64,000 nucleotides of DNA, taken from the IMG/VR virus record IMGVR_UViG_3300046514_000858, positions 1 to 64,000 of that record. The stretch is one strand, 5' to 3'. The position numbers and the translations under genes are program-made. Origin of the DNA: a virus. This document shows positions 1 through 64,000 of the stretch, one piece after another; within the stretch, counting starts at the first letter, position 1; every line of letters begins with the position of its first letter. Below the pieces are notes generated by a model. The model searched no databases. It was not told the origin of the DNA and worked only from the letters and a program-made list of their open reading frames with translations.

Positions 1-167
1 TTTCGCTGGAGCCCGACGTCGTCAAGGCGCGGGAGGCGCTGCAGGTCGCCGAGCGCCAGAGCTCGGAGGCGGCCCTGATCAAGGACGCCTATTACCATCG
101 CCTTCAGGCGCTCATCAGCCTGTCCGCCAACGTGCGCAAGGAACAGTCTCAGCAGTCGTCGACATAA
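1..167 (+). CDS. C-terminal end of an upstream gene (partial)
   Basis: An open frame enters from the left edge and ends at TAA 165-167. The visible 54 residues are hydrophilic and helical (ending in QSQQSST), with no recognisable motif. It lies 23 nt before the ssDNA-binding protein gene in the same direction, so it is probably part of the same replication operon. Function cannot be assigned from this fragment. Confidence 0.6.
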   Translation, partial: SLEPDVVKAREALQVAERQSSEAALIKDAYYHRLQALISLSANVRKEQSQQSST

Positions 168-190
168 TTTCTAGATCAGGAGAAGAAACC

Positions 191-1231
191 GTGGCTTTCA
201 AAACGAACATGCAGTCCGTCCAGCAGCGCCGTGACGTGATCCTCCGCCAGCGCAAGGAGCGGGAGGACATGGCCAACTTCTTCGAGGTGCAGGAAGGCAA
301 CAACTTCGTGCGCATCCTGCCACCGTGGTCCGCGGCCGGGGAGTGGCGCAAGCAGGCCGCCTACCACTACGGCATCCGCGAGAAGGGCACGGTCGTCTGC
401 CTGCAGAAGGTGTACAACCAGCCCTGCCCCGTCTGCGCCGAGGTGGAGCAGCTCTACAAGATGAAGGACGACGAGGCGCGCAACCTCGCCAAGGACATGC
501 GGGCGAAGGATCGCTTCTTCTGCAACGTTCTCGACGCGTCGAAGTCCGACGGCAAGGTCATGATCCTCGCGTTCGGCCCCAAGCTGGAGGAGGACCTCAC
601 GACCATGATGTTCGGCGGCACGGGTCCCGACGGCACGTCCTCGTTCGGATGCGGTGACGTCACCGACATCCAGTCCGGCCGGATCCTGCAGATCACCAAG
701 AAGACCAACCCCAAGGACAAGAAGCTGACGGACTACGGCGTCACGCCCGACTCCGTCGCTCGCCCGCTGGCCAACGCCGACGCCATCTGCGCGAAGCTGC
801 ACGATCTCGACGTGCTGGTGAACAAGGACACCTTCACCTTCGAGCAGATCGTCGGCATGATGAACAAGACGGCCCCCGCCCCCGCCCCCGCGGCGGCAGC
901 TCCCCACGCCCCCGCGCCCGGCGGCTTCGGAGCTCTTCCGGCCCAGCAGAACCAGCAGCCCACGCCCTCGCCGAGCACGTTCGGCGCTCCGCCCCCGGCC
1001 GCTCCGCCGCGCATGACGTCGGAGTTCGTCGCCCCGGGCGGGTTCGGAGCCGCCCCGGCGCAGCCGCAGGCGCAGGCCGCCCCCGCGCCCTTCACGCCGC
1101 CCCCCGCGGCCCAGACCCAGCCCTTCAACGCCGAGGCCGCGGGTGTCGCCCCGGCGCAGCCGTCCAACGCGCTGGAGCGCCTGAAGCAGATGCAGCGCCA
1201 GCAGAACCAGCAGCCTCCGGCCGCCAAGTAA
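191..1231 (+). CDS. Single-stranded DNA-binding protein, T4 gp32-like
   Basis: This 346-residue protein probably coats single-stranded DNA during replication and recombination. The N-terminal 210 residues resemble the gp32 OB-fold family, including a zinc-type patch (H and C near residues 57-81, with CPVC). The last 120 residues are Pro/Ala/Gln-rich and disordered, with repeated GGFGA blocks, and end in PPAAK. This differs from the acidic tip usual for gp32 and SSB. The start is GTG 191, behind the Shine-Dalgarno AGGAGAAG. Genes for RecA-like and SbcCD-like proteins follow, which supports a recombination role. Identity is inferred from pattern and context. Confidence 0.75.
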   Translation: MAFKTNMQSVQQRRDVILRQRKEREDMANFFEVQEGNNFVRILPPWSAAGEWRKQAAYHYGIREKGTVVCLQKVYNQPCPVCAEVEQLYKMKDDEARNLAKDMRAKDRFFCNVLDASKSDGKVMILAFGPKLEEDLTTMMFGGTGPDGTSSFGCGDVTDIQSGRILQITKKTNPKDKKLTDYGVTPDSVARPLANADAICAKLHDLDVLVNKDTFTFEQIVGMMNKTAPAPAPAAAAPHAPAPGGFGALPAQQNQQPTPSPSTFGAPPPAAPPRMTSEFVAPGGFGAAPAQPQAQAAPAPFTPPPAAQTQPFNAEAAGVAPAQPSNALERLKQMQRQQNQQPPAAK

Positions 1232-1249
1232 ACGTCCCTTTCCTGATCC

Positions 1250-1282
1250 GCTCGGCTCTCCGCGCCATCCGGAGAGCCGAGC
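1250..1282 (+). terminator. 13-bp hairpin between ssb and the next gene
   Basis: GCTCGGCTCTCCG (1250-1262) pairs perfectly with 1270-1282 across a 7-nt loop. No U-run follows (AATATT), so it may be a weak or factor-dependent terminator, or an RNA stabiliser that keeps ssb mRNA abundant. Confidence 0.5.
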
Positions 1283-1301
1283 AATATTCTGGGAGACAGC
1301 C

Positions 1302-1658
1302 ATGGGTCCGACCGAGCTCAAGCCCGAAGAGTCCGTGTGCGCCGAAGCCGACCGCATTGTGGCGGGCGACCGCCGCGGGGACTACGGACATCCGCTCGAC
1401 GACTTCTGCCGCGGTGCGGTCCTGTGGAGCGCCATCATCGGCAAGCAGGTCAGCTACAAGCAGTACGCCCTCTGCATGGACGCGGTGAAGACCAGCCGCG
1501 AAATCAACAAGGAGAAGCGCGACAACCGCACCGACAAGTGCGGCTACACGAAGTGCCTCGACATGTGCTACTCCGAGGAGAAGCGCCGTCTGGCCGACGG
1601 ATGGACCTTCGACCCGTTCACCGGATGGTGGCACAAGCCCGAGGACAAGAAAGTCTAA
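1302..1658 (+). CDS. DUF6378-type phage protein
   Basis: The 118 residues match the pattern I associate with DUF6378: an early GDRRGDYG segment, then LWSAIIG, KTSREI, and a DN..DKCGY segment. The biochemical role is unknown. It starts at ATG 1302 after GGGAGACAG and is followed 1 nt later by the next gene, within the replication operon. Confidence 0.65.
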   Translation: MGPTELKPEESVCAEADRIVAGDRRGDYGHPLDDFCRGAVLWSAIIGKQVSYKQYALCMDAVKTSREINKEKRDNRTDKCGYTKCLDMCYSEEKRRLADGWTFDPFTGWWHKPEDKKV

Positions 1659-1659
1659 G

Positions 1660-2013
1660 ATGAAAAAGCTCGTCTACGTCGCGGGCCCGATCTCGAAAGG
1701 GCCGTACTGGATCAACGTCCGGAACGGCATCGACATGGGTCAGAAGATCCGGCAGGCCGGGATGGTGCCTTTCATCCCTCACCTCGACTTCCTCTGGGTC
1801 CTGATCTATCCCGAGACGACGTGGGAGGACAATCTGGTGTACGACGAAGAGATCATCCTTCGTTGTCAGGCCATCTTGCGACTGCCCGGCGAATCCAAGG
1901 GAGCTGACCGCGAGGAAGCCTTCGCGCTCGCCCACGGCATCCCGGTGTTCCACGAATTCTGGGAATTGAAGCTGTGGAACGAGAACAACGCCGATCCCGA
2001 ATTCAAAACGTGA
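1660..2013 (+). CDS. DUF4406 / nucleoside deoxyribosyltransferase-like protein
   Basis: This 117-residue protein has the order typical of DUF4406: VYVAGPIS near the start, a PHLDF segment, then a late CQAILRLPGESKGADREE block resembling the catalytic end of the deoxyribosyltransferase fold. Family members are common in phages and are assumed to bind nucleotides. It sits between two replication genes. The enzymatic activity is inferred only from the fold. Confidence 0.65.
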   Translation: MKKLVYVAGPISKGPYWINVRNGIDMGQKIRQAGMVPFIPHLDFLWVLIYPETTWEDNLVYDEEIILRCQAILRLPGESKGADREEAFALAHGIPVFHEFWELKLWNENNADPEFKT

Positions 2014-2014
2014 G

Positions 2015-3028
2015 ATGATGCCCAAGAAGACCGCCGAGAAGAGGCCCAAGGCCGAGAAGAAAGTCAAGGCCGAAAAGCCCGCCGAGAAGCCGAAGACTCT
2101 ACAGGCTTTCCTTTCCAACTTTCACCACGTCGAGCCGTTCATCTGGCAACCCTCCGGCATCGTCGGGTTGGATCTCGCCATCGGCGCGGGCATCCCCCGC
2201 GGGCGGACCATCGAAATCTTCGGAGCAGAAGGCAGCGGCAAGAGCCTCATGGGCTGGTCGATCCTGAAGAGCATCCAGAACGCAGGCGGCGAGACGATGC
2301 TGCTGGAGAACGAAGCGACCGCTCCGCAGAAGTTCATGCGGCTGGTCGGAATGAACATGGAGCGCCTCGTCTACGAGCGCCCGGAGACCGTCGAGGAGTT
2401 CCGCGACACGACCGTCCGCTACGTGACCGGCGTGCGCAAGTTCACCAAGGCCCCCATCGGCATCATGCTCGACAGCATCGCCGGGGCCAGCGCCGAGAAG
2501 GAGTGGACCGACGAGGACGCCGAAGACATGGGCGGCGAGCGACCTCGTGATCAGGACATGGCGAGCAAGGCCATGGCCCTCTCCAATTTCTTCAAGCAGC
2601 ACACGGTCTGGATGGCCGAGAACGACGTTACGCTGATCTGCATCAACCAGCTCCGCGACAAGCCCGGCGTGAAGTTCGGCCGGACCAGCGATTCGCCCGG
2701 CGGGCGGGCGCTCAAGTTCTTCTCCTCCGTTCGGATCGAGCTCTACAAGGGCAAGGTCTTCGAGCGCGGCGGAGCGGAAGCGGGCTGTGATTGTGTCATG
2801 CGCGTCGAGAAGAACAAGTGCGCGCAGCCTCATCGCAAGACGACGCTGCGCATCAACTACAACGTCGGGTACGACCCGCACTTCGGCGCGCTGGACATGC
2901 TGGTTCAGGCCGGGCGCGTATCGGTCGAGCGGCCCGGCGTCTTCAAGGTCGGCGAGGAGACGTTCGCCGAGAAAGAGCTCCCGGATGTCCTGATCAAACA
3001 CCCCGAACTATTGGAGCCATGGCAGTGA
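2015..3028 (+). CDS. uvsX: RecA/UvsX-type recombinase
   Basis: This protein (337 residues) probably forms an ATP-dependent filament on single-stranded DNA and drives strand invasion. Walker A is GAEGSGKS at residues 70-77, Walker B is IGIMLDS, and the DNA-binding loop region reads LICINQLRDKPG followed by SPGGRALKFF. A Lys-rich N-terminal extension of about 30 residues precedes the core. It is followed without a gap (TGATG) by a small gene and then the SbcCD-like pair, a T4-like recombination cassette. ATG 2018 is an alternative start. Confidence 0.9.
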   Translation: MMPKKTAEKRPKAEKKVKAEKPAEKPKTLQAFLSNFHHVEPFIWQPSGIVGLDLAIGAGIPRGRTIEIFGAEGSGKSLMGWSILKSIQNAGGETMLLENEATAPQKFMRLVGMNMERLVYERPETVEEFRDTTVRYVTGVRKFTKAPIGIMLDSIAGASAEKEWTDEDAEDMGGERPRDQDMASKAMALSNFFKQHTVWMAENDVTLICINQLRDKPGVKFGRTSDSPGGRALKFFSSVRIELYKGKVFERGGAEAGCDCVMRVEKNKCAQPHRKTTLRINYNVGYDPHFGALDMLVQAGRVSVERPGVFKVGEETFAEKELPDVLIKHPELLEPWQ

Positions 3029-3297
3029 TGACGAACTACAACATCTACAGGGTGACATACTTCTACAGCGCCCGCTGCGGCCGGGATACCACGTCGGAAA
3101 TCTCCGACAAGGCAACCGTCCGCGTCATCGCCCGCGACTTCGTACGAGCCATCAAGGGCGCGAAGCAGCAGTGCAAGGAGGAATGGAACATCCCCGAGAC
3201 CGACGAGCACGACCACAAGACGGGTCGGCACTACAACATGTGCCACTTCGAGGTCGACTCTGTGGAGAAAGAGAAGGACGGGGAGGTCTGGCTGTGA
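3028..3297 (+). CDS. Hypothetical protein, 89 aa
   Basis: The gene lies between uvsX and the SbcD-like gene and overlaps both (TGATG at its start, GTGA at its end), so it is translationally coupled. The protein begins TNYNIYRVTYFYSARCG, has a basic middle and an acidic end. No family is recognised. Its place suggests an accessory recombination role, which is inference. Confidence 0.7.
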   Translation: MTNYNIYRVTYFYSARCGRDTTSEISDKATVRVIARDFVRAIKGAKQQCKEEWNIPETDEHDHKTGRHYNMCHFEVDSVEKEKDGEVWL

Positions 3298-4421
3298 AGA
3301 TCGCCGTCTTCTCAGACATCCATTTCCATCCGTTCCCGACTTTCGCCAAGGTCGGCGCGGATGGTCTGAACTCCCGACTGCAGCACACCTTCGACCGCGC
3401 CCGCGACATCGTGCGGATTGCGCGGGAGCAGGAGTGCGATGCCATTCTCTTCGGCGGGGATCTCTTCCATACGAAGAAGATCGACGCTGAGACCATCGAC
3501 ATTGCCGAACGAGCTTTTGCTGATTGTAGGATTCCCATCATCGGAGTGCCCGGCAATCACGACATGGCCACATTCGGCCCCGGGGCGCGGCACTCGGCCC
3601 GCGCCTTGTCGAAGCATATCCGTTGGTTGGATGGTACGGATCAATATGGGCGGAGCGCCGACATCACGATCTACGCCAGTCAGTCGAATCAGCAGACAGT
3701 GAAGGTATGGGGCATCCCATACGTTCATGACAAGAATCTGCTGCTGCAGGAGCTCGACAAGGTGCCCAAGGGGACCGACATCCTCTTGATGCACTGCGGC
3801 TTCGCGGGCGGATTCATGGGAAGCGACTACATCGCCGACCTCGGCGATTGCATCGACTACTTCTCGTGCAACGGCAAGGCCGATCTCGTCGTGTCCGGAC
3901 ACTTCCACCAGCCCCAGCTCATCACATGGAACGAGAAGGGCGACGTGAAGAACGACCGGCCGAGTGCGAACGGCCCGCAGTTCGGACGATGGGAGAAGGG
4001 CCGCGGCATCCTCGTGCCGGGCTCGCCCGAGCAGCATACGTGGGGCGACAAGGGATCGGCCCGCGGCTTCTGGATCGTGGACGTCACCGAGCGCAAAGCC
4101 CACTTCCAGCACCTCATGTCGCCGGAGTTCGTGGAGATTGACAAGGACTGGATGAGTACCGGCGCATCCATGAAGCACAATCAGTACGTGCGAGTGATAG
4201 GGACGCCCTCCGATGCCGATCTCACAGAGCTCAAGATGTGCACGCCGCATCTCGTCATCGAGGCCGCGCCGACGTCGATCACGCGCCCGCAGCGTTCCTT
4301 CGAGGTCGCTGTGGGAGATGCTCCGGGCGCACTGGTTCAGAAGTACGTCGCTGCGTCCGGCACCCCGCTGGATCAGGAGCGACTGATCAAGGAAGGGAAG
4401 AGGCTACTCGGATGCAACTGA
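3294..4421 (+). CDS. sbcD: SbcD/Mre11-type DNA exonuclease subunit (gp47-like)
   Basis: The 375-residue product carries the calcineurin-like phosphoesterase motifs in order: FSDIH near residue 8, GGDLFH, PGNHD, LMHCG and SGHFHQPQ. Together these bind two metal ions for nucleolytic cleavage. It should pair with the SbcC-like ATPase encoded next to process DNA ends for recombination-dependent replication. The start is GTG 3294, overlapping the previous stop. It overlaps the next gene by 10 nt. Confidence 0.88.
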   Translation: MKIAVFSDIHFHPFPTFAKVGADGLNSRLQHTFDRARDIVRIAREQECDAILFGGDLFHTKKIDAETIDIAERAFADCRIPIIGVPGNHDMATFGPGARHSARALSKHIRWLDGTDQYGRSADITIYASQSNQQTVKVWGIPYVHDKNLLLQELDKVPKGTDILLMHCGFAGGFMGSDYIADLGDCIDYFSCNGKADLVVSGHFHQPQLITWNEKGDVKNDRPSANGPQFGRWEKGRGILVPGSPEQHTWGDKGSARGFWIVDVTERKAHFQHLMSPEFVEIDKDWMSTGASMKHNQYVRVIGTPSDADLTELKMCTPHLVIEAAPTSITRPQRSFEVAVGDAPGALVQKYVAASGTPLDQERLIKEGKRLLGCN

Positions 4422-6448
4422 AGACGCTGATCCTCGAAGACTTCCTGAGCTACAAGAGCGAGACCGTCGAATTCCCGACCGGCCTTGTCGCGGTCGTCGG
4501 CCACAATCACGACAGCGCAGGCAGCGGCTCGAACGGCGGCGGCAAGTCCGCTCTCTTCGACGCCGTGACGTGGGCGATCTACGGCAAGACTCTCCGGGAC
4601 ATCGGCACGGACGACGTGATCCGGATCGGGGAGAAGGCGTGCGAGGTCGCGCTGTCCTTCGAGCTGGACGGCGAGACCTATTTCATTCAGCGCAAGCGCA
4701 GCCGCAGCACCGAGCTGGTGTTCCTCCGCGGGCAAACCGATCTGTCCCAGTCCCAGCTCGCGCTGACGCAGGAGAAGATCGACCAGACCATCGGCATGGA
4801 CTACGCCATGTTCCGCACCGTCGCCACGTTTCAGGGCGATGCATTGCGGTTCGCCAACGCGACCGACAAGGAGCAGAAGGAGATCCTCGAAAAGCTCATG
4901 GGGCTGGAGGATTACGCGAAGGCCCTCGACGTCGCCCGGCGTGAGCTGAACCAGATCGTCCCCCGGATCGCCGCCAAGGTTCAGATCGTCGAGCAGGAGA
5001 AGGGCCTCCTCAAGATCCGCGCGGGCGAGATTCTCAAGCTGCAGATCCAGCAGGACGAGGCGCGCCGCAAGATGGCGCAGGCCGTCGACAGCATCAAGGA
5101 CAAGGTCAACGCGTGCAATGAAAACATCGCCCGGAACAATGCGGAGATCCTCAGCAACAAACACCTACGGACTCAGTGCGAAGCCAATTTGGCAGCGCTC
5201 GGCGGCGGAGACGATTCGTTCTATCGCGAGCTGGCCGAGGCGAAGAGCCATCACCGCTTCCATCTGAACTCCAAGGTGACCGCCGACCGCGAGGTGGCCC
5301 GCCTGAATCAGGAGTTGGCCCGGGTGCAGGCCCGCGTCGGGACGCCCTGCGGCGAGTGCGCCCGCAAGATCGAGGCCGCGCAGGTCGAGGCGCTGGCCAA
5401 CTCTCTGGCCGAGAAGATCATCGCCCAGATGGACGAATCCGCCGCCGCTCAGACCAAGATCGATTCGGCCGCCATCAGGGTCAACGAGCTGGAACAGAAG
5501 GAGAAGGCTTTCAGCGACGCCCTCGCGCTCGCCGCCCAGAAGCGAAACGAGGTCGTCAGTCAGATGCAGAACTACAGCCGTCGTAACGACGTGCTGGAGT
5601 CGGAGAATCGCGAGCTGACGGCTGTCATGGAGAGCCACCGCCGCTCGAAGCTGCAGATGGAGAACGAAGTCACGAACTACGACGGCCGGATCAAGGATGC
5701 CCAGAAGCGACTCGACGACGCCGAGAAGCTCATCGCCGAACGCTCGAAGGAGATCGAGCAGGAGCAGGAGCAGGCCGAGTATCTGAAGTTCTGGGAGAAG
5801 GGTTTCGGTTTCAGCGGCATCCGCTCCATGCTCCTCGACGGCATCGCCGAGAAGCTGACCGAGGAGACAAACCGGTACCTCAAGATCCTGTCCAGCGGCA
5901 CGCAGTGGTGCGAGTTCACCACCCAGTCGACCACCAAGGACGGGGAGATGCGCGAGAAGTTCGCGGTCAAGGTCTTCAACCAGCACGGGGCCGCGACGTA
6001 CGCGGGCAACAGCGCCGGAGAGCGCAAGCGCGTCGACATCGCGGTGGCCCTCGCCCTGCACAATCTTGCCCGGCACCGCGCGAGCCGGTGTCTGGGCTTC
6101 GCCATCATGGATGAGCTCTTCGAGTGCCTCGACGAGATGGGATGCGAGAGTGTCGTGAATCTGCTACGCACCGAGAAGGATCAGCTCGGGACGATCTTCG
6201 TCGTGTCCCACAATCCGGCCATGGGGACACGTTTCGGAGCGACCATCGAAGTGGCCAAGAAGGACGGCATCACGTCCATCGTTCACCGAGAGAAAGCGAC
6301 AGCACCATGCGCCGAATCAAAGCCCAGCTCCACTTCAACGAAAAAGGAGAAGTCGTCGCCGCGTTCCCCAAAGGGTACGCGTGCACCAAAAACGAGCTCT
6401 CCGAAGACTGGATCACCACAAGAGACGGCTTCATCGAAGTCCCCCTGA
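4412..6448 (+). CDS. sbcC: SbcC/Rad50-type ATPase subunit (gp46-like)
   Basis: The protein has 678 residues. Walker A lies in residues 30-46, with an unusual Ser/Gly insertion before GGGKS. A long coiled coil is split by a zinc-hook CGEC at residues 313-316. The signature is NSAGERKR, Walker B is FAIMDELFE, and VVSHN follows. It forms the end-processing complex with the upstream SbcD-like nuclease. The last 45 or so residues are Ser/Thr/Lys-rich and overlap the next gene by 142 nt, so this tail may be a read-on extension. Confidence 0.87.
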   Translation: MQLKTLILEDFLSYKSETVEFPTGLVAVVGHNHDSAGSGSNGGGKSALFDAVTWAIYGKTLRDIGTDDVIRIGEKACEVALSFELDGETYFIQRKRSRSTELVFLRGQTDLSQSQLALTQEKIDQTIGMDYAMFRTVATFQGDALRFANATDKEQKEILEKLMGLEDYAKALDVARRELNQIVPRIAAKVQIVEQEKGLLKIRAGEILKLQIQQDEARRKMAQAVDSIKDKVNACNENIARNNAEILSNKHLRTQCEANLAALGGGDDSFYRELAEAKSHHRFHLNSKVTADREVARLNQELARVQARVGTPCGECARKIEAAQVEALANSLAEKIIAQMDESAAAQTKIDSAAIRVNELEQKEKAFSDALALAAQKRNEVVSQMQNYSRRNDVLESENRELTAVMESHRRSKLQMENEVTNYDGRIKDAQKRLDDAEKLIAERSKEIEQEQEQAEYLKFWEKGFGFSGIRSMLLDGIAEKLTEETNRYLKILSSGTQWCEFTTQSTTKDGEMREKFAVKVFNQHGAATYAGNSAGERKRVDIAVALALHNLARHRASRCLGFAIMDELFECLDEMGCESVVNLLRTEKDQLGTIFVVSHNPAMGTRFGATIEVAKKDGITSIVHREKATAPCAESKPSSTSTKKEKSSPRSPKGTRAPKTSSPKTGSPQETASSKSP

Positions 6449-6942
6449 AGAAGGGGACCGGCCGCTCCAAGGGTAACGGCTTCGAGATCATCGTCGCGAA
6501 GGCGTTCTCGACGTGGTTGTACGGCAACGACAAGGTGATGCGTCGCACCCCGCTGTCCGGCGGCTGGGGATCCGGCAAGCTGGGCGACATCACGATGGAC
6601 CCGGCGCTCGCGCAGGACCTCAAGCTCGTGCCGCCCAAGGTCTACGTCGAGTGCAAGAACTACGCCGACCTGCTACAGCACTCCTTCTTCCGCTGGCAGT
6701 GCTCCGGCGACGCGGGTCTGATCGGCGGCTGGATCGCGGACACCGCCATGAAGGCGAAGGGCATGCCGTGGTTCCTCGTCATGAAGGGCAACGGCACCGA
6801 CGCGTGGATTCTGACGCCAGAAATTCCGACGCCCCTATTCGACAGCATCCGGATTGATCACAAGGGGAAGCACTACTGGATGGTCCCGCTCGTGTCGCTG
6901 CAGTCTGCTTTCGATCACATCAAGACCAAGCTCATCGGGTGA
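6307..6942 (+). CDS. PD-(D/E)XK-type nuclease, possibly a Holliday junction resolvase
   Basis: The 211-residue protein contains GNGFEIIVAKAF, then a GDI aspartate, then VYVECKNY. This matches the E...D...ExK core of PD-(D/E)XK nucleases such as archaeal Hjc. It follows recombinase and SbcCD-like genes, so resolving or trimming recombination intermediates is plausible. The start codon at 6307 lies inside the sbcC frame. The nuclease core starts about 55 residues in, so a later start is possible. Confidence 0.65.
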   Translation: MRRIKAQLHFNEKGEVVAAFPKGYACTKNELSEDWITTRDGFIEVPLKKGTGRSKGNGFEIIVAKAFSTWLYGNDKVMRRTPLSGGWGSGKLGDITMDPALAQDLKLVPPKVYVECKNYADLLQHSFFRWQCSGDAGLIGGWIADTAMKAKGMPWFLVMKGNGTDAWILTPEIPTPLFDSIRIDHKGKHYWMVPLVSLQSAFDHIKTKLIG

Positions 6943-6945
6943 ACC

Positions 6946-7581
6946 ATGGCCTACTCCGTCGACATTCCGCGCCTTGAGTCTGTCTTCACCAAGCTCCGCA
7001 AGGACCCGAAGGACCAGCAGGGTCTCGTGGATCTTTGGGATCTTCTGAAGCCGATCATCAACCTCACGGTCGAGCGCTTCCCCGCCCACATGCATGACGA
7101 CATGGGGCAGGAGATCCGGATGTTCCTCATGAAGCGCGCGGCCTACCTGTCGAAGGCGTACTTCGACGGGAAGATCAAGAACCCCACGAACTACCTCTTT
7201 CGCGTCTGCTTCAACGCGGGCATCAACTACTACAAGAAGGAAGCGAAGACCGAGGACCACCTGATGCCCCTCGACGATCTGAAGATGGAGCCGATCTACA
7301 GGCACACCAACGCGCGCAAGGACAAGATCATCACCGAGATCCGGGAGGAGACGCAGGCGTTCATCAAGATGCACTTCCGCAAGCCCAACCAGCGTCAGAC
7401 GGCCGAGCGCTTCATGGTGGCGATGCTCCGCGGCGAGCGGCCCAGCTTCACGACCTTGAAGGTCTCCAAGTTCGCGAAGGCCACCCAGCGCCCGGCGAAG
7501 GACACCTTCAGCATCGTGCAGATCAAGATCCGGGAGCTGATGGCCAAGCGGATCAACGAGCTGCTGGATCAGGACGAGTAA
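6946..7581 (+). CDS. Divergent sigma-70 region 2-like transcription factor
   Basis: In this 211-residue protein the stretch DDMGQEIRMFL...FDGKIKNPTNYLFRVCFNAGINYYKK has the spacing of sigma region 2 (core-binding helix, then the -10 recognition helix). The C-terminal part is basic and helical, where region 4 could lie. T4 gp55 is a comparable small, divergent late sigma. If correct, it could read one of the three promoter classes in this window. It ends the replication operon. Confidence 0.5.
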   Translation: MAYSVDIPRLESVFTKLRKDPKDQQGLVDLWDLLKPIINLTVERFPAHMHDDMGQEIRMFLMKRAAYLSKAYFDGKIKNPTNYLFRVCFNAGINYYKKEAKTEDHLMPLDDLKMEPIYRHTNARKDKIITEIREETQAFIKMHFRKPNQRQTAERFMVAMLRGERPSFTTLKVSKFAKATQRPAKDTFSIVQIKIRELMAKRINELLDQDE

Positions 7582-7595
7582 CTGCTGCGTCGCAG

Positions 7596-7602
7596 CGTTC
7601 TT
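7596..7602 (+). promoter_or_regulatory. Class 2 motif CGTTCTT
   Basis: The motif ends 7 nt before ATG 7610, and GTAAC lies 13 nt upstream. The downstream gene has no Shine-Dalgarno, suggesting a leaderless transcript. Confidence 0.55.
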
Positions 7603-7609
7603 ATCTGTT

Positions 7610-8032
7610 ATGGAAAAACTTCTCACCGACCACCAGAGACAGATCGTCGATACCTGCGACTACCTCGATCTGGTTTCCTTCCGCAACCCCCAGCACAACA
7701 TCCTGAACCTGCGAGACATCGTCGGCGACGAGAAGTACTTGACCCTGATGGACAAGTTCGCCGGGAACTACACCCGCTTCCCCACGGCCAAGAATGCGCT
7801 GGAAGCCGTCGACGATCTGATCCTCATCACGCTGTGGGAGGATCTGAACGACAAGAAGAAGAACGGCACGACCGACCAGTGGAACGCGGCCGAGGCCGTC
7901 TTCATCAAGCACGGTCAGAAGATGGGGCTCAAGTTCATCAACGCCAAGCGCCGGGCCCGGGCCGTCACCAAGGAGCTGGTGCAGGCGCGCAACTGGGTGA
8001 ACGATCATGAGAAGAAGGGCACGGAGCATTGA
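7610..8032 (+). CDS. Possible Mor-like transcription regulator
   Basis: This 140-residue protein contains IVGDEKYLTLMDKFAGNYTRFP, which recalls the core of the Mor activator family (Gly-rich, followed by an aromatic and Pro). The rest is helical and basic towards the C-terminus (KRRARAVTKE). The gene is the first with a class 2 motif and appears leaderless. Assignment to Mor is tentative, and it could be an unrelated helical protein. Confidence 0.4.
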   Translation: MEKLLTDHQRQIVDTCDYLDLVSFRNPQHNILNLRDIVGDEKYLTLMDKFAGNYTRFPTAKNALEAVDDLILITLWEDLNDKKKNGTTDQWNAAEAVFIKHGQKMGLKFINAKRRARAVTKELVQARNWVNDHEKKGTEH

Positions 8033-8118
8033 TGGATCCAGTACGAGAATGTCCACGTCCCGGGGCAAGACCCGACGATGAGGCGTTTCGAATGGTGGCA
8101 GAATGCAAGGAGATAATG

Positions 8119-8433
8119 ATGAACGACACGAAACAACTTGGGATGATCTGCCTTACGATCCTTCTGTGCGCAGCAATGATCCTCTGCGGGGTCTCGATCA
8201 GCATCAAGAGCGATGTCGCGCACCTGAAGACCGAGAACGAGAAGCTGACGCAGAGCGTCTTCTCGCTGGAGTCCCGCGAGCGCAGCTCGTCATCGGAAGC
8301 GAAGAAATACAAGGATCAGTACGACGAGATGATCCTTCGGCTGGAAACGAAGCTGGGCAAGGCGGAGAGCGTCGTCGACAAGATCATGAAGATGTCGCTG
8401 GCCGAGCTCAAGAAGATCGCAGAGGAGCGTTGA
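8119..8433 (+). CDS. Membrane-anchored coiled-coil protein, 104 aa
   Basis: An N-terminal membrane segment (MICLTILLCAAMILCG) is followed by a coiled coil to the C-terminus. The topology resembles an inner-membrane spanin or another membrane-tethered coiled coil. ATG 8119 is chosen for the AAGGAGAT site at 8108; the frame stays open back to ATG 8032, which overlaps the previous stop. No lysis gene is recognised next to it, so a spanin role is only a suggestion. Confidence 0.5.
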   Translation: MNDTKQLGMICLTILLCAAMILCGVSISIKSDVAHLKTENEKLTQSVFSLESRERSSSSEAKKYKDQYDEMILRLETKLGKAESVVDKIMKMSLAELKKIAEER

Positions 8434-8435
8434 TC

Positions 8436-8645
8436 ATGGACTTTCCGTACAAGTGCTTTCACGTCGTGATCTCGCTGCTGATCTGGGCCGTCGCAGCTCT
8501 CGTGCTGTGCTTCCCGATCCGCGTGATCTGGAACCATTCCATCTTCCATGGCGCGCCCGTTGGCTGCGTCACGTCATTCTGTTCCCTGCTCATCGTGGGA
8601 TGGATCGTCGTGTTGCTGCGCAAGCCTCCTGAACGAAAGGTCTAA
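8436..8645 (+). CDS. Small membrane protein, 69 aa
   Basis: Two hydrophobic segments are visible: VVISLLIWAVAALVLCF and the later SFCSLLIVGWIVVLL. A short basic tail follows. It starts 2 nt after the previous stop behind AGAGGAG. No family is recognised; a holin-like topology is possible but unsupported by context. Confidence 0.55.
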   Translation: MDFPYKCFHVVISLLIWAVAALVLCFPIRVIWNHSIFHGAPVGCVTSFCSLLIVGWIVVLLRKPPERKV

Positions 8646-8646
8646 G

Positions 8647-8955
8647 ATGCCATACATCGATCCCGCCCGCCGTCCCGAGCTGAACGATCACATGAAGCGT
8701 CTGGAGCAGGTCGTCAAGAACCCGGGCGATCTCAACTATGTGATCACCCGTCTGCTCGTGGGAATCCTCAAGGAGCGCCGCTTCCGGAATGGGCGCTGGG
8801 GCTACACCGACATCAACGAGCTCGTCGGCGCGATGGAATGCGCAAAGCTGGAGCTCTACCGCCGGGCTGCCGCGCCGTACGAGAACCTCAAGATGTCCGA
8901 GAACGGCGATGTCTACGACGATCTCTTCCCCAACGAATTTATGGAGAAGCCATGA
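8647..8955 (+). CDS. DUF6899-type protein
   Basis: The 102 residues start MPYIDPARRPELNDHMKRL and continue with PGDLNYVITRLLVG, the pattern I associate with the phage family DUF6899. The function is unknown. The gene overlaps the next by 4 nt (ATGA). Confidence 0.65.
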   Translation: MPYIDPARRPELNDHMKRLEQVVKNPGDLNYVITRLLVGILKERRFRNGRWGYTDINELVGAMECAKLELYRRAAAPYENLKMSENGDVYDDLFPNEFMEKP

Positions 8956-9344
8956 CCCGCACCGAAAGGCTCGACAAGATCATGTCCACGTTCTCCCTGC
9001 GCAAGGGGGAATGGGTGGAGTCCGAGAAGATGTTCTGCTGCGAGGCCGCGGTCAACATCGAGAAGGCTCAGCATCGTCTCATCAGCCGATGCTACATCTT
9101 GCCCGATGCATTCGATGATCCCGATCTGATGCTCATGCTGACGGATCGACTCAAGACCACCCTTCGCCTCTCGGCCGCGCTCTACATCGACGAGTCGGGA
9201 GAGAAGACGGTCCGGGCGGACGAGGCCGCGGAGCTCTTCCAGAATCCCAACTTCCGGGATCTCGGCAAATACTTCGAGGGCGAACTCATCGACGAAGGTG
9301 AGATCGGCACGATGGATGGCGTCCGGTACTTCGTCGGACAATAG
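8952..9344 (+). CDS. Hypothetical protein, 130 aa
   Basis: An acidic soluble protein with a Cys pair (MFCCEAA) and no recognised motif. It is translationally coupled to the DUF6899 gene by an ATGA overlap. Confidence 0.6.
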   Translation: MTRTERLDKIMSTFSLRKGEWVESEKMFCCEAAVNIEKAQHRLISRCYILPDAFDDPDLMLMLTDRLKTTLRLSAALYIDESGEKTVRADEAAELFQNPNFRDLGKYFEGELIDEGEIGTMDGVRYFVGQ

Positions 9345-9352
9345 GGGGCATC

Positions 9353-9595
9353 ATGAGCGATGTCATCAACAATCCCGCCCACTATGGCGGCAAGGACAAT
9401 CCCTTCGAAGTGATCAAGGTGCTCCGCGCGTGGGGCATGTTCGCCAACGCGCTTCGCTTCAATACCATCAAGTACCTCGCCCGGGCCGGGAAGAAGGACG
9501 ATCTGCTCCAAGACCTCAAGAAAGCCAAGTACTACTTGGAGGCGGAGATCGCCGAGCTGGAGATCGAGCGCGCCAAATCCGCTCCGCCAGTGTAA
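9353..9595 (+). CDS. DUF3310 protein
   Basis: The 80-residue sequence has VINNPAHYGG at the start, then FEVIKVLRAW, IKYLARAGKK and LKKAKYYLEAE. This is the full pattern of DUF3310, a small phage family sometimes annotated as a nucleotide kinase, though no P-loop is present. Its precise role is unknown. Confidence 0.8.
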   Translation: MSDVINNPAHYGGKDNPFEVIKVLRAWGMFANALRFNTIKYLARAGKKDDLLQDLKKAKYYLEAEIAELEIERAKSAPPV

Positions 9596-9611
9596 TTGTC
9601 TGGATATCGCG

Positions 9612-9618
9612 CGTTCCT
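9612..9618 (+). promoter_or_regulatory. Class 2 motif CGTTCCT
   Basis: It lies 7 nt before ATG 9626 of a 37-residue membrane protein that has no Shine-Dalgarno. Confidence 0.5.
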
Positions 9619-9625
9619 ATAGGGC

Positions 9626-9739
9626 ATGTGCGATCACTTCTGTCCGAACGACGCCCAGCAACTCCTGTATGGATTGATGGGATTCCTCGCGTTCATCCCG
9701 TGGGTTCGAGCTCGACTTCTTTCAAGGAGAAAGCGTTGA
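9626..9739 (+). CDS. Leaderless 37-aa membrane microprotein
   Basis: The frame starts at ATG 9626, 7 nt after a class 2 motif. It has one hydrophobic stretch (LLYGLMGFLAFIPWV) followed by a basic tail (LLSRRKR). Its stop overlaps the TTG start of the next gene. Promoter position and coupling support a real gene; the function is unknown. Confidence 0.5.
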   Translation: MCDHFCPNDAQQLLYGLMGFLAFIPWVRARLLSRRKR

Positions 9740-9972
9740 ACACCTACCGCATGGAGTTCCAGAGCGTCGCGAGTCACAAAGACGGCGGCGTGATGGCGAC
9801 CAAGCATCTGGTCGTGCTCGAAGCCATCTGCGCGACCGAGGCGCTGGCGGAGGCCAATCGCCGCTTTGCTTCCGCCGGGCTGTCGTCGGCCAAGTTCAAG
9901 CGCATGCTGGCCATCCGCGTGGCGCGCAAGTCCATCACCACCCGCGTGCGAGTTCAGCCGGTCCTCGCGTAA
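9736..9972 (+). CDS. Hypothetical protein, 78 aa
   Basis: A small basic protein that probably starts at TTG 9736, six nt after AAGGAGA; ATG 9751 is the alternative. The sequence resembles short phage proteins with an EALAEANRRF helix and a basic C-terminus. No family is assigned. Confidence 0.55.
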   Translation: MNTYRMEFQSVASHKDGGVMATKHLVVLEAICATEALAEANRRFASAGLSSAKFKRMLAIRVARKSITTRVRVQPVLA

Positions 9973-9986
9973 CCCCTGAGCAGGAG

Positions 9987-9993
9987 CGTTCCT
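9987..9993 (+). promoter_or_regulatory. Class 2 motif CGTTCCT
   Basis: It lies 6 nt before ATG 10000, with GTAAC 13 nt upstream. The gene downstream lacks a Shine-Dalgarno. Confidence 0.55.
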
Positions 9994-9999
9994 TTAGTT

Positions 10000-10218
10000 A
10001 TGGCCCACATCGAACGGAAGCCGGTCGTCTCGACCAATATCGCGTCCATCGGATACGACAAAGACGCGCTGGTGCTGGAGGTGGAGTTCCGCAAGGGCGG
10101 GATCTATCGCTACAACGATGTGACCTTCGGCGAGTACAACGCCCTCATGACCGCCGAGTCGCAGGGACGGTACTTCGCCCAGTTCATCAGGGGCAAGACC
10201 TCGGAGAAGGTGGACTGA
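10000..10218 (+). CDS. KTSC-domain protein
   Basis: The 72 residues follow the KTSC pattern: VVSTNIASIGYD, VEFRKGGIYRYNDV, then SQGRYFAQFIRGK. The name motif is altered here to KTSE. KTSC proteins are short and found in phages and near helicases; the role is unknown. The gene is leaderless behind a class 2 motif and overlaps the next start. Confidence 0.8.
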   Translation: MAHIERKPVVSTNIASIGYDKDALVLEVEFRKGGIYRYNDVTFGEYNALMTAESQGRYFAQFIRGKTSEKVD

Positions 10219-10511
10219 TGGGCCGCCGTAATCAGTACCTGACCGAGGGCATGGCGCAGGTCCTGCGCATCATCGACGAGAGCGACGAGAAAGAGCTCGC
10301 GCAGTCCATCCCCGGCGGCTGGTGGGTGGGCGACCAAGAGGTCGACGGGCGCGTCTGCATGGCGCTGCTACGATTCTGCCTCCTCCATCAGGAGCATGAC
10401 AGCAGCGAGACGTTCATCCGCTACACGATCAACGAGGACGGCCGAGGTGTCATGAACGATCCGACCTACGTGCCAAAGATCGTGACGGCGATGAAGGAGA
10501 AGAAGCTGTGA
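10218..10511 (+). CDS. Hypothetical protein, 97 aa
   Basis: A soluble protein with an IPGGWWVGD segment and a central Cys pair spaced by helix. It overlaps the KTSC gene (TGATG) and the next gene (GTGA), so the three are coupled. No family is recognised. Confidence 0.6.
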   Translation: MGRRNQYLTEGMAQVLRIIDESDEKELAQSIPGGWWVGDQEVDGRVCMALLRFCLLHQEHDSSETFIRYTINEDGRGVMNDPTYVPKIVTAMKEKKL

Positions 10512-10732
10512 ACGAACACGCGCTCATGATCGTCATCACGGTGCTGAGCCTCTGCCTTTTCCTGTGGGCCTGCTTCCCGACGCGTAAGGGCACCTACGTC
10601 GCGGGCAACTGCTTCTTCTGCCACCACTTCCGCATCATCGGGACCTGCACCAGCGTCTACACCGGCCACAAGCGCCATTGTCTGGAGTGCTGCGAGGGCA
10701 GCACTGACTGGACGCCCGAGCGCAACCGCTGA
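10508..10732 (+). CDS. Membrane protein with Cys-rich tail, 74 aa
   Basis: One N-terminal membrane helix (LMIVITVLSLCLFLWACF) is followed by a Cys/His-rich segment (CFFCHHF, CTS, CLECCEG) that probably binds a metal. The start GTG overlaps the previous stop. Confidence 0.6.
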   Translation: MNEHALMIVITVLSLCLFLWACFPTRKGTYVAGNCFFCHHFRIIGTCTSVYTGHKRHCLECCEGSTDWTPERNR

Positions 10733-10737
10733 CCGAG

Positions 10738-10749
10738 GTCCAAGTGGGT
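10738..10749 (+). promoter_or_regulatory. Class 3 (late-type) motif GTCCAAG
   Basis: GTCCAAGTGGGT lies directly before the ADP-ribosyltransferase gene, far from the morphogenesis module where this motif is otherwise concentrated. Confidence 0.5.
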
Positions 10750-11505
10750 GTGCAGAACGACCGTCCGCCGAGTGATTTCGACCATCCCTTCATCAAGGGT
10801 GGCTCAGGCTCCGGCAACTACGGACATCAGGGTCGCAGCGGTGAGCGAGGCGGCAGCGCGCCCGGCCAGCCCCGATCCGTGGCGGGCAAGGAGTTCAAGG
10901 GCTTCCCTCCGGCCACGAGCCCCCGCAAGGGCAAGGGCGAAAAGGTCGACGGCAAGAAGTTCGGCGCAAAACTTACAGAAGCAGAATCCAAGGCGCTGTC
11001 CGATTACGTGAATCAGGGCAGCAGCAACATCAACGATCATCTTCGCAACGGCAAGGCGTTGTTTCCCGAGTACAACGACCACATTGCCGCGGTCAATTCC
11101 GCCATCGCCAAGGGCGACAACTCCGAGCGTCTGCTCTATCGCGGCGCGCGGATCCAGTCCATGGAATCTCCCGCCTTCGACTACAGCACCGAGCGCCGGG
11201 CGTTCGTGCAGAAGTTCGAGGACCAGATCGGGAAGACCGTCACCATGAAGGGCTTCCAGAGCACGACGACTAGCCCCGAGCTGGCGGCCGAATTCGCTGG
11301 CGTGAACGACAATCCGATCTTCGAGATCCGCGCGAAGGGCGGCGCGCCCATCGGTGATCTGTTCGGCGCGAAGGAGAACGAGGTCGTGCTGCCTCACGGC
11401 GCGAAGTACAAAGTGCTCGACGTTGTGCACAACGTGAAGTTCAACAATCCCAAGTACGGTGATCGCCGGAATCGGTTCACGGTGATTCGACTGGAGATGC
11501 AGTGA
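10750..11505 (+). CDS. R-S-E type ADP-ribosyltransferase with N-terminal Gly/His tag
   Basis: The protein probably transfers ADP-ribose from NAD to a host target. The three catalytic blocks are in order (numbering from GTG 10744): LLYRGAR (Arg about 133), FQSTTTSPELA (STT about 173-175) and KENEVVLPHG (ExE about 211-213). The first 45 residues carry a disordered tag, GSGNYGHQGRSGERGGSAPG, closely matched in the RelA/SpoT-like protein at 37069. A class 3 motif precedes it, so late expression and virion packaging are inferred. The start is GTG 10750 by analogy with other class 3 genes; GTG 10744 is in frame. Confidence 0.8.
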   Translation: MQNDRPPSDFDHPFIKGGSGSGNYGHQGRSGERGGSAPGQPRSVAGKEFKGFPPATSPRKGKGEKVDGKKFGAKLTEAESKALSDYVNQGSSNINDHLRNGKALFPEYNDHIAAVNSAIAKGDNSERLLYRGARIQSMESPAFDYSTERRAFVQKFEDQIGKTVTMKGFQSTTTSPELAAEFAGVNDNPIFEIRAKGGAPIGDLFGAKENEVVLPHGAKYKVLDVVHNVKFNNPKYGDRRNRFTVIRLEMQ

Positions 11506-11588
11506 TGCACGATCCGAAGGAACGGCCCGAGTCCGAGCTCGAAGACAAGTTCCAGCAGCCGGTCGACGGGATCGAGTTCGATAATTAG
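11505..11588 (+). CDS. 27-aa acidic microprotein coupled to the ADP-ribosyltransferase
   Basis: ATG 11505 overlaps the ADP-ribosyltransferase stop (TGATG). The 27 residues are acidic (PESELEDKFQQ) and end at TAG 11588, overlapping the stop of the convergent gene by 4 nt. It could be a partner or neutraliser of the enzyme, or a spurious frame. Confidence 0.35.
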   Translation: MHDPKERPESELEDKFQQPVDGIEFDN

Positions 11589-11869
11589 ACCGCCGGGCAA
11601 TCCAAGAAATGGATCTGGGATGCCTGCGCAGTCCACGATCCGCTGCCCTTGAAGTCCCAGTAGAAGCGCAGCGACATCATTCCTTTCGCGATTTTCTGTC
11701 CGCACTCCTTACAGGTCGCGCGCCCGGTCGCGGTTACCAGTTCGAGGCAGCCGTACTCGATATACTGTCCGCCCCGGTCGAGATTGTCGAGCCGCTCTCC
11801 TGACACGGCATGTTGCTGGCCCACTTCGCGGATCCCCTGAGCCTGCCACTCCTTCAGCATATTCGCCAT
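11585..11869 (-). CDS. PARP-type zinc-finger-like protein, 94 aa
   Basis: On the minus strand, starting at 11869 behind AGGAGGAAA. The C-terminal half reads GRATCKECGQKIAKGMMSLRF, then SQIHFLDC. This Cys2-His-Cys spacing with a basic strand resembles the PARP-type zinc finger that binds DNA breaks, except that the final pair is H-x3-C. It sits between an ADP-ribosyltransferase gene and an alarmone hydrolase gene. It may simply be one of the treble-clef microproteins common in phages. Confidence 0.55.
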   Translation of the reverse strand: MANMLKEWQAQGIREVGQQHAVSGERLDNLDRGGQYIEYGCLELVTATGRATCKECGQKIAKGMMSLRFYWDFKGSGSWTAQASQIHFLDCPAV

Positions 11870-11877
11870 ATTTCCTC

Positions 11878-12414
11878 CTACCCTGCAGCGCTCACGATCA
11901 GGTCCACTGCCGCGGCAATCACCTCTGTCGCCAGCGACCGATCCACCCCGCCGATCATATCCACCAGCGCCAGAGATTCTATCCCGTACATCTCCCGGAA
12001 TTTCGGATCCGGGTTCGCGAGCATTCCCCGCAGATTGTCGAGCCGATCCAGCATCTTCAGGATCTTCACGGCCGGGCACTGCTGCCCAAGCCGCGCCGTT
12101 TCCATCTTCTTCCGATCCTTCCGCGGCACCACGCCCTTGAGGGCCTTCGTCGAGTTCGTCAGCCCCATCACCAAGACAAGCACATCCATCCCGCAGGCGG
12201 CCTCGATTTCCGCGGGGGTCAATGCCGTGTCCTCCAGTGAATCGTGGAGGAAGGCAGCGGCCACGAGCTCCGGCGTCGCGTCCGCCCGCGCGGCCATCAT
12301 CGCAGCCACCCGCGAGGGATGGACGAAATAGGGGGTTCCTTCAAACTTCCGCATCTGGCCTTCGTGGGCCTTCTGGCCCAGCTCCCGGGCCCGGACCACG
12401 AGGGGATCGCTCAT
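11878..12414 (-). CDS. Small alarmone hydrolase (MESH1/SpoT HD domain)
   Basis: The 178-residue protein carries an HD-domain order typical of (p)ppGpp hydrolases: KAHEGQMRKFEGTPYFVHP, AAAFLHDSLEDT and ILKMLDRLDNL. These correspond to the His, His-Asp and Asp metal ligands of SpoT and MESH1. It should degrade alarmones such as ppGpp or (pp)pApp. The start ATG 12414 coincides with the end of a class 1 motif and has no Shine-Dalgarno; GTG 12420 is in frame. Some phages use such enzymes to neutralise host alarmone-based defence. Confidence 0.8.
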   Translation of the reverse strand: MSDPLVVRARELGQKAHEGQMRKFEGTPYFVHPSRVAAMMAARADATPELVAAAFLHDSLEDTALTPAEIEAACGMDVLVLVMGLTNSTKALKGVVPRKDRKKMETARLGQQCPAVKILKMLDRLDNLRGMLANPDPKFREMYGIESLALVDMIGGVDRSLATEVIAAAVDLIVSAAG

Positions 12415-12426
12415 CAGCACGTATTG

Positions 12427-12455
12427 GAGACGACCAGCCGTGCGAAATATAACGA
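12427..12455 (-). promoter_or_regulatory. Class 1 promoter (weak -35), alarmone hydrolase
   Basis: On the minus strand CGTTAT, 16 nt, then CGTCTCC precedes ATACGTGCTGATG. The -10 part fits class 1 well and the -35 poorly. Confidence 0.45.
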
Positions 12456-12509
12456 AGAATTTGTTGTAATATCCAGAGGGGTGCGAAGTCTCAACAATGG
12501 AGGTGATTG

Positions 12510-13322
12510 ATGGCGATTCGAGTGATGGTCAGCAAGGAACGGGCCGAGGAGCTGCTCGCGGCGGGCTCCAAGAAGATCGAGATCGTCCGGGACTATCCCG
12601 GCGCGGAGGAAGGTCGGATCTACCACGATTACGACAACTGCCCGATCCGGCAGGAAGAGAAGAAGACGGGTTTCATCGTCGGGAATCCCATCGCAGTCAT
12701 GATCGGCTGCACCAGCAACTGCCGCCCCGGCGGCCCGCTCTACATGGAGACTTCCCACGAGGGACTGGTTCTTTCCCTGCGCGAGCGGAACGGCTACGAG
12801 GACTCGGACTTCTATGCCCGGGTCTGGGATCCCATCAAGAAGACGACCAACGAGGTGACGTACGCCACGACCCGCGGCTGGAGCTATCCCAACAACGCGT
12901 GGGTCGACGCCACGCCCGAGGTGCTGGCGGAGTACGAGGAGTACAAGACCAAGCGCGACGAGGCCCTCGCCCGGGCCGCCGACAAATGCCGGAAGGACGA
13001 GGCCGCCCTCCGCTTCGCCCAAGAGCTCCTGATGCCCAAGCTGGGCCGCCGGGTGGTGGTCTTCAAGGGCCGGAAGGTTCCGGTCGGCACCGAGGGCGTC
13101 GTGATCTGGGAAGGCGACGGACAGTGGGGCACGCGGATCGGCATCAAGCGGGACGACGGCGGGCTGGAGTGGACGGCGGCCAGCAACGCCAAGGTGATTG
13201 CGCCCGACGCCGACGCGCTCCTCGACGTGGTCCAGATCGCCCTGTCCACCATCGCGTCGGAGAAGGAAATCAACGACCTCAAACTGTGCCACCTGATGGC
13301 GTCTGTGGGGATCCCGTGGTAA
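12510..13322 (+). CDS. Hypothetical protein with SH3-like segment, 270 aa
   Basis: It starts at ATG 12510 behind GGAGGTGAT. The C-terminal third (GRRVVVFKGRKVPVGTEGVV...WGTRIGIK) looks like a KOW/SH3 barrel that often binds nucleic acid. The N-terminal part is unrecognised. The gene is divergent from the alarmone hydrolase gene; TTGTAATATCC upstream could hold a housekeeping -10 box. Confidence 0.6.
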   Translation: MAIRVMVSKERAEELLAAGSKKIEIVRDYPGAEEGRIYHDYDNCPIRQEEKKTGFIVGNPIAVMIGCTSNCRPGGPLYMETSHEGLVLSLRERNGYEDSDFYARVWDPIKKTTNEVTYATTRGWSYPNNAWVDATPEVLAEYEEYKTKRDEALARAADKCRKDEAALRFAQELLMPKLGRRVVVFKGRKVPVGTEGVVIWEGDGQWGTRIGIKRDDGGLEWTAASNAKVIAPDADALLDVVQIALSTIASEKEINDLKLCHLMASVGIPW

Positions 13323-13510
13323 TGCCCAAGTGCAAACTCTGCCGGAACGCGGCGGAGATGAGCTACGAGGTCCAGCGCGACAAGCCTATCCCGCTGTGCG
13401 GCAAGTGCTTCGGAAGCTGGGCTCCGCCGGAGCTGAACAGCCTACTCGGCATCACGCCCGACGACGAGCCCACGATTCCCTGTAATGCCGCGCCCCCGGC
13501 GGCGTCTTAG
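13322..13510 (+). CDS. Zinc-ribbon microprotein, 62 aa
   Basis: CKLC and CGKC pairs separated by 20 residues form a likely zinc ribbon; the tail is acidic and Ala/Pro-rich. It overlaps the previous stop (TAATG), and a class 1 promoter for the next gene lies inside its 3' end. Confidence 0.6.
   Translation: MPKCKLCRNAAEMSYEVQRDKPIPLCGKCFGSWAPPELNSLLGITPDDEPTIPCNAAPPAAS
13481..13509 (+). promoter_or_regulatory. Class 1 promoter
   Basis: TGTAAT, 16 nt, CGTCTTA, then GAATCGTGATG. It lies within the end of the preceding gene and drives the gene at 13536. Confidence 0.6.
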
Positions 13511-13535
13511 AATCGTGATGAGCAAGGAGAAGCGA

Positions 13536-14069
13536 GTGGAAAAAGTGGAAGAGATGCGCGTCAACTCGAACGGCATGGAGATCGAGTCCTGCGGGCGCTG
13601 CGGCGGCTCCGGGCATTACTCCTACTGCCAGATGTACGGCACGACCTGCTTCGGCTGCAGCGGCTCGGGCCTGCGCTTCACGAAGCGCGGCGCGGCGGCG
13701 AACGCGTTCCTGACCCAGATCCGGTCGAAGCCCATCGCGGAGCTCTCGGTCGGGATGGAAATCTGGGATGATCCCTACTTCTCGAAGGCGGGCTGGGCCA
13801 AGATCGTGGCCTTCACGCCCAGCGAGCAGAGCTCGTGGAGCGTGGTGAACGGCGAGAAGGTGATCGTGCCCGGCACCTACGTCACGATGGAGACCGAGAA
13901 GTGCACCCACTCCGCGCTGCGGATGGAAGAGAGCAAGCTCTACCGGGTGCGGCAGAGCGCGGCCGACGCCGAGATCACGCGGATCCGGGCGATGGCCTTT
14001 CAGGACACGCTGAGCAAGAAGGGCGAACCCAAGAAAGTGAAACCCGCCAAGTCGGCGGCGAAGAAATAA
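13536..14069 (+). CDS. DnaJ-type zinc-finger protein, 177 aa
   Basis: Two CxxCxGxG-like blocks (CGRCGGSG and CFGCSGSG) flank a short Tyr-rich spacer, as in the DnaJ zinc centre, followed by an unrecognised beta-rich domain and a Lys-rich end. The start is set at GTG 13536 because AAGGAG lies 6 nt upstream in the class 1 leader; the frame is open from further up. Confidence 0.6.
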   Translation: MEKVEEMRVNSNGMEIESCGRCGGSGHYSYCQMYGTTCFGCSGSGLRFTKRGAAANAFLTQIRSKPIAELSVGMEIWDDPYFSKAGWAKIVAFTPSEQSSWSVVNGEKVIVPGTYVTMETEKCTHSALRMEESKLYRVRQSAADAEITRIRAMAFQDTLSKKGEPKKVKPAKSAAKK

Positions 14070-14081
14070 GGAGAACGGACC

Positions 14082-14264
14082 ATGGGCAAGCGCAAGATCG
14101 TTCTGAAGCAGCTCGCGTCGTCCCCACTCGCGAAGTCGCCGGGCGTGCAGTACGAGGTCGTCCAGATGTCGAACACCGTGCAGTTCTCCATCGGCGACCG
14201 CCTCGGCAAGGCCGACGTCGACCACCTCCTCAGCAAGTCCTACATGGAAGTCGTGATCAAGTAA
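14082..14264 (+). CDS. Hypothetical protein, 60 aa
   Basis: A small basic protein that starts 12 nt after the previous stop behind AAGGAGAA. No motif is recognised. Confidence 0.55.
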   Translation: MGKRKIVLKQLASSPLAKSPGVQYEVVQMSNTVQFSIGDRLGKADVDHLLSKSYMEVVIK

Positions 14265-14278
14265 TGCGCGAGCGCGCG

Positions 14279-14285
14279 CGTTCTT
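14279..14285 (+). promoter_or_regulatory. Class 2 motif CGTTCTT
   Basis: GTAAT lies 13 nt upstream. The gene at 14296 follows after an AGGAGAAG site, so this transcript would have a short leader. Confidence 0.5.
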
Positions 14286-14295
14286 AGGAGAAGAG

Positions 14296-14631
14296 ATGGA
14301 CGCTTTCACGAGACTCAAGGCCAAGTTGCAGACGCTCGCCACCAATCGGTGGCGGAAGCTCTCGATCAAGGATCGCGAGGGCTGCATCCGCCTGACCTAT
14401 GTCGGCGCGCCCGAGAAGTCCATCAAGCGCATGGCCCGGGCCCGTACGCCCGCCGATTACCACGAGCTGCGCGTCATGATTCGTCTCTACACCGAGCTGG
14501 TGATCAAGAGCAATCCCAAGAAGCGCGCGGCCGAGCTCAAGCGTCTCAAGGATCGCTTCCCGTTCGCGGATACCGTCAAGGAATCCAACTGGCTGCGCGA
14601 GAAAATCCGTTTCTACGAGAGCGAGGATTGA
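14296..14631 (+). CDS. Hypothetical helical protein, 111 aa
   Basis: A Lys/Arg-rich, mostly helical protein with no recognised domain. It follows a class 2 motif and has an AGGAGAAG Shine-Dalgarno. Confidence 0.55.
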   Translation: MDAFTRLKAKLQTLATNRWRKLSIKDREGCIRLTYVGAPEKSIKRMARARTPADYHELRVMIRLYTELVIKSNPKKRAAELKRLKDRFPFADTVKESNWLREKIRFYESED

Positions 14632-14632
14632 C

Positions 14633-15250
14633 GTGAAGAAGCTGACCAAGAAAGACTGGGTCGCCCGCGGTGTTCACAACAACTCCGAAGTCGCCAAGCT
14701 CGGAGGCGCGACGATCTATCTCTCGTATCGTACAGCCGAGACCGGCCGCGCGTCTCAATCCGCCGCGTGGCAGGTCATCGACGTGAATGGCAAGAGCGAC
14801 CCGAACGCACATTGGCGCGACTACGGCAACGCGACCTTCTCGCTCTGGAATCGCACCGAGAACCAGAAGCGTCTCGACGAGGCAAAGAAGTTCGCGACCG
14901 AGAAGTATGGGATCAAGGAGTGGGAGAAGGGCGGCCCGTACGGCGACTGGTTCCCCGAAGGAACGCTGGCCATGGCCGCTCACGCGACCGAGGCGTTTGA
15001 TCCGAAGAATCGCATGGACGTCGAGATCATTGTCCGCGGGCCGATAAGGTGCGGCAAGACGACGTTGTCGCACATGATCGACGGTCTGCTGAAAAGCAAA
15101 GCCTTCGAGTCTCAGGTCATCGACCGCGTCAAACCGGGCGTGGTCGAAAATGAGAAGGTGAACGACGAAGCCCTGAATCATCCCTATCATGTCTTCGGCA
15201 AGCGCGTCAAGATCACGATTCGGACGGAGCAGACGCAGCGGACTTCGTAA
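14633..15250 (+). CDS. P-loop protein, 205 aa
   Basis: The C-terminal 80 residues carry a Walker A-like IIVRGPIRCGKTTLSHMI and end in a beta strand (VKITIRTEQTQ), a layout seen in small phage NTP-binding proteins. There is no clear Walker B. The N-terminal 125 residues contain a DUF-like aromatic region (WFPEGTLAMAAHATEAF). The start is GTG 14633 after the previous stop. Confidence 0.55.
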   Translation: MKKLTKKDWVARGVHNNSEVAKLGGATIYLSYRTAETGRASQSAAWQVIDVNGKSDPNAHWRDYGNATFSLWNRTENQKRLDEAKKFATEKYGIKEWEKGGPYGDWFPEGTLAMAAHATEAFDPKNRMDVEIIVRGPIRCGKTTLSHMIDGLLKSKAFESQVIDRVKPGVVENEKVNDEALNHPYHVFGKRVKITIRTEQTQRTS

Positions 15251-15413
15251 TTGAACGCTATGAAGAAGCCTAAAAGAAAACGAAGGCTGCCACTCTGTTG
15301 GCTGTGCCGCAGCAGACTCCGGGAGGGATGGAAGTGGGTCGCCAGCAAATGCGGCCTTGTGCGAATGCATCCCAAGTGTCGTAAATTTTACTGGACATAG
15401 ACGAAAGAGCTAT
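15250..15413. repeat. 164-bp inverted repeat, copy 1
   Basis: This segment reappears in the opposite orientation at 41181-41344 with about a dozen scattered differences. Each copy contains one 46-codon zinc-ribbon gene and short flanks. Confidence 0.85.
15260..15400 (+). CDS. 46-aa zinc-ribbon protein, duplicated gene copy 1
   Basis: The protein is very basic at the N-terminus (KKPKRKRR), then has CWLC and later C31 and C40, a likely zinc site. A near-identical 46-residue copy is encoded at 41194-41334 (-). Most differences are silent and only three residues change, which indicates selection on the protein. The function is unknown; nucleic-acid binding is a reasonable guess. Confidence 0.7.
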   Translation: MKKPKRKRRLPLCWLCRSRLREGWKWVASKCGLVRMHPKCRKFYWT

Positions 15414-15428
15414 TCGAGGGTAGACACT

Positions 15429-15848
15429 ATGCCGAAGACGCTATACGCCTGCCTGATTTGCGGACGCAATTTCGAGGCAGAACCACAAGCCGTCCTGTGC
15501 GAGACGCGGCCCGAGGACAAGCCGCTTGCCAAGGTCGGGGACATCTGCACGGTCGGTGGCGACCGCTTCGGTTGGTGCGACGGCGACCGACGCTGGCTGG
15601 TCAATCCGAAGGCCGAGAAGGGGCTCCAGTTTTACTACGTCCTGACCCACATCGACGGAGATCCGGAGAACCCCCATAGGACTCGCTACCACTTCTTCAC
15701 GAAAGCGATGAGCCCCAAGAGCGGCTACAACAAGGGTACGACGTTCAACGTCCACCACTTTACGCCGCGATTGATTCTGGAGCCCCCGGCCTTCGTCGTG
15801 AATGACTCAAAGGATCTGGTTGGGAAGATCGCGGAATACATTCTGTGA
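15429..15848 (+). CDS. Hypothetical protein with Cys pair, 139 aa
   Basis: It opens with LYACLICGRNFEAEP, one zinc-ribbon-like knuckle, followed by a beta-rich unrecognised domain. There is no clear Shine-Dalgarno; ATG 15429 is the first start. Confidence 0.55.
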   Translation: MPKTLYACLICGRNFEAEPQAVLCETRPEDKPLAKVGDICTVGGDRFGWCDGDRRWLVNPKAEKGLQFYYVLTHIDGDPENPHRTRYHFFTKAMSPKSGYNKGTTFNVHHFTPRLILEPPAFVVNDSKDLVGKIAEYIL

Positions 15849-15858
15849 GAGACGAATC

Positions 15859-16056
15859 GTGACTACTGCGAATGATATTACACAGGCGGATTTCGATCTT
15901 GCTTGGTCGATCTTAGCGTGCCGTCCATGCAAAAACACCTACGCATGTAGCGAAGGTGAGGGCGGAAATAAGTGGGCAATTCAAGGGGCCGCCGAATGCG
16001 GCTCATGTTTGGCTGAACTGATTGCCGGACTTCGCCAATCCCAAGAAGGGCAGTAG
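15859..16056 (+). CDS. Cys-containing protein, 65 aa
   Basis: The start is GTG 15859 after GAGACGA. A Cys pattern (CRPC, C, CGSC) suggests metal binding. No family is recognised. Confidence 0.5.
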   Translation: MTTANDITQADFDLAWSILACRPCKNTYACSEGEGGNKWAIQGAAECGSCLAELIAGLRQSQEGQ

Positions 16057-16063
16057 ACGAATA

Positions 16064-16252
16064 ATGACAACTCCAAATCACGTCGACTTCGGCACCCTTG
16101 GCGTGCACAACATCCAGTACTACAACGACGACACCGGTTATGGCATGACCGAGTGTGGTCTGTGTATTTTCCCCGGAGATGTGGCGAACACCGACAAGCC
16201 GATTGACGGTTGCAACTATTGCACGCCAGAGAAAACTCAGGAGAAAGCATGA
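16064..16252 (+). CDS. Zinc-ribbon microprotein, 62 aa
   Basis: Two knuckles (CGLC and CNYC) separated by about 16 residues. It overlaps the following start by 4 nt (ATGA). Confidence 0.55.
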   Translation: MTTPNHVDFGTLGVHNIQYYNDDTGYGMTECGLCIFPGDVANTDKPIDGCNYCTPEKTQEKA

Positions 16253-16560
16253 AGGCGATCAAGGTCGACAAATATCTATGCTCCGTCTGCGAGACGGCCT
16301 TCGATCACACATCGAACGCCGAACGATGCGAAGCTGTACATGCGCGTCTCCTTGCGATCTATAAGATCGGAGCCAACGTCAGATGGTCCAGTAGCTGTGG
16401 CGATTACGGTTACTACGTCTACGGACAGGTGGTCGGCTTCGCGGGTCTCGGCAAGCTGGTCATTCAGCAAAAAAATTACGACATGCAAGGGAGTGACCGC
16501 AGCATCAAGGATACGGCAGTGCTCACGCTCGTTGACGACGACGGGAAGGAAATCAGATGA
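16249..16560 (+). CDS. Hypothetical protein with zinc-finger-like start, 103 aa
   Basis: LCSVCETAFDHTSNAERCEAVH resembles a C2H2-type finger. A beta-rich region with KOW-like character follows (YVYGQVVGFAGLGKLVI). It is coupled to the previous gene. Confidence 0.55.
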   Translation: MKAIKVDKYLCSVCETAFDHTSNAERCEAVHARLLAIYKIGANVRWSSSCGDYGYYVYGQVVGFAGLGKLVIQQKNYDMQGSDRSIKDTAVLTLVDDDGKEIR

Positions 16561-16586
16561 AGATCCCGAATGTCGCGCAGTGCGAA

Positions 16587-16593
16587 CGTTCCT
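16587..16593 (+). promoter_or_regulatory. Class 2 motif CGTTCCT
   Basis: It lies 9 nt before ATG 16603; AGAGGA in between could act as a weak Shine-Dalgarno. Confidence 0.45.
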
Positions 16594-16602
16594 AGAGGAT
16601 AG

Positions 16603-16986
16603 ATGAAACAGTTCGGTGAAGTTGGGGGCCTCAGCATGCAGAACCACGGGCGCAAGGCGCGCGTGGGTTCGATCCGTCTCAAGGATCGCTGGAAGGTGCA
16701 GATCCAAATTGCGCCAGTGCCGGACAACGGCAACGCCCCCACCGCCATGTGCATGGAGCCCGCGACCGCGAGAGAGTTTGCGGCACATATCCTCAGCGTC
16801 GCGCATCTCGTGGATTCTATGCCCAACGAGGTGGCCGCGGTCAAGCACGATGCCGCGCAGACCGCCAAGATCAACTCCGGCATTCGCTACGAACAGCAGC
16901 GCCGTGCACGCGACATCATGCAGGCGGAGAACGAGGTCGCCCGTCTCAAAGGCCAGAAGCTGCCACATCCCGAGGAAGATTTCTGA
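16603..16986 (+). CDS. Hypothetical protein, 127 aa
   Basis: The N-terminal half is beta-rich (VGSIRLKDRWKVQIQIAP) and the C-terminal half is a long helix (RRARDIMQAENEVARLKG). No family is recognised. Confidence 0.55.
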   Translation: MKQFGEVGGLSMQNHGRKARVGSIRLKDRWKVQIQIAPVPDNGNAPTAMCMEPATAREFAAHILSVAHLVDSMPNEVAAVKHDAAQTAKINSGIRYEQQRRARDIMQAENEVARLKGQKLPHPEEDF

Positions 16987-17333
16987 TGCACACGAAAGAG
17001 CCGTGGAGTCGTGGCCAGCTCCTGAATACCGCGATCACGCGGACGTGGAGCAAGGAAGCTCGTGAGGCCGCCGAAGAGGAAGAGCGCCAGTACGTTTTCG
17101 CAAATTTCTCGCCCTCTGATGAGGGCCGGGGGCGAAAACTAATCGCGCGCGTCTTCCCCGGTCACGACTTCGAGGGCAACCACCGGCTCATCACCGCGGC
17201 ACCCGATCTACTGTTCGCGGTGAACGCCGCGATCTCGGTGATCAATCCGTGCCGGGAGATCGATTTCACAGTACTGGAGATCCTGCGCTCCGCGCGCAAG
17301 ATCGCGACGAGAGGGAGAAAGAGTGATGCGTGA
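16986..17333 (+). CDS. Phage protein with NHRLITAAPDLL motif, 115 aa
   Basis: The NHRLITAAPDLLFAVNAA segment is a recurring helix in many small phage proteins of unknown function. The start ATG overlaps the preceding TGA. Confidence 0.55.
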   Translation: MHTKEPWSRGQLLNTAITRTWSKEAREAAEEEERQYVFANFSPSDEGRGRKLIARVFPGHDFEGNHRLITAAPDLLFAVNAAISVINPCREIDFTVLEILRSARKIATRGRKSDA

Positions 17334-17547
17334 CAATATCTGGGAAGTGCAAATCCTCCAAAACGGCGTCCATGCGACGTACAGATTCGAACCGAAGCCC
17401 GACGTCGAATTCGTGAACTCCCATTACACCAAGGTCAGCGGCATCACCGAGATGGGCGACCAACTGGAGCTCCGCATCGGCACTCAGCAGGTATGGAGCA
17501 TGATGGGGCCGATCAAGGAACGCGATCTGTGCGACAGGGGTAGCTGA
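17326..17547 (+). CDS. Hypothetical protein, 73 aa
   Basis: A small, predicted beta-rich protein. ATG 17326 overlaps the previous gene end and the next start overlaps its stop, within a tightly packed operon. Confidence 0.55.
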   Translation: MRDNIWEVQILQNGVHATYRFEPKPDVEFVNSHYTKVSGITEMGDQLELRIGTQQVWSMMGPIKERDLCDRGS

Positions 17548-17918
17548 TGCCCGTGAAACTCCCATTCCCGGAGAAGGTGATCCAGCGTCTCGCCGCTCGC
17601 ATGTATCGAGCCGCGGTGGACTTCGGTTACCCAGACGTGACGATGCAGGAGATCGAGGACGCCACACGCAAGGCTCTGCGTGGCGAAGTCCCGTCTGGTC
17701 CGCCTTCGAGACTTGTGATCGAGATGCTGATCCGCGGATGGATGGAGGATGCGAAGGTCATCGATCCCATCCGGAAGAATCCCATCAAGAAGCCCCGGAA
17801 GAAACGGCACAAGGTCCATTTCTGCACCGGCTACTCCTGCACGACGTGCAACAAGCCCCATCCCACCAAGTGCGGGTCCTGCGGGAAACAGAGCCACTTC
17901 GGGAGATGCCATGAGTGA
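17547..17918 (+). CDS. Helical protein with zinc-knuckle tail, 123 aa
   Basis: A helical N-terminal domain is followed by a very basic linker (KKPRKKRHK) and a Cys/His tail (CTTC, CGSCGKQSH, C). The layout suggests nucleic-acid binding. Confidence 0.55.
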   Translation: MPVKLPFPEKVIQRLAARMYRAAVDFGYPDVTMQEIEDATRKALRGEVPSGPPSRLVIEMLIRGWMEDAKVIDPIRKNPIKKPRKKRHKVHFCTGYSCTTCNKPHPTKCGSCGKQSHFGRCHE

Positions 17919-18264
17919 TCCGCGCGTGCAGGCCGCCTACGAGTTCTCCCGGATCCTGATCGACGAGTACACGCAGGATCAGTACCTGCATCGGGAGGAC
18001 GCCAAGGCCATCGTCAAGGTCGCCAAGCGTATGCAGGACCTCCTGCTCACCACCAAGCCGCTGGACGAGCCGATCACCGAGGGCAAGAGACTCTCGTGCA
18101 TCTGCGGGTGGGGCCGGATCAGCCCCATCACGCCCAACAAGCTGACCACCGAGCAACTGATCCGAGACGTCGAGAAGCTGCCCGGCCACAATGACGAGTG
18201 CCCGGGATGCTGCGAGGGCATGAGGCAGCAGGTCATCCATTACCTCAAAGGTGGATTGCTGTGA
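17911..18264 (+). CDS. Hypothetical protein with two Cys clusters, 117 aa
   Basis: A helical N-terminal half, then CICGWG and CPGCCEG clusters. The last Cys-rich part resembles a zinc ribbon. It overlaps both neighbours. Confidence 0.5.
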   Translation: MSDPRVQAAYEFSRILIDEYTQDQYLHREDAKAIVKVAKRMQDLLLTTKPLDEPITEGKRLSCICGWGRISPITPNKLTTEQLIRDVEKLPGHNDECPGCCEGMRQQVIHYLKGGLL

Positions 18265-18608
18265 CCGAGACAGTCTACACCGATCCGGATTTTTTCAGTA
18301 GTGACTGGATCCGGGCGCACGGACCCCCTGACGCAGAGCCGGTCCATCTTGCCTTGAAACCAAAGGCGGGCGGATCGATTCGACAACTCGACGTCAAAGC
18401 TCGTTTCGACAAATGGTCTGGCCAGCTCACATTCTTCAACTGGGCTGTTCGACAGCTCAAGGGAGAGCATGGCGACACCCTCTGGATCGACTACCGCGAC
18501 CGCGGAGGGTTCAGCAAGGCGTATCGGGTCGTCGACGCCGCGGTCCACTACGGATCCATCCAGCGTGTACCTGAGAGCACATTCCGATATGAAGGGGTTG
18601 ACGCATGA
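18261..18608 (+). CDS. Hypothetical protein, 115 aa
   Basis: A soluble, aromatic-rich protein starting at GTG 18261 in a GTGA overlap. No motif is recognised. Confidence 0.5.
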   Translation: MTETVYTDPDFFSSDWIRAHGPPDAEPVHLALKPKAGGSIRQLDVKARFDKWSGQLTFFNWAVRQLKGEHGDTLWIDYRDRGGFSKAYRVVDAAVHYGSIQRVPESTFRYEGVDA

Positions 18609-18895
18609 GCCGTGAAACAGTCGAGGTCAAGTGGTTGCGTTCCGGACAGCCCCGGCGCTATGCCGACACCGTTCGGGAGGCCGAGATCATCGTGAAGGGG
18701 TACGTCGACGACGGCACCATTGAGAAGCAGAGCTCGTGGGATCCGGGAGAATCCGTCATCCGGGATCTCGCGCGCGTGCTCGTTGCGGACTTCGACGATC
18801 AGCCCACCCACGGACTCCAGCATCATCTCGAATCCATCAAGAAGCTCGCCCCGGGCCACTGGCGCGTCCTGATCATCGAACCGTATTGCGACTGA
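18605..18895 (+). CDS. Hypothetical protein, 96 aa
   Basis: A mixed alpha/beta protein coupled to the previous gene by ATGA. No family is recognised. Confidence 0.5.
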   Translation: MSRETVEVKWLRSGQPRRYADTVREAEIIVKGYVDDGTIEKQSSWDPGESVIRDLARVLVADFDDQPTHGLQHHLESIKKLAPGHWRVLIIEPYCD

Positions 18896-18905
18896 AGGAG
18901 ATCCC

Positions 18906-19262
18906 ATGAACACCGCCGCCGCGATCTGTCTCGCCCTGACCTGTTTCTTCGGCATCGTCGCCGCCGTGCTCGCCTGCATTGCCATCCTGAGCATGCTCCT
19001 GATGCCCACGTACGTGGAACCCCCGCCCGAATCGAGCAATAGCTGGCGGGACCCCCGCGGGCACCGCTGGAGCGGCTGGCCGGGCGCGTACTGCTGGTAC
19101 TGCTACCACGAAGACCCCATGGAGATCGCCATCGCCGACTGGCTTGATCCGTTCGACGAGATCAGCGTGCGACACTTCACGAGCACCCTACAGCCCTGCC
19201 CCATCGGCGACGCAATCAAAGACCGCATCGACCTCGACATGAACCCGCGGAAGCCCTTGTGA
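18906..19262 (+). CDS. Membrane-anchored protein, 118 aa
   Basis: The N-terminal membrane helix is long and hydrophobic (ICLALTCFFGIVAAVLACIA). A Pro/Trp-rich segment with a CWYC pair follows. It starts behind AAGGAGAT. Confidence 0.55.
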   Translation: MNTAAAICLALTCFFGIVAAVLACIAILSMLLMPTYVEPPPESSNSWRDPRGHRWSGWPGAYCWYCYHEDPMEIAIADWLDPFDEISVRHFTSTLQPCPIGDAIKDRIDLDMNPRKPL

Positions 19263-19477
19263 CCGTCTGGAAGTGCTACAACGGGTGGATGGGGAACGGC
19301 CCCGTGCGCGTGTACGTGATCGCCGAGACCGCCGCGCGCGCCCAAGAGCTGGCCCACATGCAGTACCGCAAGGAGAAGCCCCGCGACCCGAGCTGGTTCA
19401 AGACCCCGGCCGAGATCGACGTGGAGAGGCTGCTGGACTGCGCGCCGGGCCATGTGACCCCTTCGAGCGACGATTGA
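19259..19477 (+). CDS. Hypothetical protein, 72 aa
   Basis: A GTG start in a GTGA overlap. The sequence resembles short proteins that open VWKCYNGWMGNG and contain a RAQELAHMQY helix. The function is unknown. Confidence 0.5.
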   Translation: MTVWKCYNGWMGNGPVRVYVIAETAARAQELAHMQYRKEKPRDPSWFKTPAEIDVERLLDCAPGHVTPSSDD

Positions 19478-19481
19478 CCCC

Positions 19482-19820
19482 ATGAACCTCAAAGAGCTCG
19501 TCCCGTGTCGGGAATGCGGGAAGCACATCCCGGATTTCGACGTGCCGTACCTCGTCTGCCGCCAGTGCTTCAACCAGCCCGCCCCACGGGAGAGGGCCAC
19601 CAAGAGGCACTGGTGCCCGATCTGCCGCTACGGCATCATGCCCGGCGAGCGTGTGAAGCTCAACTACGGATCCGGCCGCTGGGTGCACGACTACTGCTGG
19701 AAGCCCGCCTTCCGCATCCCGGAGATCCACTGCCCCTGCCGGGACTGCGGCCGGGCGATCCATTACCGCGGAGGCCGATGTGCCCCGTGTGCCCGGAAGA
19801 CCGAATACTCCCAAAACTGA
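19482..19820 (+). CDS. Multi-zinc-ribbon protein, 112 aa
   Basis: Several CxxC knuckles are visible: CREC, CRQC, CPIC, CRDC and CAPC. Together they suggest two zinc ribbons in tandem. It ends the operon; the next 220 nt are non-coding and hold a class 3 motif and two operators. Confidence 0.6.
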   Translation: MNLKELVPCRECGKHIPDFDVPYLVCRQCFNQPAPRERATKRHWCPICRYGIMPGERVKLNYGSGRWVHDYCWKPAFRIPEIHCPCRDCGRAIHYRGGRCAPCARKTEYSQN

Positions 19821-19991
19821 AAGGACAGCGCCCAGTGCGGAGGCCCTAGAAGGCGATTTAACGCGTTTTCCGGCGAGGGGTGGTGCTCTGAGTCCTCCTG
19901 CACGGAATGCGCTCGATGGCGACGGCAGCGCGCGCGGCGGCAGGGGGTTCTGGGGGAAGGGGACCCCGGGAGGACATAGGCCACAAGTCCG

Positions 19992-20005
19992 GTCCAAGAG
20001 AGTGT
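19992..20005 (+). promoter_or_regulatory. Class 3 (late-type) motif GTCCAAG
   Basis: GTCCAAGAGAGTGT precedes tandem inverted repeats and the gene at 20043. Confidence 0.5.
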
Positions 20006-20041
20006 AAAGCGGACCTTACATCGAGTAAAGCGGGGTTTACA
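20003..20041 (+). promoter_or_regulatory. Tandem inverted repeats, candidate operator
   Basis: TGTAA-8 nt-TTACA is followed by GTAAA-6 nt-TTTAC, both with an internal AAAGCGG. They lie between the class 3 motif and GTG 20043, a position suited to a repressor or an RNA switch. Confidence 0.45.
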
Positions 20042-20042
20042 A

Positions 20043-20720
20043 GTGACCGACGAACGCCAGCCCGTACAGCCCGAAGCCCTTGAGCACAAAGAGGATAAGT
20101 CTCAGGAGCAGGCGGCCACTACGAAGGGGGGTGATCAAGCCGTCCCGGTGCAAGACACTGAGGGCGAGAAGGTTGTAACCGTTCCCGTGGGGAAGAAGAA
20201 GGGCGTCAAGGGGGATGTGGCGACAGGGGGCAAGGGTACGGCGGGAGGGGAGCCACCCGGGCCCGCCGGACAGGGCGACCTCGACCAGCCCCAGCTCGAC
20301 TACACGATCCCGGAAAGCGACACCGCCAACGGCCAGTCCCGCCCGCGCGCCGTCCGGATCCGGCTCGACCAGCTCACCCTCGCCGTGCAGGCCGAGCTAC
20401 AGGCCCTGCTGGACGCCCGGCGCACCATGACGTGGCACCAGCGCGAGCTGACCCGGCTGGCCCTCAAAGAGCTCACCGAGGTGCTGGTGGCCCTGCAGGA
20501 CCAGCGCGCCGCGCACCACCTGATCGAGCGGTACATGGAGATCATCGCCAGCGACCCCGCACACGCACAGAAACTGCCCGGCATGAAGGCGTTCAAGAAG
20601 GTTGCGGGCGCGATGGCCAACGCCGAGAAGGCGAGCAAGGGCGACGGGCGCAAGCAGGCTGAGAAGGGCAAGAAGGCAGGCGAGGCGCAGCTCGACGACC
20701 TCCTCAAGGACAGCGGTTAA
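20043..20720 (+). CDS. Hypothetical charged protein, 225 aa
   Basis: The first 80 residues are disordered (Gln/Glu/Gly/Lys-rich). The middle is a helical domain (LDQLTLAVQAELQALLDARR...LIERYMEII) and the tail is Lys-rich with an acidic tip. The GTG start lies behind a class 3 late-type motif, so it may be a late or virion protein. No small terminase is recognised next to the large subunit, and this could be a distant candidate, but nothing specific supports that. Confidence 0.6.
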   Translation: MTDERQPVQPEALEHKEDKSQEQAATTKGGDQAVPVQDTEGEKVVTVPVGKKKGVKGDVATGGKGTAGGEPPGPAGQGDLDQPQLDYTIPESDTANGQSRPRAVRIRLDQLTLAVQAELQALLDARRTMTWHQRELTRLALKELTEVLVALQDQRAAHHLIERYMEIIASDPAHAQKLPGMKAFKKVAGAMANAEKASKGDGRKQAEKGKKAGEAQLDDLLKDSG

Positions 20721-21005
20721 CTCGCACGGTTCCGCTAGAAAGCGTGCGAGTTCCCACCCCAGCAGCCCACAATCCAGCAGGGAAGCGTGCGAGTTCCACC
20801 TACCCGTTCTCGCGCGCGTGCTCGTCGAGGCCCGCGGCCGTGGCATGCCGTTTGCTCCCAGCAACTCTCGTGCCACGCGGAATTTTCCGCACTGTCAAAG
20901 TGGCACTGCCATAATGGCAGGGTGGGTCATTTTGGCGCACTCGACCGGTCGCCCGGTATAGTGGTGCTCCCGAAAAATACCCACTGCATTTCTGACCTCT
21001 TTCTC
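20721..21005. other. Palindrome-rich non-coding zone, candidate origin or control region
   Basis: No convincing gene is seen. The zone holds an 8-bp hairpin (20721-20728 with 20743-20750) and two direct copies of AAGCGTGCGAGTTCC 43 nt apart (20740 and 20783). It also holds GTGCCAC/GTGGCAC (20870 and 20900) around a GCGGAA-TT-TTCCGC hairpin, and a CTGCCAT-A-ATGGCAG palindrome (20906-20920). TTGGCG with TATAGT near 20930-20960 could be a housekeeping promoter. Confidence 0.5.
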
Positions 21006-21034
21006 TGAAACGCCCCACGCCCCCGGGCGTCCTA
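21006..21034 (+). promoter_or_regulatory. Class 1 promoter
   Basis: TGAAAC, 16 nt, CGTCCTA, then CTTCCGTGGG. The GTG of this tail is the start codon of the next gene. Confidence 0.6.
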
Positions 21035-21039
21035 CTTCC

Positions 21040-21225
21040 GTGGGATTCAGATACGCGAATGGCTTCCGGGTGTGCGGCCGGTGCGGTTCCGGATTCGCCG
21101 GATCTCCCGTCGGTCGGTACGGTGGGAAGTGCCGGACCTGCCGCGTCATCTGCAAGCGCGAAGATCAGGCCGCCGCTGCTGCGCGCCGCGCTGCGAAGGC
21201 TGCGGGGCCCGCGTTCCCTTGCTGA
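21040..21225 (+). CDS. Zinc-ribbon microprotein, 61 aa, leaderless
   Basis: GTG 21040 lies inside the conserved tail of a class 1 promoter with no Shine-Dalgarno. The protein has CGRC and CRTC knuckles and an Ala-rich helix at the end. Confidence 0.55.
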   Translation: MGFRYANGFRVCGRCGSGFAGSPVGRYGGKCRTCRVICKREDQAAAAARRAAKAAGPAFPC

Positions 21226-21257
21226 CGTCCCACTCTCGTGCTCTTGGCCTGATTTCC

Positions 21258-21286
21258 TGAAACGCCAGCGCCCCCTCGCCGTCTCA
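21258..21286 (+). promoter_or_regulatory. Class 1 promoter
   Basis: TGAAAC, 16 nt, CGTCTCA. GGAGG and ATG 21301 follow. Confidence 0.65.
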
Positions 21287-21300
21287 TCTCTGGAGGAACG

Positions 21301-21573
21301 ATGAAGAAGACGCTGGCCGCGACCCTGCCGGATGGCCGCCTCACCTCGCGCTCGACGGCCCACGCCTACGCCTTCGTGCTGGCCGGGCAGGACACCACGG
21401 AGACCTTCGACCCCCATGTCCGGACGATCCTGCCGGGCTGGCACGCGGTCTCGTGGCACGGCTCCCGCGCCCTCGCCCAGAAGGCCCTGAACGTGAAGCT
21501 CGGCTGGGAGGCGGACTGGGCTGCCGCCGGGAATCCCACCCGCGCCCTGAAGATCGTCCCGGTGAACGCCTGA
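21301..21573 (+). CDS. Paralogue family A protein, 90 aa
   Basis: It shares LPDG.L.(S/T)RST.HAY.FVLA, an H.VSWH block and a final IVPVN with the protein at 26197. The role is unknown. Each copy lies beside a family B gene and has its own class 1 promoter. Confidence 0.65.
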   Translation: MKKTLAATLPDGRLTSRSTAHAYAFVLAGQDTTETFDPHVRTILPGWHAVSWHGSRALAQKALNVKLGWEADWAAAGNPTRALKIVPVNA

Positions 21574-21583
21574 TCGCTTTTCC

Positions 21584-21612
21584 TGAAACGGATGGCGGGG
21601 TGGGGCGTCCTA
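21584..21612 (+). promoter_or_regulatory. Class 1 promoter
   Basis: TGAAAC, 16 nt, CGTCCTA, then CTCTCGTGATC. It drives the gene at 21649. Confidence 0.65.
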
Positions 21613-21648
21613 CTCTCGTGATCGGTACGTGTGGAAAGGAGACCTCGA

Positions 21649-22025
21649 TGACCGTGGCAGCACCCCCGGTGGTGACCGAATACGAAAAGATGCGGCGCGG
21701 CGGCTGCGGGCGTTACGCGCTGATGGCTCTGGGGCTCCCCTCCGGCGGCCTCGCGCTCAACGACGACGGAGGCACGACCATGTGGGCCTTGCAGCTCGAA
21801 ATCGAGCGTCTAGGAGGTAAGATTCGTCGCTACTTCCGGCCCAACCTGACTGCGCGCGCGTTCGCCCGCCGTGAACAGTCCAGCAACAACATCTACCTCG
21901 TGATGGTGAAGAACCACGTCATGGCCCTGAAGCAGGGGCATCTGTTCAACTGCCTAGGGTTCGGAGAGGCGCAGATCCTCTGTGTGTGCCACGTCGAAAT
22001 CCCTCCAGAAATCGTGATCGCCTGA
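21649..22025 (+). CDS. Possible papain-like cysteine protein, family B, 125 aa
   Basis: A conserved RGGCGR.ALM.LG block near the N-terminus and a late NHVMALKQGHLFN block suggest the Cys and His/Asn of a papain-like (C39-type) fold. The paralogue at 25777 keeps the same residues. This is a structural guess from motif order. The start is ATG 21649 behind AAAGGAGAC. Confidence 0.5.
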
Positions 22026-22051
22026 CACAACGGGCAGTGGTGGGCGTCTTA
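22023..22051 (+). promoter_or_regulatory. Class 1 promoter
   Basis: TGACAC, 16 nt, CGTCTTA, then CTCTCGTGATG. It overlaps the end of the previous gene and drives 22081. Confidence 0.6.
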
Positions 22052-22080
22052 CTCTCGTGATGACTGTGAAGGAGACCGGC

Positions 22081-22266
22081 ATGGAGAAGGTGCTCTTCGG
22101 AGTGAAGGTGGGTGATGAGGCGTGGAAGGAAACCGTCCTCTGCACTCAGCCCGCCCGGTTCGCCGAGGTGAAGAAGCTCGCCGCGAAGGATGGCTGGGGT
22201 CGCTTCCGGATCGCCACCATCGATCTGTCCGTTCCTCCTGATTTCTCGAAAGGGGTGAAGGCATGA
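22081..22266 (+). CDS. Hypothetical protein, 61 aa
   Basis: It starts at ATG 22081 behind AAGGAG within a class 1 leader; ATG 22057 at the promoter tail is in frame. No motif is recognised. Confidence 0.55.
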   Translation: MEKVLFGVKVGDEAWKETVLCTQPARFAEVKKLAAKDGWGRFRIATIDLSVPPDFSKGVKA

Positions 22267-22595
22267 CTCTCCCGCTCGACGCGCTCGACCAGTGGCCGGT
22301 CGACCAGTACCTCGAACACCTGCAGTCCCTGCCCGACTCGGTCGGCGAGATCGACCGCGAGTCGGCGCGCGAACGCGGCTCCCGCCAGCCGCACATCTGC
22401 TGGATCTCGTCCGACCGCGACGCGTGGTACCGGAACCCGTACTATCAGGGCCCGGACCAGCCCCATCCCGACGACCAGTGGTACGACGAGACCCCGCTCC
22501 CGCCCTCGAAGCCCGATCCGCTCGGTGACATCTTCCCGCCCATCGACCCGGCACCGCCCTTTGTGAACGGACAGGATTTCGACATGCCCTTTTGA
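22263..22595 (+). CDS. Hypothetical protein, 110 aa
   Basis: An acidic, Pro/Asp-rich protein, probably partly disordered, coupled to the previous gene by an ATGA overlap. Confidence 0.5.
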   Translation: MTLPLDALDQWPVDQYLEHLQSLPDSVGEIDRESARERGSRQPHICWISSDRDAWYRNPYYQGPDQPHPDDQWYDETPLPPSKPDPLGDIFPPIDPAPPFVNGQDFDMPF

Positions 22596-22604
22596 GGTTC
22601 CTCT

Positions 22605-22994
22605 ATGAAGCCTGAAACTCTGATGCCCGGGATGTACGTCATCACCAAGACGCTCGTCAATCCGAAGCCCGACAGGCGCAAGACCTGCAACTTCGGTGCG
22701 CAGATCGAATGGAAGAAGGGCACGCGCGTTGCGGTGGCGGCGGGGCTGTTCGACTCGCTCGACATCTTCCCGCCCGGGACCTACTCGTTCAATGGGGTCA
22801 CGGGGCGGCGGGGCTGCGACCGGAACCACCCGGGATGGCTCGCCGTGATCGAGGCGCTGGAGCCGGTTGAAATCACGGATGAGGAGTGGCTGAAGCTCAA
22901 CTGCTCGACGCCGCACCACACGCTCGTCAGGCTGATGAAGGCCGGGAAGCTCTCGCGCGCCGACATCGAATCCGTGAAACGGAAGACCGACTGA
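22605..22994 (+). CDS. Hypothetical protein, 129 aa
   Basis: The N-terminal part (GMYVITKTLVNPKPDRR...) is beta-rich and the C-terminus is a short helical segment. A class 1 promoter for the next gene is embedded at its 3' end. Confidence 0.55.
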   Translation: MKPETLMPGMYVITKTLVNPKPDRRKTCNFGAQIEWKKGTRVAVAAGLFDSLDIFPPGTYSFNGVTGRRGCDRNHPGWLAVIEALEPVEITDEEWLKLNCSTPHHTLVRLMKAGKLSRADIESVKRKTD

Positions 22995-23003
22995 GTCGTC
23001 TCA
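22975..23003 (+). promoter_or_regulatory. Class 1 promoter
   Basis: TGAAAC, 16 nt, CGTCTCA. It spans the stop codon of the previous gene; GGAGGTG and ATG follow. Confidence 0.6.
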
Positions 23004-23018
23004 TCTGTGGAGGTGATG

Positions 23019-23510
23019 ATGATCGAAACCTGCTGGGACCGGAAGCTCGGGTCGGAGAAGTGCTGCGGGGCGTCCATGCGCGGCGACCACTGGTGCGAGA
23101 TGATGTCGCTCGCGCGCGCCAACGAGGCGCTCGTGGGGCTCTCCCCTCTCGACTCCCCCGGGACCGACGCCTATTTCGCCGCGGTCATGGCGGCCCACCG
23201 CCGCGATGCTGCCGCCCTCGGCACGCCCCCTGTGCCCGCCTCCAAGGCCCCCAAGCCCCGCGCCCTCAAGCTCTCCGCCGGGAAGGTCTTCTCGGGCCAA
23301 GCCTGCTTGAAGTGCGACCGGGCCATCCTGCCCGGAGAGTCCCTGTTCGCCGTCCCGGATTGGCCCGCGGTGGTGTGCGCCGCCTGCCAGCCCCACTGTG
23401 AGCACGACCGGTCGGCCGTGAAGGTGGTCGCGCTGGATGAGTGGTCCCCGCCGACGGGGAAGTGGGCGTATCGGTCCCCGCCGGTTCTCGTGCCGGTTCT
23501 GGCGGTCTGA
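23019..23510 (+). CDS. Cys-rich protein, 163 aa
   Basis: An N-terminal Cys motif (CCG...WCE) is followed by an Ala/Pro linker and a zinc-ribbon-like segment (CLKCDRAILPGE...CAACQPHC). ATG 23019 follows GGAGGTG; ATG 23016 and GTG 23007 are in frame. Confidence 0.55.
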   Translation: MIETCWDRKLGSEKCCGASMRGDHWCEMMSLARANEALVGLSPLDSPGTDAYFAAVMAAHRRDAAALGTPPVPASKAPKPRALKLSAGKVFSGQACLKCDRAILPGESLFAVPDWPAVVCAACQPHCEHDRSAVKVVALDEWSPPTGKWAYRSPPVLVPVLAV

Positions 23511-23515
23511 TTTCC

Positions 23516-23544
23516 TGAAACGCCAGTGTCTCTTCGACGTCTCA
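23516..23544 (+). promoter_or_regulatory. Class 1 promoter
   Basis: TGAAAC, 16 nt, CGTCTCA, followed by GGAGGTG and ATG 23562. Confidence 0.65.
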
Positions 23545-23561
23545 TCTCTGGAGGTGATCCG

Positions 23562-23717
23562 ATGACCTGCGAAGACCCCGCCTGTGGCGCGCCCCTGACC
23601 GCCGACCTGCAGTGCTCGAAGTGTGGCGTTTCCCACACGCATCCCGGTTGTCCGGAGTGTGGTCGGACCGGCTTTCACAAGGATGATTGCTCTCTGATCG
23701 GAGAGTACGTCGGATAA
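23562..23717 (+). CDS. Zinc-ribbon microprotein, 51 aa
   Basis: Eight cysteines in knuckle-like pairs (CSKC, CPEC) with His residues indicate one or two zinc sites in only 51 residues. Confidence 0.6.
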   Translation: MTCEDPACGAPLTADLQCSKCGVSHTHPGCPECGRTGFHKDDCSLIGEYVG

Positions 23718-23731
23718 CTCCTGTGGCCGGA

Positions 23732-23738
23732 CGTTCTT
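23732..23738 (+). promoter_or_regulatory. Class 2 motif CGTTCTT
   Basis: ATAAC lies 13 nt upstream, and GTG 23746 lies 7 nt downstream with no Shine-Dalgarno. Confidence 0.55.
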
Positions 23739-23745
23739 GTATGTC

Positions 23746-24082
23746 GTGCAGCGTCTCGGCCTTTTGCGTTATCCCGGCGGCAAGGGCAAACTCTGGTCAC
23801 AACTCTCCGGGCCTCTGCAGCACATCATCGACCACGAGAAGCCGACGACTTACTGGGAGCCATTCTTTGGCGGTGGGTCTGTGGGCCTCTCGCTCATGAG
23901 TAGCGGCGCACAGTTCGCCGACTGGTATTTCAACGACAAGGACGACGCGCTCATCAAGCTCTGGACTGCCGTGCGCGACGAGCCCGCGAGGCTCTCTCGA
24001 AGTCGCCCGGGCCACTCCGGAGGAGGCGGCCAGTCTCTCGTACGCCTACGCCGACGCGATGATGATGGAGCGCCGCAAGTGA
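23746..24082 (+). pseudogene. Truncated, frameshifted Dam-type adenine methyltransferase
   Basis: From GTG 23746 the frame encodes LLRYPGGKGKLW, then YWEPFFGGGSVGL and a FNDKDDALIKLW block, the start of the D12 class N6-adenine methyltransferases. At a CTCTCTC tract (23992-23998) the frame changes. Removing one base would continue into EVARATPEEAASLSYAYAD and end at TGA 24080-24082. Even so, only about 110 residues exist and the catalytic DPPY is absent. In the uncorrected frame it runs into the next gene. Confidence 0.6.
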
Positions 24083-24528
24083 ACATCGACGACATGCCCG
24101 CCGGGCCCGAGATGGACGCGCTCGTCGCCGAGAAGGTGTTCTGTGTGAAGCGAGCTGAGCACCCAGAGCATCTCTGGTATCTCCACAAGGACGGCACGCG
24201 TGACGACTGTGCGATGGACAACGACTTTCACAGTGGTCCCTGCTGTCAACGCTGCGGATACTCCTTCTGTCTGAGTTGCAAAAACGAAGGTCGCGAAAGA
24301 GGCGGGCTGCCCTGCATAGATGACGCCCTGCCATCGTACTCTACCACCTTCGCAGCCGCAGGGAAGGTACTGGAAAAATTCAAGTGGTTCACTCTGACCT
24401 CCTTCCCGAGTGGATGCCCCGAGGTCACCCGCTACGACTGCGGTCTGGCGGTGCCGAACGTGTACGGCCACGGGGAGACGATGCCGCTCGCGATCTGCCG
24501 TGCAGCTCTGAAGGTGGCAGGTCTATGA
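24079..24528 (+). CDS. DUF2591-like phage protein, 149 aa
   Basis: GTG 24079 overlaps the methyltransferase-remnant stop (GTGA). DMPAGPEMDALVAEKVF at the start and TMPLAICRAALK at the end frame a Cys-rich middle, as in phage proteins related to DUF2591. The function is unknown. In the unbroken frame it appears fused to the upstream remnant. Confidence 0.6.
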   Translation: MNIDDMPAGPEMDALVAEKVFCVKRAEHPEHLWYLHKDGTRDDCAMDNDFHSGPCCQRCGYSFCLSCKNEGRERGGLPCIDDALPSYSTTFAAAGKVLEKFKWFTLTSFPSGCPEVTRYDCGLAVPNVYGHGETMPLAICRAALKVAGL

Positions 24529-24989
24529 AGACCTCCAAGCTGAAGATCACGAAGCTCGGCGCGAGCCCGGAGCTGGACTACCTGATCGCCATCAAGATCA
24601 TGAAATTCCAGCCCCATCAGTGGCACAAGGGCGGCTCATGTCCGAGCGACGCCAAAATCATCAACCCCAACGATGCGTGGAGTGCTCGCGGCGAAGGCGG
24701 AACCTATCCCTACATTCTGTCCGGCAGCAACACCATGTTCCGCGTTCCGCACGCGTTCGGATTGACGTGGGCACCGAGCAAACTGATCGAGCAGGCGTGG
24801 GAGATCGTCGAACTCTTTCGCACCAAGAAGACATTGAAGTTCCGCGTTCAGGACATGGGCACGTTCTGGCGCGCCGCCCTTCGCGGTGAGCCGACGCCGT
24901 TCTACAACGACCGCGAGAAGTATTACGCTACCGGCGAGACTGCGGCCGAGGCCATCTGTCGCTGTGCCATGAAGACGGTGCAGCAGTGA
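24525..24989 (+). CDS. DUF2591-like phage protein, 154 aa
   Basis: The N-terminus (SPELDYLIAIKIMKF) and the C-terminus (GETAAEAICRCAMK) mirror the neighbouring protein, so the two are likely diverged paralogues. It overlaps both neighbours by 4 nt. Confidence 0.55.
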   Translation: MKTSKLKITKLGASPELDYLIAIKIMKFQPHQWHKGGSCPSDAKIINPNDAWSARGEGGTYPYILSGSNTMFRVPHAFGLTWAPSKLIEQAWEIVELFRTKKTLKFRVQDMGTFWRAALRGEPTPFYNDREKYYATGETAAEAICRCAMKTVQQ

Positions 24990-25189
24990 AGACCACCTTC
25001 GCTCTCTTCCTGCTTCTCCTCTGCGGCTGCTCGGTGATCCCGCAGGACTTCACCAACGAGCTGAAGCGTCTGAACGACAATCTCGAAGCCTACAAGGCCG
25101 ACGTTCACCAGTTCGCGGCGACCGCCAAGAAGATCGAGGAGCACATCAAGTGGATCCGTCGGGAGTATCTGGAGAAGAAGGACGAGTGA
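24986..25189 (+). CDS. Small lipoprotein, 67 aa
   Basis: A signal peptide with a lipobox (FLLLLCGC) is followed by a helical, charged tail. It would be lipidated at the Cys and tethered to a membrane. It could serve as an outer-membrane spanin or an exclusion factor; no partner is obvious next to it. Confidence 0.65.
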   Translation: MKTTFALFLLLLCGCSVIPQDFTNELKRLNDNLEAYKADVHQFAATAKKIEEHIKWIRREYLEKKDE

Positions 25190-25410
25190 CCTCAGACGAG
25201 AAGGTCGGCGTCTTGACCGCGGCGCTGGAAACGATTCGCGAGGCCACGTTCGCCGAGTTCCAACTCGAATCCGACCCGCGGTTCGGGTTCCGCGCGCGTC
25301 GCGACGCCTGCCCCCTCTGCCGCCGCGCCAGCACGGCGCAGCACCTCGCGCAGAAGTGGGCTCTGATCCAGTCGGCCGCGGCCGATGCGCTGAGGAGTGT
25401 GGGCGAATGA
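25186..25410 (+). CDS. Hypothetical protein with CPLC knuckle, 74 aa
   Basis: A helical protein with one CPLC pair and a His downstream. The GTG start overlaps the previous stop. Confidence 0.5.
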   Translation: MTSDEKVGVLTAALETIREATFAEFQLESDPRFGFRARRDACPLCRRASTAQHLAQKWALIQSAAADALRSVGE

Positions 25411-25526
25411 TCGATCTTCTCGACCGCACTGTGACGTGGCTGGAAGCCCATCCCGTTATGACCATAGTGGCTCTGCTTGTCTTCATCGCCGTGGTGATGA
25501 GCCTTCTTTCGGGCTGTGATAATTAG
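25407..25526 (+). CDS. Membrane microprotein, 39 aa
   Basis: ATG 25407 overlaps the previous TGA. One membrane helix is visible (MTIVALLVFIAVVMSLL), ending SGCDN. Confidence 0.5.
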   Translation: MIDLLDRTVTWLEAHPVMTIVALLVFIAVVMSLLSGCDN

Positions 25527-25527
25527 T

Positions 25528-25737
25528 ATGCGCCGCTTCTCCAGCATCTCCGAGACACGCTTCCGCCGACGCCTTCTCACGGCTCTGCAGGATCGTCGTC
25601 TCCGAGCCCAGATCGCGCTGGACATCGCCCGAGGGATCGACGAGTACATCCTCTACGGCGGCCTGACCTTCCCGGAGTTCCAAGCCTTCCACGCGGCCAA
25701 CCGGGCATGGAAGAATCGCTGGTATACGACCCGCTGA
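25528..25737 (+). CDS. Basic protein, 69 aa
   Basis: An Arg-rich, helical protein (RFRRRLLTALQDRRLRAQ) with an aromatic C-terminus. It starts 1 nt after the previous stop. No family is recognised. Confidence 0.5.
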   Translation: MRRFSSISETRFRRRLLTALQDRRLRAQIALDIARGIDEYILYGGLTFPEFQAFHAANRAWKNRWYTTR

Positions 25738-25742
25738 TTTCC

Positions 25743-25771
25743 TGAAACGCGGCATACCCTTGGGCGTCTCA
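25743..25771 (+). promoter_or_regulatory. Class 1 promoter
   Basis: TGAAAC, 16 nt, CGTCTCA, then GGTACGTGCCCGTGATG. Confidence 0.65.
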
Positions 25772-25776
25772 GGTAC

Positions 25777-26154
25777 GTGCCCGTGATGAACGCGCCCGCC
25801 CGCCCGGCCCCCGTGACCGAGGCCCAGAAGATGGCCCGGGGCGGTTGCGGTCGGCTCGCCCTGATGCACCTCGGCTTCCTTCCGGATGATCTCGCCCTGA
25901 ACGACGGCGGCGGGGCTCAGGTGGGTGCCATTGTGGCAGAGATCGAGCGGCAGGGCGGTGTGGTGGATGGTCCCTTCTGCCCGGAGCCGGTGACGGCCCG
26001 GGACTTCGCCAAGAAGATGGGCCCCCTCGGGGAGTTCCTCGTGATCACGCCGGGCCATGTGATGGCCCTGTCCGGCGGTCGCCTCCTGAACCAGTCCGGT
26101 TGCGGGAATGACCGGGTGGCCGCGGTGTTCTGGCTGAAGGAACGGATTTCCTGA
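25777..26154 (+). CDS. Possible papain-like cysteine protein, family B, 125 aa
   Basis: Paralogue of the protein at 21649, with RGGCGRLALMHLG and GHVMALSGGRLLNQSG conserved. The Cys and His/Asn placement suggests a papain-like fold. The start is GTG 25777 at the promoter tail or ATG 25786; neither has a Shine-Dalgarno. Confidence 0.5.
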   Translation: MPVMNAPARPAPVTEAQKMARGGCGRLALMHLGFLPDDLALNDGGGAQVGAIVAEIERQGGVVDGPFCPEPVTARDFAKKMGPLGEFLVITPGHVMALSGGRLLNQSGCGNDRVAAVFWLKERIS

Positions 26155-26180
26155 AACGACCGGCCCCCTCGGGCGTCTCA
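26152..26180 (+). promoter_or_regulatory. Class 1 promoter
   Basis: TGAAAC, 16 nt, CGTCTCA, followed by GGAGGAAAG and ATG 26197. Confidence 0.65.
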
Positions 26181-26196
26181 TCTGTGGAGGAAAGAG

Positions 26197-26472
26197 ATGA
26201 TGAAACTGACCGTGACCCTTCCGGACGGTGTCCTCGCGACCCGCTCCACGGAACACGCCTACGAGTTCGTGCTGGCGGCCTTCGGGAAGGTCTGGGACAA
26301 GAAGACCTCGGCATGGGCCCCGACCCCCATCTGGCACGAGGTCTCGTGGCACCACTCTCTCCCCGCCGCGGAGAAGGCCCGCGCCCACAAACTCTCGGTC
26401 GCCGCGCGCCGGGGCTACGACACGAAGACTTTCCAGATCGTCCCTGTGAATCCCACGGAGGTGAAGGCGTGA
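26197..26472 (+). CDS. Paralogue family A protein, 91 aa
   Basis: Related to the protein at 21301 along its length (LPDGVLATRSTEHAYEFVLA, HEVSWHH, IVPVN). The gene order relative to family B is reversed between the two loci. Confidence 0.65.
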   Translation: MMKLTVTLPDGVLATRSTEHAYEFVLAAFGKVWDKKTSAWAPTPIWHEVSWHHSLPAAEKARAHKLSVAARRGYDTKTFQIVPVNPTEVKA

Positions 26473-26567
26473 TCCGCTTCTTCGAGGCCAACTGGATCCC
26501 GGTGCTGTGCCTTCTGGCGTTCGCCGTGGTCCTGCTCTACACGGAATTCCGTCCACACAAGAATTGA
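26469..26567 (+). CDS. Membrane microprotein, 32 aa
   Basis: The GTG start overlaps the previous stop. One membrane helix (WIPVLCLLAFAVVLLY) and a short basic tail are visible. Confidence 0.5.
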   Translation: MIRFFEANWIPVLCLLAFAVVLLYTEFRPHKN

Positions 26568-26617
26568 CGAACCGTCAGTTACATTTCATTTCGCGCCCGA
26601 TTTCCCAAGAGACCATG

Positions 26618-26624
26618 CGTTCCT
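26618..26624 (+). promoter_or_regulatory. Class 2 motif CGTTCCT
   Basis: It lies 6 nt before ATG 26631; ATTTC lies 13 nt upstream. Confidence 0.55.
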
Positions 26625-26630
26625 GAAAGT

Positions 26631-26825
26631 ATGACCCGTGCCGACCGTACGCTCTGGATAGAGGCCGTGAAGGTGGTCGCCACGCGCGCGCGTACGCCCA
26701 AGCGCGCGAGATTCTTCTGGGACTGGCGCGCCGCGATTCGCTTCCGCCGTAAGCCTATGCCGGATCGATATCTCGCTTCGTTCTGTTGCGGCGGTTTCGG
26801 CTGTGTGCATAGGGGTCAAATGTGA
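26631..26825 (+). CDS. Basic protein, 64 aa, leaderless
   Basis: Arg-rich and helical (RARTPKRARFFWDWR), with CC and C near the end. No Shine-Dalgarno precedes the start, as expected behind a class 2 motif. Confidence 0.55.
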   Translation: MTRADRTLWIEAVKVVATRARTPKRARFFWDWRAAIRFRRKPMPDRYLASFCCGGFGCVHRGQM

Positions 26826-26923
26826 AGCATCTCAAATCGTTCGGCGTGACCGTCTACAACGCCGCCATCTTCGCGACGACGTGGTTCTTTGTGGCGAAGT
26901 TCTGGATGTGGGTTCTCTCATAA
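26822..26923 (+). CDS. Membrane microprotein, 33 aa
   Basis: The GTG start overlaps the previous stop (GTGA). It is one aromatic membrane helix (YNAAIFATTWFFVAKFWMW). The function is unknown. Confidence 0.5.
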   Translation: MKHLKSFGVTVYNAAIFATTWFFVAKFWMWVLS

Positions 26924-26936
26924 TCTCGGAGGCATC

Positions 26937-27107
26937 ATGGAAGAGTTCGGAAAGTTCATGGTCTTCGTTCTGGCGTTCGCAGCCATCGTCACTATGTTCG
27001 TGCAGGCTTGCGGCCGGGCCGAGTACCGCCGGTACCTGCACGCGAAGGGCCTGACGGATGATTTCCTGAAGTGGCAGACAGACGACGCAATGGATCCGAG
27101 GGTCTGA
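26937..27107 (+). CDS. Membrane protein, 56 aa
   Basis: The N-terminal helix FMVFVLAFAAIVTMFVQAC is followed by a soluble tail. It starts behind GGAGG. Confidence 0.55.
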   Translation: MEEFGKFMVFVLAFAAIVTMFVQACGRAEYRRYLHAKGLTDDFLKWQTDDAMDPRV

Positions 27108-27442
27108 TGGCCGACTTCTGCCAGACCTGTGATCCCCTGCTGGGCGGCCTCGCCCACATCGCCCCTCCCCACGGCGTGGCGTGGGTGGTATGCGAGTGCT
27201 GCGGCCCCACGTACGTGAACTATGCAGGCGACTGTGTCTGGCGTGGCTGCGTCTGCTCGCACGACTTCTGCATCCACTCCGGCCCCATGAACGGCCACCA
27301 CGACCGGCAACTGATCATCTCCTCCCACTTCACGATCCTCCCCCGGCGGCTGGCCGACGGCGGGTGGTCGTGGTGGAGCTGGACCGTCAAGGTCTGGACG
27401 CCCTCCCGCACCCGCTACTACAGCGACGCCATCCATACCTAA
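27107..27442 (+). CDS. Cys/His-rich protein, 111 aa
   Basis: Many Cys and His residues (CQTC, CECCG, CVCSHDFC) indicate two or more zinc sites; the C-terminus is Trp-rich. It overlaps the previous stop. Confidence 0.55.
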   Translation: MADFCQTCDPLLGGLAHIAPPHGVAWVVCECCGPTYVNYAGDCVWRGCVCSHDFCIHSGPMNGHHDRQLIISSHFTILPRRLADGGWSWWSWTVKVWTPSRTRYYSDAIHT

Positions 27443-27454
27443 AATCGCTTTTTC

Positions 27455-27483
27455 TGTTACGCCCGCCGGGGTGGGGCGTCTCA
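27455..27483 (+). promoter_or_regulatory. Class 1 promoter
   Basis: TGTTAC, 16 nt, CGTCTCA, then GATACGTGATG. AAAGGAG and GTG 27519 follow. Confidence 0.65.
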
Positions 27484-27518
27484 GATACGTGATGATTGCG
27501 TGTGGAAAGGAGACCTGC

Positions 27519-27671
27519 GTGAAGAAGGTGTGGGTTCTGGTGCTGTCCGGTCCGGCGGGAAAGAGCGAGTTCTACGCCGACCCGAACAAGAAGACGGTCG
27601 CGAAGATGTGGAAGAAGCTCGCCCCCAGCGCCAAGAAGGTGACGGCGGAGATCGTGAAGAAGGTTGCGTGA
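27519..27671 (+). CDS. Basic protein, 50 aa
   Basis: A Lys-rich small protein starting at GTG 27519 behind AAAGGAGA. The first strand is hydrophobic (VWVLVLSG). Confidence 0.55.
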   Translation: MKKVWVLVLSGPAGKSEFYADPNKKTVAKMWKKLAPSAKKVTAEIVKKVA

Positions 27672-27685
27672 AGGAGATGAAAGCC

Positions 27686-27946
27686 ATGAAATGCGCTCCA
27701 GTCCTTGAGGGTGACGCCCTCGACACTCTGCTGGAGGCCGTCCACTGCGCCGTGATCGACGGCAAGGGCGGCGTGTCCGCGAAGAAACTGAAGAAGTTCC
27801 TCTACCGCGCGTCGTTCGCGACGGTTCTTGATCTGGAGAAGGTCGCGAAGAGCATGCAGTTCTACTCCCTGTCCGTCGCGCTGGGCGCGCTGGCCAAGGA
27901 GCTGGTGGATCAGGCGGCCTTTGAGATGAAGGTGGTGACCCAGTGA
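27686..27946 (+). CDS. Helical protein, 86 aa
   Basis: ATG 27686 follows AAGGAG. It is fully helical with no recognised family, and overlaps the next gene. Confidence 0.55.
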   Translation: MKCAPVLEGDALDTLLEAVHCAVIDGKGGVSAKKLKKFLYRASFATVLDLEKVAKSMQFYSLSVALGALAKELVDQAAFEMKVVTQ

Positions 27947-28191
27947 ACGCTTGGAAGAAGATCCACGCCGCGATGGTAGCCAACGAGCGCACGATGTTCT
28001 CGGCGGTGCGCGCCGCGAACAAGCAGGGCAAGCGCTTCAGCACCTGCAACGGCCTCTGGGGCAACTGGGCGAGCAAGGCCATCGACCGACTCGTGGAGAA
28101 GGGCCGGATCAAGTATCTCCCGTTCGTCTCGCGCCAGAACGCCCGCTCGACAAACGGCGGGTACATCGTGTCCGGAATGAAACTTCGGTAA
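27943..28191 (+). CDS. Possible winged-helix protein, 82 aa
   Basis: The pattern of a basic helix (MFSAVRAANKQGKRF), then SKAIDRLVEKGRIKYLPF and a short strand, resembles a winged helix-turn-helix. DNA binding is a guess. Confidence 0.45.
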   Translation: MNAWKKIHAAMVANERTMFSAVRAANKQGKRFSTCNGLWGNWASKAIDRLVEKGRIKYLPFVSRQNARSTNGGYIVSGMKLR

Positions 28192-28201
28192 GGAGGACGG
28201 C

Positions 28202-28831
28202 GTGGTGGATTTCAAAGCGAAGATGCAGGCAGAGCAGGACGAGAGACTCGCAAAGGCGAATCTGGTGGTCAAGGACTACCTCGCCGAGGTCGTGCGATTC
28301 ACCTCGGAGATCGGGCTGAAGATCTTCGTTCGCGAGCAGAGCAGTGCTCGCACGGTCTACATCAAGGACGAGATCGGGAATCCCGGTTACGACGAGTATT
28401 ACATCATCATCGAACCGGATTGGGCTGGATATGCCCATTACGGCCCAACCGGCGAGGTCAAGGTCAAGACGACCGAACCCAAGCCCGGCCGTGCGTATCG
28501 TCGGAAGACCGTGTCCCGCGATGCGATGAAGAACGGCGAGCTGAACACGGTCGAACTCTTCAAGTGGCTCAAGCGCCTCGTCGAGCTCCGCGACCATCGC
28601 GTGAAGTACCTCGCCGAGCGCAAGGTGGCAGCCAAGGCCGAGGCCGAGCTGCAGAAGGAATCCGAACGCATCCAGCAGGAACAGATCGGAGAAGTTCCCG
28701 CGGGCATGCGCGTCCTTCGTCAGGCATCTGGCGAGCACGCGGGCATGTACGTCGTCGAGTTTAACGTCGACGGCAACCGCTGGCTCAAGCCCGAGCAGGT
28801 CCGGGACATCATCAAGATCCTGAAGAGCTAA
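28202..28831 (+). CDS. Hypothetical protein, 209 aa
   Basis: A mixed alpha/beta N-terminal domain is followed by a long charged helix (VKYLAERKVAAKAEAELQKE) and a small C-terminal domain. GTG 28202 lies behind AAGGAGGA. No family is recognised. Confidence 0.55.
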   Translation: MVDFKAKMQAEQDERLAKANLVVKDYLAEVVRFTSEIGLKIFVREQSSARTVYIKDEIGNPGYDEYYIIIEPDWAGYAHYGPTGEVKVKTTEPKPGRAYRRKTVSRDAMKNGELNTVELFKWLKRLVELRDHRVKYLAERKVAAKAEAELQKESERIQQEQIGEVPAGMRVLRQASGEHAGMYVVEFNVDGNRWLKPEQVRDIIKILKS

Positions 28832-28851
28832 CGATTTCTCAGGAACGAGAG

Positions 28852-28858
28852 CGTTCCT
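28852..28858 (+). promoter_or_regulatory. Class 2 motif CGTTCCT upstream of a small RNA
   Basis: No start codon follows. ATTTC lies 13 nt upstream. An intrinsic terminator ends about 65 nt downstream. Confidence 0.5.
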
Positions 28859-28864
28859 AATTAT

Positions 28865-28926
28865 TCCACCTCCTTCTCTCCTCTGCCCGGACCCCGCGCC
28901 GCCGAAAGGTTACGCGGGGTTTTTTA
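28865..28926 (+). ncRNA. Candidate small RNA carrying an anti-Shine-Dalgarno sequence
   Basis: The predicted transcript starts about 7 nt after the class 2 motif and ends in a U-run. Its unpaired 5' part contains CACCTCCTT (28867-28875), identical to the 3' tail of 16S rRNA, within a pyrimidine-rich stretch. It could pair with purine-rich ribosome-binding sites. No coding frame of note is present. Confidence 0.5.
28891..28926 (+). terminator. Intrinsic terminator
   Basis: ACCCCGCG (28891-28898) pairs with 28913-28920, followed by a U-run. Confidence 0.8.
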
Positions 28927-28944
28927 TTTCCCATGCGCGTGCGC

Positions 28945-28951
28945 GTTCCTG
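28945..28951 (+). promoter_or_regulatory. Class 2 motif CGTTCCT
   Basis: It lies directly after the terminator. A short leader with TAGGAG leads to ATG 28973. Confidence 0.5.
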
Positions 28952-28972
28952 TAGGTGTAGGAGAAAATCATT

Positions 28973-29590
28973 ATGAGCCAGTGGTTGATCGCAGGCAAGA
29001 CCAAGTTCGGTGTCTATGAGGCCATGGACATCATGAAGGCCGAGCCCGCCGAGTGCGATGACGAGGGCCGGGACCGCTGGATCGAGTTCCTCAAGAAGGA
29101 AGGGCGCTGGAACGACGAAGTCTGCGGCGCGCGGCCCATCGCCTCGGTCAACGTCGACGGCGGCGGCATGATGATGATCGGCGAGCCCGATGTCGCGTGG
29201 GAAGCCAACGGCTGCAAGTTCGAGACGCCCATGCGGCAGGTCCGCGATCTGCTGGAGCTGTTCAAGCGCCGCATCTTGAAGCCAGTCGAGGCGTTCCCGA
29301 GCTGCGGCGGCTTCGGCGGCTTCCATCGGAAGTACTTCTTCGCCCTGAAGACCATGCAGGACTCGATCCCGCTCCTCGAAAAGCTGGCCGACGAGTCGGA
29401 CAAGAAAGTCGAGGAGATCGAGAAGAAGCTGCAGGCCGCGCTGAACGCCTGTCCCAACGCGGTGAGCGTCCGGCCCTGCTCCTGTGCCTCCGGCCGCCAG
29501 TACGGCGACTGCTGCGGCAAGGCCGTGGAGTCGGCCGAGCACAAGGAGATGCGCCGGGGCATCAACGCGGGGGAGATTCAGAAGAACTAG
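28973..29590 (+). CDS. SEC-C zinc-motif protein, 205 aa
   Basis: The C-terminal CSCASGRQYGDCCG matches the SEC-C motif, a zinc hook seen at the end of SecA and in many small proteins. The N-terminal 150 residues are unrecognised, with a long charged helix before the motif. A structured RNA starts 4 nt after the stop. Confidence 0.65.
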   Translation: MSQWLIAGKTKFGVYEAMDIMKAEPAECDDEGRDRWIEFLKKEGRWNDEVCGARPIASVNVDGGGMMMIGEPDVAWEANGCKFETPMRQVRDLLELFKRRILKPVEAFPSCGGFGGFHRKYFFALKTMQDSIPLLEKLADESDKKVEEIEKKLQAALNACPNAVSVRPCSCASGRQYGDCCGKAVESAEHKEMRRGINAGEIQKN

Positions 29591-29593
29591 GAG

Positions 29594-29812
29594 AATCCCC
29601 TAAGTGATCAGCCTCTGGTGCAGGGATCGAATCCCAGCGGGATCACGGCCGAGGATGAACCCTGATGAGGGGAGAACTCAGATCGCGAGTGAACTCGCCG
29701 ACAGAGAATAAGCGCCCCCGTATCTGCACGAATTCTAGACTCCCGTGCAGGGGCAAGGGTGACGAACCACCGGCCGATGCCGGGTAACAGGCTGATCACT
29801 TAGGGGATTTTT
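29594..29812 (+). ncRNA. Highly structured RNA of about 215 nt closed by a 21-bp perfect helix
   Basis: 29594-29614 is perfectly complementary to 29789-29809, and a U-run follows. Inside are several short hairpins: GGGAT/ATCCC (29623-29635), CCCT/AGGG (29660-29671), GCGAG-TGAA-CTCGC (29685-29698), CTGCACG/CGTGCAG (29724-29750, extended by GCCC/GGGC), GGT/ACC near 29758-29768, and CGGC/GCCG (29771-29782). No open frame fits. I do not recognise the family; it is not a tRNA, tmRNA or RNase P by eye. Confidence 0.65.
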
Positions 29813-29825
29813 GAATCGCTTTTCC

Positions 29826-29854
29826 TGTCATACCCTCCTCGTTCGGTCGTCTCT
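29826..29854 (+). promoter_or_regulatory. Class 1 promoter
   Basis: TGTCAT, 16 nt, CGTCTCT, then AATACGGCTGATG. It drives the gene at 29880. Confidence 0.6.
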
Positions 29855-29879
29855 AATACGGCTGATGAAAGGAGAAATG

Positions 29880-30152
29880 ATGGGTGCCTCGCGACTGGTT
29901 CCGGTGATCGTGAAGTTCGTCTGCGCGGGAAACGTGGCTATGACGCCTTCCGCGTGGCAGTCGAAGTACTGCGGCAAGCCCAACGACGCGAATCTGGCCA
30001 AGCACATCGACCACCTCTCGAAGTCCTTCTTGCCCGGCGGTGTCAACGAGCACTGCGGCCCCACCAAGATCGTGTCCGCCGAGGTCATCCGTCAGTCGAC
30101 CGGTGAGGTGCTGGCGAAGTGGATGATGCCGATGTTCGAGGTGATCGCGTGA
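29880..30152 (+). CDS. Hypothetical protein, 90 aa
   Basis: ATG 29880 follows AAGGAG with 5-nt spacing. A mixed alpha/beta protein with no recognised family; it overlaps the next start by 4 nt. Confidence 0.55.
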   Translation: MGASRLVPVIVKFVCAGNVAMTPSAWQSKYCGKPNDANLAKHIDHLSKSFLPGGVNEHCGPTKIVSAEVIRQSTGEVLAKWMMPMFEVIA

Positions 30153-30247
30153 GCGCCCCGACCTGCGGATGTCCGGTCGACGCACCCGAGGCCGACTCGA
30201 CCCAGTACCCGTGTCCCTGCGGGGATCATTGTCAGATTTGTAAGTGA
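30149..30247 (+). CDS. Cys-rich microprotein, 32 aa
   Basis: GTG 30149 overlaps the previous stop. Six cysteines in 32 residues (CGC, CPCGDHCQIC) suggest a compact zinc site. Confidence 0.45.
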   Translation: MSAPTCGCPVDAPEADSTQYPCPCGDHCQICK

Positions 30248-30261
30248 AGTCAGAGGACACT

Positions 30262-30441
30262 ATGAACAGCCTCGACAAGCAGATCGCCGCAGCCGACCGA
30301 GTATGGCGCGCACACGGGCAGCGCCTACTCGCTGTAGGCGCGATCTGGACACCCGTCCTGCAGCATCTCTTCGACATGAAGGAATACCTTGAATCCCAGC
30401 GTCGACATGCCCGGAAGTCCAAGCGTTCCTGTAAGAGTTGA
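30262..30441 (+). CDS. Helical basic protein, 59 aa
   Basis: ATG 30262 follows AGAGGA; GTG 30244, overlapping the previous stop, is an in-frame alternative. The 3' end holds a class 2 motif. Confidence 0.5.
   Translation: MNSLDKQIAAADRVWRAHGQRLLAVGAIWTPVLQHLFDMKEYLESQRRHARKSKRSCKS
30424..30430 (+). promoter_or_regulatory. Class 2 motif CGTTCCT upstream of a small RNA
   Basis: It lies within the end of the previous gene, about 65 nt before a strong terminator. No start codon follows. Confidence 0.45.
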
Positions 30442-30496
30442 CTTCTTTCCGCAACCGCCCCCGGGATCGTACCACACACGATTCCGGGGGTTTTTT
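30437..30496 (+). ncRNA. Candidate small RNA, about 60 nt
   Basis: The predicted transcript from the class 2 motif consists of a short single-stranded 5' part containing TTCTTTCCGC and then the terminator hairpin. The layout matches the small RNA at 28865. Confidence 0.4.
30458..30496 (+). terminator. Intrinsic terminator, 13-bp stem
   Basis: CCCCCGGGATCGT pairs with ACGATTCCGGGGG (one G-U), followed by six T. Confidence 0.85.
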
Positions 30497-30498
30497 AT

Positions 30499-30527
30499 TG
30501 TTACGCTCCGCGCGCCGGGTCGTCTTA
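30499..30527 (+). promoter_or_regulatory. Class 1 promoter
   Basis: TGTTAC, 16 nt, CGTCTTA, then CTCTCGTGATG, directly behind the terminator. Confidence 0.65.
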
Positions 30528-30550
30528 CTCTCGTGATGAATGGAGGAAAA

Positions 30551-30763
30551 ATGATCGTGAGCAAGGAAGCCAAGGCCGCCGCGCGCGCCGAGAAGGCGCT
30601 GGACAAGCAGATCGAGGCCGAGTACTACAAGCAGGGCTCGGGCGTGATGGTCGACATCATGGACATCGGGAAAATCTTCCGCGACGTCAAGCTGGAGCTC
30701 GCCGCGGGGACGCCGTTGCCGACTGCCATTTCGGCAGCTATCGCCAAGTACCGCAAGAACTAG
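30551..30763 (+). CDS. Helical protein, 70 aa
   Basis: It starts behind GGAGG in a class 1 leader. Ala/Lys-rich and helical; no family is recognised. Confidence 0.55.
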   Translation: MIVSKEAKAAARAEKALDKQIEAEYYKQGSGVMVDIMDIGKIFRDVKLELAAGTPLPTAISAAIAKYRKN

Positions 30764-30787
30764 ATTCCGTTTCCCGCGTCACTTTCC

Positions 30788-30816
30788 TGTTACGGCCGAT
30801 ACGGTGGGTCGTCTTA
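30788..30816 (+). promoter_or_regulatory. Class 1 promoter
   Basis: TGTTAC, 16 nt, CGTCTTA, then CTTCCGTGATG. Confidence 0.65.
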
Positions 30817-30824
30817 CTTCCGTG

Positions 30825-30920
30825 ATGAGAAAGATGATCGCGGCCCTGCGGGAGTGGTTCTCTGCGGGGCAGGTTGACCCGGCGGAGTTGAAGAAGGTGC
30901 TCGACGGGTTCTGGATCTAG
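30825..30920 (+). CDS. 31-aa microprotein at a class 1 start
   Basis: ATG 30825 is the ATG of the promoter tail, with no Shine-Dalgarno. A short amphipathic helix (MIAALREWFSAGQVDPAEL). It may be real or a leader peptide for the next gene. Confidence 0.4.
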   Translation: MRKMIAALREWFSAGQVDPAELKKVLDGFWI

Positions 30921-30936
30921 CGGAAGGGAGACTCGG

Positions 30937-31065
30937 ATGGAGATGAAGATGTCGGAAGGGGAGCTGCTGGTGATGGCGCTGGGCGGAGATCCGGCGGAAG
31001 CGTGGGAGCTGTTCGAGCCCGCCCCGGTGGCCCCCGCCCCGGCTCTGGTCTTGGTGGAAGCGTAA
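30937..31065 (+). CDS. Acidic microprotein, 42 aa
   Basis: It starts behind AAGGGAG. An acidic helix is followed by a Pro/Ala/Val tail. The stop is 10 nt before the next start. Confidence 0.45.
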   Translation: MEMKMSEGELLVMALGGDPAEAWELFEPAPVAPAPALVLVEA

Positions 31066-31075
31066 GGAGGATCGG

Positions 31076-31990
31076 ATGGCGAAGAAAGAAGAGAAGCTGA
31101 CCCCGGGCCTCGACAAGGTGAAGGCATCGCTCGACGCGACCTTCGCCCGTATCGAGCCCAAGCTGAAGAGCATCCTGCAGGCGGCCTACCGCAAGGACGC
31201 GGATCGAGCCTTCGCGGCTCTGATGGAGTACGCGCCGAAGGCCAAGACGGGAGACCGACTGGGTGAGTACGGTTCCCCGTCGGAAAATTACTACCACTGG
31301 ACCCAGTACGACAAGGACGCCGCCATGAAGGTGTGGTACGCGTCCTTCAAACGCACCGCCGACGACTCGGTGCCCGCCGCGGCTTACAAGACGATGCCTC
31401 CAGATCACATGCAGTCTTTCGCCGACATCGTGGAATGGGCCAAGTACCTCTCGGTCAGCTACCACAACGCTGACAAGCGCGCGAAGGATTCCGTCGAGAA
31501 CGCGCGGGACTCCTTCGTTCGGAAGAACGTCGCGAAGTTCGGCAACGTCCTCGTCGCCTGCGACATCACCACGGTCGACGGTCGCGTCGAGTGGAAGGGT
31601 GGATACTTCGAGGGCTTTCTGAAGATCGGCCTGCCGACCGGCCTGATCACGGCCGAGGTCTCCCTGAAGTACGTGCTGCGCCGGATCCCCCGGACGACGC
31701 CCTACTACCAGTATCCCCTGATCTTCCTCTGCGCCAAGATCGGCGAGAAGGAAATGAACCGTCCCTCGGAGGCCGAGCTCCGCGAGGCGCTCGGCAACGG
31801 CAAAGCCCCGACTCCCGCGGAGGTCTTCGCCGCCAAGGGCTACTGCCCCGGGTCCGGGAAGGAATCGCACCCGACGTTGAAGGCGTGGGGCCGCGACCGC
31901 AAGATTTGCAGCGAGTGCAAGGGCGTGTTCTACGCGAGCCCCACGTCCGGACTCGTGCGTGCCCACCGCGCCTACGTGAAGAAGAGCTAG
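31076..31990 (+). CDS. Hypothetical protein with C-terminal zinc ribbon, 304 aa
   Basis: Residues 1-240 form an unrecognised domain. The end holds GYCPGSGKE and CSECKG, a zinc-ribbon-like pair. It starts behind GGAGGAT. It is the largest accessory protein here without an assignment. Confidence 0.6.
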   Translation: MAKKEEKLTPGLDKVKASLDATFARIEPKLKSILQAAYRKDADRAFAALMEYAPKAKTGDRLGEYGSPSENYYHWTQYDKDAAMKVWYASFKRTADDSVPAAAYKTMPPDHMQSFADIVEWAKYLSVSYHNADKRAKDSVENARDSFVRKNVAKFGNVLVACDITTVDGRVEWKGGYFEGFLKIGLPTGLITAEVSLKYVLRRIPRTTPYYQYPLIFLCAKIGEKEMNRPSEAELREALGNGKAPTPAEVFAAKGYCPGSGKESHPTLKAWGRDRKICSECKGVFYASPTSGLVRAHRAYVKKS

Positions 31991-31999
31991 GAGGATTCA

Positions 32000-32272
32000 A
32001 TGAGTCGCTACGACGAGAATTCGCCGCGCGCGCTGATCGCCAAGATCCGCGAGAGCTACAAGCAAAACTGCGTGATCGACATGCGCGGCTTCTGGATGCC
32101 CGCCGACGAGAGCGGCAAAGAGCCGGTGCAGCTCACGGACGAGCAGAAGCTCGCCGTCGAGACGCGTCTCAAGGACAACTTCCGGATCTGGTGGCAGACG
32201 TGGGTCGGCCCGCGGCTCGATATGATCGAAGACCGCGTCGTCAAGAATCGCAAGCCGATTCCTCCGGCCTAG
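32000..32272 (+). CDS. Hypothetical protein, 90 aa
   Basis: A helical protein starting behind AGGAGGA. No motif is recognised. Confidence 0.55.
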   Translation: MSRYDENSPRALIAKIRESYKQNCVIDMRGFWMPADESGKEPVQLTDEQKLAVETRLKDNFRIWWQTWVGPRLDMIEDRVVKNRKPIPPA

Positions 32273-32275
32273 TCG

Positions 32276-32282
32276 CGTTCTT
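32276..32282 (+). promoter_or_regulatory. Class 2 motif CGTTCTT
   Basis: It lies 7 nt before ATG 32290, with no Shine-Dalgarno. Confidence 0.55.
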
Positions 32283-32289
32283 AGATGGT

Positions 32290-32553
32290 ATGAACGTCAC
32301 AAGGTGGTACAAGACCTTCGCAGCAATCGCCGGGTGGAAGAAGCGCCGCCTTCATGATCGTGCCGAGTACGTCGGCACCGACTTCCGCTGCTTCGTGGTG
32401 AATCACGACGCGCTGGTGAGCTGGTCGCGCAAGTTCAAGTTCGATTTCTACATCAGCGACGACAAGGTGTCCATCCACGAGCCCGGACTCATCATCCACG
32501 CGGGCTGGATCGTCGCCGTGATCCGCTGGCCGTTCGGCCGTCGCATCAGGTAG
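32290..32553 (+). CDS. Hypothetical protein, 87 aa, leaderless
   Basis: A basic, aromatic-rich protein with a hydrophobic C-terminal stretch (LIIHAGWIVAVIRW). Its end overlaps the convergent gene by 8 nt. Confidence 0.5.
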   Translation: MNVTRWYKTFAAIAGWKKRRLHDRAEYVGTDFRCFVVNHDALVSWSRKFKFDFYISDDKVSIHEPGLIIHAGWIVAVIRWPFGRRIR

Positions 32554-33079
32554 GCTTGGCCGCGTAGCGTTCCAGCGCCCCGAGGCTGCGCTTGGCGCGC
32601 TTCAGTCGCGTGGTGAGAGCCTTGATCTTCCGCTCCAGTCCCTTGATCTGCCGCTGGCGCTTCTCGATCTTCTTCGCCCGGATGTCAGCGATCAGCGGAG
32701 GAGGGATCGGCGGGAGCTCGGCTTTCTTCAGAGCGCCATTCATCCAGCCGTTCTTGATTGCCCATGCCCGCAGCTTCCGCTCGATCCGCGCGTGCACTTT
32801 CGAGTGGGGCCGCCCTCCGATCTTCTCGGTGTAGTACCAGTGCGAGAAGAGGTGGATCAGATCACCCCATCCCTTCTCGACGTTGACACGGAACTCGCTT
32901 CCGCGCAGCCACGTATAGCGGTTGCCGGAAGTCTCCGTGATCCGGTAGGGGAATTTGTGGCCGCTGAGATGTCGGTACATCTTCCGGACTGCTCGGGTGG
33001 CCTCGTCGAGGGTCAGTGGAGTGACCGGGTCGACCGGCTTGATCAGGTTCACTTTCTCGTACGCCTGCGCGATGTTCAC
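32546..33079 (-). CDS. Coiled-coil protein, 177 aa
   Basis: On the minus strand, with a GGAGGAC-type Shine-Dalgarno before ATG 33079. The N-terminal part has an aromatic domain (RYTWLRGSEFRVN...LFSHWYYTEK). The C-terminal 45 residues are a Lys/Arg-rich coiled coil. The function is unknown. Confidence 0.6.
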   Translation of the reverse strand: MNIAQAYEKVNLIKPVDPVTPLTLDEATRAVRKMYRHLSGHKFPYRITETSGNRYTWLRGSEFRVNVEKGWGDLIHLFSHWYYTEKIGGRPHSKVHARIERKLRAWAIKNGWMNGALKKAELPPIPPPLIADIRAKKIEKRQRQIKGLERKIKALTTRLKRAKRSLGALERYAAKPT

Positions 33080-33088
33080 GCCGTCCTC

Positions 33089-33409
33089 CTAGAATTTCAA
33101 CTGGCCGTTGATCTTGTCCCGTAGATTCCTCGCAGCCACGAGCCGCCCGCGGGAATCGACGTCGTTGTTATCGCTCGCGATATCGATGATGCTTCCGCAA
33201 ACGGTCTCAGCCAACCACTTCGCATCGCGGTCATTCAACTCCAGCCACGACCGTGTCTCCTCCGCGCGCGCGAGGCGCGCGTACAGGTGCGTCGCATACC
33301 CCAGCGCGCAGGTCTTGTACTGCTCGACGCCCTCGTCTTCGATCCATGCTTCGAGGTCGTTCCACACCGCGCGTTCCTGAGCCCGCGTGACTTTCACCCG
33401 CACCGTCAT
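33089..33409 (-). CDS. Hypothetical protein, 106 aa
   Basis: Starts at 33409 behind GAAGGAGAGA. A helical, charged protein within a three-gene minus-strand operon. Confidence 0.55.
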   Translation of the reverse strand: MTVRVKVTRAQERAVWNDLEAWIEDEGVEQYKTCALGYATHLYARLARAEETRSWLELNDRDAKWLAETVCGSIIDIASDNNDVDSRGRLVAARNLRDKINGQLKF

Positions 33410-33419
33410 ATCTCTCCTT

Positions 33420-33623
33420 CTAGCTCTGGGCCAGAACCGCCAGTCCGAACACGATGGCCTTGTCGAACGCGTCGTCGTCCAGTTTCTCCAGTTTCTCCCA
33501 CGACTCCGCACTCACGAGGTACCCGTACTTCGGGATCACGCCCGAGGTTTTCGCGAAAATCTTGAAGCCCTTCTTGGTTTGCTGGGCTTTGAAATTCGCC
33601 GTCTCTTTCACCGCAACGCCCAT
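33420..33623 (-). CDS. Hypothetical protein, 67 aa
   Basis: First gene of the minus operon, starting at 33623 behind AAAGGAGAT. It has a Lys-rich N-terminus and a hydrophobic end (FGLAVLAQS). A class 1 promoter lies upstream. Confidence 0.55.
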   Translation of the reverse strand: MGVAVKETANFKAQQTKKGFKIFAKTSGVIPKYGYLVSAESWEKLEKLDDDAFDKAIVFGLAVLAQS

Positions 33624-33658
33624 GCCGATCTCCTTTCCACACGTACCGATCACGTAAT

Positions 33659-33687
33659 ATAGACGACCCACCCCGCCGATCATGACA
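33659..33687 (-). promoter_or_regulatory. Class 1 promoter, minus strand
   Basis: Read on the minus strand: TGTCAT, 16 nt, CGTCTAT, then ATTACGTGATC. It is back-to-back with the promoter at 33712. Confidence 0.6.
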
Positions 33688-33711
33688 CGAAATCGCGATT
33701 ATCATTTTCTT

Positions 33712-33740
33712 TGTTATACCCGCCCGGGTGCGGCGTCTTA
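33712..33740 (+). promoter_or_regulatory. Class 1 promoter
   Basis: TGTTAT, 16 nt, CGTCTTA, then CTGTCGTGATG. Confidence 0.65.
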
Positions 33741-33766
33741 CTGTCGTGATGAGCGAAGGAGGTCGA

Positions 33767-33931
33767 GTGAGTGTGAAGCGCGGGCCCGGGAAGAAGAGCT
33801 ACTGGCTGACCTGCTGGGCGATGAAGGCAAGCGCGGCTGGCATGCCCATGGAAGAGATCAAAGTGAAGATGGCGGAGATGAAGAAGAAGTCCATCGCCGA
33901 GATCATGGCGTGGACGAAGGAGAACTCATGA
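33767..33931 (+). CDS. Basic protein, 54 aa
   Basis: GTG 33767 follows AAGGAGGT; in-frame starts exist upstream at the promoter tail. Lys/Met-rich and helical. Confidence 0.5.
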   Translation: MSVKRGPGKKSYWLTCWAMKASAAGMPMEEIKVKMAEMKKKSIAEIMAWTKENS

Positions 33932-34248
33932 AAGCGAAACTGAAGCGCCTCCCGGTGTACCGCTCGGCCCTCGGCGATTCCTCGAACGACGGGATCTCCG
34001 GGAAGGAATCCCACGTCTATCTGATCGAGCTCGACGGCTTGATCCCGCCCCAGATCCCGCTAGAGGCCGTCTTCCGCGCCGAACAGCGCGGTCCGAAGTA
34101 CTTCGCCCTGATTCCCTTCGTGTCGCCCGTCAAGATGTGCGGCCCGATGTTCGGCGGGAACCTCGCCATGGACGAGGATTCCGGCCGGATCTACAAGATC
34201 CACGACCGCTTCGAGACGCCGGAGCTGAATGCACTGTTGAGTTCTTGA
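33928..34248 (+). CDS. Hypothetical protein, 106 aa
   Basis: A beta-rich protein behind AAGGAGAA, coupled to the previous gene by ATGA. No family is recognised. Confidence 0.55.
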   Translation: MKAKLKRLPVYRSALGDSSNDGISGKESHVYLIELDGLIPPQIPLEAVFRAEQRGPKYFALIPFVSPVKMCGPMFGGNLAMDEDSGRIYKIHDRFETPELNALLSS

Positions 34249-34258
34249 CGCTTTTTCC

Positions 34259-34287
34259 TGTCACGGGCGTCGGGGTCGGGCGTCTCA
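34259..34287 (+). promoter_or_regulatory. Class 1 promoter
   Basis: TGTCAC, 16 nt, CGTCTCA, then GATACGTGGCGATG. Confidence 0.6.
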
Positions 34288-34331
34288 GATACGTGGCGAT
34301 GATGATCGGAAACTGCGGAAAGGAGATCGGT

Positions 34332-34712
34332 ATGAGCGAGCTGAATCTGGTGGCCCTGTTCGGGAAGGCCCACGCGGCGGGGAACGCGGCGGCTGCGGCC
34401 TTGATCCCGGTTCCCATGATCGTCGCGGAGCACGCGAGTCCGCTGGATGACGCCTCCCCGGTGGTCCAGAGCTGGCAGGTGGAAGGCGGGGTGTGCGGCT
34501 TCGCGTGGGTGACGATCTCCCCCGGGACCTCGAAGGCAGCGCGGTTCGCGAAGGAGCACTACGGCGCGCGGAAGGGGTACTACGGCGGAATGGAGCTCCG
34601 GGTGTCCCAGTTCGGGCAGAGCATGCAGAAGAAGGAAGCCTACGCCGGAGCGTTCGCCGCGGTCCTGAGCGCCGCGGGGATCACGGCCTACTCCGGTTCT
34701 CGGATGGACTAA
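34332..34712 (+). CDS. Hypothetical protein, 126 aa
   Basis: An Ala-rich N-terminal helix is followed by an alpha/beta domain (VCGFAWVTISPGTSKAARFAKE). It starts behind AAAGGAGAT. Confidence 0.55.
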   Translation: MSELNLVALFGKAHAAGNAAAAALIPVPMIVAEHASPLDDASPVVQSWQVEGGVCGFAWVTISPGTSKAARFAKEHYGARKGYYGGMELRVSQFGQSMQKKEAYAGAFAAVLSAAGITAYSGSRMD

Positions 34713-34734
34713 GCGCATTTCTTCCGAGATCACG

Positions 34735-34741
34735 CGTTCTT
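34735..34741 (+). promoter_or_regulatory. Class 2 motif CGTTCTT
   Basis: It lies 7 nt before GTG 34749; ATTTC lies 13 nt upstream. Confidence 0.55.
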
Positions 34742-34748
34742 GTCTGGT

Positions 34749-35210
34749 GTGAAATGTACGCAATGTCCCCGTATCGCGCAATACGATAGGCGACGTTGTC
34801 CTAAGTGTTTGGCAACTTCGCGCGCTTGTGCTAGGGCATATTATGCCGCCAACCCCGAACGTGCTCGTGCTGCGGTTCGAGCCTATCAGGCAACTCACAA
34901 GGCGGCGCTGAGACTCTACAACCGAAAGTGGCGCACCAAGAAATGTCGGGAGTACAATTCTTGGGCGTGCATGATTCAGCGTTGCACAAATTCCAAACAC
35001 CATGCCTTTCACAACTACGGTGGCCGCGGCATTAAGGTCTGCGCGCGCTGGCGTAATTCCTTTGAGCACTTTCTCGCCGACATGGGTCCGCGGCCAAGTC
35101 CGAAGCATTCCATCGACCGCTTCCCCAACAACGACGGCGACTACGAGCCCGGCAACTGTCGCTGGGCTACGGCGAGAGAGCAGGCGCGTAATCAACGAGG
35201 GCGTGTATGA
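34749..35210 (+). CDS. Homing-type endonuclease, AP2/HNH-like, 153 aa
   Basis: An N-terminal zinc ribbon (CTQC, CPKC) and a basic linker precede the typical phage block NYGGRGIKVCARW, DMGPRPS, SIDRFPNNDGDYEPGNCRW. Such genes are free-standing homing elements that cut and copy themselves into related phages. Base composition is less GC-rich than the neighbours, consistent with recent arrival. The GTG start is leaderless behind a class 2 motif. Confidence 0.75.
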   Translation: MKCTQCPRIAQYDRRRCPKCLATSRACARAYYAANPERARAAVRAYQATHKAALRLYNRKWRTKKCREYNSWACMIQRCTNSKHHAFHNYGGRGIKVCARWRNSFEHFLADMGPRPSPKHSIDRFPNNDGDYEPGNCRWATAREQARNQRGRV

Positions 35211-35473
35211 CCATAAAATTTATCGACGTCGACCAGAAAGCCATCGCGGATCGGGACCCGAACCCCATCAACATCCGCATCCGGACGCCGATGCCATCTC
35301 CCCTCGGAGAGTTCGCGTGCCTGCGCGCGCGCGAGGTATTTATCTCCGGCCCCAGTGAGATCCGCTACTGCCCGGTTCATCCCCAGCCGTTCGGTGCGCG
35401 CGTCTGGGTTCAGACCGATTCACCGATCATGTACAAGTCCAGCGAATTATTGGACTGGCAGCGAATCCCGTGA
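35207..35473 (+). CDS. Hypothetical protein, 88 aa
   Basis: A beta-rich protein coupled to the homing gene (ATGA) and to the next gene (GTGA). No family is recognised. Confidence 0.5.
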   Translation: MTIKFIDVDQKAIADRDPNPINIRIRTPMPSPLGEFACLRAREVFISGPSEIRYCPVHPQPFGARVWVQTDSPIMYKSSELLDWQRIP

Positions 35474-35961
35474 ACTCCACGCTGGCCGCCCCGACCCTCG
35501 ATCTCAAGGTTGAGCCGATCCTGCGACCCGACGGCAAGGCCCGGGCCTACGCCATCAACGGGCGCATGCACACGCTGATCGACCGGGACAACCAGCGCTA
35601 TCTCTACCGCCTCGGGCGTTTCATCGTCAAGGTCGGCGTGCAGAGCAAGATGGAGGCCGCTCGCGCAGCCGGGTCGTGCGCCGGGTCGCCCTACTTCTGG
35701 CCGCTCGTCGGCTCGGGCAAGGTGAACGGCCTCAAGTACGACGACGTCTGGTGGACCGCGCAGGAGATCCTGCCGTTGAAGCGCGCGATCTACACCTACG
35801 ACCGGGACGAGTGGTGCGCGGCCTACCATGTGATCCTCGGGGTGGCCGCCGATCACCACATCTACGATATCGAGCTGGACGAATTCCCGGACGGCCTGAT
35901 GAGGCCGCACAACTGGACCATTTTCCGGGACACCCCGGTCATCTACGACTACGGCATGTAA
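35470..35961 (+). CDS. Hypothetical protein, 163 aa
   Basis: A soluble alpha/beta protein with many aromatic residues and a DDVWWTAQEILPLKRA segment. The GTG start overlaps the previous stop. Confidence 0.55.
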   Translation: MNSTLAAPTLDLKVEPILRPDGKARAYAINGRMHTLIDRDNQRYLYRLGRFIVKVGVQSKMEAARAAGSCAGSPYFWPLVGSGKVNGLKYDDVWWTAQEILPLKRAIYTYDRDEWCAAYHVILGVAADHHIYDIELDEFPDGLMRPHNWTIFRDTPVIYDYGM

Positions 35962-35971
35962 GGAGGACAAC

Positions 35972-36184
35972 ATGGGACAGCAGAAGAAAGACGCGCCCGT
36001 TCAGAAAACCCCCAAGAAGGGCAAGAGTGTGCACACGGTGCACTCCTCGGTGAAGTACGCCATCCGGCACGGCTACACGCCGGGATCGAGCCCGCGTCGC
36101 ACGGGCAAGCGCTGGAATTCCGGCCGTCGCGAGCGCATGCTCAACGCCCCGACGAAATCGGCGGGCCTGCCGAAGGTGCACTGA
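35972..36184 (+). CDS. Basic protein, 70 aa
   Basis: Lys/Arg-rich throughout (RRTGKRWNSGRRERML), starting behind AAGGAGGA. It probably binds nucleic acid. Confidence 0.5.
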   Translation: MGQQKKDAPVQKTPKKGKSVHTVHSSVKYAIRHGYTPGSSPRRTGKRWNSGRRERMLNAPTKSAGLPKVH

Positions 36185-36197
36185 CCGCCGCTTTTTC

Positions 36198-36226
36198 TGT
36201 TACGCCGCGCCTCCATGGTCGTCTCT
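36198..36226 (+). promoter_or_regulatory. Class 1 promoter
   Basis: TGTTAC, 16 nt, CGTCTCT, then ATTACGTGATG; GGAGGAAGC and ATG 36250 follow. Confidence 0.65.
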
Positions 36227-36249
36227 ATTACGTGATGAATGGAGGAAGC

Positions 36250-36720
36250 ATGGACGCCAAGGCAGCCGGTCCGATCAAGCAGGTCTGGGAAGGCGCGGTC
36301 GGGACGGCCAAGCGCTGTCGCGCGGTTCTAAAAGCCAAGTTCCCCGGCACCAAGTTCTCGGTCCGCTCCAAGACGTACTCCGGCGGATCCTCGGTTTACA
36401 TCGACTGGACCGATGGTCCCCTGACGGAAGCTGTCGACAAGCTCGTGAAACCCTTCGAGGGCGCGTCCTTCGACGGCATGGTCGACCTGATGAGCTACGT
36501 CGACGTGGTCGTGGTGGATGAGTCCGGCGAGCTGGTTCAGATCCACGGCGCGAACTACATCCTGACCCAGCGTTCCCGCTCGGCTGAGCGCGAGAAGCTG
36601 ATCGAGGCGGAGCTCCGGCAGTACTGGTGCGAGAAGGAAGCAGAGGAAGCGATCAAGTTCCACGACTGCCGCCTGTACGCGGAGTCGGAAGCTCGGATGA
36701 TGAAGGAGGGCAAGCTGTGA
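36250..36720 (+). CDS. LPD29-like domain protein, 156 aa
   Basis: LKAKFPGTKFSVRSKTYSGG followed by YIDWTDGP and ASFDGMVDL matches the domain known as large polyvalent protein-associated domain 29, found in phage and plasmid proteins. Here it stands almost alone with a helical tail. The function is unknown. Confidence 0.65.
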   Translation: MDAKAAGPIKQVWEGAVGTAKRCRAVLKAKFPGTKFSVRSKTYSGGSSVYIDWTDGPLTEAVDKLVKPFEGASFDGMVDLMSYVDVVVVDESGELVQIHGANYILTQRSRSAEREKLIEAELRQYWCEKEAEEAIKFHDCRLYAESEARMMKEGKL

Positions 36721-37052
36721 TGGATCAAGCGAAGATGGTCGGCGTGCTGGTGCTGGCTCGGGTCGCCGCGGAGGACTCCGTGCGTCCGTTCTCGGACGGC
36801 GGGACCTGCAATATGGATTCCTGCGTGATCGTCGCCCCGCCGGAGGTGAACATGGCGCTGGCGTGCGCCGCGGCCGGGCTGGGCTCCTACTACCGCGGAG
36901 GCAGCAAGAAGCGCGACATGTGGGCCGGGAAGTGGTTTCTGCACGCGCCCAAGGGCGGGCAGGGCGACGCCCGCACGAAGCAGGCCGAGGCGATGGACAA
37001 GGTCATGAAGGAGTACGGCATCGAGTCGACGGTGTACTACCAGATGGATTGA
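36720..37052 (+). CDS. Hypothetical protein, 110 aa
   Basis: ATG overlaps the previous stop. An alpha/beta protein with a Gly/Tyr turn (GLGSYYRGGSKKRD). No family is recognised. Confidence 0.5.
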   Translation: MDQAKMVGVLVLARVAAEDSVRPFSDGGTCNMDSCVIVAPPEVNMALACAAAGLGSYYRGGSKKRDMWAGKWFLHAPKGGQGDARTKQAEAMDKVMKEYGIESTVYYQMD

Positions 37053-37054
37053 TG

Positions 37055-37068
37055 GTCCAAGAGGGTGC
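37055..37068 (+). promoter_or_regulatory. Class 3 (late-type) motif GTCCAAG
   Basis: GTCCAAGAGGGTGC lies directly before ATG 37069 of the RelA/SpoT-like gene. Confidence 0.55.
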
Positions 37069-37818
37069 ATGTTGAAAGCGTCTCGTCCCAGTTCTCCCTT
37101 CGACGACCCCTTCCGTAAGGGCAACGCGAACTCCGGCAACCATGGCCATTCCGGTCGCCCGGGCCAAGTCGGAGGCAGCGCCCCCGGCGGCGGGCAGAAC
37201 GCGGCGGTCAATCCCGTGATCCGGGCCCAGACCGAGCACGTCATGGCGCAGGCCCGGGCGATGGACAACAAGATCACGCCTCTGATCGCCATGACCGTCG
37301 ACACGAGCGGTGGCCAGATGATCGGTCTCGAACATCGCATCAAGACCTCGGCCGACCGCATCTCCCAGAAGATCGCCGAGAAGATGGCCACCGAGAATCT
37401 CACGCCTGAGCAGGCGCGTAACAACATCTACGACTCCCTCCGCTTCACGGCATCGTTCAGTCCGGACCAGTACACCGCCGGAGTGGAGAAGCTGTTGTCC
37501 AACCTCAAGGCGCAGGGTATCGAAGCAGCCCCGGGCAAGGACAAGAATTATTGGCCCCCGCCGCCCGGTGTCTACCACGGCCTCAACTACGTGATGACCG
37601 ACAAGAGCGGCTTCAAGTTCGAGCTCCAGTTCCACACGCCCGAGAGCTTTGCCATCAAGCAGCAGAACCACACCGTCTACGAAGCATTCCGGAACGCGGG
37701 AGGCAGCAAGGAGCAGCGCCTCCAGCTCTGGAACGAGATGAACCAGCGCTGGGCTGGCGTGACCGTGCCGCCGGGCGTCAAGCGGCTCGGCCGGTCGGTG
37801 AATCAGGAACAGGCATGA
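37069..37818 (+). CDS. RelA/SpoT-like nucleotidyltransferase-fold protein with N-terminal tag, 249 aa
   Basis: Residues 13-40 carry the same tag type as the ADP-ribosyltransferase (FDDPFRKG then SGNHGHSGRPGQVGGSAPG). The rest follows RelA/SpoT synthetase-like toxins: LEHRIKTSADRISQKI near 87-102, YDSLRFTASF at 121-130, YHGLNYVM at 169, then FELQFHTPESF at 184-194 and H201..YE205. Such domains make alarmones or pyrophosphorylate tRNA; which applies cannot be told. A class 3 motif sits at its start, implying late expression and possible injection. Confidence 0.7.
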   Translation: MLKASRPSSPFDDPFRKGNANSGNHGHSGRPGQVGGSAPGGGQNAAVNPVIRAQTEHVMAQARAMDNKITPLIAMTVDTSGGQMIGLEHRIKTSADRISQKIAEKMATENLTPEQARNNIYDSLRFTASFSPDQYTAGVEKLLSNLKAQGIEAAPGKDKNYWPPPPGVYHGLNYVMTDKSGFKFELQFHTPESFAIKQQNHTVYEAFRNAGGSKEQRLQLWNEMNQRWAGVTVPPGVKRLGRSVNQEQA

Positions 37819-37828
37819 GGAGGATGGT

Positions 37829-38059
37829 ATGACGAAGATCCGCTACTTCGAGTTGCAGCCCGCCACGGAACCCAAGCCGACCGGGATCCTGCGCCTCACG
37901 ATCACGGACACCCAGCTCACGCTGGAGCACTACGATCCCAAGTCGGCCACATGGATCGATGACCCCAAGGCCCTCGACTTCCTCAACGGCGACGACGCCG
38001 ACGCCGAGGAGATCCCGTCGGGCGAGGCCCTCAAGTTGATCTTGCAGCTCACCGTCTGA
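37829..38059 (+). CDS. Hypothetical acidic protein, 76 aa
   Basis: It starts 10 nt after the RelA/SpoT-like gene behind GAGGAT. A beta-rich, acidic protein. By position it could be a partner or antidote, but no motif supports this. Confidence 0.5.
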   Translation: MTKIRYFELQPATEPKPTGILRLTITDTQLTLEHYDPKSATWIDDPKALDFLNGDDADAEEIPSGEALKLILQLTV

Positions 38060-38076
38060 TTTGTAGCATCTGGCGG

Positions 38077-38083
38077 CGTTCCT
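38077..38083 (+). promoter_or_regulatory. Class 2 motif CGTTCCT
   Basis: It lies 6 nt before ATG 38090, with no Shine-Dalgarno. Confidence 0.55.
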
Positions 38084-38089
38084 ACAAGT

Positions 38090-38767
38090 ATGAGGATGCT
38101 GCTGGCCCTCCTATTCCTGATCCCGCAGGACTGCGAACAAGAGCACCCCAACCGCGACGGCCTGAGTACGGACGATCTCGTCGAGGCCCTCGAAGCGGCC
38201 GATATAGACGCGGCCAACTGGCGGGCGTCGTACCATCGCATTGACTTAGAGAACGACGAGATCATAGCGCGCATGTCGCTCGTCTCCGCCGAGTGGGAGT
38301 TCATGGTCAATGAGTGCGAGCGCGCGGGACAGGCCCACGTCCTGAACACTCTTGAGCGCGTGCTGGTGCAGCGCTTTATCGAACCTCTCGATCTCTGGAT
38401 GTCGAATCCCCATGTGACGGGCCATCCCTTCCCTCGCTTCGTCGACGGCGAGTGCTGGTACGCCATCGTGATCCAGCCTCTGGACGCACTGAAGAGCGAT
38501 CCGGTCTGGCTGAAGTTCCCGCTGGAGACGAAGAAATACGGCAGCGCCCTCGGTTATGGAGACGATAAGAACGAGAGCATCCTCCAGCTCCACTACAAGC
38601 GCACGATGCGCAAGAGCATCTTGGATTCGCTGGAGCACCATCTCGTGCTGCTATTGGACCAGCCCGAGTGCGTCACCACACTCATCACCGGAACGCCGCA
38701 CCTCTACCGCCTGACCTTCCGGGAGAGCAACATAGAGCATCTCCGCAAGGAAGATCGGATCTATTGA
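38090..38767 (+). CDS. Hypothetical protein, 225 aa, leaderless
   Basis: The N-terminus has a short hydrophobic stretch (MLLALLFLIP) that could be a signal sequence, but the charged start is weak. The rest is an alpha/beta protein with a PFPRFVDGECWYAIV segment. It overlaps the acetyltransferase gene. Confidence 0.5.
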   Translation: MRMLLALLFLIPQDCEQEHPNRDGLSTDDLVEALEAADIDAANWRASYHRIDLENDEIIARMSLVSAEWEFMVNECERAGQAHVLNTLERVLVQRFIEPLDLWMSNPHVTGHPFPRFVDGECWYAIVIQPLDALKSDPVWLKFPLETKKYGSALGYGDDKNESILQLHYKRTMRKSILDSLEHHLVLLLDQPECVTTLITGTPHLYRLTFRESNIEHLRKEDRIY

Positions 38768-39219
38768 TGGGCGCGCACATCCTTGGCGATTTCCGCACGC
38801 AGCCGCACTGCGAATTGCCCGAGTCCTACTTCACCGGCCGAGACTGCTGGGTCGACTGTCGCGCGCCCGACATGTTGCACATCTCCCGGGACTGCAACAT
38901 CGGCTGGGAGGCCCGGCTGGTCTGTCAGTCCCACAACCCGATGCCCGGCAAGTTCGGCGACGTGACCGCGCGCTCGATTATCATTCGGCCCAAGGCGTTT
39001 ATCGCCGGGTTCGCGACGCTCTACAACTGCGAGATCGGCGAGGGGTCTGTCGTGGCGCTCGGGGCCGTGGTGAGAAGTCGGATCGTGCCGCCGTGGGTGA
39101 TCGTCGAGGGGAATCCGGCGCGCATCGTGAGCAGCTTCGACCATGTGCTCGGGAAGTGGGTCGAGGTGCCGGGGGAATCAGGACTTGGGGAGAACCTTCC
39201 AATGCGTCATCGGCGGTAG
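38767..39219 (+). CDS. Hexapeptide-repeat acetyltransferase, 150 aa
   Basis: Repeated turns (ISRDCNIGWEARLV, IIIRPKAFIAGFATLY, IGEGSVVALGAVVRSRI) and the terminal VIVEGNPARIV are the signature of left-handed beta-helix acyltransferases of the WbbJ/maltose O-acetyltransferase type. It likely acetylates a sugar. Its 3' end overlaps the convergent gene by 42 nt. Confidence 0.8.
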   Translation: MGAHILGDFRTQPHCELPESYFTGRDCWVDCRAPDMLHISRDCNIGWEARLVCQSHNPMPGKFGDVTARSIIIRPKAFIAGFATLYNCEIGEGSVVALGAVVRSRIVPPWVIVEGNPARIVSSFDHVLGKWVEVPGESGLGENLPMRHRR

Positions 39220-39729
39220 GACCTCGCCATCGGGCACGACGATCCCGTAGCCCGCGACCGGCACGGGCACCGAGTAGTCGGGCACGATCACCCGGCCGTA
39301 CTGCTGGAGCACCGCGGGCGGGACCTTGTGGCATCCGGCCTGCCCGCAATCCAAGTCGACGTTGTTGACGTAGAGGATCCCTTCCGGGAAACGATTGTGG
39401 ACGATAGCCAGCTCTTCGCCGAGCGGTCTCTCCGATCCCCACGTCGTGTCGAAGTAAAACACCGACGGCCGGGGCGCGTCGACCTCGCGCAGGTATTCAA
39501 CGGAGCTGGCGACCTTGAGCTGCAGCCACGGGTACCGGCCCCGCGCGATCTCCAGCGTCTCGGCGTTGATGTCGCATCCCATCCCGATCTTGCCGGGCAC
39601 GAGCTCCGAGAAGTACCCGACGGTCTCGCCCTCGTGCACGCCGACCTCGACCCAACCCTTGATCTGGAACCGGCCGATCATCCAACCCGTGATGCACATG
39701 CGCTGGAAATTGTCTTGATGAGTGGTCAC
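39178..39729 (-). CDS. Class I SAM methyltransferase-like protein, 183 aa
   Basis: WVEVGVHEGETVGYFSELVPGKIGMGCDINAE matches motif I and the acidic end of strand 2 of Rossmann methyltransferases. A later FYFDTTWG would be motif IV. The substrate is unknown; neighbouring sugar enzymes suggest glycan modification. Confidence 0.65.
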   Translation of the reverse strand: MTTHQDNFQRMCITGWMIGRFQIKGWVEVGVHEGETVGYFSELVPGKIGMGCDINAETLEIARGRYPWLQLKVASSVEYLREVDAPRPSVFYFDTTWGSERPLGEELAIVHNRFPEGILYVNNVDLDCGQAGCHKVPPAVLQQYGRVIVPDYSVPVPVAGYGIVVPDGEVLPPMTHWKVLPKS

Positions 39730-39743
39730 GTAATCTTGGACCA

Positions 39744-39757
39744 GTCCAAGAGAATAT
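39744..39757 (+). promoter_or_regulatory. Class 3 (late-type) motif GTCCAAG
   Basis: GTCCAAGAGAATAT precedes ATG 39771. Confidence 0.5.
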
Positions 39758-39770
39758 CAAGGGAATAATT

Positions 39771-40376
39771 ATGATCGACAAAGGACTGCTGTGGGACGAC
39801 ACCAAGATGATGGGATTCTATCCCGTGATCGATCCCGTGTACGGCCCGGACTATTGGGCCAAGTACGAGGGCTACGGCAAGACGCCCATGGGCAAGGCCA
39901 TCACCGCGTGCCGGGCGTGGTTCGTGGGCCAGTGCCTGAAGCCGGACGAGCAGCTCCTTGACGTCGGCATCGGATCGGGCGACTTCGTTCGGTCCCGTCC
40001 TAACACGTTCGGGCAGGACGTGAACCCTGTCGCGCTGGCGTGGTTGCAGGGCCTCGACCTGCTCGGCAACTACGACGAGATCCCCAACTACAGTTTTTGG
40101 GACACGCTCGAACACATCTTGGACGCGAAGGGCGTCGTCGCCAAGATCAAGAATTACTGCTTCGTCTCGCTCCCGATCTTCCGCGACCGCGAGCATGTCC
40201 TGAAGAGCAAGCACTTCCGGCCCGACGAGCATTACTGGTATTGGACTGAAGTGGGTCTGATCAACTGGTTCGATGAGCAGGGCTTCGCTCTGCGCAGGAT
40301 GACTTCGATTGAGTCAGTGCTCGGCCGCGAAGACATCATGAGCTACGCCTTCCAGCGCTACGGCGTTCGGTCGTGA
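39771..40376 (+). CDS. SAM-dependent methyltransferase, 201 aa
   Basis: LLDVGIGSGDFV is motif I. The protein then lists FGQDVNPVALAWL, a SFWDTLEHI block and a YWYWTEVGLINWF segment, an order typical of sugar or small-molecule methyltransferases. It is coupled to the glycosyltransferase-like gene (GTGA) and preceded by a class 3 motif. Confidence 0.75.
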   Translation: MIDKGLLWDDTKMMGFYPVIDPVYGPDYWAKYEGYGKTPMGKAITACRAWFVGQCLKPDEQLLDVGIGSGDFVRSRPNTFGQDVNPVALAWLQGLDLLGNYDEIPNYSFWDTLEHILDAKGVVAKIKNYCFVSLPIFRDREHVLKSKHFRPDEHYWYWTEVGLINWFDEQGFALRRMTSIESVLGREDIMSYAFQRYGVRS

Positions 40377-41074
40377 ACGCAGCCGTCCTTGTCCCTAGCT
40401 ACGACAAGTACGCGGACGTCTGGCCCATCGCCGAGACGTGCTTCTCCCGCTTCTGGCCCGACCGCTCCATCCCCATGTACTGGATGACGAATGGGCTTCC
40501 GGTCCCGCGCATGGCCACGGGCGTGTGCGTGCCCGCGCGCGCGAGGCAAGAGTGGGGTGAGGGCATTGCTCAGGCGCTGGACTCCGTGCCCGAGGATCTG
40601 GTGCTCTTCTGGATCGAGGAGGTCTTGCTTCTCAGTCCCGTCCCCAATCAGCGGATCATGGAAGCCATTCGTCTGATGAACGAGGATCCCACCATTCAGG
40701 TCGTCAACGTCAACCGGTACTACTACGCCGCCGCTGCGGGCGATGGCTTCATTGACGCGCCCGACAAGATGTTCGACGTGATGGCGATGCCCGCGATCTA
40801 CCGGAAGTCCGTGCTGAAGAGGCTGGTGTTAGAGAACCCGGACCCGCCGGAGTTCGAGCGCCGCTCGGCGATCAGCTTCCACAAGCTCTACCCCGACGGC
40901 CGAGTCCTGATCCCGGGCTCGAAGATGTTTCGCTTCTGCGACAACCTCATGATCATCGGCCGCTGGCGGAAGTGTGCGCTGAATCACTTGCAGGAGTTGC
41001 AGATCCCGGTCGACGCGTCCATCCGCGGCGTCGCCGATGACGACTGTCGCTTCATGAACGGGACGGATCAATAA
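40373..41074 (+). CDS. Glycosyltransferase-like protein, 233 aa
   Basis: AAVLVPSYDKYADVWP at the N-terminus and an acidic FWIEEVLLLSP block around residue 80 resemble a family 2-like GT-A fold. The rest reads like proteins annotated as phage glycosyltransferases. With the methyl- and acetyltransferase genes it may decorate a virion protein or DNA. Confidence 0.55.
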   Translation: MNAAVLVPSYDKYADVWPIAETCFSRFWPDRSIPMYWMTNGLPVPRMATGVCVPARARQEWGEGIAQALDSVPEDLVLFWIEEVLLLSPVPNQRIMEAIRLMNEDPTIQVVNVNRYYYAAAAGDGFIDAPDKMFDVMAMPAIYRKSVLKRLVLENPDPPEFERRSAISFHKLYPDGRVLIPGSKMFRFCDNLMIIGRWRKCALNHLQELQIPVDASIRGVADDDCRFMNGTDQ

Positions 41075-41075
41075 T

Positions 41076-41164
41076 TGGTCGCAGGTGGAGGAGTCGAACC
41101 TCTGCCCACCGCCGGAGACTTGGCCTTGGGACACGGGAGCTACCCGTCCTCCGGATCACCCGCG
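41076..41164 (-). tRNA. tRNA-like element without a clear anticodon arm
   Basis: On the minus strand, CGCGGGT pairs with ACCTGCG before ACCA (one G-U). A T-arm is present (GAGG-TTCGACT-CCTC) and a D-like arm GGAG-GACGGGTAG-CTCC is visible. The 29 nt between the D-like and T arms form no 5-bp anticodon stem, and the D-like arm is shifted by about 3 nt. It may be a degenerate tRNA, a tRNA mimic, or an attachment site. Confidence 0.45.
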
Positions 41165-41180
41165 ATTTGTTGTGCACCGT

Positions 41181-41344
41181 ATAGCTCTTCCGTCTATGCC
41201 CAGTAAAATTTACGACACTTGGGGTGCATCCGCACAAGGCCACATTTGCTGGCGACCCACTTCCATCCCTCCCGGAGTCTGTTTCGACACAGCCAGCAGA
41301 GCGGCAGCCTTCGTTTTCTTTTAGACTTCTTCATAGCGTTCAAT
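41181..41344. repeat. 164-bp inverted repeat, copy 2
   Basis: Inverted counterpart of 15250-15413, carrying the second copy of the 46-codon zinc-ribbon gene. Confidence 0.85.
41194..41334 (-). CDS. 46-aa zinc-ribbon protein, duplicated gene copy 2
   Basis: Differs from the copy at 15260 only at residues 4 (Ser), 18 (Asn) and 46 (Ala); other nucleotide changes are silent. It has CWLC plus two further Cys and a KKSKRKRR start. Confidence 0.7.
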   Translation of the reverse strand: MKKSKRKRRLPLCWLCRNRLREGWKWVASKCGLVRMHPKCRKFYWA

Positions 41345-41675
41345 CGTGTGTCTGCTTACAAGCAGGGCACGGGTAACCGGGAACGTAGGCCGCCGCCTCG
41401 CACTTCGGGGTTGGACGAATCCGCTTTTCTGTTGCCGTCAGAATATCTTCCATGCTGTTCGCGGCCTGCCGGATCGTGAACCAGTGGCGTTTTAGTTCGT
41501 CAATCTGCAGGTTTGCTGTGCGCAATTCGAGGGTTCGCGTATTGGCGAGATCCCACCCCTCCTTCGCGTGCTTCTTCATCAACTCCAATTCGGCCTTGTT
41601 GCAGTAGCTTTCCGGGTGTGGCTCATGCGGTAGAGACTTGCTCCCGCAAATCTTGCACGTTCTAAAGTCGCTCAT
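41340..41675 (-). CDS. Zinc-binding helical protein, 111 aa
   Basis: CKICG near the start and CPAC near the end flank a long helix (LELMKKHAKEGWDLANTRTL). Starts at 41675, overlapping the upstream gene by 4 nt. The function is unknown. Confidence 0.55.
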   Translation of the reverse strand: MSDFRTCKICGSKSLPHEPHPESYCNKAELELMKKHAKEGWDLANTRTLELRTANLQIDELKRHWFTIRQAANSMEDILTATEKRIRPTPKCEAAAYVPGYPCPACKQTHD

Positions 41676-42145
41676 GCTTCGATCTCGTAGCGGTCGTGCC
41701 GCACCCAGCCCTTCTTGGTCCAGAACCCCCAGCTCCGGCGGATCGCGCCGCAGAAGACTAGAGTCACGATGGGGCGGCTGCTGACCCAAGTGATGGCGTG
41801 CCTGTCTTCGGCGCGCTTCCAGTTCACCCACCGGACGTGCCGCGGCTCACGGTCGGCATCACAGTCGTCGCACCGGCACGGGCCGCAGCAGGGTTCGGTC
41901 GGCACGTCCTCGACGTAGCTGCCCCAGAGCACGAGGGACAGGAACGACCACGGATGGTCGTGCAGGTCCCGCTGCTGGTCCGGGCGGTAGATCAGGTGCA
42001 GCTTGATGGAGAACCACGGGGTGAGGAGAATGTTCAGGCGGCGCATGTACACGCTGCGCCCGTCGCCGATGATCTTCCAGTACCACCAGCCCCACTTGCG
42101 AGCGGCCTTGGGGTCGGTCAGCTCGTCGCCTTCCAGCTTCTCCAT
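41672..42145 (-). CDS. Cupin-fold protein, 157 aa
   Basis: LHDHPWSFLSLVLWGSYVED is the first cupin motif (metal-binding His residues, then Gly). The second half contains a Cys cluster (CCGPCRCDDC) and HAITWV, then WTKKGWV. Cupins bind metals and often modify small molecules. The start follows a class 2 motif by 6 nt. Confidence 0.65.
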   Translation of the reverse strand: MEKLEGDELTDPKAARKWGWWYWKIIGDGRSVYMRRLNILLTPWFSIKLHLIYRPDQQRDLHDHPWSFLSLVLWGSYVEDVPTEPCCGPCRCDDCDADREPRHVRWVNWKRAEDRHAITWVSSRPIVTLVFCGAIRRSWGFWTKKGWVRHDRYEIEA

Positions 42146-42151
42146 GTCTAC

Positions 42152-42158
42152 AAGAACG
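42152..42158 (-). promoter_or_regulatory. Class 2 motif CGTTCTT, minus strand
   Basis: It lies 6 nt before ATG 42145; no Shine-Dalgarno is present. Confidence 0.55.
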
Positions 42159-42170
42159 CGCGCATTTTCC

Positions 42171-42199
42171 TGTAATGCGCATGGGCGTGGGTCGTCTTA
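42171..42199 (+). promoter_or_regulatory. Class 1 promoter
   Basis: TGTAAT, 16 nt, CGTCTTA, then TAGGCGTGATG. It is divergent from the class 2 site at 42152. Confidence 0.6.
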
Positions 42200-42222
42200 T
42201 AGGCGTGATGAAAGGAGCCGAC

Positions 42223-42441
42223 ATGACCTGCGAAAACTGTGGGAAGCGCACGATCACCGCGACGTTCGTCTACTGTTGCGCCCGCGCGACTTTCCTGCCC
42301 ATCGCCTGCTCGGCCAAGTGCCAGAAGGCCCTCGGCGGTGTCGACCCGACCAAGGTCGCCGACTGCGGTGAACACTGTGCCTGCGGGGACTGCGTCGACT
42401 GTGATCTGGCGGCCCGCGACAAGGCCGCGCTCAAGAGCTAG
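42223..42441 (+). CDS. Cys-rich protein, 72 aa
   Basis: Ten or so Cys residues (CENCGK, YCCA, CSAKCQ, CACGDCVDC) imply two or more zinc sites. It starts at ATG 42223 behind AAAGGAG. Confidence 0.6.
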   Translation: MTCENCGKRTITATFVYCCARATFLPIACSAKCQKALGGVDPTKVADCGEHCACGDCVDCDLAARDKAALKS

Positions 42442-42450
42442 GAGACTGCG

Positions 42451-43053
42451 ATGAAACAGTGGGATCTCCACCGGACCGAGCTACTTCAAGATCGCGAGTG
42501 GTCGAAGCTGAAGCGCTTCCTCGACGACGAGTCGGATCTCGCCGAGTTGAATGGCAACCGCACTGCCATCCAGAACCGCGTGATCTGTTACGTAGCGGTC
42601 TGGGCCGGGCTCCGGCGCGCCGAGATCGCGAGCCTCGACCTCGACGACTTGTACCTGACGAACGACTCTCCCTTCCTCGTCGTGAAGGACGGCAAGGGCG
42701 GCAAGCGCCGGGAGGTCATGATCTCCCCGATCCTCCGGGCCATCCTTAAGAAGTTCATTCGCGGCATGGAACCGGGCCCCGTCTTCCGGCCCCAGCGCGG
42801 CGAGCGGTACACGGGCAACGGCCTCTGGCGCGTGTGGGCGGTCGCCTGCGCGGGCGCGGGGATCCTGCCTCGGTCGATCCACAAGGCCCGTCACTTCTAC
42901 GGTCAGAAGCAGTACGAGGCGACCAACGATCTCCGCTTCGTCCAGAAGCAACTCGGCCACTCCCGGATCGTGACCACTCAGGTCTACGTCGAGATTTCCA
43001 ATACGAAGGCGGTGGAGAATCTGGCGGGCCTCGACAAGGTGCTGCGGGCTTAG
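42451..43053 (+). CDS. Tyrosine recombinase (catalytic domain only), 200 aa
   Basis: All catalytic residues are visible: Arg55 (AGLRRAEIASL), a Lys in GKGGKRRE, His144 and Arg147 (HKARHF), His170 (LGHS) and Tyr179 (VYVEI). It could perform site-specific integration or resolve genome multimers. Most phage integrases also have an N-terminal arm- or core-binding domain; only about 30 residues precede the catalytic fold here. Confidence 0.85.
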   Translation: MKQWDLHRTELLQDREWSKLKRFLDDESDLAELNGNRTAIQNRVICYVAVWAGLRRAEIASLDLDDLYLTNDSPFLVVKDGKGGKRREVMISPILRAILKKFIRGMEPGPVFRPQRGERYTGNGLWRVWAVACAGAGILPRSIHKARHFYGQKQYEATNDLRFVQKQLGHSRIVTTQVYVEISNTKAVENLAGLDKVLRA

Positions 43054-43337
43054 GCTATTGCGGCCTGTGGGGTGCGGTTACCTTTTATCTTATTACATTT
43101 AGCGCAGAGAACCTGCAACTTCCCTTCCTTCTCCTCCTGCTCGTAGCGCCTCACGCGGCCGAGCTGGGAGAACGCCCGGAGGTACCAGTCCCGCGGCTTC
43201 TTGTGGTCGACTTCGAGCTTGTTCTTCTTCGAGCCCTTGGTGCCGCAGTGGACGCACTTCCGACCGAGGCGATCAATGATCGCTTCCCGGCGGACCTGCG
43301 CCCGCAACGCCCGCTGTCGTGTCTCTAGGTTGCCCAC
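43050..43337 (-). CDS. HNH endonuclease, 95 aa
   Basis: CVHCG, LEVDHKKPRDWY and LCAKCNKIKGNR make up a complete HNH with a zinc site. It could be a homing enzyme or a packaging-associated nuclease. It overlaps the recombinase end by 4 nt and the upstream minus gene by 65 nt. Confidence 0.8.
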   Translation of the reverse strand: MGNLETRQRALRAQVRREAIIDRLGRKCVHCGTKGSKKNKLEVDHKKPRDWYLRAFSQLGRVRRYEQEEKEGKLQVLCAKCNKIKGNRTPQAAIA

Positions 43338-43614
43338 TCTCTAAGGAATGCTCGGATCCTGCAGCTTTCAACGCCGCCATGATTTTCGCCATCTCTGTGG
43401 CGTCCTTGATCGTGCCCTGCTGGTCTCGCTCGGTGATGAGACGGTCGACGATCTGCCGCGGGCCCGGCCCCGGCAGGTCGACGTAGGCGTTCATGAAGAA
43501 CTCCAGCGCCGCGGCGATCACCCGGCCCCGTCCCATGCGGGTGGCCGTGCACAGATGGACCAGCACGTCGTCGGCATCTCCCACCATTTGGATTGTTTCG
43601 AGTTCGTGCTTCAT
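43273..43614 (-). CDS. Hypothetical protein, 113 aa
   Basis: A helical domain (RVIAAALEFFMNAYVDL) followed by a charged end and a Gly/Pro tail that overlaps the HNH gene. The start lies 6 nt after a class 2 motif. Confidence 0.55.
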   Translation of the reverse strand: MKHELETIQMVGDADDVLVHLCTATRMGRGRVIAAALEFFMNAYVDLPGPGPRQIVDRLITERDQQGTIKDATEMAKIMAALKAAGSEHSLESGQPRDTTAGVAGAGPPGSDH

Positions 43615-43620
43615 ATTTAC

Positions 43621-43627
43621 AGGAACG
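43621..43627 (-). promoter_or_regulatory. Class 2 motif CGTTCCT, minus strand
   Basis: It lies 6 nt before ATG 43614 and is back-to-back with the class 2 site at 43640. Confidence 0.55.
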
Positions 43628-43639
43628 CTTGTGTGCGCG

Positions 43640-43646
43640 CGTTCTT
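43640..43646 (+). promoter_or_regulatory. Class 2 motif CGTTCTT
   Basis: It lies 6 nt before ATG 43653; no Shine-Dalgarno is present. Confidence 0.55.
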
Positions 43647-43652
43647 ATTGGC

Positions 43653-43991
43653 ATGGAAGCAACGCCCAAAGAAATCGCGCTGAAGACCATCGCCCGGATG
43701 CGGCCCGAAGTCGCCCGCCGGTCGCTGCTGGTGGGCCGCTGGTACAACGGCGGCTTCTACGTCGCGCCCGACTTCTCGTGCTGCTGCCCCTTCGGTGCTG
43801 GCGTGATCACCAATCCCCGCCACGCAACAGCCGAGTCCTACTGCGCGGTCGACGAGGAGGTCAGCCGCGCGTTCCGGATGGCCGGGTTCTACGACGCCGA
43901 GCAGATGCTCCTCTCCAAGTTCGTGGCCGGACTGCCCGAGCTCACGCAGGAGGAGATCCGCGCGGCCATCGCGGAGGCGATGATCCAGTGA
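43653..43991 (+). CDS. Hypothetical protein, 112 aa, leaderless
   Basis: An alpha/beta protein with a CCCPFGAG turn and a helical, acidic C-terminus. No family is recognised. Confidence 0.55.
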   Translation: MEATPKEIALKTIARMRPEVARRSLLVGRWYNGGFYVAPDFSCCCPFGAGVITNPRHATAESYCAVDEEVSRAFRMAGFYDAEQMLLSKFVAGLPELTQEEIRAAIAEAMIQ

Positions 43992-44263
43992 AGAAGATCG
44001 AGATGTTCTACGTCCAGCGCAGCACGGACGGCCACGTTTTGTACATCCGCAAGGCTCCCAACAAGCGGTGGGAGGCGAAGATCGACCAGATCCACGGGTC
44101 GGCGTACCTGTTCGAAGACATCGCGCCGGGCACAGGGGGCTGGTATTTTTTCGAGCCCGTCGTTTCTCCGACACAGATCAAGAACATCGACGTCACAGAA
44201 GTATCGCTCGTGGCGAAAGCGCCACACGGAAAAAGATTTCTATTGAAAGGAGATAGGTCATGA
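43988..44263 (+). CDS. Hypothetical protein, 91 aa
   Basis: A beta-rich protein with a Trp/Tyr/Phe patch (GWYFFEPV). The GTG start overlaps the previous stop and its end overlaps the pilin-like gene. Confidence 0.5.
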   Translation: MKKIEMFYVQRSTDGHVLYIRKAPNKRWEAKIDQIHGSAYLFEDIAPGTGGWYFFEPVVSPTQIKNIDVTEVSLVAKAPHGKRFLLKGDRS

Positions 44264-44694
44264 AAAGAGGTTTCACGCTCTTTGAAGGCATGGTTGTCTT
44301 CGCCGCCGTCGCGATCCTCGCACTCCTCTTCCTGCCGTTCGTCCTGTGCCTCTTCCCGTCCGGCTGCGATCCGTCGTATTCCGACGGCGACCGGGTCGGA
44401 GTGGTGACGAAGCTGAGCCACAGGGGCCTCAGCATGAAGAGCTGGGAAGGCCAGCTCAACGTGGGGAGCACGAGTACCGACGGGAACGGTGTCGCCGTTC
44501 CCACCACATGGGCGTTCAGCGTCGAAGACGAGGCCGTCGTGCAGCGGCTCAAGGAGGTCGCCCAGACCGGCCAGCGAGCAACGCTCCACTACCACCAGTA
44601 TCTGGTCAAACCGTGGCGATTCGACACGGAATACGTGATCGACAGCGTGGACGTCGAGAAACCGGACGGCACGAACAAGAGCCTCCGACACTGA
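44260..44694 (+). CDS. Pilin-like membrane protein, 144 aa
   Basis: The N-terminus KRGFTLFEGMVVFAAVAIL fits the type IV prepilin cleavage site (G before FTLxE) and hydrophobic helix. The soluble part (YSDGDRVGVVTKLSHRGLSMKSWEGQL...WAFSVED) resembles a family of membrane-attached proteins in bacteria and phages. It might interfere with host pili or simply be membrane anchored. The Shine-Dalgarno is AAAGGAGAT. Confidence 0.6.
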   Translation: MKRGFTLFEGMVVFAAVAILALLFLPFVLCLFPSGCDPSYSDGDRVGVVTKLSHRGLSMKSWEGQLNVGSTSTDGNGVAVPTTWAFSVEDEAVVQRLKEVAQTGQRATLHYHQYLVKPWRFDTEYVIDSVDVEKPDGTNKSLRH

Positions 44695-44706
44695 AGTACG
44701 AGTCAA

Positions 44707-44744
44707 CCGAAGCCCGGGGATGCAAAGTCCCCGGGCTTTTTCTT
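44707..44744 (+). terminator. Intrinsic terminator before the late operon
   Basis: AGCCCGGGGA and TCCCCGGGCT pair perfectly around a 7-nt loop, with TTTTTCTTT downstream. It separates the accessory region from the terminase operon. Confidence 0.85.
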
Positions 44745-44770
44745 TGCCCCGCACCCATACCGCAGGTGCG

Positions 44771-44782
44771 GTCCAAGATGGT
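44771..44782 (+). promoter_or_regulatory. Class 3 (late-type) motif GTCCAAG
   Basis: GTCCAAGATGGT is followed directly by ATG 44783, the first gene of the morphogenesis module. Confidence 0.55.
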
Positions 44783-44914
44783 ATGCTCCGCGCCATCGGT
44801 CGGAAGGTCGCCATCATCGCGGCGACCATCGTGCTCACCGCCTTCATCTTCGCGTTCGCGACGGAGTTCTTCCGGGCCGTCTCGCGCACCAAGCAGGATC
44901 TGCAGGTGCCCTGA
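44783..44914 (+). CDS. Membrane microprotein, 43 aa
   Basis: One membrane helix (VAIIAATIVLTAFIFAFA) with a basic start and a charged tail. It overlaps the terminase start (TGATG) and is the first late gene. A role in lysis or packaging cannot be told. Confidence 0.55.
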   Translation: MLRAIGRKVAIIAATIVLTAFIFAFATEFFRAVSRTKQDLQVP

Positions 44915-46710
44915 TGAAGATCACCCCGCAGATCCTCGCCAACGACGACCGCATGACGGCCGACGAGGTGGACAAGATCACCGCGGCCTACGCCGGGAAG
45001 ACCCCCGCCCAGATCGTGGCCAAGGATGAGAAGATCCTCCTCCACTACCTCAAGAATCCGCCCCAGCGCGAGATCGAGCTCTACACCTTCCTGACCGCGC
45101 TGACGCATGAGCCGATGCCGTGGCAGTCGATCTGTGAAGACCACTGCACGCCTTGGGATTTCATCTGGTACAGCTACCGGGTCGACCTGCCGCAGTTCCG
45201 GGAGAAGACGTCCCGCCATCTCATCTACGTCGGCCCCCGCGGGGGCTACAAGACCCTGTCCGTGGCGAAGCTGATCGCCGCCGAGCTCCTGCTCAAGCGC
45301 GGCTGTTGGACCGTCGGGATGGGTGCCATCGAAGCGCACGCCAAGCGCACGTACCAGTACGTTCAGCGCTACCTGTCCCACCCAGTGCTGCTGAGCCTCA
45401 AGGCCGCCGAGCTGATGACGATGGCCGAGACCAAGATGTGGAACGGCTCGGTCTACAATCAGGTCTGCGCGACGTGGGCGGGCGTGAACTCCCAGCACCC
45501 GCACAAGATGCGCACCGAGGAGAACGACCTCATCTCCGACCCCTTCATTCTAGAAGAGGCGAAGATGATGCCGAGCTCGCACGGCAAGCTGCGGGCGCAC
45601 ATGTCCTACGTCTCCTCGCGCAAGTTCGAGGACGGGATCATGGACCAGCTCGTCGCCAACGCCGATGCCAAGGGCTACGACTACATGATCTCGTGCTACA
45701 AGGACTCGGCCGAGCAGTGCACCGAGGCTCGGCACGGTGAACGCGCCGTTGCGCCGCTGGAGGTCGAGGATCTGGAAGACCCCACCAAGACGGTCATTCT
45801 CCCGCCCGACAAGATTTTCAAAAACTGTGTAACCTGCCCGATCCTGCCGTCGTGTCAGGGCGACCTCGCGCGCGCGCACGGGGCCGTCGCCATCGACGAC
45901 GTCATCTCCGACTGGCGCGTCCTCGACCGCGACGTCTGGATGTGGCAGAAGGAATGCAAGCGCACCCGGTCCTCCGCGACGTTCTTCCAGTTCTGGAACG
46001 AGCATGTGCAGGAGGGCGATTTCAACTTCCGGCCGGAGTGGGGCCCCGTCGATCTCTCCTTCGACTTCACCGGAGGCGGCGAGGATCCGACCGTCATGGG
46101 CGTCTGGCAGACCGACCCCGTGAACGACAACGATTTCATGATCGGCGAGAAGGTCTGGGACGGCGCGAAGCTGGCCGACTTCGTCTTCGCCGACGCCATC
46201 GAATATCTGCAGAAGCTGGGCGTGCAGTCCATCCGCAACATGATGGGCGACTCGGCCGCCCAGACGTGGATCAACGAGCTCAACAGCAAGATCAACCCGG
46301 CGACCGGCAAGGAGTTCTTCCACATCAAGCCGGTCAAGAAGATCGAGCGGGTCGAGGGCTGGAAGCTGATGCGCCAGCGGGTCCGGGACAATTCCGGCTG
46401 GCACCACATCTTCGCGAACAAGAAGGAGTGCCCGCTCTTCTGTGCTGAGGTCCGGCGGGCGAAGAAGCACAAGACCATCAAGGACGACATCCCCAAGAGC
46501 TGCTCCGACCACTCCCTCGACCAGTGCCGGTACCGGCTGGTGGAGCTACGGTACAGCGGTCTCCGGCAGCCCAACATCCGATTCGTGGGGGAGGGGCACA
46601 CCTACCGAAGTGACCCCGCAGCCATCGCCGACCAGCGGTCCAAGGATTCAGCGAGCGGTGCAGGTCTGACCCGCATGCTCCACCTTGACCCTGATCTGGA
46701 CGACGAGTAA
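44914..46710 (+). CDS. terL: Terminase large subunit, 598 aa
   Basis: The motor that cuts and pumps DNA into the prohead. Walker A is GPRGGYKT at about residues 107-114. The C-terminal RNase H-like nuclease shows its acidic residues in LSFDFTGG, MGDSAAQ and SDHSLDQCRY. A Cys cluster (CVTCPILPSC) between the domains is unusual and could bind metal. No small subunit is recognised upstream. Confidence 0.9.
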   Translation: MKITPQILANDDRMTADEVDKITAAYAGKTPAQIVAKDEKILLHYLKNPPQREIELYTFLTALTHEPMPWQSICEDHCTPWDFIWYSYRVDLPQFREKTSRHLIYVGPRGGYKTLSVAKLIAAELLLKRGCWTVGMGAIEAHAKRTYQYVQRYLSHPVLLSLKAAELMTMAETKMWNGSVYNQVCATWAGVNSQHPHKMRTEENDLISDPFILEEAKMMPSSHGKLRAHMSYVSSRKFEDGIMDQLVANADAKGYDYMISCYKDSAEQCTEARHGERAVAPLEVEDLEDPTKTVILPPDKIFKNCVTCPILPSCQGDLARAHGAVAIDDVISDWRVLDRDVWMWQKECKRTRSSATFFQFWNEHVQEGDFNFRPEWGPVDLSFDFTGGGEDPTVMGVWQTDPVNDNDFMIGEKVWDGAKLADFVFADAIEYLQKLGVQSIRNMMGDSAAQTWINELNSKINPATGKEFFHIKPVKKIERVEGWKLMRQRVRDNSGWHHIFANKKECPLFCAEVRRAKKHKTIKDDIPKSCSDHSLDQCRYRLVELRYSGLRQPNIRFVGEGHTYRSDPAAIADQRSKDSASGAGLTRMLHLDPDLDDE

Positions 46711-49154
46711 TGCGCGCCATCGACTTCATCACCAACAGCGCCCGCCAGTACCTCGGAGCTCCGGAATCGATCCGTAAGGCCGCCCCACTCCCGCCGCCCG
46801 CCCCCGTGCGCGACACCCGCGAAGTCGAGCTGGAGAAGGCCCGGGAAGCACTGCGCTCGACGCAGGCGCAGATGGAGCGTCTGATCAAGGTCCAGCAGGG
46901 CCGCATCACCGACCCCAACGAGATTGAGCGGCACGAGCCGATGGAGGCTCCGCTCATCTCCGAGCGGTTCAGCTACGTCGACCTCCGCAACTTCCTCAAG
47001 CTCTACGGCAACCACGTCTGGACGTATCGCTGCTCCAGCGTGATCGCGGCGTCCTGCGCCTCGGTGAAGTTCGTCTGGAAAGAGAACGGCGACCCGGTCA
47101 AGCCCAACAAGCTGTCCGGATTCTACATCAAGCCGAACTCGTACATGACGTGGCACGACCTGATCGAGGTCGCGTTCATCCACATGGAGCTGGCGGGCAA
47201 CGCCTTCTGGGAAGTTCAGCGCGACTCCAAGGGTAAGATCGTCGCCATCTATCCCCTCCGCCCCGACCGCGTCCGCATCATCCCGGACGCCAAGAAGCGC
47301 ATCAAGCGGTACGAATACTGGGTCCCGGGCGCGGCCGACTACATCAAGTACGAGCCGCAGGAGATCCTGCATCTGAAGTACGCCGACTCCATGTCGGAAT
47401 ACTATGGCATCCCTCCCTGCGCCGCCGCGCAGAACGACATCATCCAAGACCTGTACATGACGGCGTGGAACAAGAAGTTCTTCATCGAAGGAGCCACGCC
47501 CGGCGGCGTCCTGAAGACCCCGAACACGCTGACCGAGATCGCCTACAACCGCCTCATGAAGGTGTTCGCGCGGAAGCACCGCGGGAACCCGGCGGAGATC
47601 GCGATCCTCGAAGAGGGTCTGGACTTCGTGCCCGTCGGATCCAAGCACACCGACATGCAGTACCTACAGGGCAAGGAACAGCAGCGCGACATCGTCATCG
47701 CCGCGTACGGCGTGCCCCCGGTGCTGGTGGGCGTCGTCGGCCGCTCGACGGGCGCGGTCAACGACGAGAAGAAGATTTTCTGGCAGCACAACATCATCCC
47801 GAAGATTCAGCGCTTCGAGAGTTTCCTGAACGACTTCCTCCTCCTGACCGGATTCCAGATCGACTTCATCACGAAGACGCTGGCGACGATCATTGAGGAC
47901 GAGAAGATCAAGGCCGACATCGCCCAGTCGAACGTCACCCACGGCATTTGGACCATCAACGAGGCGCGTCTCATTGAGTGGGACATGCCGCCGGTCGAAT
48001 GGGGTGACTCGTGGTGGGCTCCGGTCGGCCTCTACGACGTCAAGAACCCGACCAAGACCCATCCCACCGCCATCGCGGCCAAGTACGCCGCCCAGCAGGC
48101 GGCGGCAGCTCCGAGCGTGGGCAAGGATCCCATCGGCCGGGCGCAGCCCGGGGTCGGTGAGACCGCCGCCGCGGGGAGTCCGACGCAGGTCGCGAGTCTG
48201 CAGAAGCCTGTGGGGCGGCCCAAGACCAAGAGCGAGGACGACCACATCTGGATCGACAAGCGCGAGCTGGCCGAGCCGGACTGGACCAACCGCCAGCAAG
48301 TCGCGGACTACACAGAGTACCTCGTTTGGAAGCAGTCGGCCGGGCCGGACGAGCGCGAGCTGTACAAGCGCGTCCGCGGGCTCTTCGCCGATCAGGGCCA
48401 GCGGATCATCGCCTCCCTGAATAATCACTGGCCCTTCCGCAAGGCGGACGGAGAGAACGACGACCTGATCGTCGACGCTGTCTTCGACGCCCAGCAGGAG
48501 GACAACTCCACGCGCGTTGTGCTCATGGCGGGTGCGGAGAAGCTCCTCAAGAAGTACGGCTCGGCTCTGCTGAGCTCGCTCGGCATCAACAAGGACTTCC
48601 GCCTCACCAACGACCGCGTCCAGAAGTTCCTCGCGGACTACGCGGCCGAGAAGGTTCGGATCATCAACGAGACGACCCGCAACCTGCTGCGTGAGGCTCT
48701 GTCCGAGGCGTACAAGAACGAGACGCCGTACAAGGAGCTGATCGGGAAAATCGCCGACATCTTCGACGGCGACGTCTCCGTCAGCCGGGCCGAGCGGATC
48801 GCCCGCACGGAGATGGTCACGCTCACGAACACCGCGCGCTACGAGGCCGCGGTCGACAGCGGCGTCGTCCAGTACAAGCGTTGGATCAGCGAGCAGATCC
48901 CGACCACCCGCCAGCGTCCCGGCGGCGAGAACCACGTCATCCTGCACGGCGTTGTGAAGGCACTCGACGAGCCCTTCGAGGCGCGCAGCCGGACGGGTGT
49001 GGACATGATGAGCGCCCCCGGCGATCTGAACGCGTCCGGCGAGAACGTATGCGGCTGCTTGTGCATCGCCAGCTACTACTCGGGGACCTCGGAATTCGCC
49101 GACCTCCTCCTGCCGGACGGCGTTCCGGCGGCGGACTCGGGCGAAGCGCCCTAA
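46710..49154 (+). CDS. Portal protein fused to a MuF-type head protein, 814 aa
   Basis: Residues 1-430 follow the HK97-type portal pattern (GNAFWEVQRDSKGKIV, YPLRPDRV, YGVPPVLVG). After a Pro/Gln/Ala linker, the C-terminal 330 residues contain the SPP1 gp7/MuF block (SRAERIARTEMVTLTNTARYEAA, then W..SE..PTTR..H..LHG and GENVCGC). Portal and minor head protein are usually separate genes, so this is a natural fusion. A single start lies at the terminase stop. Confidence 0.85.
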   Translation: MRAIDFITNSARQYLGAPESIRKAAPLPPPAPVRDTREVELEKAREALRSTQAQMERLIKVQQGRITDPNEIERHEPMEAPLISERFSYVDLRNFLKLYGNHVWTYRCSSVIAASCASVKFVWKENGDPVKPNKLSGFYIKPNSYMTWHDLIEVAFIHMELAGNAFWEVQRDSKGKIVAIYPLRPDRVRIIPDAKKRIKRYEYWVPGAADYIKYEPQEILHLKYADSMSEYYGIPPCAAAQNDIIQDLYMTAWNKKFFIEGATPGGVLKTPNTLTEIAYNRLMKVFARKHRGNPAEIAILEEGLDFVPVGSKHTDMQYLQGKEQQRDIVIAAYGVPPVLVGVVGRSTGAVNDEKKIFWQHNIIPKIQRFESFLNDFLLLTGFQIDFITKTLATIIEDEKIKADIAQSNVTHGIWTINEARLIEWDMPPVEWGDSWWAPVGLYDVKNPTKTHPTAIAAKYAAQQAAAAPSVGKDPIGRAQPGVGETAAAGSPTQVASLQKPVGRPKTKSEDDHIWIDKRELAEPDWTNRQQVADYTEYLVWKQSAGPDERELYKRVRGLFADQGQRIIASLNNHWPFRKADGENDDLIVDAVFDAQQEDNSTRVVLMAGAEKLLKKYGSALLSSLGINKDFRLTNDRVQKFLADYAAEKVRIINETTRNLLREALSEAYKNETPYKELIGKIADIFDGDVSVSRAERIARTEMVTLTNTARYEAAVDSGVVQYKRWISEQIPTTRQRPGGENHVILHGVVKALDEPFEARSRTGVDMMSAPGDLNASGENVCGCLCIASYYSGTSEFADLLLPDGVPAADSGEAP

Positions 49155-49172
49155 GCCCGACGCGCGCGACCT

Positions 49173-49186
49173 GTCCAAGAGGATAG
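49173..49186 (+). promoter_or_regulatory. Class 3 (late-type) motif GTCCAAG
   Basis: GTCCAAGAGGATAG, then ATG 49189. Confidence 0.6.
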
Positions 49187-49188
49187 CA

Positions 49189-49374
49189 ATGAACTCATTG
49201 AACGCACTCGCCCCCTCCAAGAAATACCGCATCGTCTACCGCGGCAAATCCTACCTCGCCGACGTGATCGACTGGGACCAGTCGAGCGGCATCCTGACCT
49301 ACGACGGCACCGCGATGATGATCTTCCGACCCGACGAGCTGGCCATCCTGCGTACTGATCAGATTTCTCTCTGA
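49189..49374 (+). CDS. Hypothetical protein, 61 aa
   Basis: A small beta-rich protein (YRIVYRGKSYLADVIDWD...LTYDGTAMMIF). It lies in the head module and follows a class 3 motif. Confidence 0.6.
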   Translation: MNSLNALAPSKKYRIVYRGKSYLADVIDWDQSSGILTYDGTAMMIFRPDELAILRTDQISL

Positions 49375-49391
49375 CATTGAAGGAACATCGC

Positions 49392-49796
49392 ATGTCCGAC
49401 GACGCCTCGAAGTTCAAGCCGTTCAGCGCCAAGGGTCGTGAATTCTTCGAAGATGGTATCTGGATCCTCGTCGTGGTGGGCGGGGCCGAGTACTACGTCA
49501 AGGTCGACAAGGACAACCTGAAGGCGGCCTTCGAGGGCAAGTCCTTCGACGCGCACATGCCCATGGCGATCCAGCTCCAGCAGCCGCCGATCTTCATGCC
49601 GAAGCTCTACGGCACCATCGACGCCTTCCGGATCCACGGCGGTTCGTTCTCGACGACCGCGCTTGTCCATCCGGAGCTCTCGGCCGCGCTGGACAAGCAG
49701 CTCCAGCATGGCCTCTCGATCATCGACGTCGTGACGGAAGGTGACGCTCCTCCTCCGCCGAAGCCCGGAGAGAAGGTGAAGCTCCACCTCACATGA
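49392..49796 (+). CDS. Hypothetical head-module protein, 134 aa
   Basis: A beta-rich domain with an acidic patch and a Pro-rich end (APPPPKPGEKVKLHL). It begins at ATG 49392 behind GAAGGAAC. It could be a minor capsid component. Confidence 0.6.
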   Translation: MSDDASKFKPFSAKGREFFEDGIWILVVVGGAEYYVKVDKDNLKAAFEGKSFDAHMPMAIQLQQPPIFMPKLYGTIDAFRIHGGSFSTTALVHPELSAALDKQLQHGLSIIDVVTEGDAPPPPKPGEKVKLHLT

Positions 49797-49824
49797 ACCG
49801 CCCGGCCCCGACCGGGGAGGGCGC

Positions 49825-50148
49825 ATGGAATACAGACTCCGATGGGGAGTGATTGAAGTTCGGGCGACCCTCGACGTTCAGGGCCTCCTGCACTTCGCCT
49901 GCCCGTTCTACGGGCGGGATACGTTCTTTCGACCCGATGACTTCCGCGCGAGCGCGCGCGAGATCCGGACGGTCGGGGTAGCACTGTGCGAATTCCGCGG
50001 ATGTAACGTGCCGTACGAGATCGTGCACTCGTACTTCATGCCGTTGCGATTCGAGGACCTCAACAAAATGTGCATGTACCAGCAGTGGTACATGCCCGAG
50101 ATGATGCACGCAGTCTGGAAGGCCCGCAATGAGCGACGACGCGAATAA
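49825..50148 (+). CDS. Hypothetical protein, 107 aa
   Basis: Aromatic-rich, with several Met and Cys. The end overlaps the next gene by 20 nt. No family is recognised. Confidence 0.55.
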   Translation: MEYRLRWGVIEVRATLDVQGLLHFACPFYGRDTFFRPDDFRASAREIRTVGVALCEFRGCNVPYEIVHSYFMPLRFEDLNKMCMYQQWYMPEMMHAVWKARNERRRE

Positions 50149-50407
50149 CATTGACTTCACCCTCGACAATCCCAAGACTAAGAAGCGCCGCCGCATGCTC
50201 TTCTTCAAGCGGCCGAAGGGATCGAGCATCCCCGTCGGCCTCAAGTGGACCTGCCTCTGCGGGACGGTGAACGTGCTCAACGACAAAGAAAAGCAGTACT
50301 GCGCCGACTGCGGGAGTTGCCTGCAGAATCAGGAGAACCTGAACCCGGCGCACACGTACTACACCCTCGTGATCGTCGCGCATTTCAACCCCGCAATTCG
50401 CCGCTGA
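50129..50407 (+). CDS. Zinc-ribbon protein, 92 aa
   Basis: CLCGTVN and CADCGSC form a ribbon within a basic protein (KTKKRRRML). Located in the head module. Confidence 0.55.
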   Translation: MSDDANNIDFTLDNPKTKKRRRMLFFKRPKGSSIPVGLKWTCLCGTVNVLNDKEKQYCADCGSCLQNQENLNPAHTYYTLVIVAHFNPAIRR

Positions 50408-50424
50408 GTATTTCGGTTCCTATG

Positions 50425-50438
50425 GTCCAAGGGAATAG
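50425..50438 (+). promoter_or_regulatory. Class 3 (late-type) motif GTCCAAG
   Basis: GTCCAAGGGAATAG, then TAGGAGC and ATG 50460. Confidence 0.6.
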
Positions 50439-50459
50439 ACCGTAGGAGCTGAAATACCC

Positions 50460-51212
50460 ATGCGCAACATCAAGCTGTCGAGCGTTTCCTTCACCATCTC
50501 CAAGGCCGCGAAGGCCCCCAAGGCACCCCTGAGCGCCCCGTCCGGCGCGCCCACGGATGTCGTCGATCCGAACGATCCCGGCGACATGGATCAGTGCTGC
50601 GACGACCACGCCCCCACCTCCCCCGTCATGAAGGGCATGTCCCACGTCGAAGCGTACGGCGTGCGCAAGCTCTGCAAGGCCGCGAAGGGCGAGCATTACC
50701 CCTTCAGCCAGTGCCTGATCGACCGCCAGAAGGACGGCTACTCGCAGGAGTCCGCCTCCAAAATCTGCGGTGCCATCAAGGCCGGGACCGTCGTGCACAA
50801 GAACGAGTTCATCGTCACCCCGAACGAGGATGGCTCGGTCAACTGGAAGCTCAACGTGGAGTTCACCAAGGTCGACGCCGAAGAGCGGATCGTCAAGGGC
50901 GTCGTCTACGAGCCCGACGTCGTCGATTCGCAGGGCGACAGCGCCTCCGCCGACGAGATCCGCAAGGCGTGTCACGGCTTCATGGCCGACTCGAAGACGC
51001 TCGGCGTGATGCACAAGGAGACCGCCGGACCCCGCGCGTCCATCGTCGAGAACTACATCACCGACAACGACCAACGAATCGGCAACCAGTCCGTCAAAAA
51101 GGGAACGTGGATGATGGCCGCGAAGGTCCACGACGACGAGCTGTGGAACGCGATCAAGAAGGGCGACATCACCGGTTTCTCCATGGGCGGGCGCGCGGAA
51201 AACGCGGACTGA
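50460..51212 (+). CDS. XkdF-like prohead protease, 250 aa
   Basis: KGVVYEPDVVDSQGDSASAD, LGVMHKE, then KKGTWMMAAKVHD and ITGFSMGG match the XkdF-like putative serine protease fold used in head maturation. The N-terminal part has YPFSQCLIDRQKDGY...ICGAIKAG, a Cys motif common in phage head proteins. It lies directly before scaffold and capsid genes. Confidence 0.75.
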   Translation: MRNIKLSSVSFTISKAAKAPKAPLSAPSGAPTDVVDPNDPGDMDQCCDDHAPTSPVMKGMSHVEAYGVRKLCKAAKGEHYPFSQCLIDRQKDGYSQESASKICGAIKAGTVVHKNEFIVTPNEDGSVNWKLNVEFTKVDAEERIVKGVVYEPDVVDSQGDSASADEIRKACHGFMADSKTLGVMHKETAGPRASIVENYITDNDQRIGNQSVKKGTWMMAAKVHDDELWNAIKKGDITGFSMGGRAENAD

Positions 51213-51245
51213 CGCGAAAAACAGAAGCACCGCGCGGGATGTGCT

Positions 51246-51259
51246 GTCCAAGAGAGTAG
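51246..51259 (+). promoter_or_regulatory. Class 3 (late-type) motif GTCCAAG
   Basis: GTCCAAGAGAGTAG, then ATG 51263 at 3 nt distance. Confidence 0.6.
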
Positions 51260-51262
51260 ACC

Positions 51263-51625
51263 ATGAAACTCAAGAACATGCGAATCGACGAGGTGAGCCT
51301 CGTGGACAAGGCGGCCAACCGCCGGGCGTTCGCAGTCGTGAAGCGCGACCTGTCGAAGTCGGCGGAAGACGAGGCGGTCAAGGCGAAGGCGGAGGCCGAT
51401 GCTAAGATCGCCGCGGAAAAGGCCGCGTCCGATAAGGCTGCCGCCGATAAGGTGGCCGCGGATGCGAAGGCCGAAGCCGACCGGAAGATCGCCGAGAAGA
51501 TCCGACTTGAGACAGAAGAGGCTCAGCGTACCGCCGCGAAAGCGAAGGAAGACGCCGAGCTGAAGGAAGCGAACGAAACGCTTCAGGCCGCGAAGGCTTT
51601 GCTGGAGCTGGTCACGCAGCTCTGA
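51263..51625 (+). CDS. Coiled-coil scaffold-like protein, 120 aa
   Basis: RIDEVSLVDKAANRRAF at the start is typical of XkdF-type proteins; the rest is an Ala/Lys/Glu coiled coil. The combination before the capsid gene suggests a scaffold or assembly factor. Confidence 0.6.
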   Translation: MKLKNMRIDEVSLVDKAANRRAFAVVKRDLSKSAEDEAVKAKAEADAKIAAEKAASDKAAADKVAADAKAEADRKIAEKIRLETEEAQRTAAKAKEDAELKEANETLQAAKALLELVTQL

Positions 51626-51732
51626 GCCGCCCTCGCAAATTTTCACATCGACACCTCATTGAACCAACCGCATAGCGGGTATGTGCCCGCGCGGTCACGT
51701 CCTTAGACTCCAAGCAGCCGACGAGAAAAATC

Positions 51733-53091
51733 ATGGACCTCAAGAAGATTCAGGACGAGATCGCGCAGACGATGGCCGAAGCGCGCAAGCAGATCGAGAA
51801 GAAGAACGCCGGTCAGGGCTCCTTCAACGCCGAGGCGTTCGAAGCGAAGTTCATGAAGGCGCTCGCCGACCGCGACGCCATCCACGCCGCCGAAAAGCGG
51901 AAGGCCCCCTTCATCATGGAAGAGGAGCCCACCAAGCCCCAGCCCCGCGTGCTTCTGGAGAAGTCCGAGCGGCCGGAGGTCAAGGAGTTCCAGAAGTTCA
52001 ACGACGACTGCGTCATGCTGGCGTCGCTGACCCGGAAGCACCCCACCACGCTGGAGTACTTCCAGAAGAACAAGGACCGCTTCCTCGACGAGCGCGGCAG
52101 CACCGAAGTCGCCAAGGCCATGGCCGCCGCGACCGGCGGCTCCGGCGCGGACTGGGTCCCGACCGAGTTCAGCTCCGATCTCTACGACCGCGTCCGGCTT
52201 GACGCCGTGATCGCGGGGCAGTTCGCCGAGATCCAGATGCCGACGCCCATCTACAAGCTGCCCACGGGCGACACCGATCCGACCACGTATCTCACGCCCG
52301 AGAACACGTCGGACACCCCGAACCTGTACCCGGCGTCCACGCCCTCGACGGGCAACGTCACCCTGACCGCGTCGAAGCTGACCACGAACATGGTCTTCAG
52401 CGACGAGATCACGGAGGACTCGATCATCCCGATTCTGGAGTACCTCAAGAACCGCCTCGCGAAGTCCATGATGTACACGCTGGAGGACGCCTACCTGAAC
52501 GGCGACAACTCCACGACCCACATGGACGCCGACGTCACGGTTTCGACCGACGCCCGCAAGGTCTGGAAGGGCCTGCGCAAGCTGGCGCTGGTCTCGAAGG
52601 ACACGTCCTTCTCCTCGTGGGCTCCCGCGGTGGTCGCCACCGGCATCGGCCTGCTCCGCTCCATGCGCTCGAAGATGGGTCGCTACGGCACCCTGCCCAG
52701 CAAGCTGGCCTACATGGTCGGCGTGCGCGGCCTGATCGCGCTGCTGAGCATGCCCGAGATCATGACGCTGGAGAAGTACGGCCCGCAGGCCACGATCCTG
52801 ACCGGCGAGATCGGCAAGGTCGACAACATCTCGGTGCTCGTCTCCGAGAAGTTCCGCGAGGACCTGAACGCGTCCGGCTTCAACGACTCGACGACCAACG
52901 TCCGCGCGGCGATCCTGCTCGCCCACCTCCCCGCCTTCGTGCGCGGCACGCGGCGTGGACTCCGGGTCCGGCCGTGGGTCGACCCGCGCTCCGGCACCCA
53001 GAACCTCGTGCAGGACTGGCGCGGCGACTTCCAGCCGGTCTTCGCCACGGGCCAGCCCTACGTGGTCAAGGGCGTGGACTGGGGCATCTGA
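51733..53091 (+). CDS. Major capsid protein, HK97 fold, 452 aa
   Basis: The N-terminal 130 residues are charged coiled coil (delta-domain-like). They are followed by the HK97 order: SGADWVPTEFS, LPTGDTDPTTYLTP, a central NMVFSDEI and LEDAYLNGD, and late MPEIMTLEKYG and VLVSEKFREDLN. The position after protease and scaffold-like genes fits. Strong terminator and Shine-Dalgarno sites follow. Confidence 0.88.
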   Translation: MDLKKIQDEIAQTMAEARKQIEKKNAGQGSFNAEAFEAKFMKALADRDAIHAAEKRKAPFIMEEEPTKPQPRVLLEKSERPEVKEFQKFNDDCVMLASLTRKHPTTLEYFQKNKDRFLDERGSTEVAKAMAAATGGSGADWVPTEFSSDLYDRVRLDAVIAGQFAEIQMPTPIYKLPTGDTDPTTYLTPENTSDTPNLYPASTPSTGNVTLTASKLTTNMVFSDEITEDSIIPILEYLKNRLAKSMMYTLEDAYLNGDNSTTHMDADVTVSTDARKVWKGLRKLALVSKDTSFSSWAPAVVATGIGLLRSMRSKMGRYGTLPSKLAYMVGVRGLIALLSMPEIMTLEKYGPQATILTGEIGKVDNISVLVSEKFREDLNASGFNDSTTNVRAAILLAHLPAFVRGTRRGLRVRPWVDPRSGTQNLVQDWRGDFQPVFATGQPYVVKGVDWGI

Positions 53092-53117
53092 TCCCGGCTC
53101 TGCAACCAAGTCACTAA

Positions 53118-53157
53118 GACCCCGGGTCTGTCCAAGTGGATGGACCCGGGGTTTTTC
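53118..53157 (+). terminator. Terminator with a class 3 motif in its loop
   Basis: ACCCCGGGTC pairs with GACCCGGGGT, and a U-run follows. The loop region contains GTCCAAGTGGATG (53130-53142), a class 3-like match, so termination and a weak new start may be combined. Confidence 0.7.
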
Positions 53158-53178
53158 TTTTTCATTGCAGAGCACCGC

Positions 53179-53985
53179 ATGACGCTATACGCCTGCCTGA
53201 ACGTCTATCAGGAGGAAGCGCTCCTCCCTGACTGCCTCCGCTCAATCCGTCACGTTCTTCCGCAGGCCAAGATCATCCTGATCGACGGGGCCTATGCGTC
53301 GTGGGTCCGGCACGTCCGGATCGAAGCCGCCGTCGAGCTGTCGCTCGGCAACACCGGCATCGGCAACGACATGCTGGCGCGCTTCGTCAGCGCCGAATCG
53401 ACCGACCGCACCATTGAGATCGCCAAGTCCTTCGACGTCGAGCACATCGTGATGCCGAAGACCCAGTGCATGTGCGGCGGCAAGAAGTTCGACTACGGGT
53501 ACTACGAGAAGGGCGCGTACCTGCCGTGGCCGACCGAGTGGGAGAAGCGCAATCGATTCTTCGAGTTCGGCAAGAACGGGGACTACTACTTCATCGTCGA
53601 CGGCGACGAGCGCCTGCGCGGCACCCTGCCGGAGCTCAAGGAGGACCACTACAACGTGATGCTCCAGCGCGACGACGAAATGGGGGCCTATCCCGTGCAG
53701 CGCGTCTTCAAACACCAGCCCGGCATCAAGATGGAGGGCGCGCACATGGCGGTCTGGGTCGACAGCCCCGCGGGCCCGCGGCTGCTGCGTCGCCTAGATC
53801 GCAAGGACAAGCAAGGCAACGTGATCGAGAAGTCCGACGCCCACCTCCTGCAGGGCATCACCATCGACCATCTCTTCAACGAGCGCGGCTCGACCGATCA
53901 GGTCCGGCACATGGCGAAGGGCGCGTATTACCGGCATGGCCTCAGCAAGGAAGAGGAAGGCTTCCGTCAGAAGTTCGACGTATGA
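53179..53985 (+). CDS. Family 2-type glycosyltransferase, 268 aa
   Basis: LYACLNVYQEEALLPDCLRS at the N-terminus and YYFIVDGDERLRG around residue 145 (DxD) fit a GT-A glycosyltransferase. A Cys-containing loop (CMCGGKKFDYGYY) is inserted. It sits between the capsid gene and head-tail genes, isolated by a terminator. It may glycosylate capsid or tail proteins. Confidence 0.75.
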   Translation: MTLYACLNVYQEEALLPDCLRSIRHVLPQAKIILIDGAYASWVRHVRIEAAVELSLGNTGIGNDMLARFVSAESTDRTIEIAKSFDVEHIVMPKTQCMCGGKKFDYGYYEKGAYLPWPTEWEKRNRFFEFGKNGDYYFIVDGDERLRGTLPELKEDHYNVMLQRDDEMGAYPVQRVFKHQPGIKMEGAHMAVWVDSPAGPRLLRRLDRKDKQGNVIEKSDAHLLQGITIDHLFNERGSTDQVRHMAKGAYYRHGLSKEEEGFRQKFDV

Positions 53986-54551
53986 CCGAGCCAATTTTCA
54001 CGATTCAGGTCTCGGGCACGGTTGAGCTCATCGCCAAGCTGCAGCAGCTCGCGTACCTCCCGAAGTCGCCCCGCATGCGGGCGCTGCTGGAAGACGCGGG
54101 CAATGCATACGTCGTGCTCGCCATGCAGGACGTGCCCAAAGCGACCCGCTTCCTGAAGGCGTCGATCAACCATCAAGTCGAGGGCTGGGGCAGCGACAAC
54201 CCCGGCGTTCGGATCGGCGCGGGCGGCCCGGGCGCGGGCTACGCGTACTACGTCGAGGTCGGGACCCGGCCGTCGGTCCGCTTCGCTCGGCAGCGGCGCT
54301 TCATGCACTGGTTCATGGAGGGCGGCAAGACCCTGCAGGTCCCCTTCGGGCCCCGCGGCATGACCGCGTACGGCGTCTCCATCGCCAGCGGCTCGGCCGA
54401 GAGCGTCTTCGCCAAGAAGGTGCGCCACCCCGGCACCCGGCCCCAGCCGTTCTTCTTCAAGCAGATGGAGATCATCGGCCCGCGGTTCCTCGAAGCTCTG
54501 GCGCGCCTGATCAACGAAGACATGGCAGTCGGGGGACCCTCACCCTCCTGA
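53982..54551 (+). CDS. HK97 gp10-like head-tail protein, 189 aa
   Basis: The order FTIQVSGTVELIAKLQQL, then YAYYVEVGTRPSV and RHPGTRPQPFFF is that of HK97 gp10-type neck/tail proteins. It overlaps the glycosyltransferase gene by 4 nt. Confidence 0.7.
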   Translation: MTEPIFTIQVSGTVELIAKLQQLAYLPKSPRMRALLEDAGNAYVVLAMQDVPKATRFLKASINHQVEGWGSDNPGVRIGAGGPGAGYAYYVEVGTRPSVRFARQRRFMHWFMEGGKTLQVPFGPRGMTAYGVSIASGSAESVFAKKVRHPGTRPQPFFFKQMEIIGPRFLEALARLINEDMAVGGPSPS

Positions 54552-54556
54552 AGAGG

Positions 54557-54570
54557 GTCCAAGGAAGTAG
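54557..54570 (+). promoter_or_regulatory. Class 3 (late-type) motif GTCCAAG
   Basis: GTCCAAGGAAGTAG, then TAGGAGC and ATG 54586. Confidence 0.6.
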
Positions 54571-54585
54571 ATCGTAGGAGCCGAT

Positions 54586-55167
54586 ATGACCGATTGGACC
54601 ACCCTCGCGCGCGTGAAGCGTCATCTCAACCTCGACGCTGACAACACGGATCTGGACGACAAGATCAACGACCTGATCCCGGCCGCGTCCCTCGCGCTCG
54701 AACATCACATCGGCCACCCGCTCCATGAGGCGACCTACACGGAGTACTACGACGGCGACCGCACGAACGAGATCATCCTCGACCACTATCCGGTCAGCGC
54801 GATCACCTCGATCAACGACGATCTGACGCGCGTCTTCGATGCCGCGTCTCTCCTGCTGCCCGCCAACTACGTGTACGACGCGAACGGCCAGCGCAACATC
54901 GGCAGCGTGCGCCTGTTTCAGGGCACGGCCACCTTCTTCCAGCGCGGCATCCAGAACGTGAAGGTCGTCTACGTCGCCGGGTACGCCACCCTCCCGGAAG
55001 ACGCGGAGATGGCGGCGGTGCACCTCGTCGCGTGGCTGCTCAGCCGGTCCGGCTCCGAAGGCATGTCCGCGGCCACTCTCGGCGCGAAGAGCGAGAGCTA
55101 CGAGCCCGATTCCATCCCGCCCTACATCAAGCGCATGGTGGCGGCCTACAAGAAGTACGCTGTCTGA
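54586..55167 (+). CDS. Head-tail connector, gp6-like, 193 aa
   Basis: VKRHLNLDADNTDLDDKI, LIPAASLALEHHIGHPL and YVAGYATLPED are typical of the HK97 gp6 / SPP1 gp15 adaptor family that binds the portal. Confidence 0.8.
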   Translation: MTDWTTLARVKRHLNLDADNTDLDDKINDLIPAASLALEHHIGHPLHEATYTEYYDGDRTNEIILDHYPVSAITSINDDLTRVFDAASLLLPANYVYDANGQRNIGSVRLFQGTATFFQRGIQNVKVVYVAGYATLPEDAEMAAVHLVAWLLSRSGSEGMSAATLGAKSESYEPDSIPPYIKRMVAAYKKYAV

Positions 55168-55520
55168 TGAACTACCGCTCGCTGCACTTCTTCAACCAGA
55201 AGGCTCGCATCCTCCGTGCCAACTACATGGTGGACGTGACCACCATTCGGGACCGCATCCTGACGGACTACTCGACCGTCAAGGACAAGGTGTCCTGCAT
55301 GGTGCAGGATGGCGGCAACGACGTGATCAATCACCCGCTCGCGGGCATGATCTCCGTCGACCGCGCCGATGTCTACTTCCCGGGGAATTGTGGCGTGCTA
55401 CCCAACGACCTCCTCTTGATCCGCGGCGTGTACTACGACGTCGGCCAGATGGACGATCATTCCTTCAACGGCTGGGAGATCGTCGCGCACTGCGTCAAGC
55501 GGAACATCCAGCGGAGCTGA
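55167..55520 (+). CDS. Head closure-type protein, 117 aa
   Basis: Short beta-rich protein at the position of the head closure factor, coupled to the adaptor gene (TGATG). ADVYFPGN...DLLLIRGVYYDV resembles the stopper fold. Confidence 0.6.
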   Translation: MNYRSLHFFNQKARILRANYMVDVTTIRDRILTDYSTVKDKVSCMVQDGGNDVINHPLAGMISVDRADVYFPGNCGVLPNDLLLIRGVYYDVGQMDDHSFNGWEIVAHCVKRNIQRS

Positions 55521-55521
55521 T

Positions 55522-56016
55522 ATGACGACCAACGCCTACCCCGTCCTGCCGATCTGGAACGAGCTCGCACGCCTGCTGGAAGCCGAGCTGAAGTCTTCGA
55601 TGGGCCTGAAGTCCATCATCCAAGGCAGCTTTGCGTCCCAGCCCACCCCGGGCCTTGCCACCCTCGTGCCCGGCATCTGGGTCCATCCCTCCCCGGCCAT
55701 GACCGTCGAGGAGACGGAGATGCCCCGGGTCATGATCCAGAAGCACAATTTCCGCCTCATCTACCTCCGCAAGATGGGGCTCAACGAGAACCCCACCCAG
55801 ATCACGGCGGCCGACGCCGTCACCATCGCCAACATGCTGACGGCCAACTTCACCCTGCCCGCGGCCTCCATGCCCGCCAACGCCCAGATCCTCTGGATGA
55901 TGGTCAGGACCGTGGAGTTCGAGCCGCAGGAGGACGATCTCGTCGCCACTATCTCGGCCGACGTCCGCGCGGCGGCCCTGCAGGTCGAGGTGACGGTCCG
56001 GGTTAACGCCCGCTGA
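55522..56016 (+). CDS. Tail completion/terminator-like protein, 164 aa
   Basis: The gene sits between head closure and tail tube genes, where the tail terminator is expected. The sequence is alpha/beta with no strong family match. Confidence 0.55.
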   Translation: MTTNAYPVLPIWNELARLLEAELKSSMGLKSIIQGSFASQPTPGLATLVPGIWVHPSPAMTVEETEMPRVMIQKHNFRLIYLRKMGLNENPTQITAADAVTIANMLTANFTLPAASMPANAQILWMMVRTVEFEPQEDDLVATISADVRAAALQVEVTVRVNAR

Positions 56017-56042
56017 GCCTGCAGAGCATCCTCGTACCTCCT

Positions 56043-56056
56043 GTCCAAGAGAATAG
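56043..56056 (+). promoter_or_regulatory. Class 3 (late-type) motif GTCCAAG
   Basis: GTCCAAGAGAATAG lies 59 nt upstream of the tail tube start. Confidence 0.6.
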
Positions 56057-56114
56057 CCCCCGTCCTATGGGGATGGTCTCGTTTTACTCCACTCTTTGAC
56101 AGGACATTAGGACC

Positions 56115-57095
56115 ATGGCGCAGAATGTTGGCCTCGGCATGCGGTCTCACATCGGCTTCGGAGACGAAGTCGTTTGGGGAAGCGCAGTCGCCCGCACCCA
56201 CTTCATCGAACTCATCTCCGAAAGCATCTCGAAGCAGGTCGCGCGGATCGAGTCCAACTCCGTTCTCCGCCGCGGCGTCCTGAACGACCACGTCATCGCC
56301 GGGATGATCTCCGTGGCGGGCGATCTGGTCTTCGACGCGACGTACGGCGGATGGCTCAAGATCGCCAAGCACGCCTTCGGCTCCGTCGACACGACCCAGC
56401 CGGACGTGACGAACGCGCCCACCGCGTACCAGCACGTCTTCACAATCTCCGACACCCCGCTCGCGGGCATGACCATGGAGGTCTTCCGCGACAGCTCCCA
56501 GTTCGTGACGGAGCCCAACAAGGCGTTCGTCTACCGGGGCATGAAGGTGTCGAGCATCGAGTTCTCGTGCGGCGTCGACGAGATCCTGCGCGTGACCGCG
56601 AGCCTGATCGGCACCGACGAGACGCGCGAGGCGAAGAGCACGCCCTCGTACGGCACCTCGAAGGTCTCCGTCTACCATCAGGGCATCGTCAAGTGGAACG
56701 ACGTCGACGTCGAAGTCGACCACTTCACCCTGAAGCTCGACAACGGCTTCGGCCCCCGTCCCAAGCTGGGGTCCCAGTACAGCCGCGAGCCGGTGCCCGA
56801 GAACAAGCTGTCCCTGTCCGGCTCCTTCGAGATGGAGTTCGCCTCGTGGGCCGAGTACGACGACTTCTCGGCGACGACCCAGCGCGAGTTCAAGGTCTCC
56901 TTCACGGGCGACCTCATCGCCGCGGGGGTCTACGAGGAGATCATCCTGACCTGCCCCGTCTCGCTGCTCGACAACGTGCGCGTCCTGATCGACAAGCCCG
57001 GCCGCATCAAGATCGCGGCCGACTTCAAGGCGTACCGCACCACGCTGGCGAACGAGTGCACCATGACCGTGCGCAACACGGACACCGTGATCTGA
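56115..57095 (+). CDS. Major tail tube protein, 326 aa
   Basis: MTMEVFRDSSQFV, FRGMKVSSIEFS-type strands and LKLDNGFGPRP match long siphovirus tube proteins. It is preceded by a class 3 motif and followed by the tail chaperone genes. Confidence 0.8.
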   Translation: MAQNVGLGMRSHIGFGDEVVWGSAVARTHFIELISESISKQVARIESNSVLRRGVLNDHVIAGMISVAGDLVFDATYGGWLKIAKHAFGSVDTTQPDVTNAPTAYQHVFTISDTPLAGMTMEVFRDSSQFVTEPNKAFVYRGMKVSSIEFSCGVDEILRVTASLIGTDETREAKSTPSYGTSKVSVYHQGIVKWNDVDVEVDHFTLKLDNGFGPRPKLGSQYSREPVPENKLSLSGSFEMEFASWAEYDDFSATTQREFKVSFTGDLIAAGVYEEIILTCPVSLLDNVRVLIDKPGRIKIAADFKAYRTTLANECTMTVRNTDTVI

Positions 57096-57166
57096 ACCGG
57101 CTCGGGCCCCGCGGGACCTTGTAAGCCCCGGGGTCCAGCCGCCATTGCTGAGTTTTTGAGGAACGT

Positions 57167-57583
57167 ATGGAAACCGCCAAAGAGACCCCCACCTCCGAGC
57201 TGCGCGAAATGGCCAAGGGCAGTCTCGTGACCGCTCCGGTCGTCAAGGATCGCGACGGCAAGGATTGGACCCTCCTTCCCCTCGACCTCTCCGATATCGT
57301 CGACTACGAAGAGTCGGTCGGTGATTCGCTGTTCAGCGAGTCGCTCGGACAGATCAAGGCCAAGAACATCATGTTTCTGATGTACCTCTCGCTCCGCAAG
57401 ACCGGCTGCAGCGATGCCGATCTGGAAGCGAAGAAGTACGCCTTCCCCGGCTACCGCGCCTTCCTCCGCCGGTTCAACGTCGGAGCGTTCGTGGAGTCGG
57501 TCACGGCCCTGCCCGCGCTCCTGCAGATGTCGGGGCTGGATCAGGAGAAGAGTGCCGCAAACCCTCAGAAGGCGGACCAGTAA
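57167..57583 (+). CDS. Tail assembly chaperone, short form (gpG-like), 138 aa
   Basis: A helical protein between tail tube and tape measure, as for lambda G. A slippery heptamer A AAC CCT (57559-57565) lies in its frame near the end; most ribosomes should continue to TAA 57583. Confidence 0.7.
   Translation: METAKETPTSELREMAKGSLVTAPVVKDRDGKDWTLLPLDLSDIVDYEESVGDSLFSESLGQIKAKNIMFLMYLSLRKTGCSDADLEAKKYAFPGYRAFLRRFNVGAFVESVTALPALLQMSGLDQEKSAANPQKADQ
57559..57565 (+). promoter_or_regulatory. -1 frameshift site A AAC CCT
   Basis: The heptamer fits the X XXY YYZ rule in the 0 frame. A -1 slip opens a frame to 57813 that has no usable early start of its own. Confidence 0.7.
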
Positions 57584-57813
57584 AGCGGCGGCGCAAACTC
57601 AGGGACGCCACCATCGACTGGTTCGCCCTCTACAAGGGCCTCCGCAACGAACACATCGTTACGTCGCGCAGCGAGTTTATGCGACTGAACATCGGACAGA
57701 TCCGCTTCTTCCTCCGTAAGCAGGACGAGCAGGCGGCGCTGAAGAAGAAGTCCAAGGAGCTGAACGACAAGCTGAAGGCGCAGGAGGCTGCGCGTAAGAA
57801 GCTGGACACATAA
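57565..57813 (+). CDS. Tail assembly chaperone extension (gpT-like), made by -1 frameshift
   Basis: After slipping, 82 residues follow (DATIDWFALYKGLRNEHIV, then a Lys-rich coiled coil to the end), giving a 215-residue GT-like product. In lambda the long form recruits the tape measure. The frame has no good start codon and ends 1 nt before the tape measure gene. Confidence 0.75.
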   Translation, partial: SEGGPVKRRRKLRDATIDWFALYKGLRNEHIVTSRSEFMRLNIGQIRFFLRKQDEQAALKKKSKELNDKLKAQEAARKKLDT

Positions 57814-57814
57814 G

Positions 57815-60316
57815 ATGGGCGTAACGAACGAACAGGTCCTGACCGCGGTCCTTCGCATGCGCGACGAGCTGTCGCCGGGCATGAAGAAGGCTCAGCAGGC
57901 GACCAGCGATTTCGACAAGACGATGGGCGGCGTCAAGAAGACGCTCATCACCCTCGGAACCATACTGGCCGGGCTACAGGTCGCCCAGTTCATCAAGAGC
58001 ATCATCAACACCGCCAGCGAGCTCGAAAAGCTGTCGAAGCAGACGGGCGTCTCCACCACCAACCTGCAGAAGATCGCCGCGTCCGCCAAGTCCGCGGGCG
58101 GGGACATTCAAGACGTCGCGATGGGCTTCCGCACGCTCAGCATCAACGCCCAGCAGGCCGCCGCGGGCAATGATGTGGCGCGGGCTAAGTTCGAAGGTCT
58201 CGGCATCAGCATTCGTGACGCCAGCGGCAAACTCAAGAGCGCCGAGATTCTCTTCGGTGAGGTCGCGGATGTCATCCACGACACCGAGAGCTCGACCCTG
58301 CGCATGACCATCGCTCAAGAGCTGTTCGGACACTCTGCCCTGCGCCTCCTCCCGACACTCGAACAGGGCCGGGATGGTCTGTACGCTGTCGGCGATGCAG
58401 CGGAGCGGTTCGGCGGGATCCTGAGCAAGGACTCGGTCAAGGCCCTCGACGATTTCGGGAATCAACTCACCGCGACCAAGGATGTCATGACGGCGGTGAT
58501 CGGCAACTGGCTGGTCCAGTCGGGCGTCACCGTGCCCGCGATCATCGACCTGTTCGGCAAGCTGGTGCAGGGCGTGCAGGGCGTCATGCTGGGCTGGAAG
58601 ATCATTTTCAATTCCGCGTGGCAGACGATCAAGTTCTTCGCCAACGCGGTCAATGATATCCTGACCGGCATTGTCACGACCATCGCGGTCTTTCTCGCCA
58701 AAGCCCTGCATCCTATGACCGAGTTCGCCAAGACTCTGCTCCAGTGGTTCGGCAAATACCTGCCGGATGGCATCAAGGATACCCTCGGCGGCCTGATTTC
58801 CTTCGCCGACAACCTTGCGGGCAAGGGACTCGTCGATCCGCTGCAGGAGACTATCTCCAAGATCGACAAAGGTTGGGAGCAGCTCGGCACGAACGTCGAC
58901 AAGTACAACAACGAGACCGCGGCGAACACCGTCGAAAAGGTCGACCTGACCCTCAACAAGCTCGAAGAGCTCAAGGCCGCCATCGGAGCGGTCAGCGGCA
59001 CGGCTAAGAAGGCCGCCGCCACGCCTGTTCTGAGTGCTTCGGCCGCGCTCGACGATCTCCTCCGTCTCGGCGGCGAGGCGACAAACGCCGGACCGAACGG
59101 CAAGGTCTCGGATGCAGAGCGCGAGATCCGCATGAAGGAAGCCTCTCTGCGGAGCAAGCTGCAGGCTTTTCAGGAGGAAACCGGCATCAAGGTCACCACC
59201 GAACAGCTCCGCCAACTCGCTATCGCGGCGCAGCAGGGCGATGAGTCGCTCAAGAAGATGCTGGACGACATCAAGCGGATGGCGGAGGCCGACCCGTTCA
59301 CCGGTTTCGAGCTGGCGATCTACGATCTGTCGAAGGCGTCCTACTCCTTCCGCGACGCGTGGACGGGGATTTTCAATGACCTGAAGTCTGGCTTCTCGGA
59401 CATGTTCGCCAACGCCATCGAGGGCACGGACAGCTTCTCGAACGGCTTCAAGAAGGCGATGAAGTCCCTTAAGCACGACCTGATCAAAATGTTCACGGAC
59501 TTCGCCACATCGTCGCTGTTCCAGTCGGCGGGCGGCGGCCTCCTCGGAATGCTGGGCCTCGGCGGGGGCGTGAGCGGAGCTCCGGGATCCACGACCGGCC
59601 CCGGCAGCAACAACATGGCGCAGCAGGGCACGAACATCGCCGGGCAGGCGCTCTCCTCCGGCGGCGTGACCATGTCCAACTTCACCACCGCTCTGGGCGG
59701 GGTCGGCATGAGCGCGGGATCGCTCGGTGCGGTGGCCGGGCTCGGCGCGGCCGGTACTGCGCTGGCGGTGAGCGGCGTCTCGAACGGCAACGTCACACAG
59801 GGCACGGTCGGCGGCATCGTGGCGGGCGCGAGCATGGGCGCTATCGTGGGATCCATCATCCCGGGCCTCGGCACCGTGGCGGGCGCGGTCATCGGTGGCA
59901 TCATCGGCGGCGTCACGGGCTACCTCGGCTCCAGCCGCAAGAAGCGCAAGAAGGCGCGCGAGGCCGCCCGGCACGCGGCGGAGGCGCTGGCCGCCTACAA
60001 CGCTGCCATCGCCAAGGCCCGCGTCGTCCTGAAGCAGGACATCCGGAATAAGATGGGCGGCGGGCTGGCGACCGAGGAAGCGGCCTCCGACTACGGGCGG
60101 CTCTTCTCCGGTGACCTCTCGGCCGACGAGATCATGGCCTTCGGCGATCCCGCCGCGGTGGCCGCGAAGGCGTCCGAGGTGAACCGGCAGACCAACGTCA
60201 ACGCGCCCATCACGGTGAACGCGCAGATCACAGGCTCGTACGACGTTGCCGTTCTCGCGCAGGAGCTGAGCTACCATCTGCAGAATCAGATGGGCGGTTC
60301 GGCGGGAGGCATCTGA
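57815..60316 (+). CDS. Tape measure protein, 833 aa
   Basis: It sets the tail length. N-terminal helices (VLRMRDELSPGMKKAQQATSD) lead to a membrane-like region around residues 230-310. A Gly/Ala/Val-rich segment near 660-700 (VGSIIPGLGTVAGAVIGGI) may insert into the host membrane. At roughly 1.5 Angstrom per residue the tail would be about 125 nm. Confidence 0.9.
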   Translation: MGVTNEQVLTAVLRMRDELSPGMKKAQQATSDFDKTMGGVKKTLITLGTILAGLQVAQFIKSIINTASELEKLSKQTGVSTTNLQKIAASAKSAGGDIQDVAMGFRTLSINAQQAAAGNDVARAKFEGLGISIRDASGKLKSAEILFGEVADVIHDTESSTLRMTIAQELFGHSALRLLPTLEQGRDGLYAVGDAAERFGGILSKDSVKALDDFGNQLTATKDVMTAVIGNWLVQSGVTVPAIIDLFGKLVQGVQGVMLGWKIIFNSAWQTIKFFANAVNDILTGIVTTIAVFLAKALHPMTEFAKTLLQWFGKYLPDGIKDTLGGLISFADNLAGKGLVDPLQETISKIDKGWEQLGTNVDKYNNETAANTVEKVDLTLNKLEELKAAIGAVSGTAKKAAATPVLSASAALDDLLRLGGEATNAGPNGKVSDAEREIRMKEASLRSKLQAFQEETGIKVTTEQLRQLAIAAQQGDESLKKMLDDIKRMAEADPFTGFELAIYDLSKASYSFRDAWTGIFNDLKSGFSDMFANAIEGTDSFSNGFKKAMKSLKHDLIKMFTDFATSSLFQSAGGGLLGMLGLGGGVSGAPGSTTGPGSNNMAQQGTNIAGQALSSGGVTMSNFTTALGGVGMSAGSLGAVAGLGAAGTALAVSGVSNGNVTQGTVGGIVAGASMGAIVGSIIPGLGTVAGAVIGGIIGGVTGYLGSSRKKRKKAREAARHAAEALAAYNAAIAKARVVLKQDIRNKMGGGLATEEAASDYGRLFSGDLSADEIMAFGDPAAVAAKASEVNRQTNVNAPITVNAQITGSYDVAVLAQELSYHLQNQMGGSAGGI

Positions 60317-61089
60317 TGGCCACTCCTTCGATCAAGTTCGATAGCGTCGACCTCGCCGAGTACATCGCGACGTGGGGCGAGAACGCCAACGCCCGCATCA
60401 ACGCCGTCACGGTCCCCCGGCGGCACGGTGCCCTCATCACGGAATCCGTGGTCGAGGACGCCCGGACCATCAACGTCGCGGGCCGGATCTCCGCCGACAC
60501 CGCCTCGGGCCTGCGCGATCTGCTGGACGCTCTGTCCGAGCTCTTCACGCGCCGCGGCAAGCGTCTGCAGCTCTGGGACGACCGGTACATCGTGGCCTAC
60601 AAGGCGACCTTTGCCTTCGCGTACGTGGTCGGCTCGGCCCTGCGGGCGGTCGACTTCACGCTCCAGTTCTTCTGCCCCGACCCGTTCTGGTACGGCACCT
60701 CGGCAGAGACCACGAACTACGACCTGACCGAGGCCGACGTCCCGCTCGACATCACCAACAACAAGTACCGCCGGACGATCACGATCAACAACCCCGGCAG
60801 CGCCTACATCTTCCCGCTCATCACGGTCACGACCGGCCTTGAGCCCCTGACCACGATTGTGGTGCGGAACATCACCAGCGGCCGGTATTTCGTGTACACC
60901 GGGACGCTTCCCATCGGCAAGGCGCTCGTGATCGACATGGCCAATTTCACGGTCAACAACGACGGCGTCGAGGACCTGACCAACTTTCAGGGCGACTTCT
61001 TTGCCCTCCAGCCGGGGGACAACGAGATCCAGATCGAGGGCACCGCCCCGGCCAACTACCAGTTCGACTACCCCATCCGGTACAACTGA
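60316..61089 (+). CDS. Distal tail (Dit-like) protein, 257 aa
   Basis: N-terminal VDLAEYIATW, then VPRRHGALITES, DLLDALSELFTRRGKRL and a galectin-like C-terminal part. Directly after the tape measure, as usual for Dit. Confidence 0.8.
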   Translation: MATPSIKFDSVDLAEYIATWGENANARINAVTVPRRHGALITESVVEDARTINVAGRISADTASGLRDLLDALSELFTRRGKRLQLWDDRYIVAYKATFAFAYVVGSALRAVDFTLQFFCPDPFWYGTSAETTNYDLTEADVPLDITNNKYRRTITINNPGSAYIFPLITVTTGLEPLTTIVVRNITSGRYFVYTGTLPIGKALVIDMANFTVNNDGVEDLTNFQGDFFALQPGDNEIQIEGTAPANYQFDYPIRYN

Positions 61090-61766
61090 TGAACCGGGAG
61101 GACTTCCTCTTCCCGGCCGGTACCGTCGCCGCCCGGCCCCGGCGGAGGGGTCTGGCCCGTATGATGGTGCTGGACCGCGCCACGGGCGATTTAACGCATC
61201 GTACGGTCCAAAACCTCCCAGAGTACCTTTCCGGCTGGGAAACGTGGGCAAACGCCTCCTACGCAGCGCAGCACCCCAATCCAGAGCTGCACCCCCTCTA
61301 CGCCGCCGTTCCGGGGTCCCACGCCACCCCCAGCGCCGGGATCCCCCTGCCCGAGGATGTGGTCAAACGGCTGGAAATCAAGACGTTCACTCTCCACATC
61401 GGCGGTCCAAGAGATCAGCCGGACATTCGCCAAGGATTCAAGACCGGGGTGGGCTGGCGGGAATGGTACCAAATTCCCGCCCCGCCCAAGACCCCGGTCG
61501 CTGCCATCGGAACGACGGCGGTCAAGGCCATGGAGACGTGGGCTCGAACCGGCCAGCTTGAAGGCTGGAGCGACCTCTTCATCCAGCCCCCCTTCGAGTT
61601 CAAGGCTGTCGGGAAGCTGCTGACGAATTGGCACTTTCCCGGCGAGCCGCTGCTGGCGCTGACCTGCGCCTTCGGCGGATATGAATTTGTGCGTGAGGCA
61701 TACGAGGCGGCTGTGGCCGAGAAGTATCTCTTCTCCTGCTACGGCGACCGCCTCCTGATCATCTGA
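61089..61766 (+). CDS. Tail-tip module protein, 225 aa
   Basis: A mixed protein with a Trp-rich core (WREWYQIPAPP, FIQPPFEFKAVG). It lies between Dit and the tail-tip gene and is coupled to both. No family is recognised. Confidence 0.6.
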   Translation: MNREDFLFPAGTVAARPRRRGLARMMVLDRATGDLTHRTVQNLPEYLSGWETWANASYAAQHPNPELHPLYAAVPGSHATPSAGIPLPEDVVKRLEIKTFTLHIGGPRDQPDIRQGFKTGVGWREWYQIPAPPKTPVAAIGTTAVKAMETWARTGQLEGWSDLFIQPPFEFKAVGKLLTNWHFPGEPLLALTCAFGGYEFVREAYEAAVAEKYLFSCYGDRLLII

Positions 61767-64000
61767 TGAGTTGCACGGGTCCGGCCCCGACCTTCGCGGA
61801 TATCGGCGATTGGGTCCTCTCTCACGACGGATCCGGTTGCGAGAACACCGCCACCATCCACGTCAACGCCGAGTGCGGCTCGTCCGGCTACACCGTCAAG
61901 CTCATCCGCACCATCGACGGATCCGACACGACGGTCTACACGGCCTCCATCCCCAACGGACCTTTGACGGCGATGGCGTTCTCGTACGAGGACCTTCCGC
62001 CGTGCGGGCACAAGACCATCGAATACCGCTGGGAGATCCAGTGCGACGGCGTCCTGCAGTCGACCAGCTACAACATGTCGACGGATCAGGGTGGCGGCCA
62101 GACCCTGACCGGGCACACGATCAATGTCTCCTCGTGCGAGGCCACCGACCAGATCCGGGTGCAGCAGAATTGCGGCAACTGCGCGGCCACCCTCAAGCTC
62201 TATCGGTCGGCCATCAACTCCTCGGTCACCTTCGATCCGGGCGAGGTGATTTACACGGTTTCCGTCGGCGCGGGCGTGACCGACCAGACGTACTCGTACG
62301 GCGACACTCCGACCTGCGGCTACGGCCAGTACCACTACCAGTGGCGGCTCACGCCGTCCGATGACGCGGCGATCACGTCGGACGAGCAGACGTACGATCA
62401 GGAAACCGCCCCGACAGTCGACGGCTTCACGCTGACCCCCGCAGGTTGCGACAACGTTGCCAGCGTCCACGTTCTCCAACCCTGCGGCCGGTGCGGTGCG
62501 ATCCTGAAACTATACCGCCACTTCAACGGCTCGGTGGCCTTCAGTCCCGACGAAGTCATCCACACGGAAGATGTGCCGCAGGGATTCTCCGATGCCACGT
62601 ACAGCTACACCGACACGCCCTCTTGCGGTAAGGGAACGTGGCACTACGCGTGGAAGCTGGAATGGGACAACGGCTCGACCGGCGTCGCGGAGCTCACGGC
62701 CGATGGCGCGCTCCCGGCAACCCTCGTCGATCACGAGATCGCCAAAGACGCCGAGTGCAACATCACCAACAAGATCAAGGTCACGAATCCCTGCCTCGCG
62801 TGCGCGGGCACGATCAAGCTCTATCGGAAGCTCAACTCCGCGCCCGCGGGCGTGCCGGGCGAGCTGATCTATACCGACGCCGTCCCGGCGGGGCTGATCG
62901 TCCACAAGCAGTACATCTACACCGAGCATCCGGGAGACGGGCACTGGTACTACGAGTGGTCGGTCGTGGATGTGGACGGCAACGTCGACGACACGCTGCC
63001 TCCCAAGGACATCACGGTCGACTGCACGGTCTACGTTCCCGCCCGGGTCACGCTGCCTTCGGATGCGTTCGAGAAGCAGGTCGTGCTCGTGCAGGTCACG
63101 GGATCCCCCGCGGGCGGGCTGATCTTCACCGACAAGCAGATTCTCAATCTCGCCGAGCAGCGGCTGGAGTGGTGGTACCACAAGAACGGCGGCTGTGCCT
63201 ACTTCCGGATCCTGACCCACGAGTTCCTCGACGGCGCGGACTTCACCGACGCGATGGATGAGTCGTGGGAGGTCCACGTCCGCATCAAGCTGGGCGGCGA
63301 GGACACGTACACGACGTGGTACCGCGGCGTCATCCGATCCATCAAGCAGCAGGAACAGGGCACCGACCTCTACATGGACGTCCGCGGCTACGGCTACGTC
63401 GAGATGCTCAACAACATCATGGTCCAGCGGGAGTATCCCGTGGGCATGACGGTCAAAGAGATCGTCGACGACATCATCGACAAGGACGTCCGGCCGTGGA
63501 CTCGCATCGTCCGGCCGAGCGACATCGACGTCACGAACGGCGACAGCGGCGTCGATCCGTCCGGCTATGCCATCAAAGACCGCGTCCACTTCGAGTGCTC
63601 CGCCCTCACCGCGATCAAGTTCCTCGCCGAGCTGCAGGGCGACCGTGAATGGGGAGTTGACGCCCTCCGGCGCTTCTACTTCCGGGCCAACAACTCGGAT
63701 GTCGTGGCCAACTTCTTCCTGCTGAAGGACGTCATCGACCGCGTCGCGGGCGGCAAGATCCTCGGCCAGACCAACAGCTACAAGATGGCGGGCAAGTCCT
63801 TCGGCGCACGCGACTATCTCAAGGTGCGCGCGGACGTGACGGACGCCACCGCCGTGGGCCGCCGCGAGAAGGCAGTCGAGCTGCCGTGGCTGGAGGGCGA
63901 CCTCGACGCCAGCCGCTGGGCCGACAACATCATCGGCATCAATCGGGGTGGGCAGCAGTGGGCCGTCATCACGAAGAAGCACGTCACCCAGCGCCTCGAC
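61766..64000 (+). CDS. Tail-tip/receptor-binding protein with four Cys-rich repeats (partial)
   Basis: ATG 61766 overlaps the previous stop, and the frame runs open to the window edge (745 residues). Residues 1 to about 420 hold four repeats of about 100 residues, with C-x2-C then A/G-(T/I)-(L/I)-KLYR and YSY.DTP.CG elements. They look like a repeated beta-sandwich, perhaps for host surface binding. From about residue 430 a baseplate-hub-like region begins (EQRLEWWYHKNGGCAYF, LYMDVRGYGYVEML). The C-terminus is missing. Confidence 0.75.
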   Translation, partial: MSCTGPAPTFADIGDWVLSHDGSGCENTATIHVNAECGSSGYTVKLIRTIDGSDTTVYTASIPNGPLTAMAFSYEDLPPCGHKTIEYRWEIQCDGVLQSTSYNMSTDQGGGQTLTGHTINVSSCEATDQIRVQQNCGNCAATLKLYRSAINSSVTFDPGEVIYTVSVGAGVTDQTYSYGDTPTCGYGQYHYQWRLTPSDDAAITSDEQTYDQETAPTVDGFTLTPAGCDNVASVHVLQPCGRCGAILKLYRHFNGSVAFSPDEVIHTEDVPQGFSDATYSYTDTPSCGKGTWHYAWKLEWDNGSTGVAELTADGALPATLVDHEIAKDAECNITNKIKVTNPCLACAGTIKLYRKLNSAPAGVPGELIYTDAVPAGLIVHKQYIYTEHPGDGHWYYEWSVVDVDGNVDDTLPPKDITVDCTVYVPARVTLPSDAFEKQVVLVQVTGSPAGGLIFTDKQILNLAEQRLEWWYHKNGGCAYFRILTHEFLDGADFTDAMDESWEVHVRIKLGGEDTYTTWYRGVIRSIKQQEQGTDLYMDVRGYGYVEMLNNIMVQREYPVGMTVKEIVDDIIDKDVRPWTRIVRPSDIDVTNGDSGVDPSGYAIKDRVHFECSALTAIKFLAELQGDREWGVDALRRFYFRANNSDVVANFFLLKDVIDRVAGGKILGQTNSYKMAGKSFGARDYLKVRADVTDATAVGRREKAVELPWLEGDLDASRWADNIIGINRGGQQWAVITKKHVTQRLD

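Follow-up and report, generated by a model that had tools for sequence, protein, structure and literature searches.

The element described here lies in a 64,000-nucleotide stretch of DNA (hereafter the window), positions 1 to 64,000 of IMG/VR record IMGVR_UViG_3300046514_000858 (G000). The full record comprises 93,745 bases at 62% G+C and belongs to a virus of bacteria or archaea, with PHROGs profiles matching terminase, portal, UvsX-like recombinase, SbcC-like and tape-measure genes. Immediately upstream of the element is a 205-aa ORF, for which searches of Pfam and PHROGs gave no match and whose stop codon (TAG, 29588-29590) is 3 nt ahead of the element's 5' arm; the initial annotation of the window had correctly placed the element close behind a stop codon but gave the gap as 4 nt. 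It had also described the element as ending just ahead of a promoter, and a recurrent phage motif does begin at 29822. This promoter-like motif has the form TTYCTGTYAYG-N(13-15)-GGTCGTCT(T/C)A, precedes small genes, and is found at seven sites in the 93.7-kb record, on the + strand in all seven (29822-29854, 30784, 34255, 36194, 42167, 27451 and 13477). At the start of several ORFs it is translated into a 'VGRLRYV'-like peptide that is misleading. The coordinates of the element and its neighbours are collected in Table 1.

Table 1. Features of the structured RNA locus in window coordinates
Feature	Position	Strand	Remarks
Upstream ORF, 205 aa	28973-29590	+	C-terminus CxCxSGx7CCG, SEC-C-like by eye
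P1, 5' strand of closing helix	29593-29614	+	21 pairs, 5 two-sided compensatory, 0 broken
P2, GGUGC/GCGCC	29617-29621 with 29712-29716	+	Consensus fold, invariant
P3 hairpin, GGGAU-CGA-AUCCC	29623-29635	+	In both copies, stem invariant
P4/P5 long hairpin	29637-29698	+	5 two-sided compensatory pairs in P4 and P5 together
P4 strands	29637-29649/29685-29698	+	
P5 strands	29651-29653/29677-29679	+	
ACAGAGAAUAAgCGCC, CR-II (J11/12)-like	29701-29716	+	Identical in both viruses; RNase P profile match
P6 and P7 hairpin	29717-29759	+	1 compensatory pair in P7
P6 strands	29717-29719/29757-29759	+	
P7 strands	29724-29730/29744-29750	+	
P7 loop A(A/G)UUCUAGACUCC, 13 nt	29731-29743	+	Nearly invariant
GGCAAGGGUGACGA, CR-III (J12/11)-like	29752-29765	+	Consensus AAA replaced by ACGAA
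P8 hairpin, CCGGC-CGAU-GCCGG	29770-29783	+	1 compensatory pair
P1, 3' strand of closing helix	29789-29810	+	T-run after it in the G000 copy only
Recurrent phage promoter motif TTCCTGTCAT..GGTCGTCTCT	29822-29854	+	Serves next gene; 12 nt past element

Two further features of the window emerged from a near-identical contig of the same virus, IMGVR_UViG_3300046739_000432, which is otherwise 99.97-100% identical. Its positions 4133-4299 brought to light a 167-bp stretch present in the window as two inverted copies with 93% identity (15250-15416 and about 41178-41344), and about 69 bp at 52911-52979 are absent from it, a difference that reads as a strain-level deletion or repeat collapse.

Ends, folding energy and coding status

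The element is 216 bases long (29594-29809, with the outermost pairing at 29593-29810), and all 21 nt of its 5' arm (29594-29614) find a complement in its 3' arm (29789-29809), exactly the perfect closing helix that had been proposed. The arm sequence is unique in the window, 0 further copies being expected by chance. Folded as a whole, the element has a z-score of -5.4 against shuffles, whereas the interior without the terminal helix is no more stable than its shuffled versions (z = -0.9 and -0.75), so that folding stability by itself proves the outer helix only. The predicted interior structure is demonstrated by the covariation presented below and not by folding energy.

A T5 run is found at 29808-29812; the U-run had been described as following the helix, but it lies partly within it and is missing from the homologue described below, which leaves no conserved terminator role. 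A scan for intrinsic terminators did not call the element. Contrary to the statement that no reading frame lies inside, there is one ORF, of 63 codons on the minus strand, but it is not coding: all five codon differences from the homologue are non-synonymous, in a stretch that is conserved, and on this ground we rejected it as a gene. A search of the window with Rfam 15 at the gathering cut-off matched no family, in keeping with the earlier failure to recognize one. At lax limits the two copies gave scattered chance matches, none common to both; among the candidates rejected were box C/D matches to sR7, sR60 and sR10, which fall far under the cut-off and are not shared by the homologue.

A homologue at an unrelated gene position

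A relative of the upstream 205-aa protein led us to a second virus record, IMGVR_UViG_3300028024_000105 (G001; 96,810 bases), in which whole-record blastn then located a homologue of the RNA at 38867-39082, with 75% identity end to end (E = 1e-34). In G001 the RNA does not follow the gene homologous to the 205-aa ORF (L004:10001-10606, 61% identical) but sits 15 kb away, closely 3' of a 58-aa ORF and 5' of another small ORF. Since the flanking genes differ between the two viruses, the element is not tied to particular neighbours, and regulation in cis of one particular gene was rejected on the same ground.

Each of the two records holds one copy, and these two are the only known members of the family. 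Viral contigs were scanned, with exact and degenerate patterns, for GGGTGACGAACCACC, the terminal repeat, GACAGAGAATAAGCGC and gapped CR-II/CR-III; besides the G001 homologue these scans returned a single genuine RNase P gene (L055), with otherwise only chance matches in coding sequence, so that motif scans of IMG/VR gave no copy beyond G000 and G001. Distant blastn found no copy among INPHARED phages and PLSDB plasmids, and neither fragments of this virus nor the records of its distant portal relatives yielded a further one. A covariance model (R2) had no match in 399 genomes of one phylum and 201 of another, phyla that may not include that of the host.

ARAGORN reported no tRNA or tmRNA in the window or in the G001 segment bearing the homologue. 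In the scanned parts of each record there is a single predicted tRNA gene, in G000 an unusually long (95 nt) tRNA-Pro (agg) at 84346-84440 and in G001 a tRNA-Arg (tct) at L004:13464-13540.

Secondary structure and covariation

RNAalifold applied to the two copies gives a common structure of 60 pairs in eight helices, in which 12 pairs show two-sided compensatory changes, two show one-sided changes and none is broken. No column shuffle in 500 reached the observed covariation, and when the partners were displaced by 1-3 columns, 0-2 two-sided compensatory pairs remained. Because the consensus structure came from the same two sequences, two further tests were run. The first concerned P1, a helix fixed beforehand, having been named from the window alone in the initial annotation: five of the six changed positions in the 5' arm face the five changed positions in the 3' arm with complementarity kept, for which the chance is about 1.2e-6. 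In the second, the alignment was stripped of P1 and still gave a consensus energy of z = -4.66 against column shuffles, none of 400 reaching it, while seven compensatory pairs were attained by only 1 of 400 such shuffles.

G-U pairs occur in P1, P2 and P4, placing the RNA on the + strand. P2, P3 and P6 are invariant between the copies and hence not tested by covariation. Instead of the at least six hairpins first counted, the consensus has four apical ones (P3, P4/P5, P7 and P8), to which the closing helices P2 and P6 are added. The long P4/P5 hairpin has a conserved internal stretch, AGAUCGCGAGUG, and a variable apical loop. The most conserved blocks are ACAGAGAAUAAgCGCC and GGCAAGGGUGA, flanking a hairpin, and divergence between the two copies is greater in the terminal arms than in the core. 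The P7 loop of both viruses contains a 6-nt palindrome, UCUAGA, by which a kissing dimer is possible. Its 7-mer UUCUAGA also fits an anticodon loop with CUA; this reading was rejected, as the letters fit but the remainder is not a tRNA. The P3 loop (GGGAUCGAAUCCC) was likewise considered and rejected as a T-arm mimic, because the A58 that this requires is lost in the homologue (GGGAUCGCAUCCC).

The full-length homologue and its 12 compensatory pairs thus support the earlier proposal of a structured RNA and supply the compensatory changes by which it was to be checked. We conclude that the element is almost certainly a structured noncoding phage RNA of about 216 nt, with a four-hairpin core and a closing helix of 19-22 bp. 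As read from the two aligned copies, the substitutions show that purifying selection preserves its base pairs in two related viruses, in which the RNA occupies unrelated gene positions.

Resemblance to the specificity domain of RNase P

The invariant blocks ACAGAGAAUAAGCGCC and GCAAGGGUGACGAA recall CR-II and CR-III of RNase P, a likeness absent from the initial annotation. As in the class A S-domain (RF00010), ACAGAGAAUAA precedes and GGCAAGGGUGA follows a hairpin, the phage CR-II is one to two letters off natural RNase P genes (ACAGAGAATAACCGCC, of the L229/L215 type), and the order of elements runs parallel: closing helix, two hairpins, CR-II, hairpin, CR-III, hairpin. RNase P is established to bind the tRNA elbow through its J11/12-J12/11 motif (PMC13254310, PMC4919913).

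RNase P genes were collected with RF00010 from 50 genomes of one phylum and from chance-selected genomes, and the J11/12-P12-J12/11 segment was cut from 31 of them to build profiles, the choice of genes being independent of the phage motif. With a two-block profile the site in the element ranks first in the window, at 23.1 bits. A three-block profile scores 27.7 bits at the element and 23.9 bits in the G001 homologue; this value is reached by 0 of 20,000 shuffles per element (best 22.9 in 40,000 element-sized shuffles), by 0 of 150 simulated 64-kb sequences (best 22.6) and by no unbiased real decoy (best 10.1), p-values that are somewhat flattering because RNase P was compared after the likeness had been noticed. 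In the reverse direction, all GTDB species (257 Gb) were searched with a pattern derived solely from the phage RNA, which gave more than 118 matches; among the 80 matches listed, at least 73 are RNase P genes by a CR-I test, or 74 counting one (L122) by eye.

Other comparisons are less favourable. A covariance model of J11/12-P12-J12/11 has its best match in the window at this site, though not a significant one (12.6 bits, E = 0.13), with E = 0.97 when decoys chosen in part for similar motifs are included. Rfam's full RNase P model does not report the element, and the best matches to the catalytic core P4 (CR-I GAGGAAAGUCCGG, CR-V ACAGAANCCGGCUUA) are no better than shuffles. The phage RNA differs from RNase P in being without a catalytic domain and without counterparts of P10/P11 and P14 in its consensus fold; the strand 5' of CR-II pairs upstream, in the covarying P4, rather than downstream, and the GCGCC expected in P12 is used by the predicted P2. 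The T-loop sequence is present in the first region and off consensus in the second, where UGACG replaces the near-invariant UGAAA that follows GGG in CR-III. We therefore class the element neither as RNase P nor as a proven T-loop-docking RNA. The likeness of its core to the part of RNase P that grips tRNA hints at a tRNA-binding role and does not prove one, and that the element works like an RNase P specificity domain is, in our estimate, rather doubtful.

Comparison with other RNAs

Among small stable RNAs encoded by phages are prohead RNA (pRNA) and the T4 stable RNAs C and D; the present RNA has no sequence or Rfam match to them, and the terminase of this virus is an ordinary large subunit by PHROGs. 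GOLLD and ROOL resemble it as structured phage RNAs without known function that are independent of coding genes, but they are 600-800 nt long, have other structures and often lie near tRNA islands, whereas this RNA is 216 nt, adjoins no tRNA gene and has no Rfam match. In the scanned parts of both viruses the predicted tRNA gene is far from the RNA, which argues against a tRNA-island link of the GOLLD/ROOL type. With the interdigitated T-loops of T-box riboswitch Stem I and the ribosomal L1 stalk, the RNA shares only the proposed function of docking to the tRNA elbow: there is no common sequence or architecture and no Rfam match, and the specifier loop and antiterminator of the T-box are not seen. 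In RNAs that dock in this way, two T-loops interlock and stack on the G19-C56 pair of the tRNA. By sequence and architecture, then, this is a new RNA family with members in two related viruses so far, of a kind not without precedent.

Discussion

An RNA acting in trans is likely, probably excised from a longer transcript, because its neighbours differ between the viruses while it directly follows a gene; RNase III or another enzyme might process it near the long closing helix. The two most conserved unpaired blocks, ACAGAGAAUAA and AAGGGUGA, flank a hairpin as in J11/12-P12-J12/11 of RNase P and might, as a tentative proposal, form a tRNA-elbow docking module modelled on the interdigitated T-loops of RNase P, with the P6/P7 hairpin bringing the blocks into apposition. 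The RNA would then behave like a specificity domain that stands by itself, with no catalytic domain attached, holding tRNA or a tRNA-like RNA, and its purposes could include shielding tRNA from host nucleases, sequestering it, or competing with host RNase P.

A trans-acting structured RNA need have nothing to do with tRNA, and we put at nearly even chances the reading that it is a scaffold, a protein-binding RNA or, for example by way of the palindromic UCUAGA in the P7 loop, a self-associating one, much like GOLLD, ROOL or prohead RNA, with the RNase P likeness a coincidence or a generic A-rich tertiary motif. All the covariation evidence fits this equally well, the P7 loop A(A/G)UUCUAGACUCC matches the RNase P-like blocks in conservation, the covariance model lends RNase P weak support, and large phage RNAs of unknown function do form kissing-loop oligomers (PMC12286853). 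Left unexplained is the two-block RNase P match in sequence, order and spacing (0 of 20,000 shuffles), and a 6-nt palindrome in a 7-nt loop is expected by chance in about 1 of 32 loops.

The gene neighbourhood bears on whether the element is instead a cis-acting 3' untranslated element, whose helix and T-run end transcription or protect the 3' end of the upstream mRNA and whose core is incidental. It stands 3 nt past a stop codon, with a T-run at its end and a promoter no more than 12 nt downstream, and the G001 copy is likewise close behind a small ORF; but that copy has no T-run and follows a different gene, the G001 homologue of the preceding gene is without the element, and a terminator needs no conserved 170-nt core with 21-nt invariant blocks, so we consider this improbable. 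Perfect terminal inverted repeats, and a genomic position that differs between two related viruses, would suit a miniature inverted-repeat transposable element, an alternative already raised in the initial annotation. The arms, however, are less conserved than the core and have changed with compensation, the reverse of what transposon ends show; each genome has just one copy, searches of phage, plasmid and viral collections gave no match, and neither target duplications at the ends, as noted from the start, nor identical copies flanked by them elsewhere were found. A mobile element is accordingly very unlikely. Slighter still is the chance of a retron msr-msd or another reverse-transcribed RNA closed by a1/a2 repeats: the ends do pair over a long helix and an AGC is conserved at the inner end of the 5' arm, but a PF00078 reverse transcriptase is found in neither virus record, while positive controls were detected.

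Docking to the tRNA elbow is the leading mechanism suggested by the core motif, and it is unproven. Taken as a whole, the statement that this is a structured RNA that acts in trans and docks to tRNA elbows may be correct, with the odds somewhat against it; a free-standing viral RNA of this kind, by which the phage would hold, protect or withdraw tRNAs during infection, is for us a speculative prospect.

What the analysis provides is a structured RNA family absent from all libraries, supported by covariation and short enough to be synthesized and probed. A review of the tRNA-elbow motif suggested viral transcriptomes as a place to find new tRNA-gripping RNAs (PMC4919913). If the docking proposal is true, the three natural users of the motif, RNase P, T-boxes and the ribosomal L1 stalk, would be joined by a fourth, the first to come from a virus. 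This RNA would then offer a concrete and testable example of tRNA being handled by a phage through RNA rather than protein, and would bear on tRNA-targeting defence and on the evolution of the two domains of RNase P.
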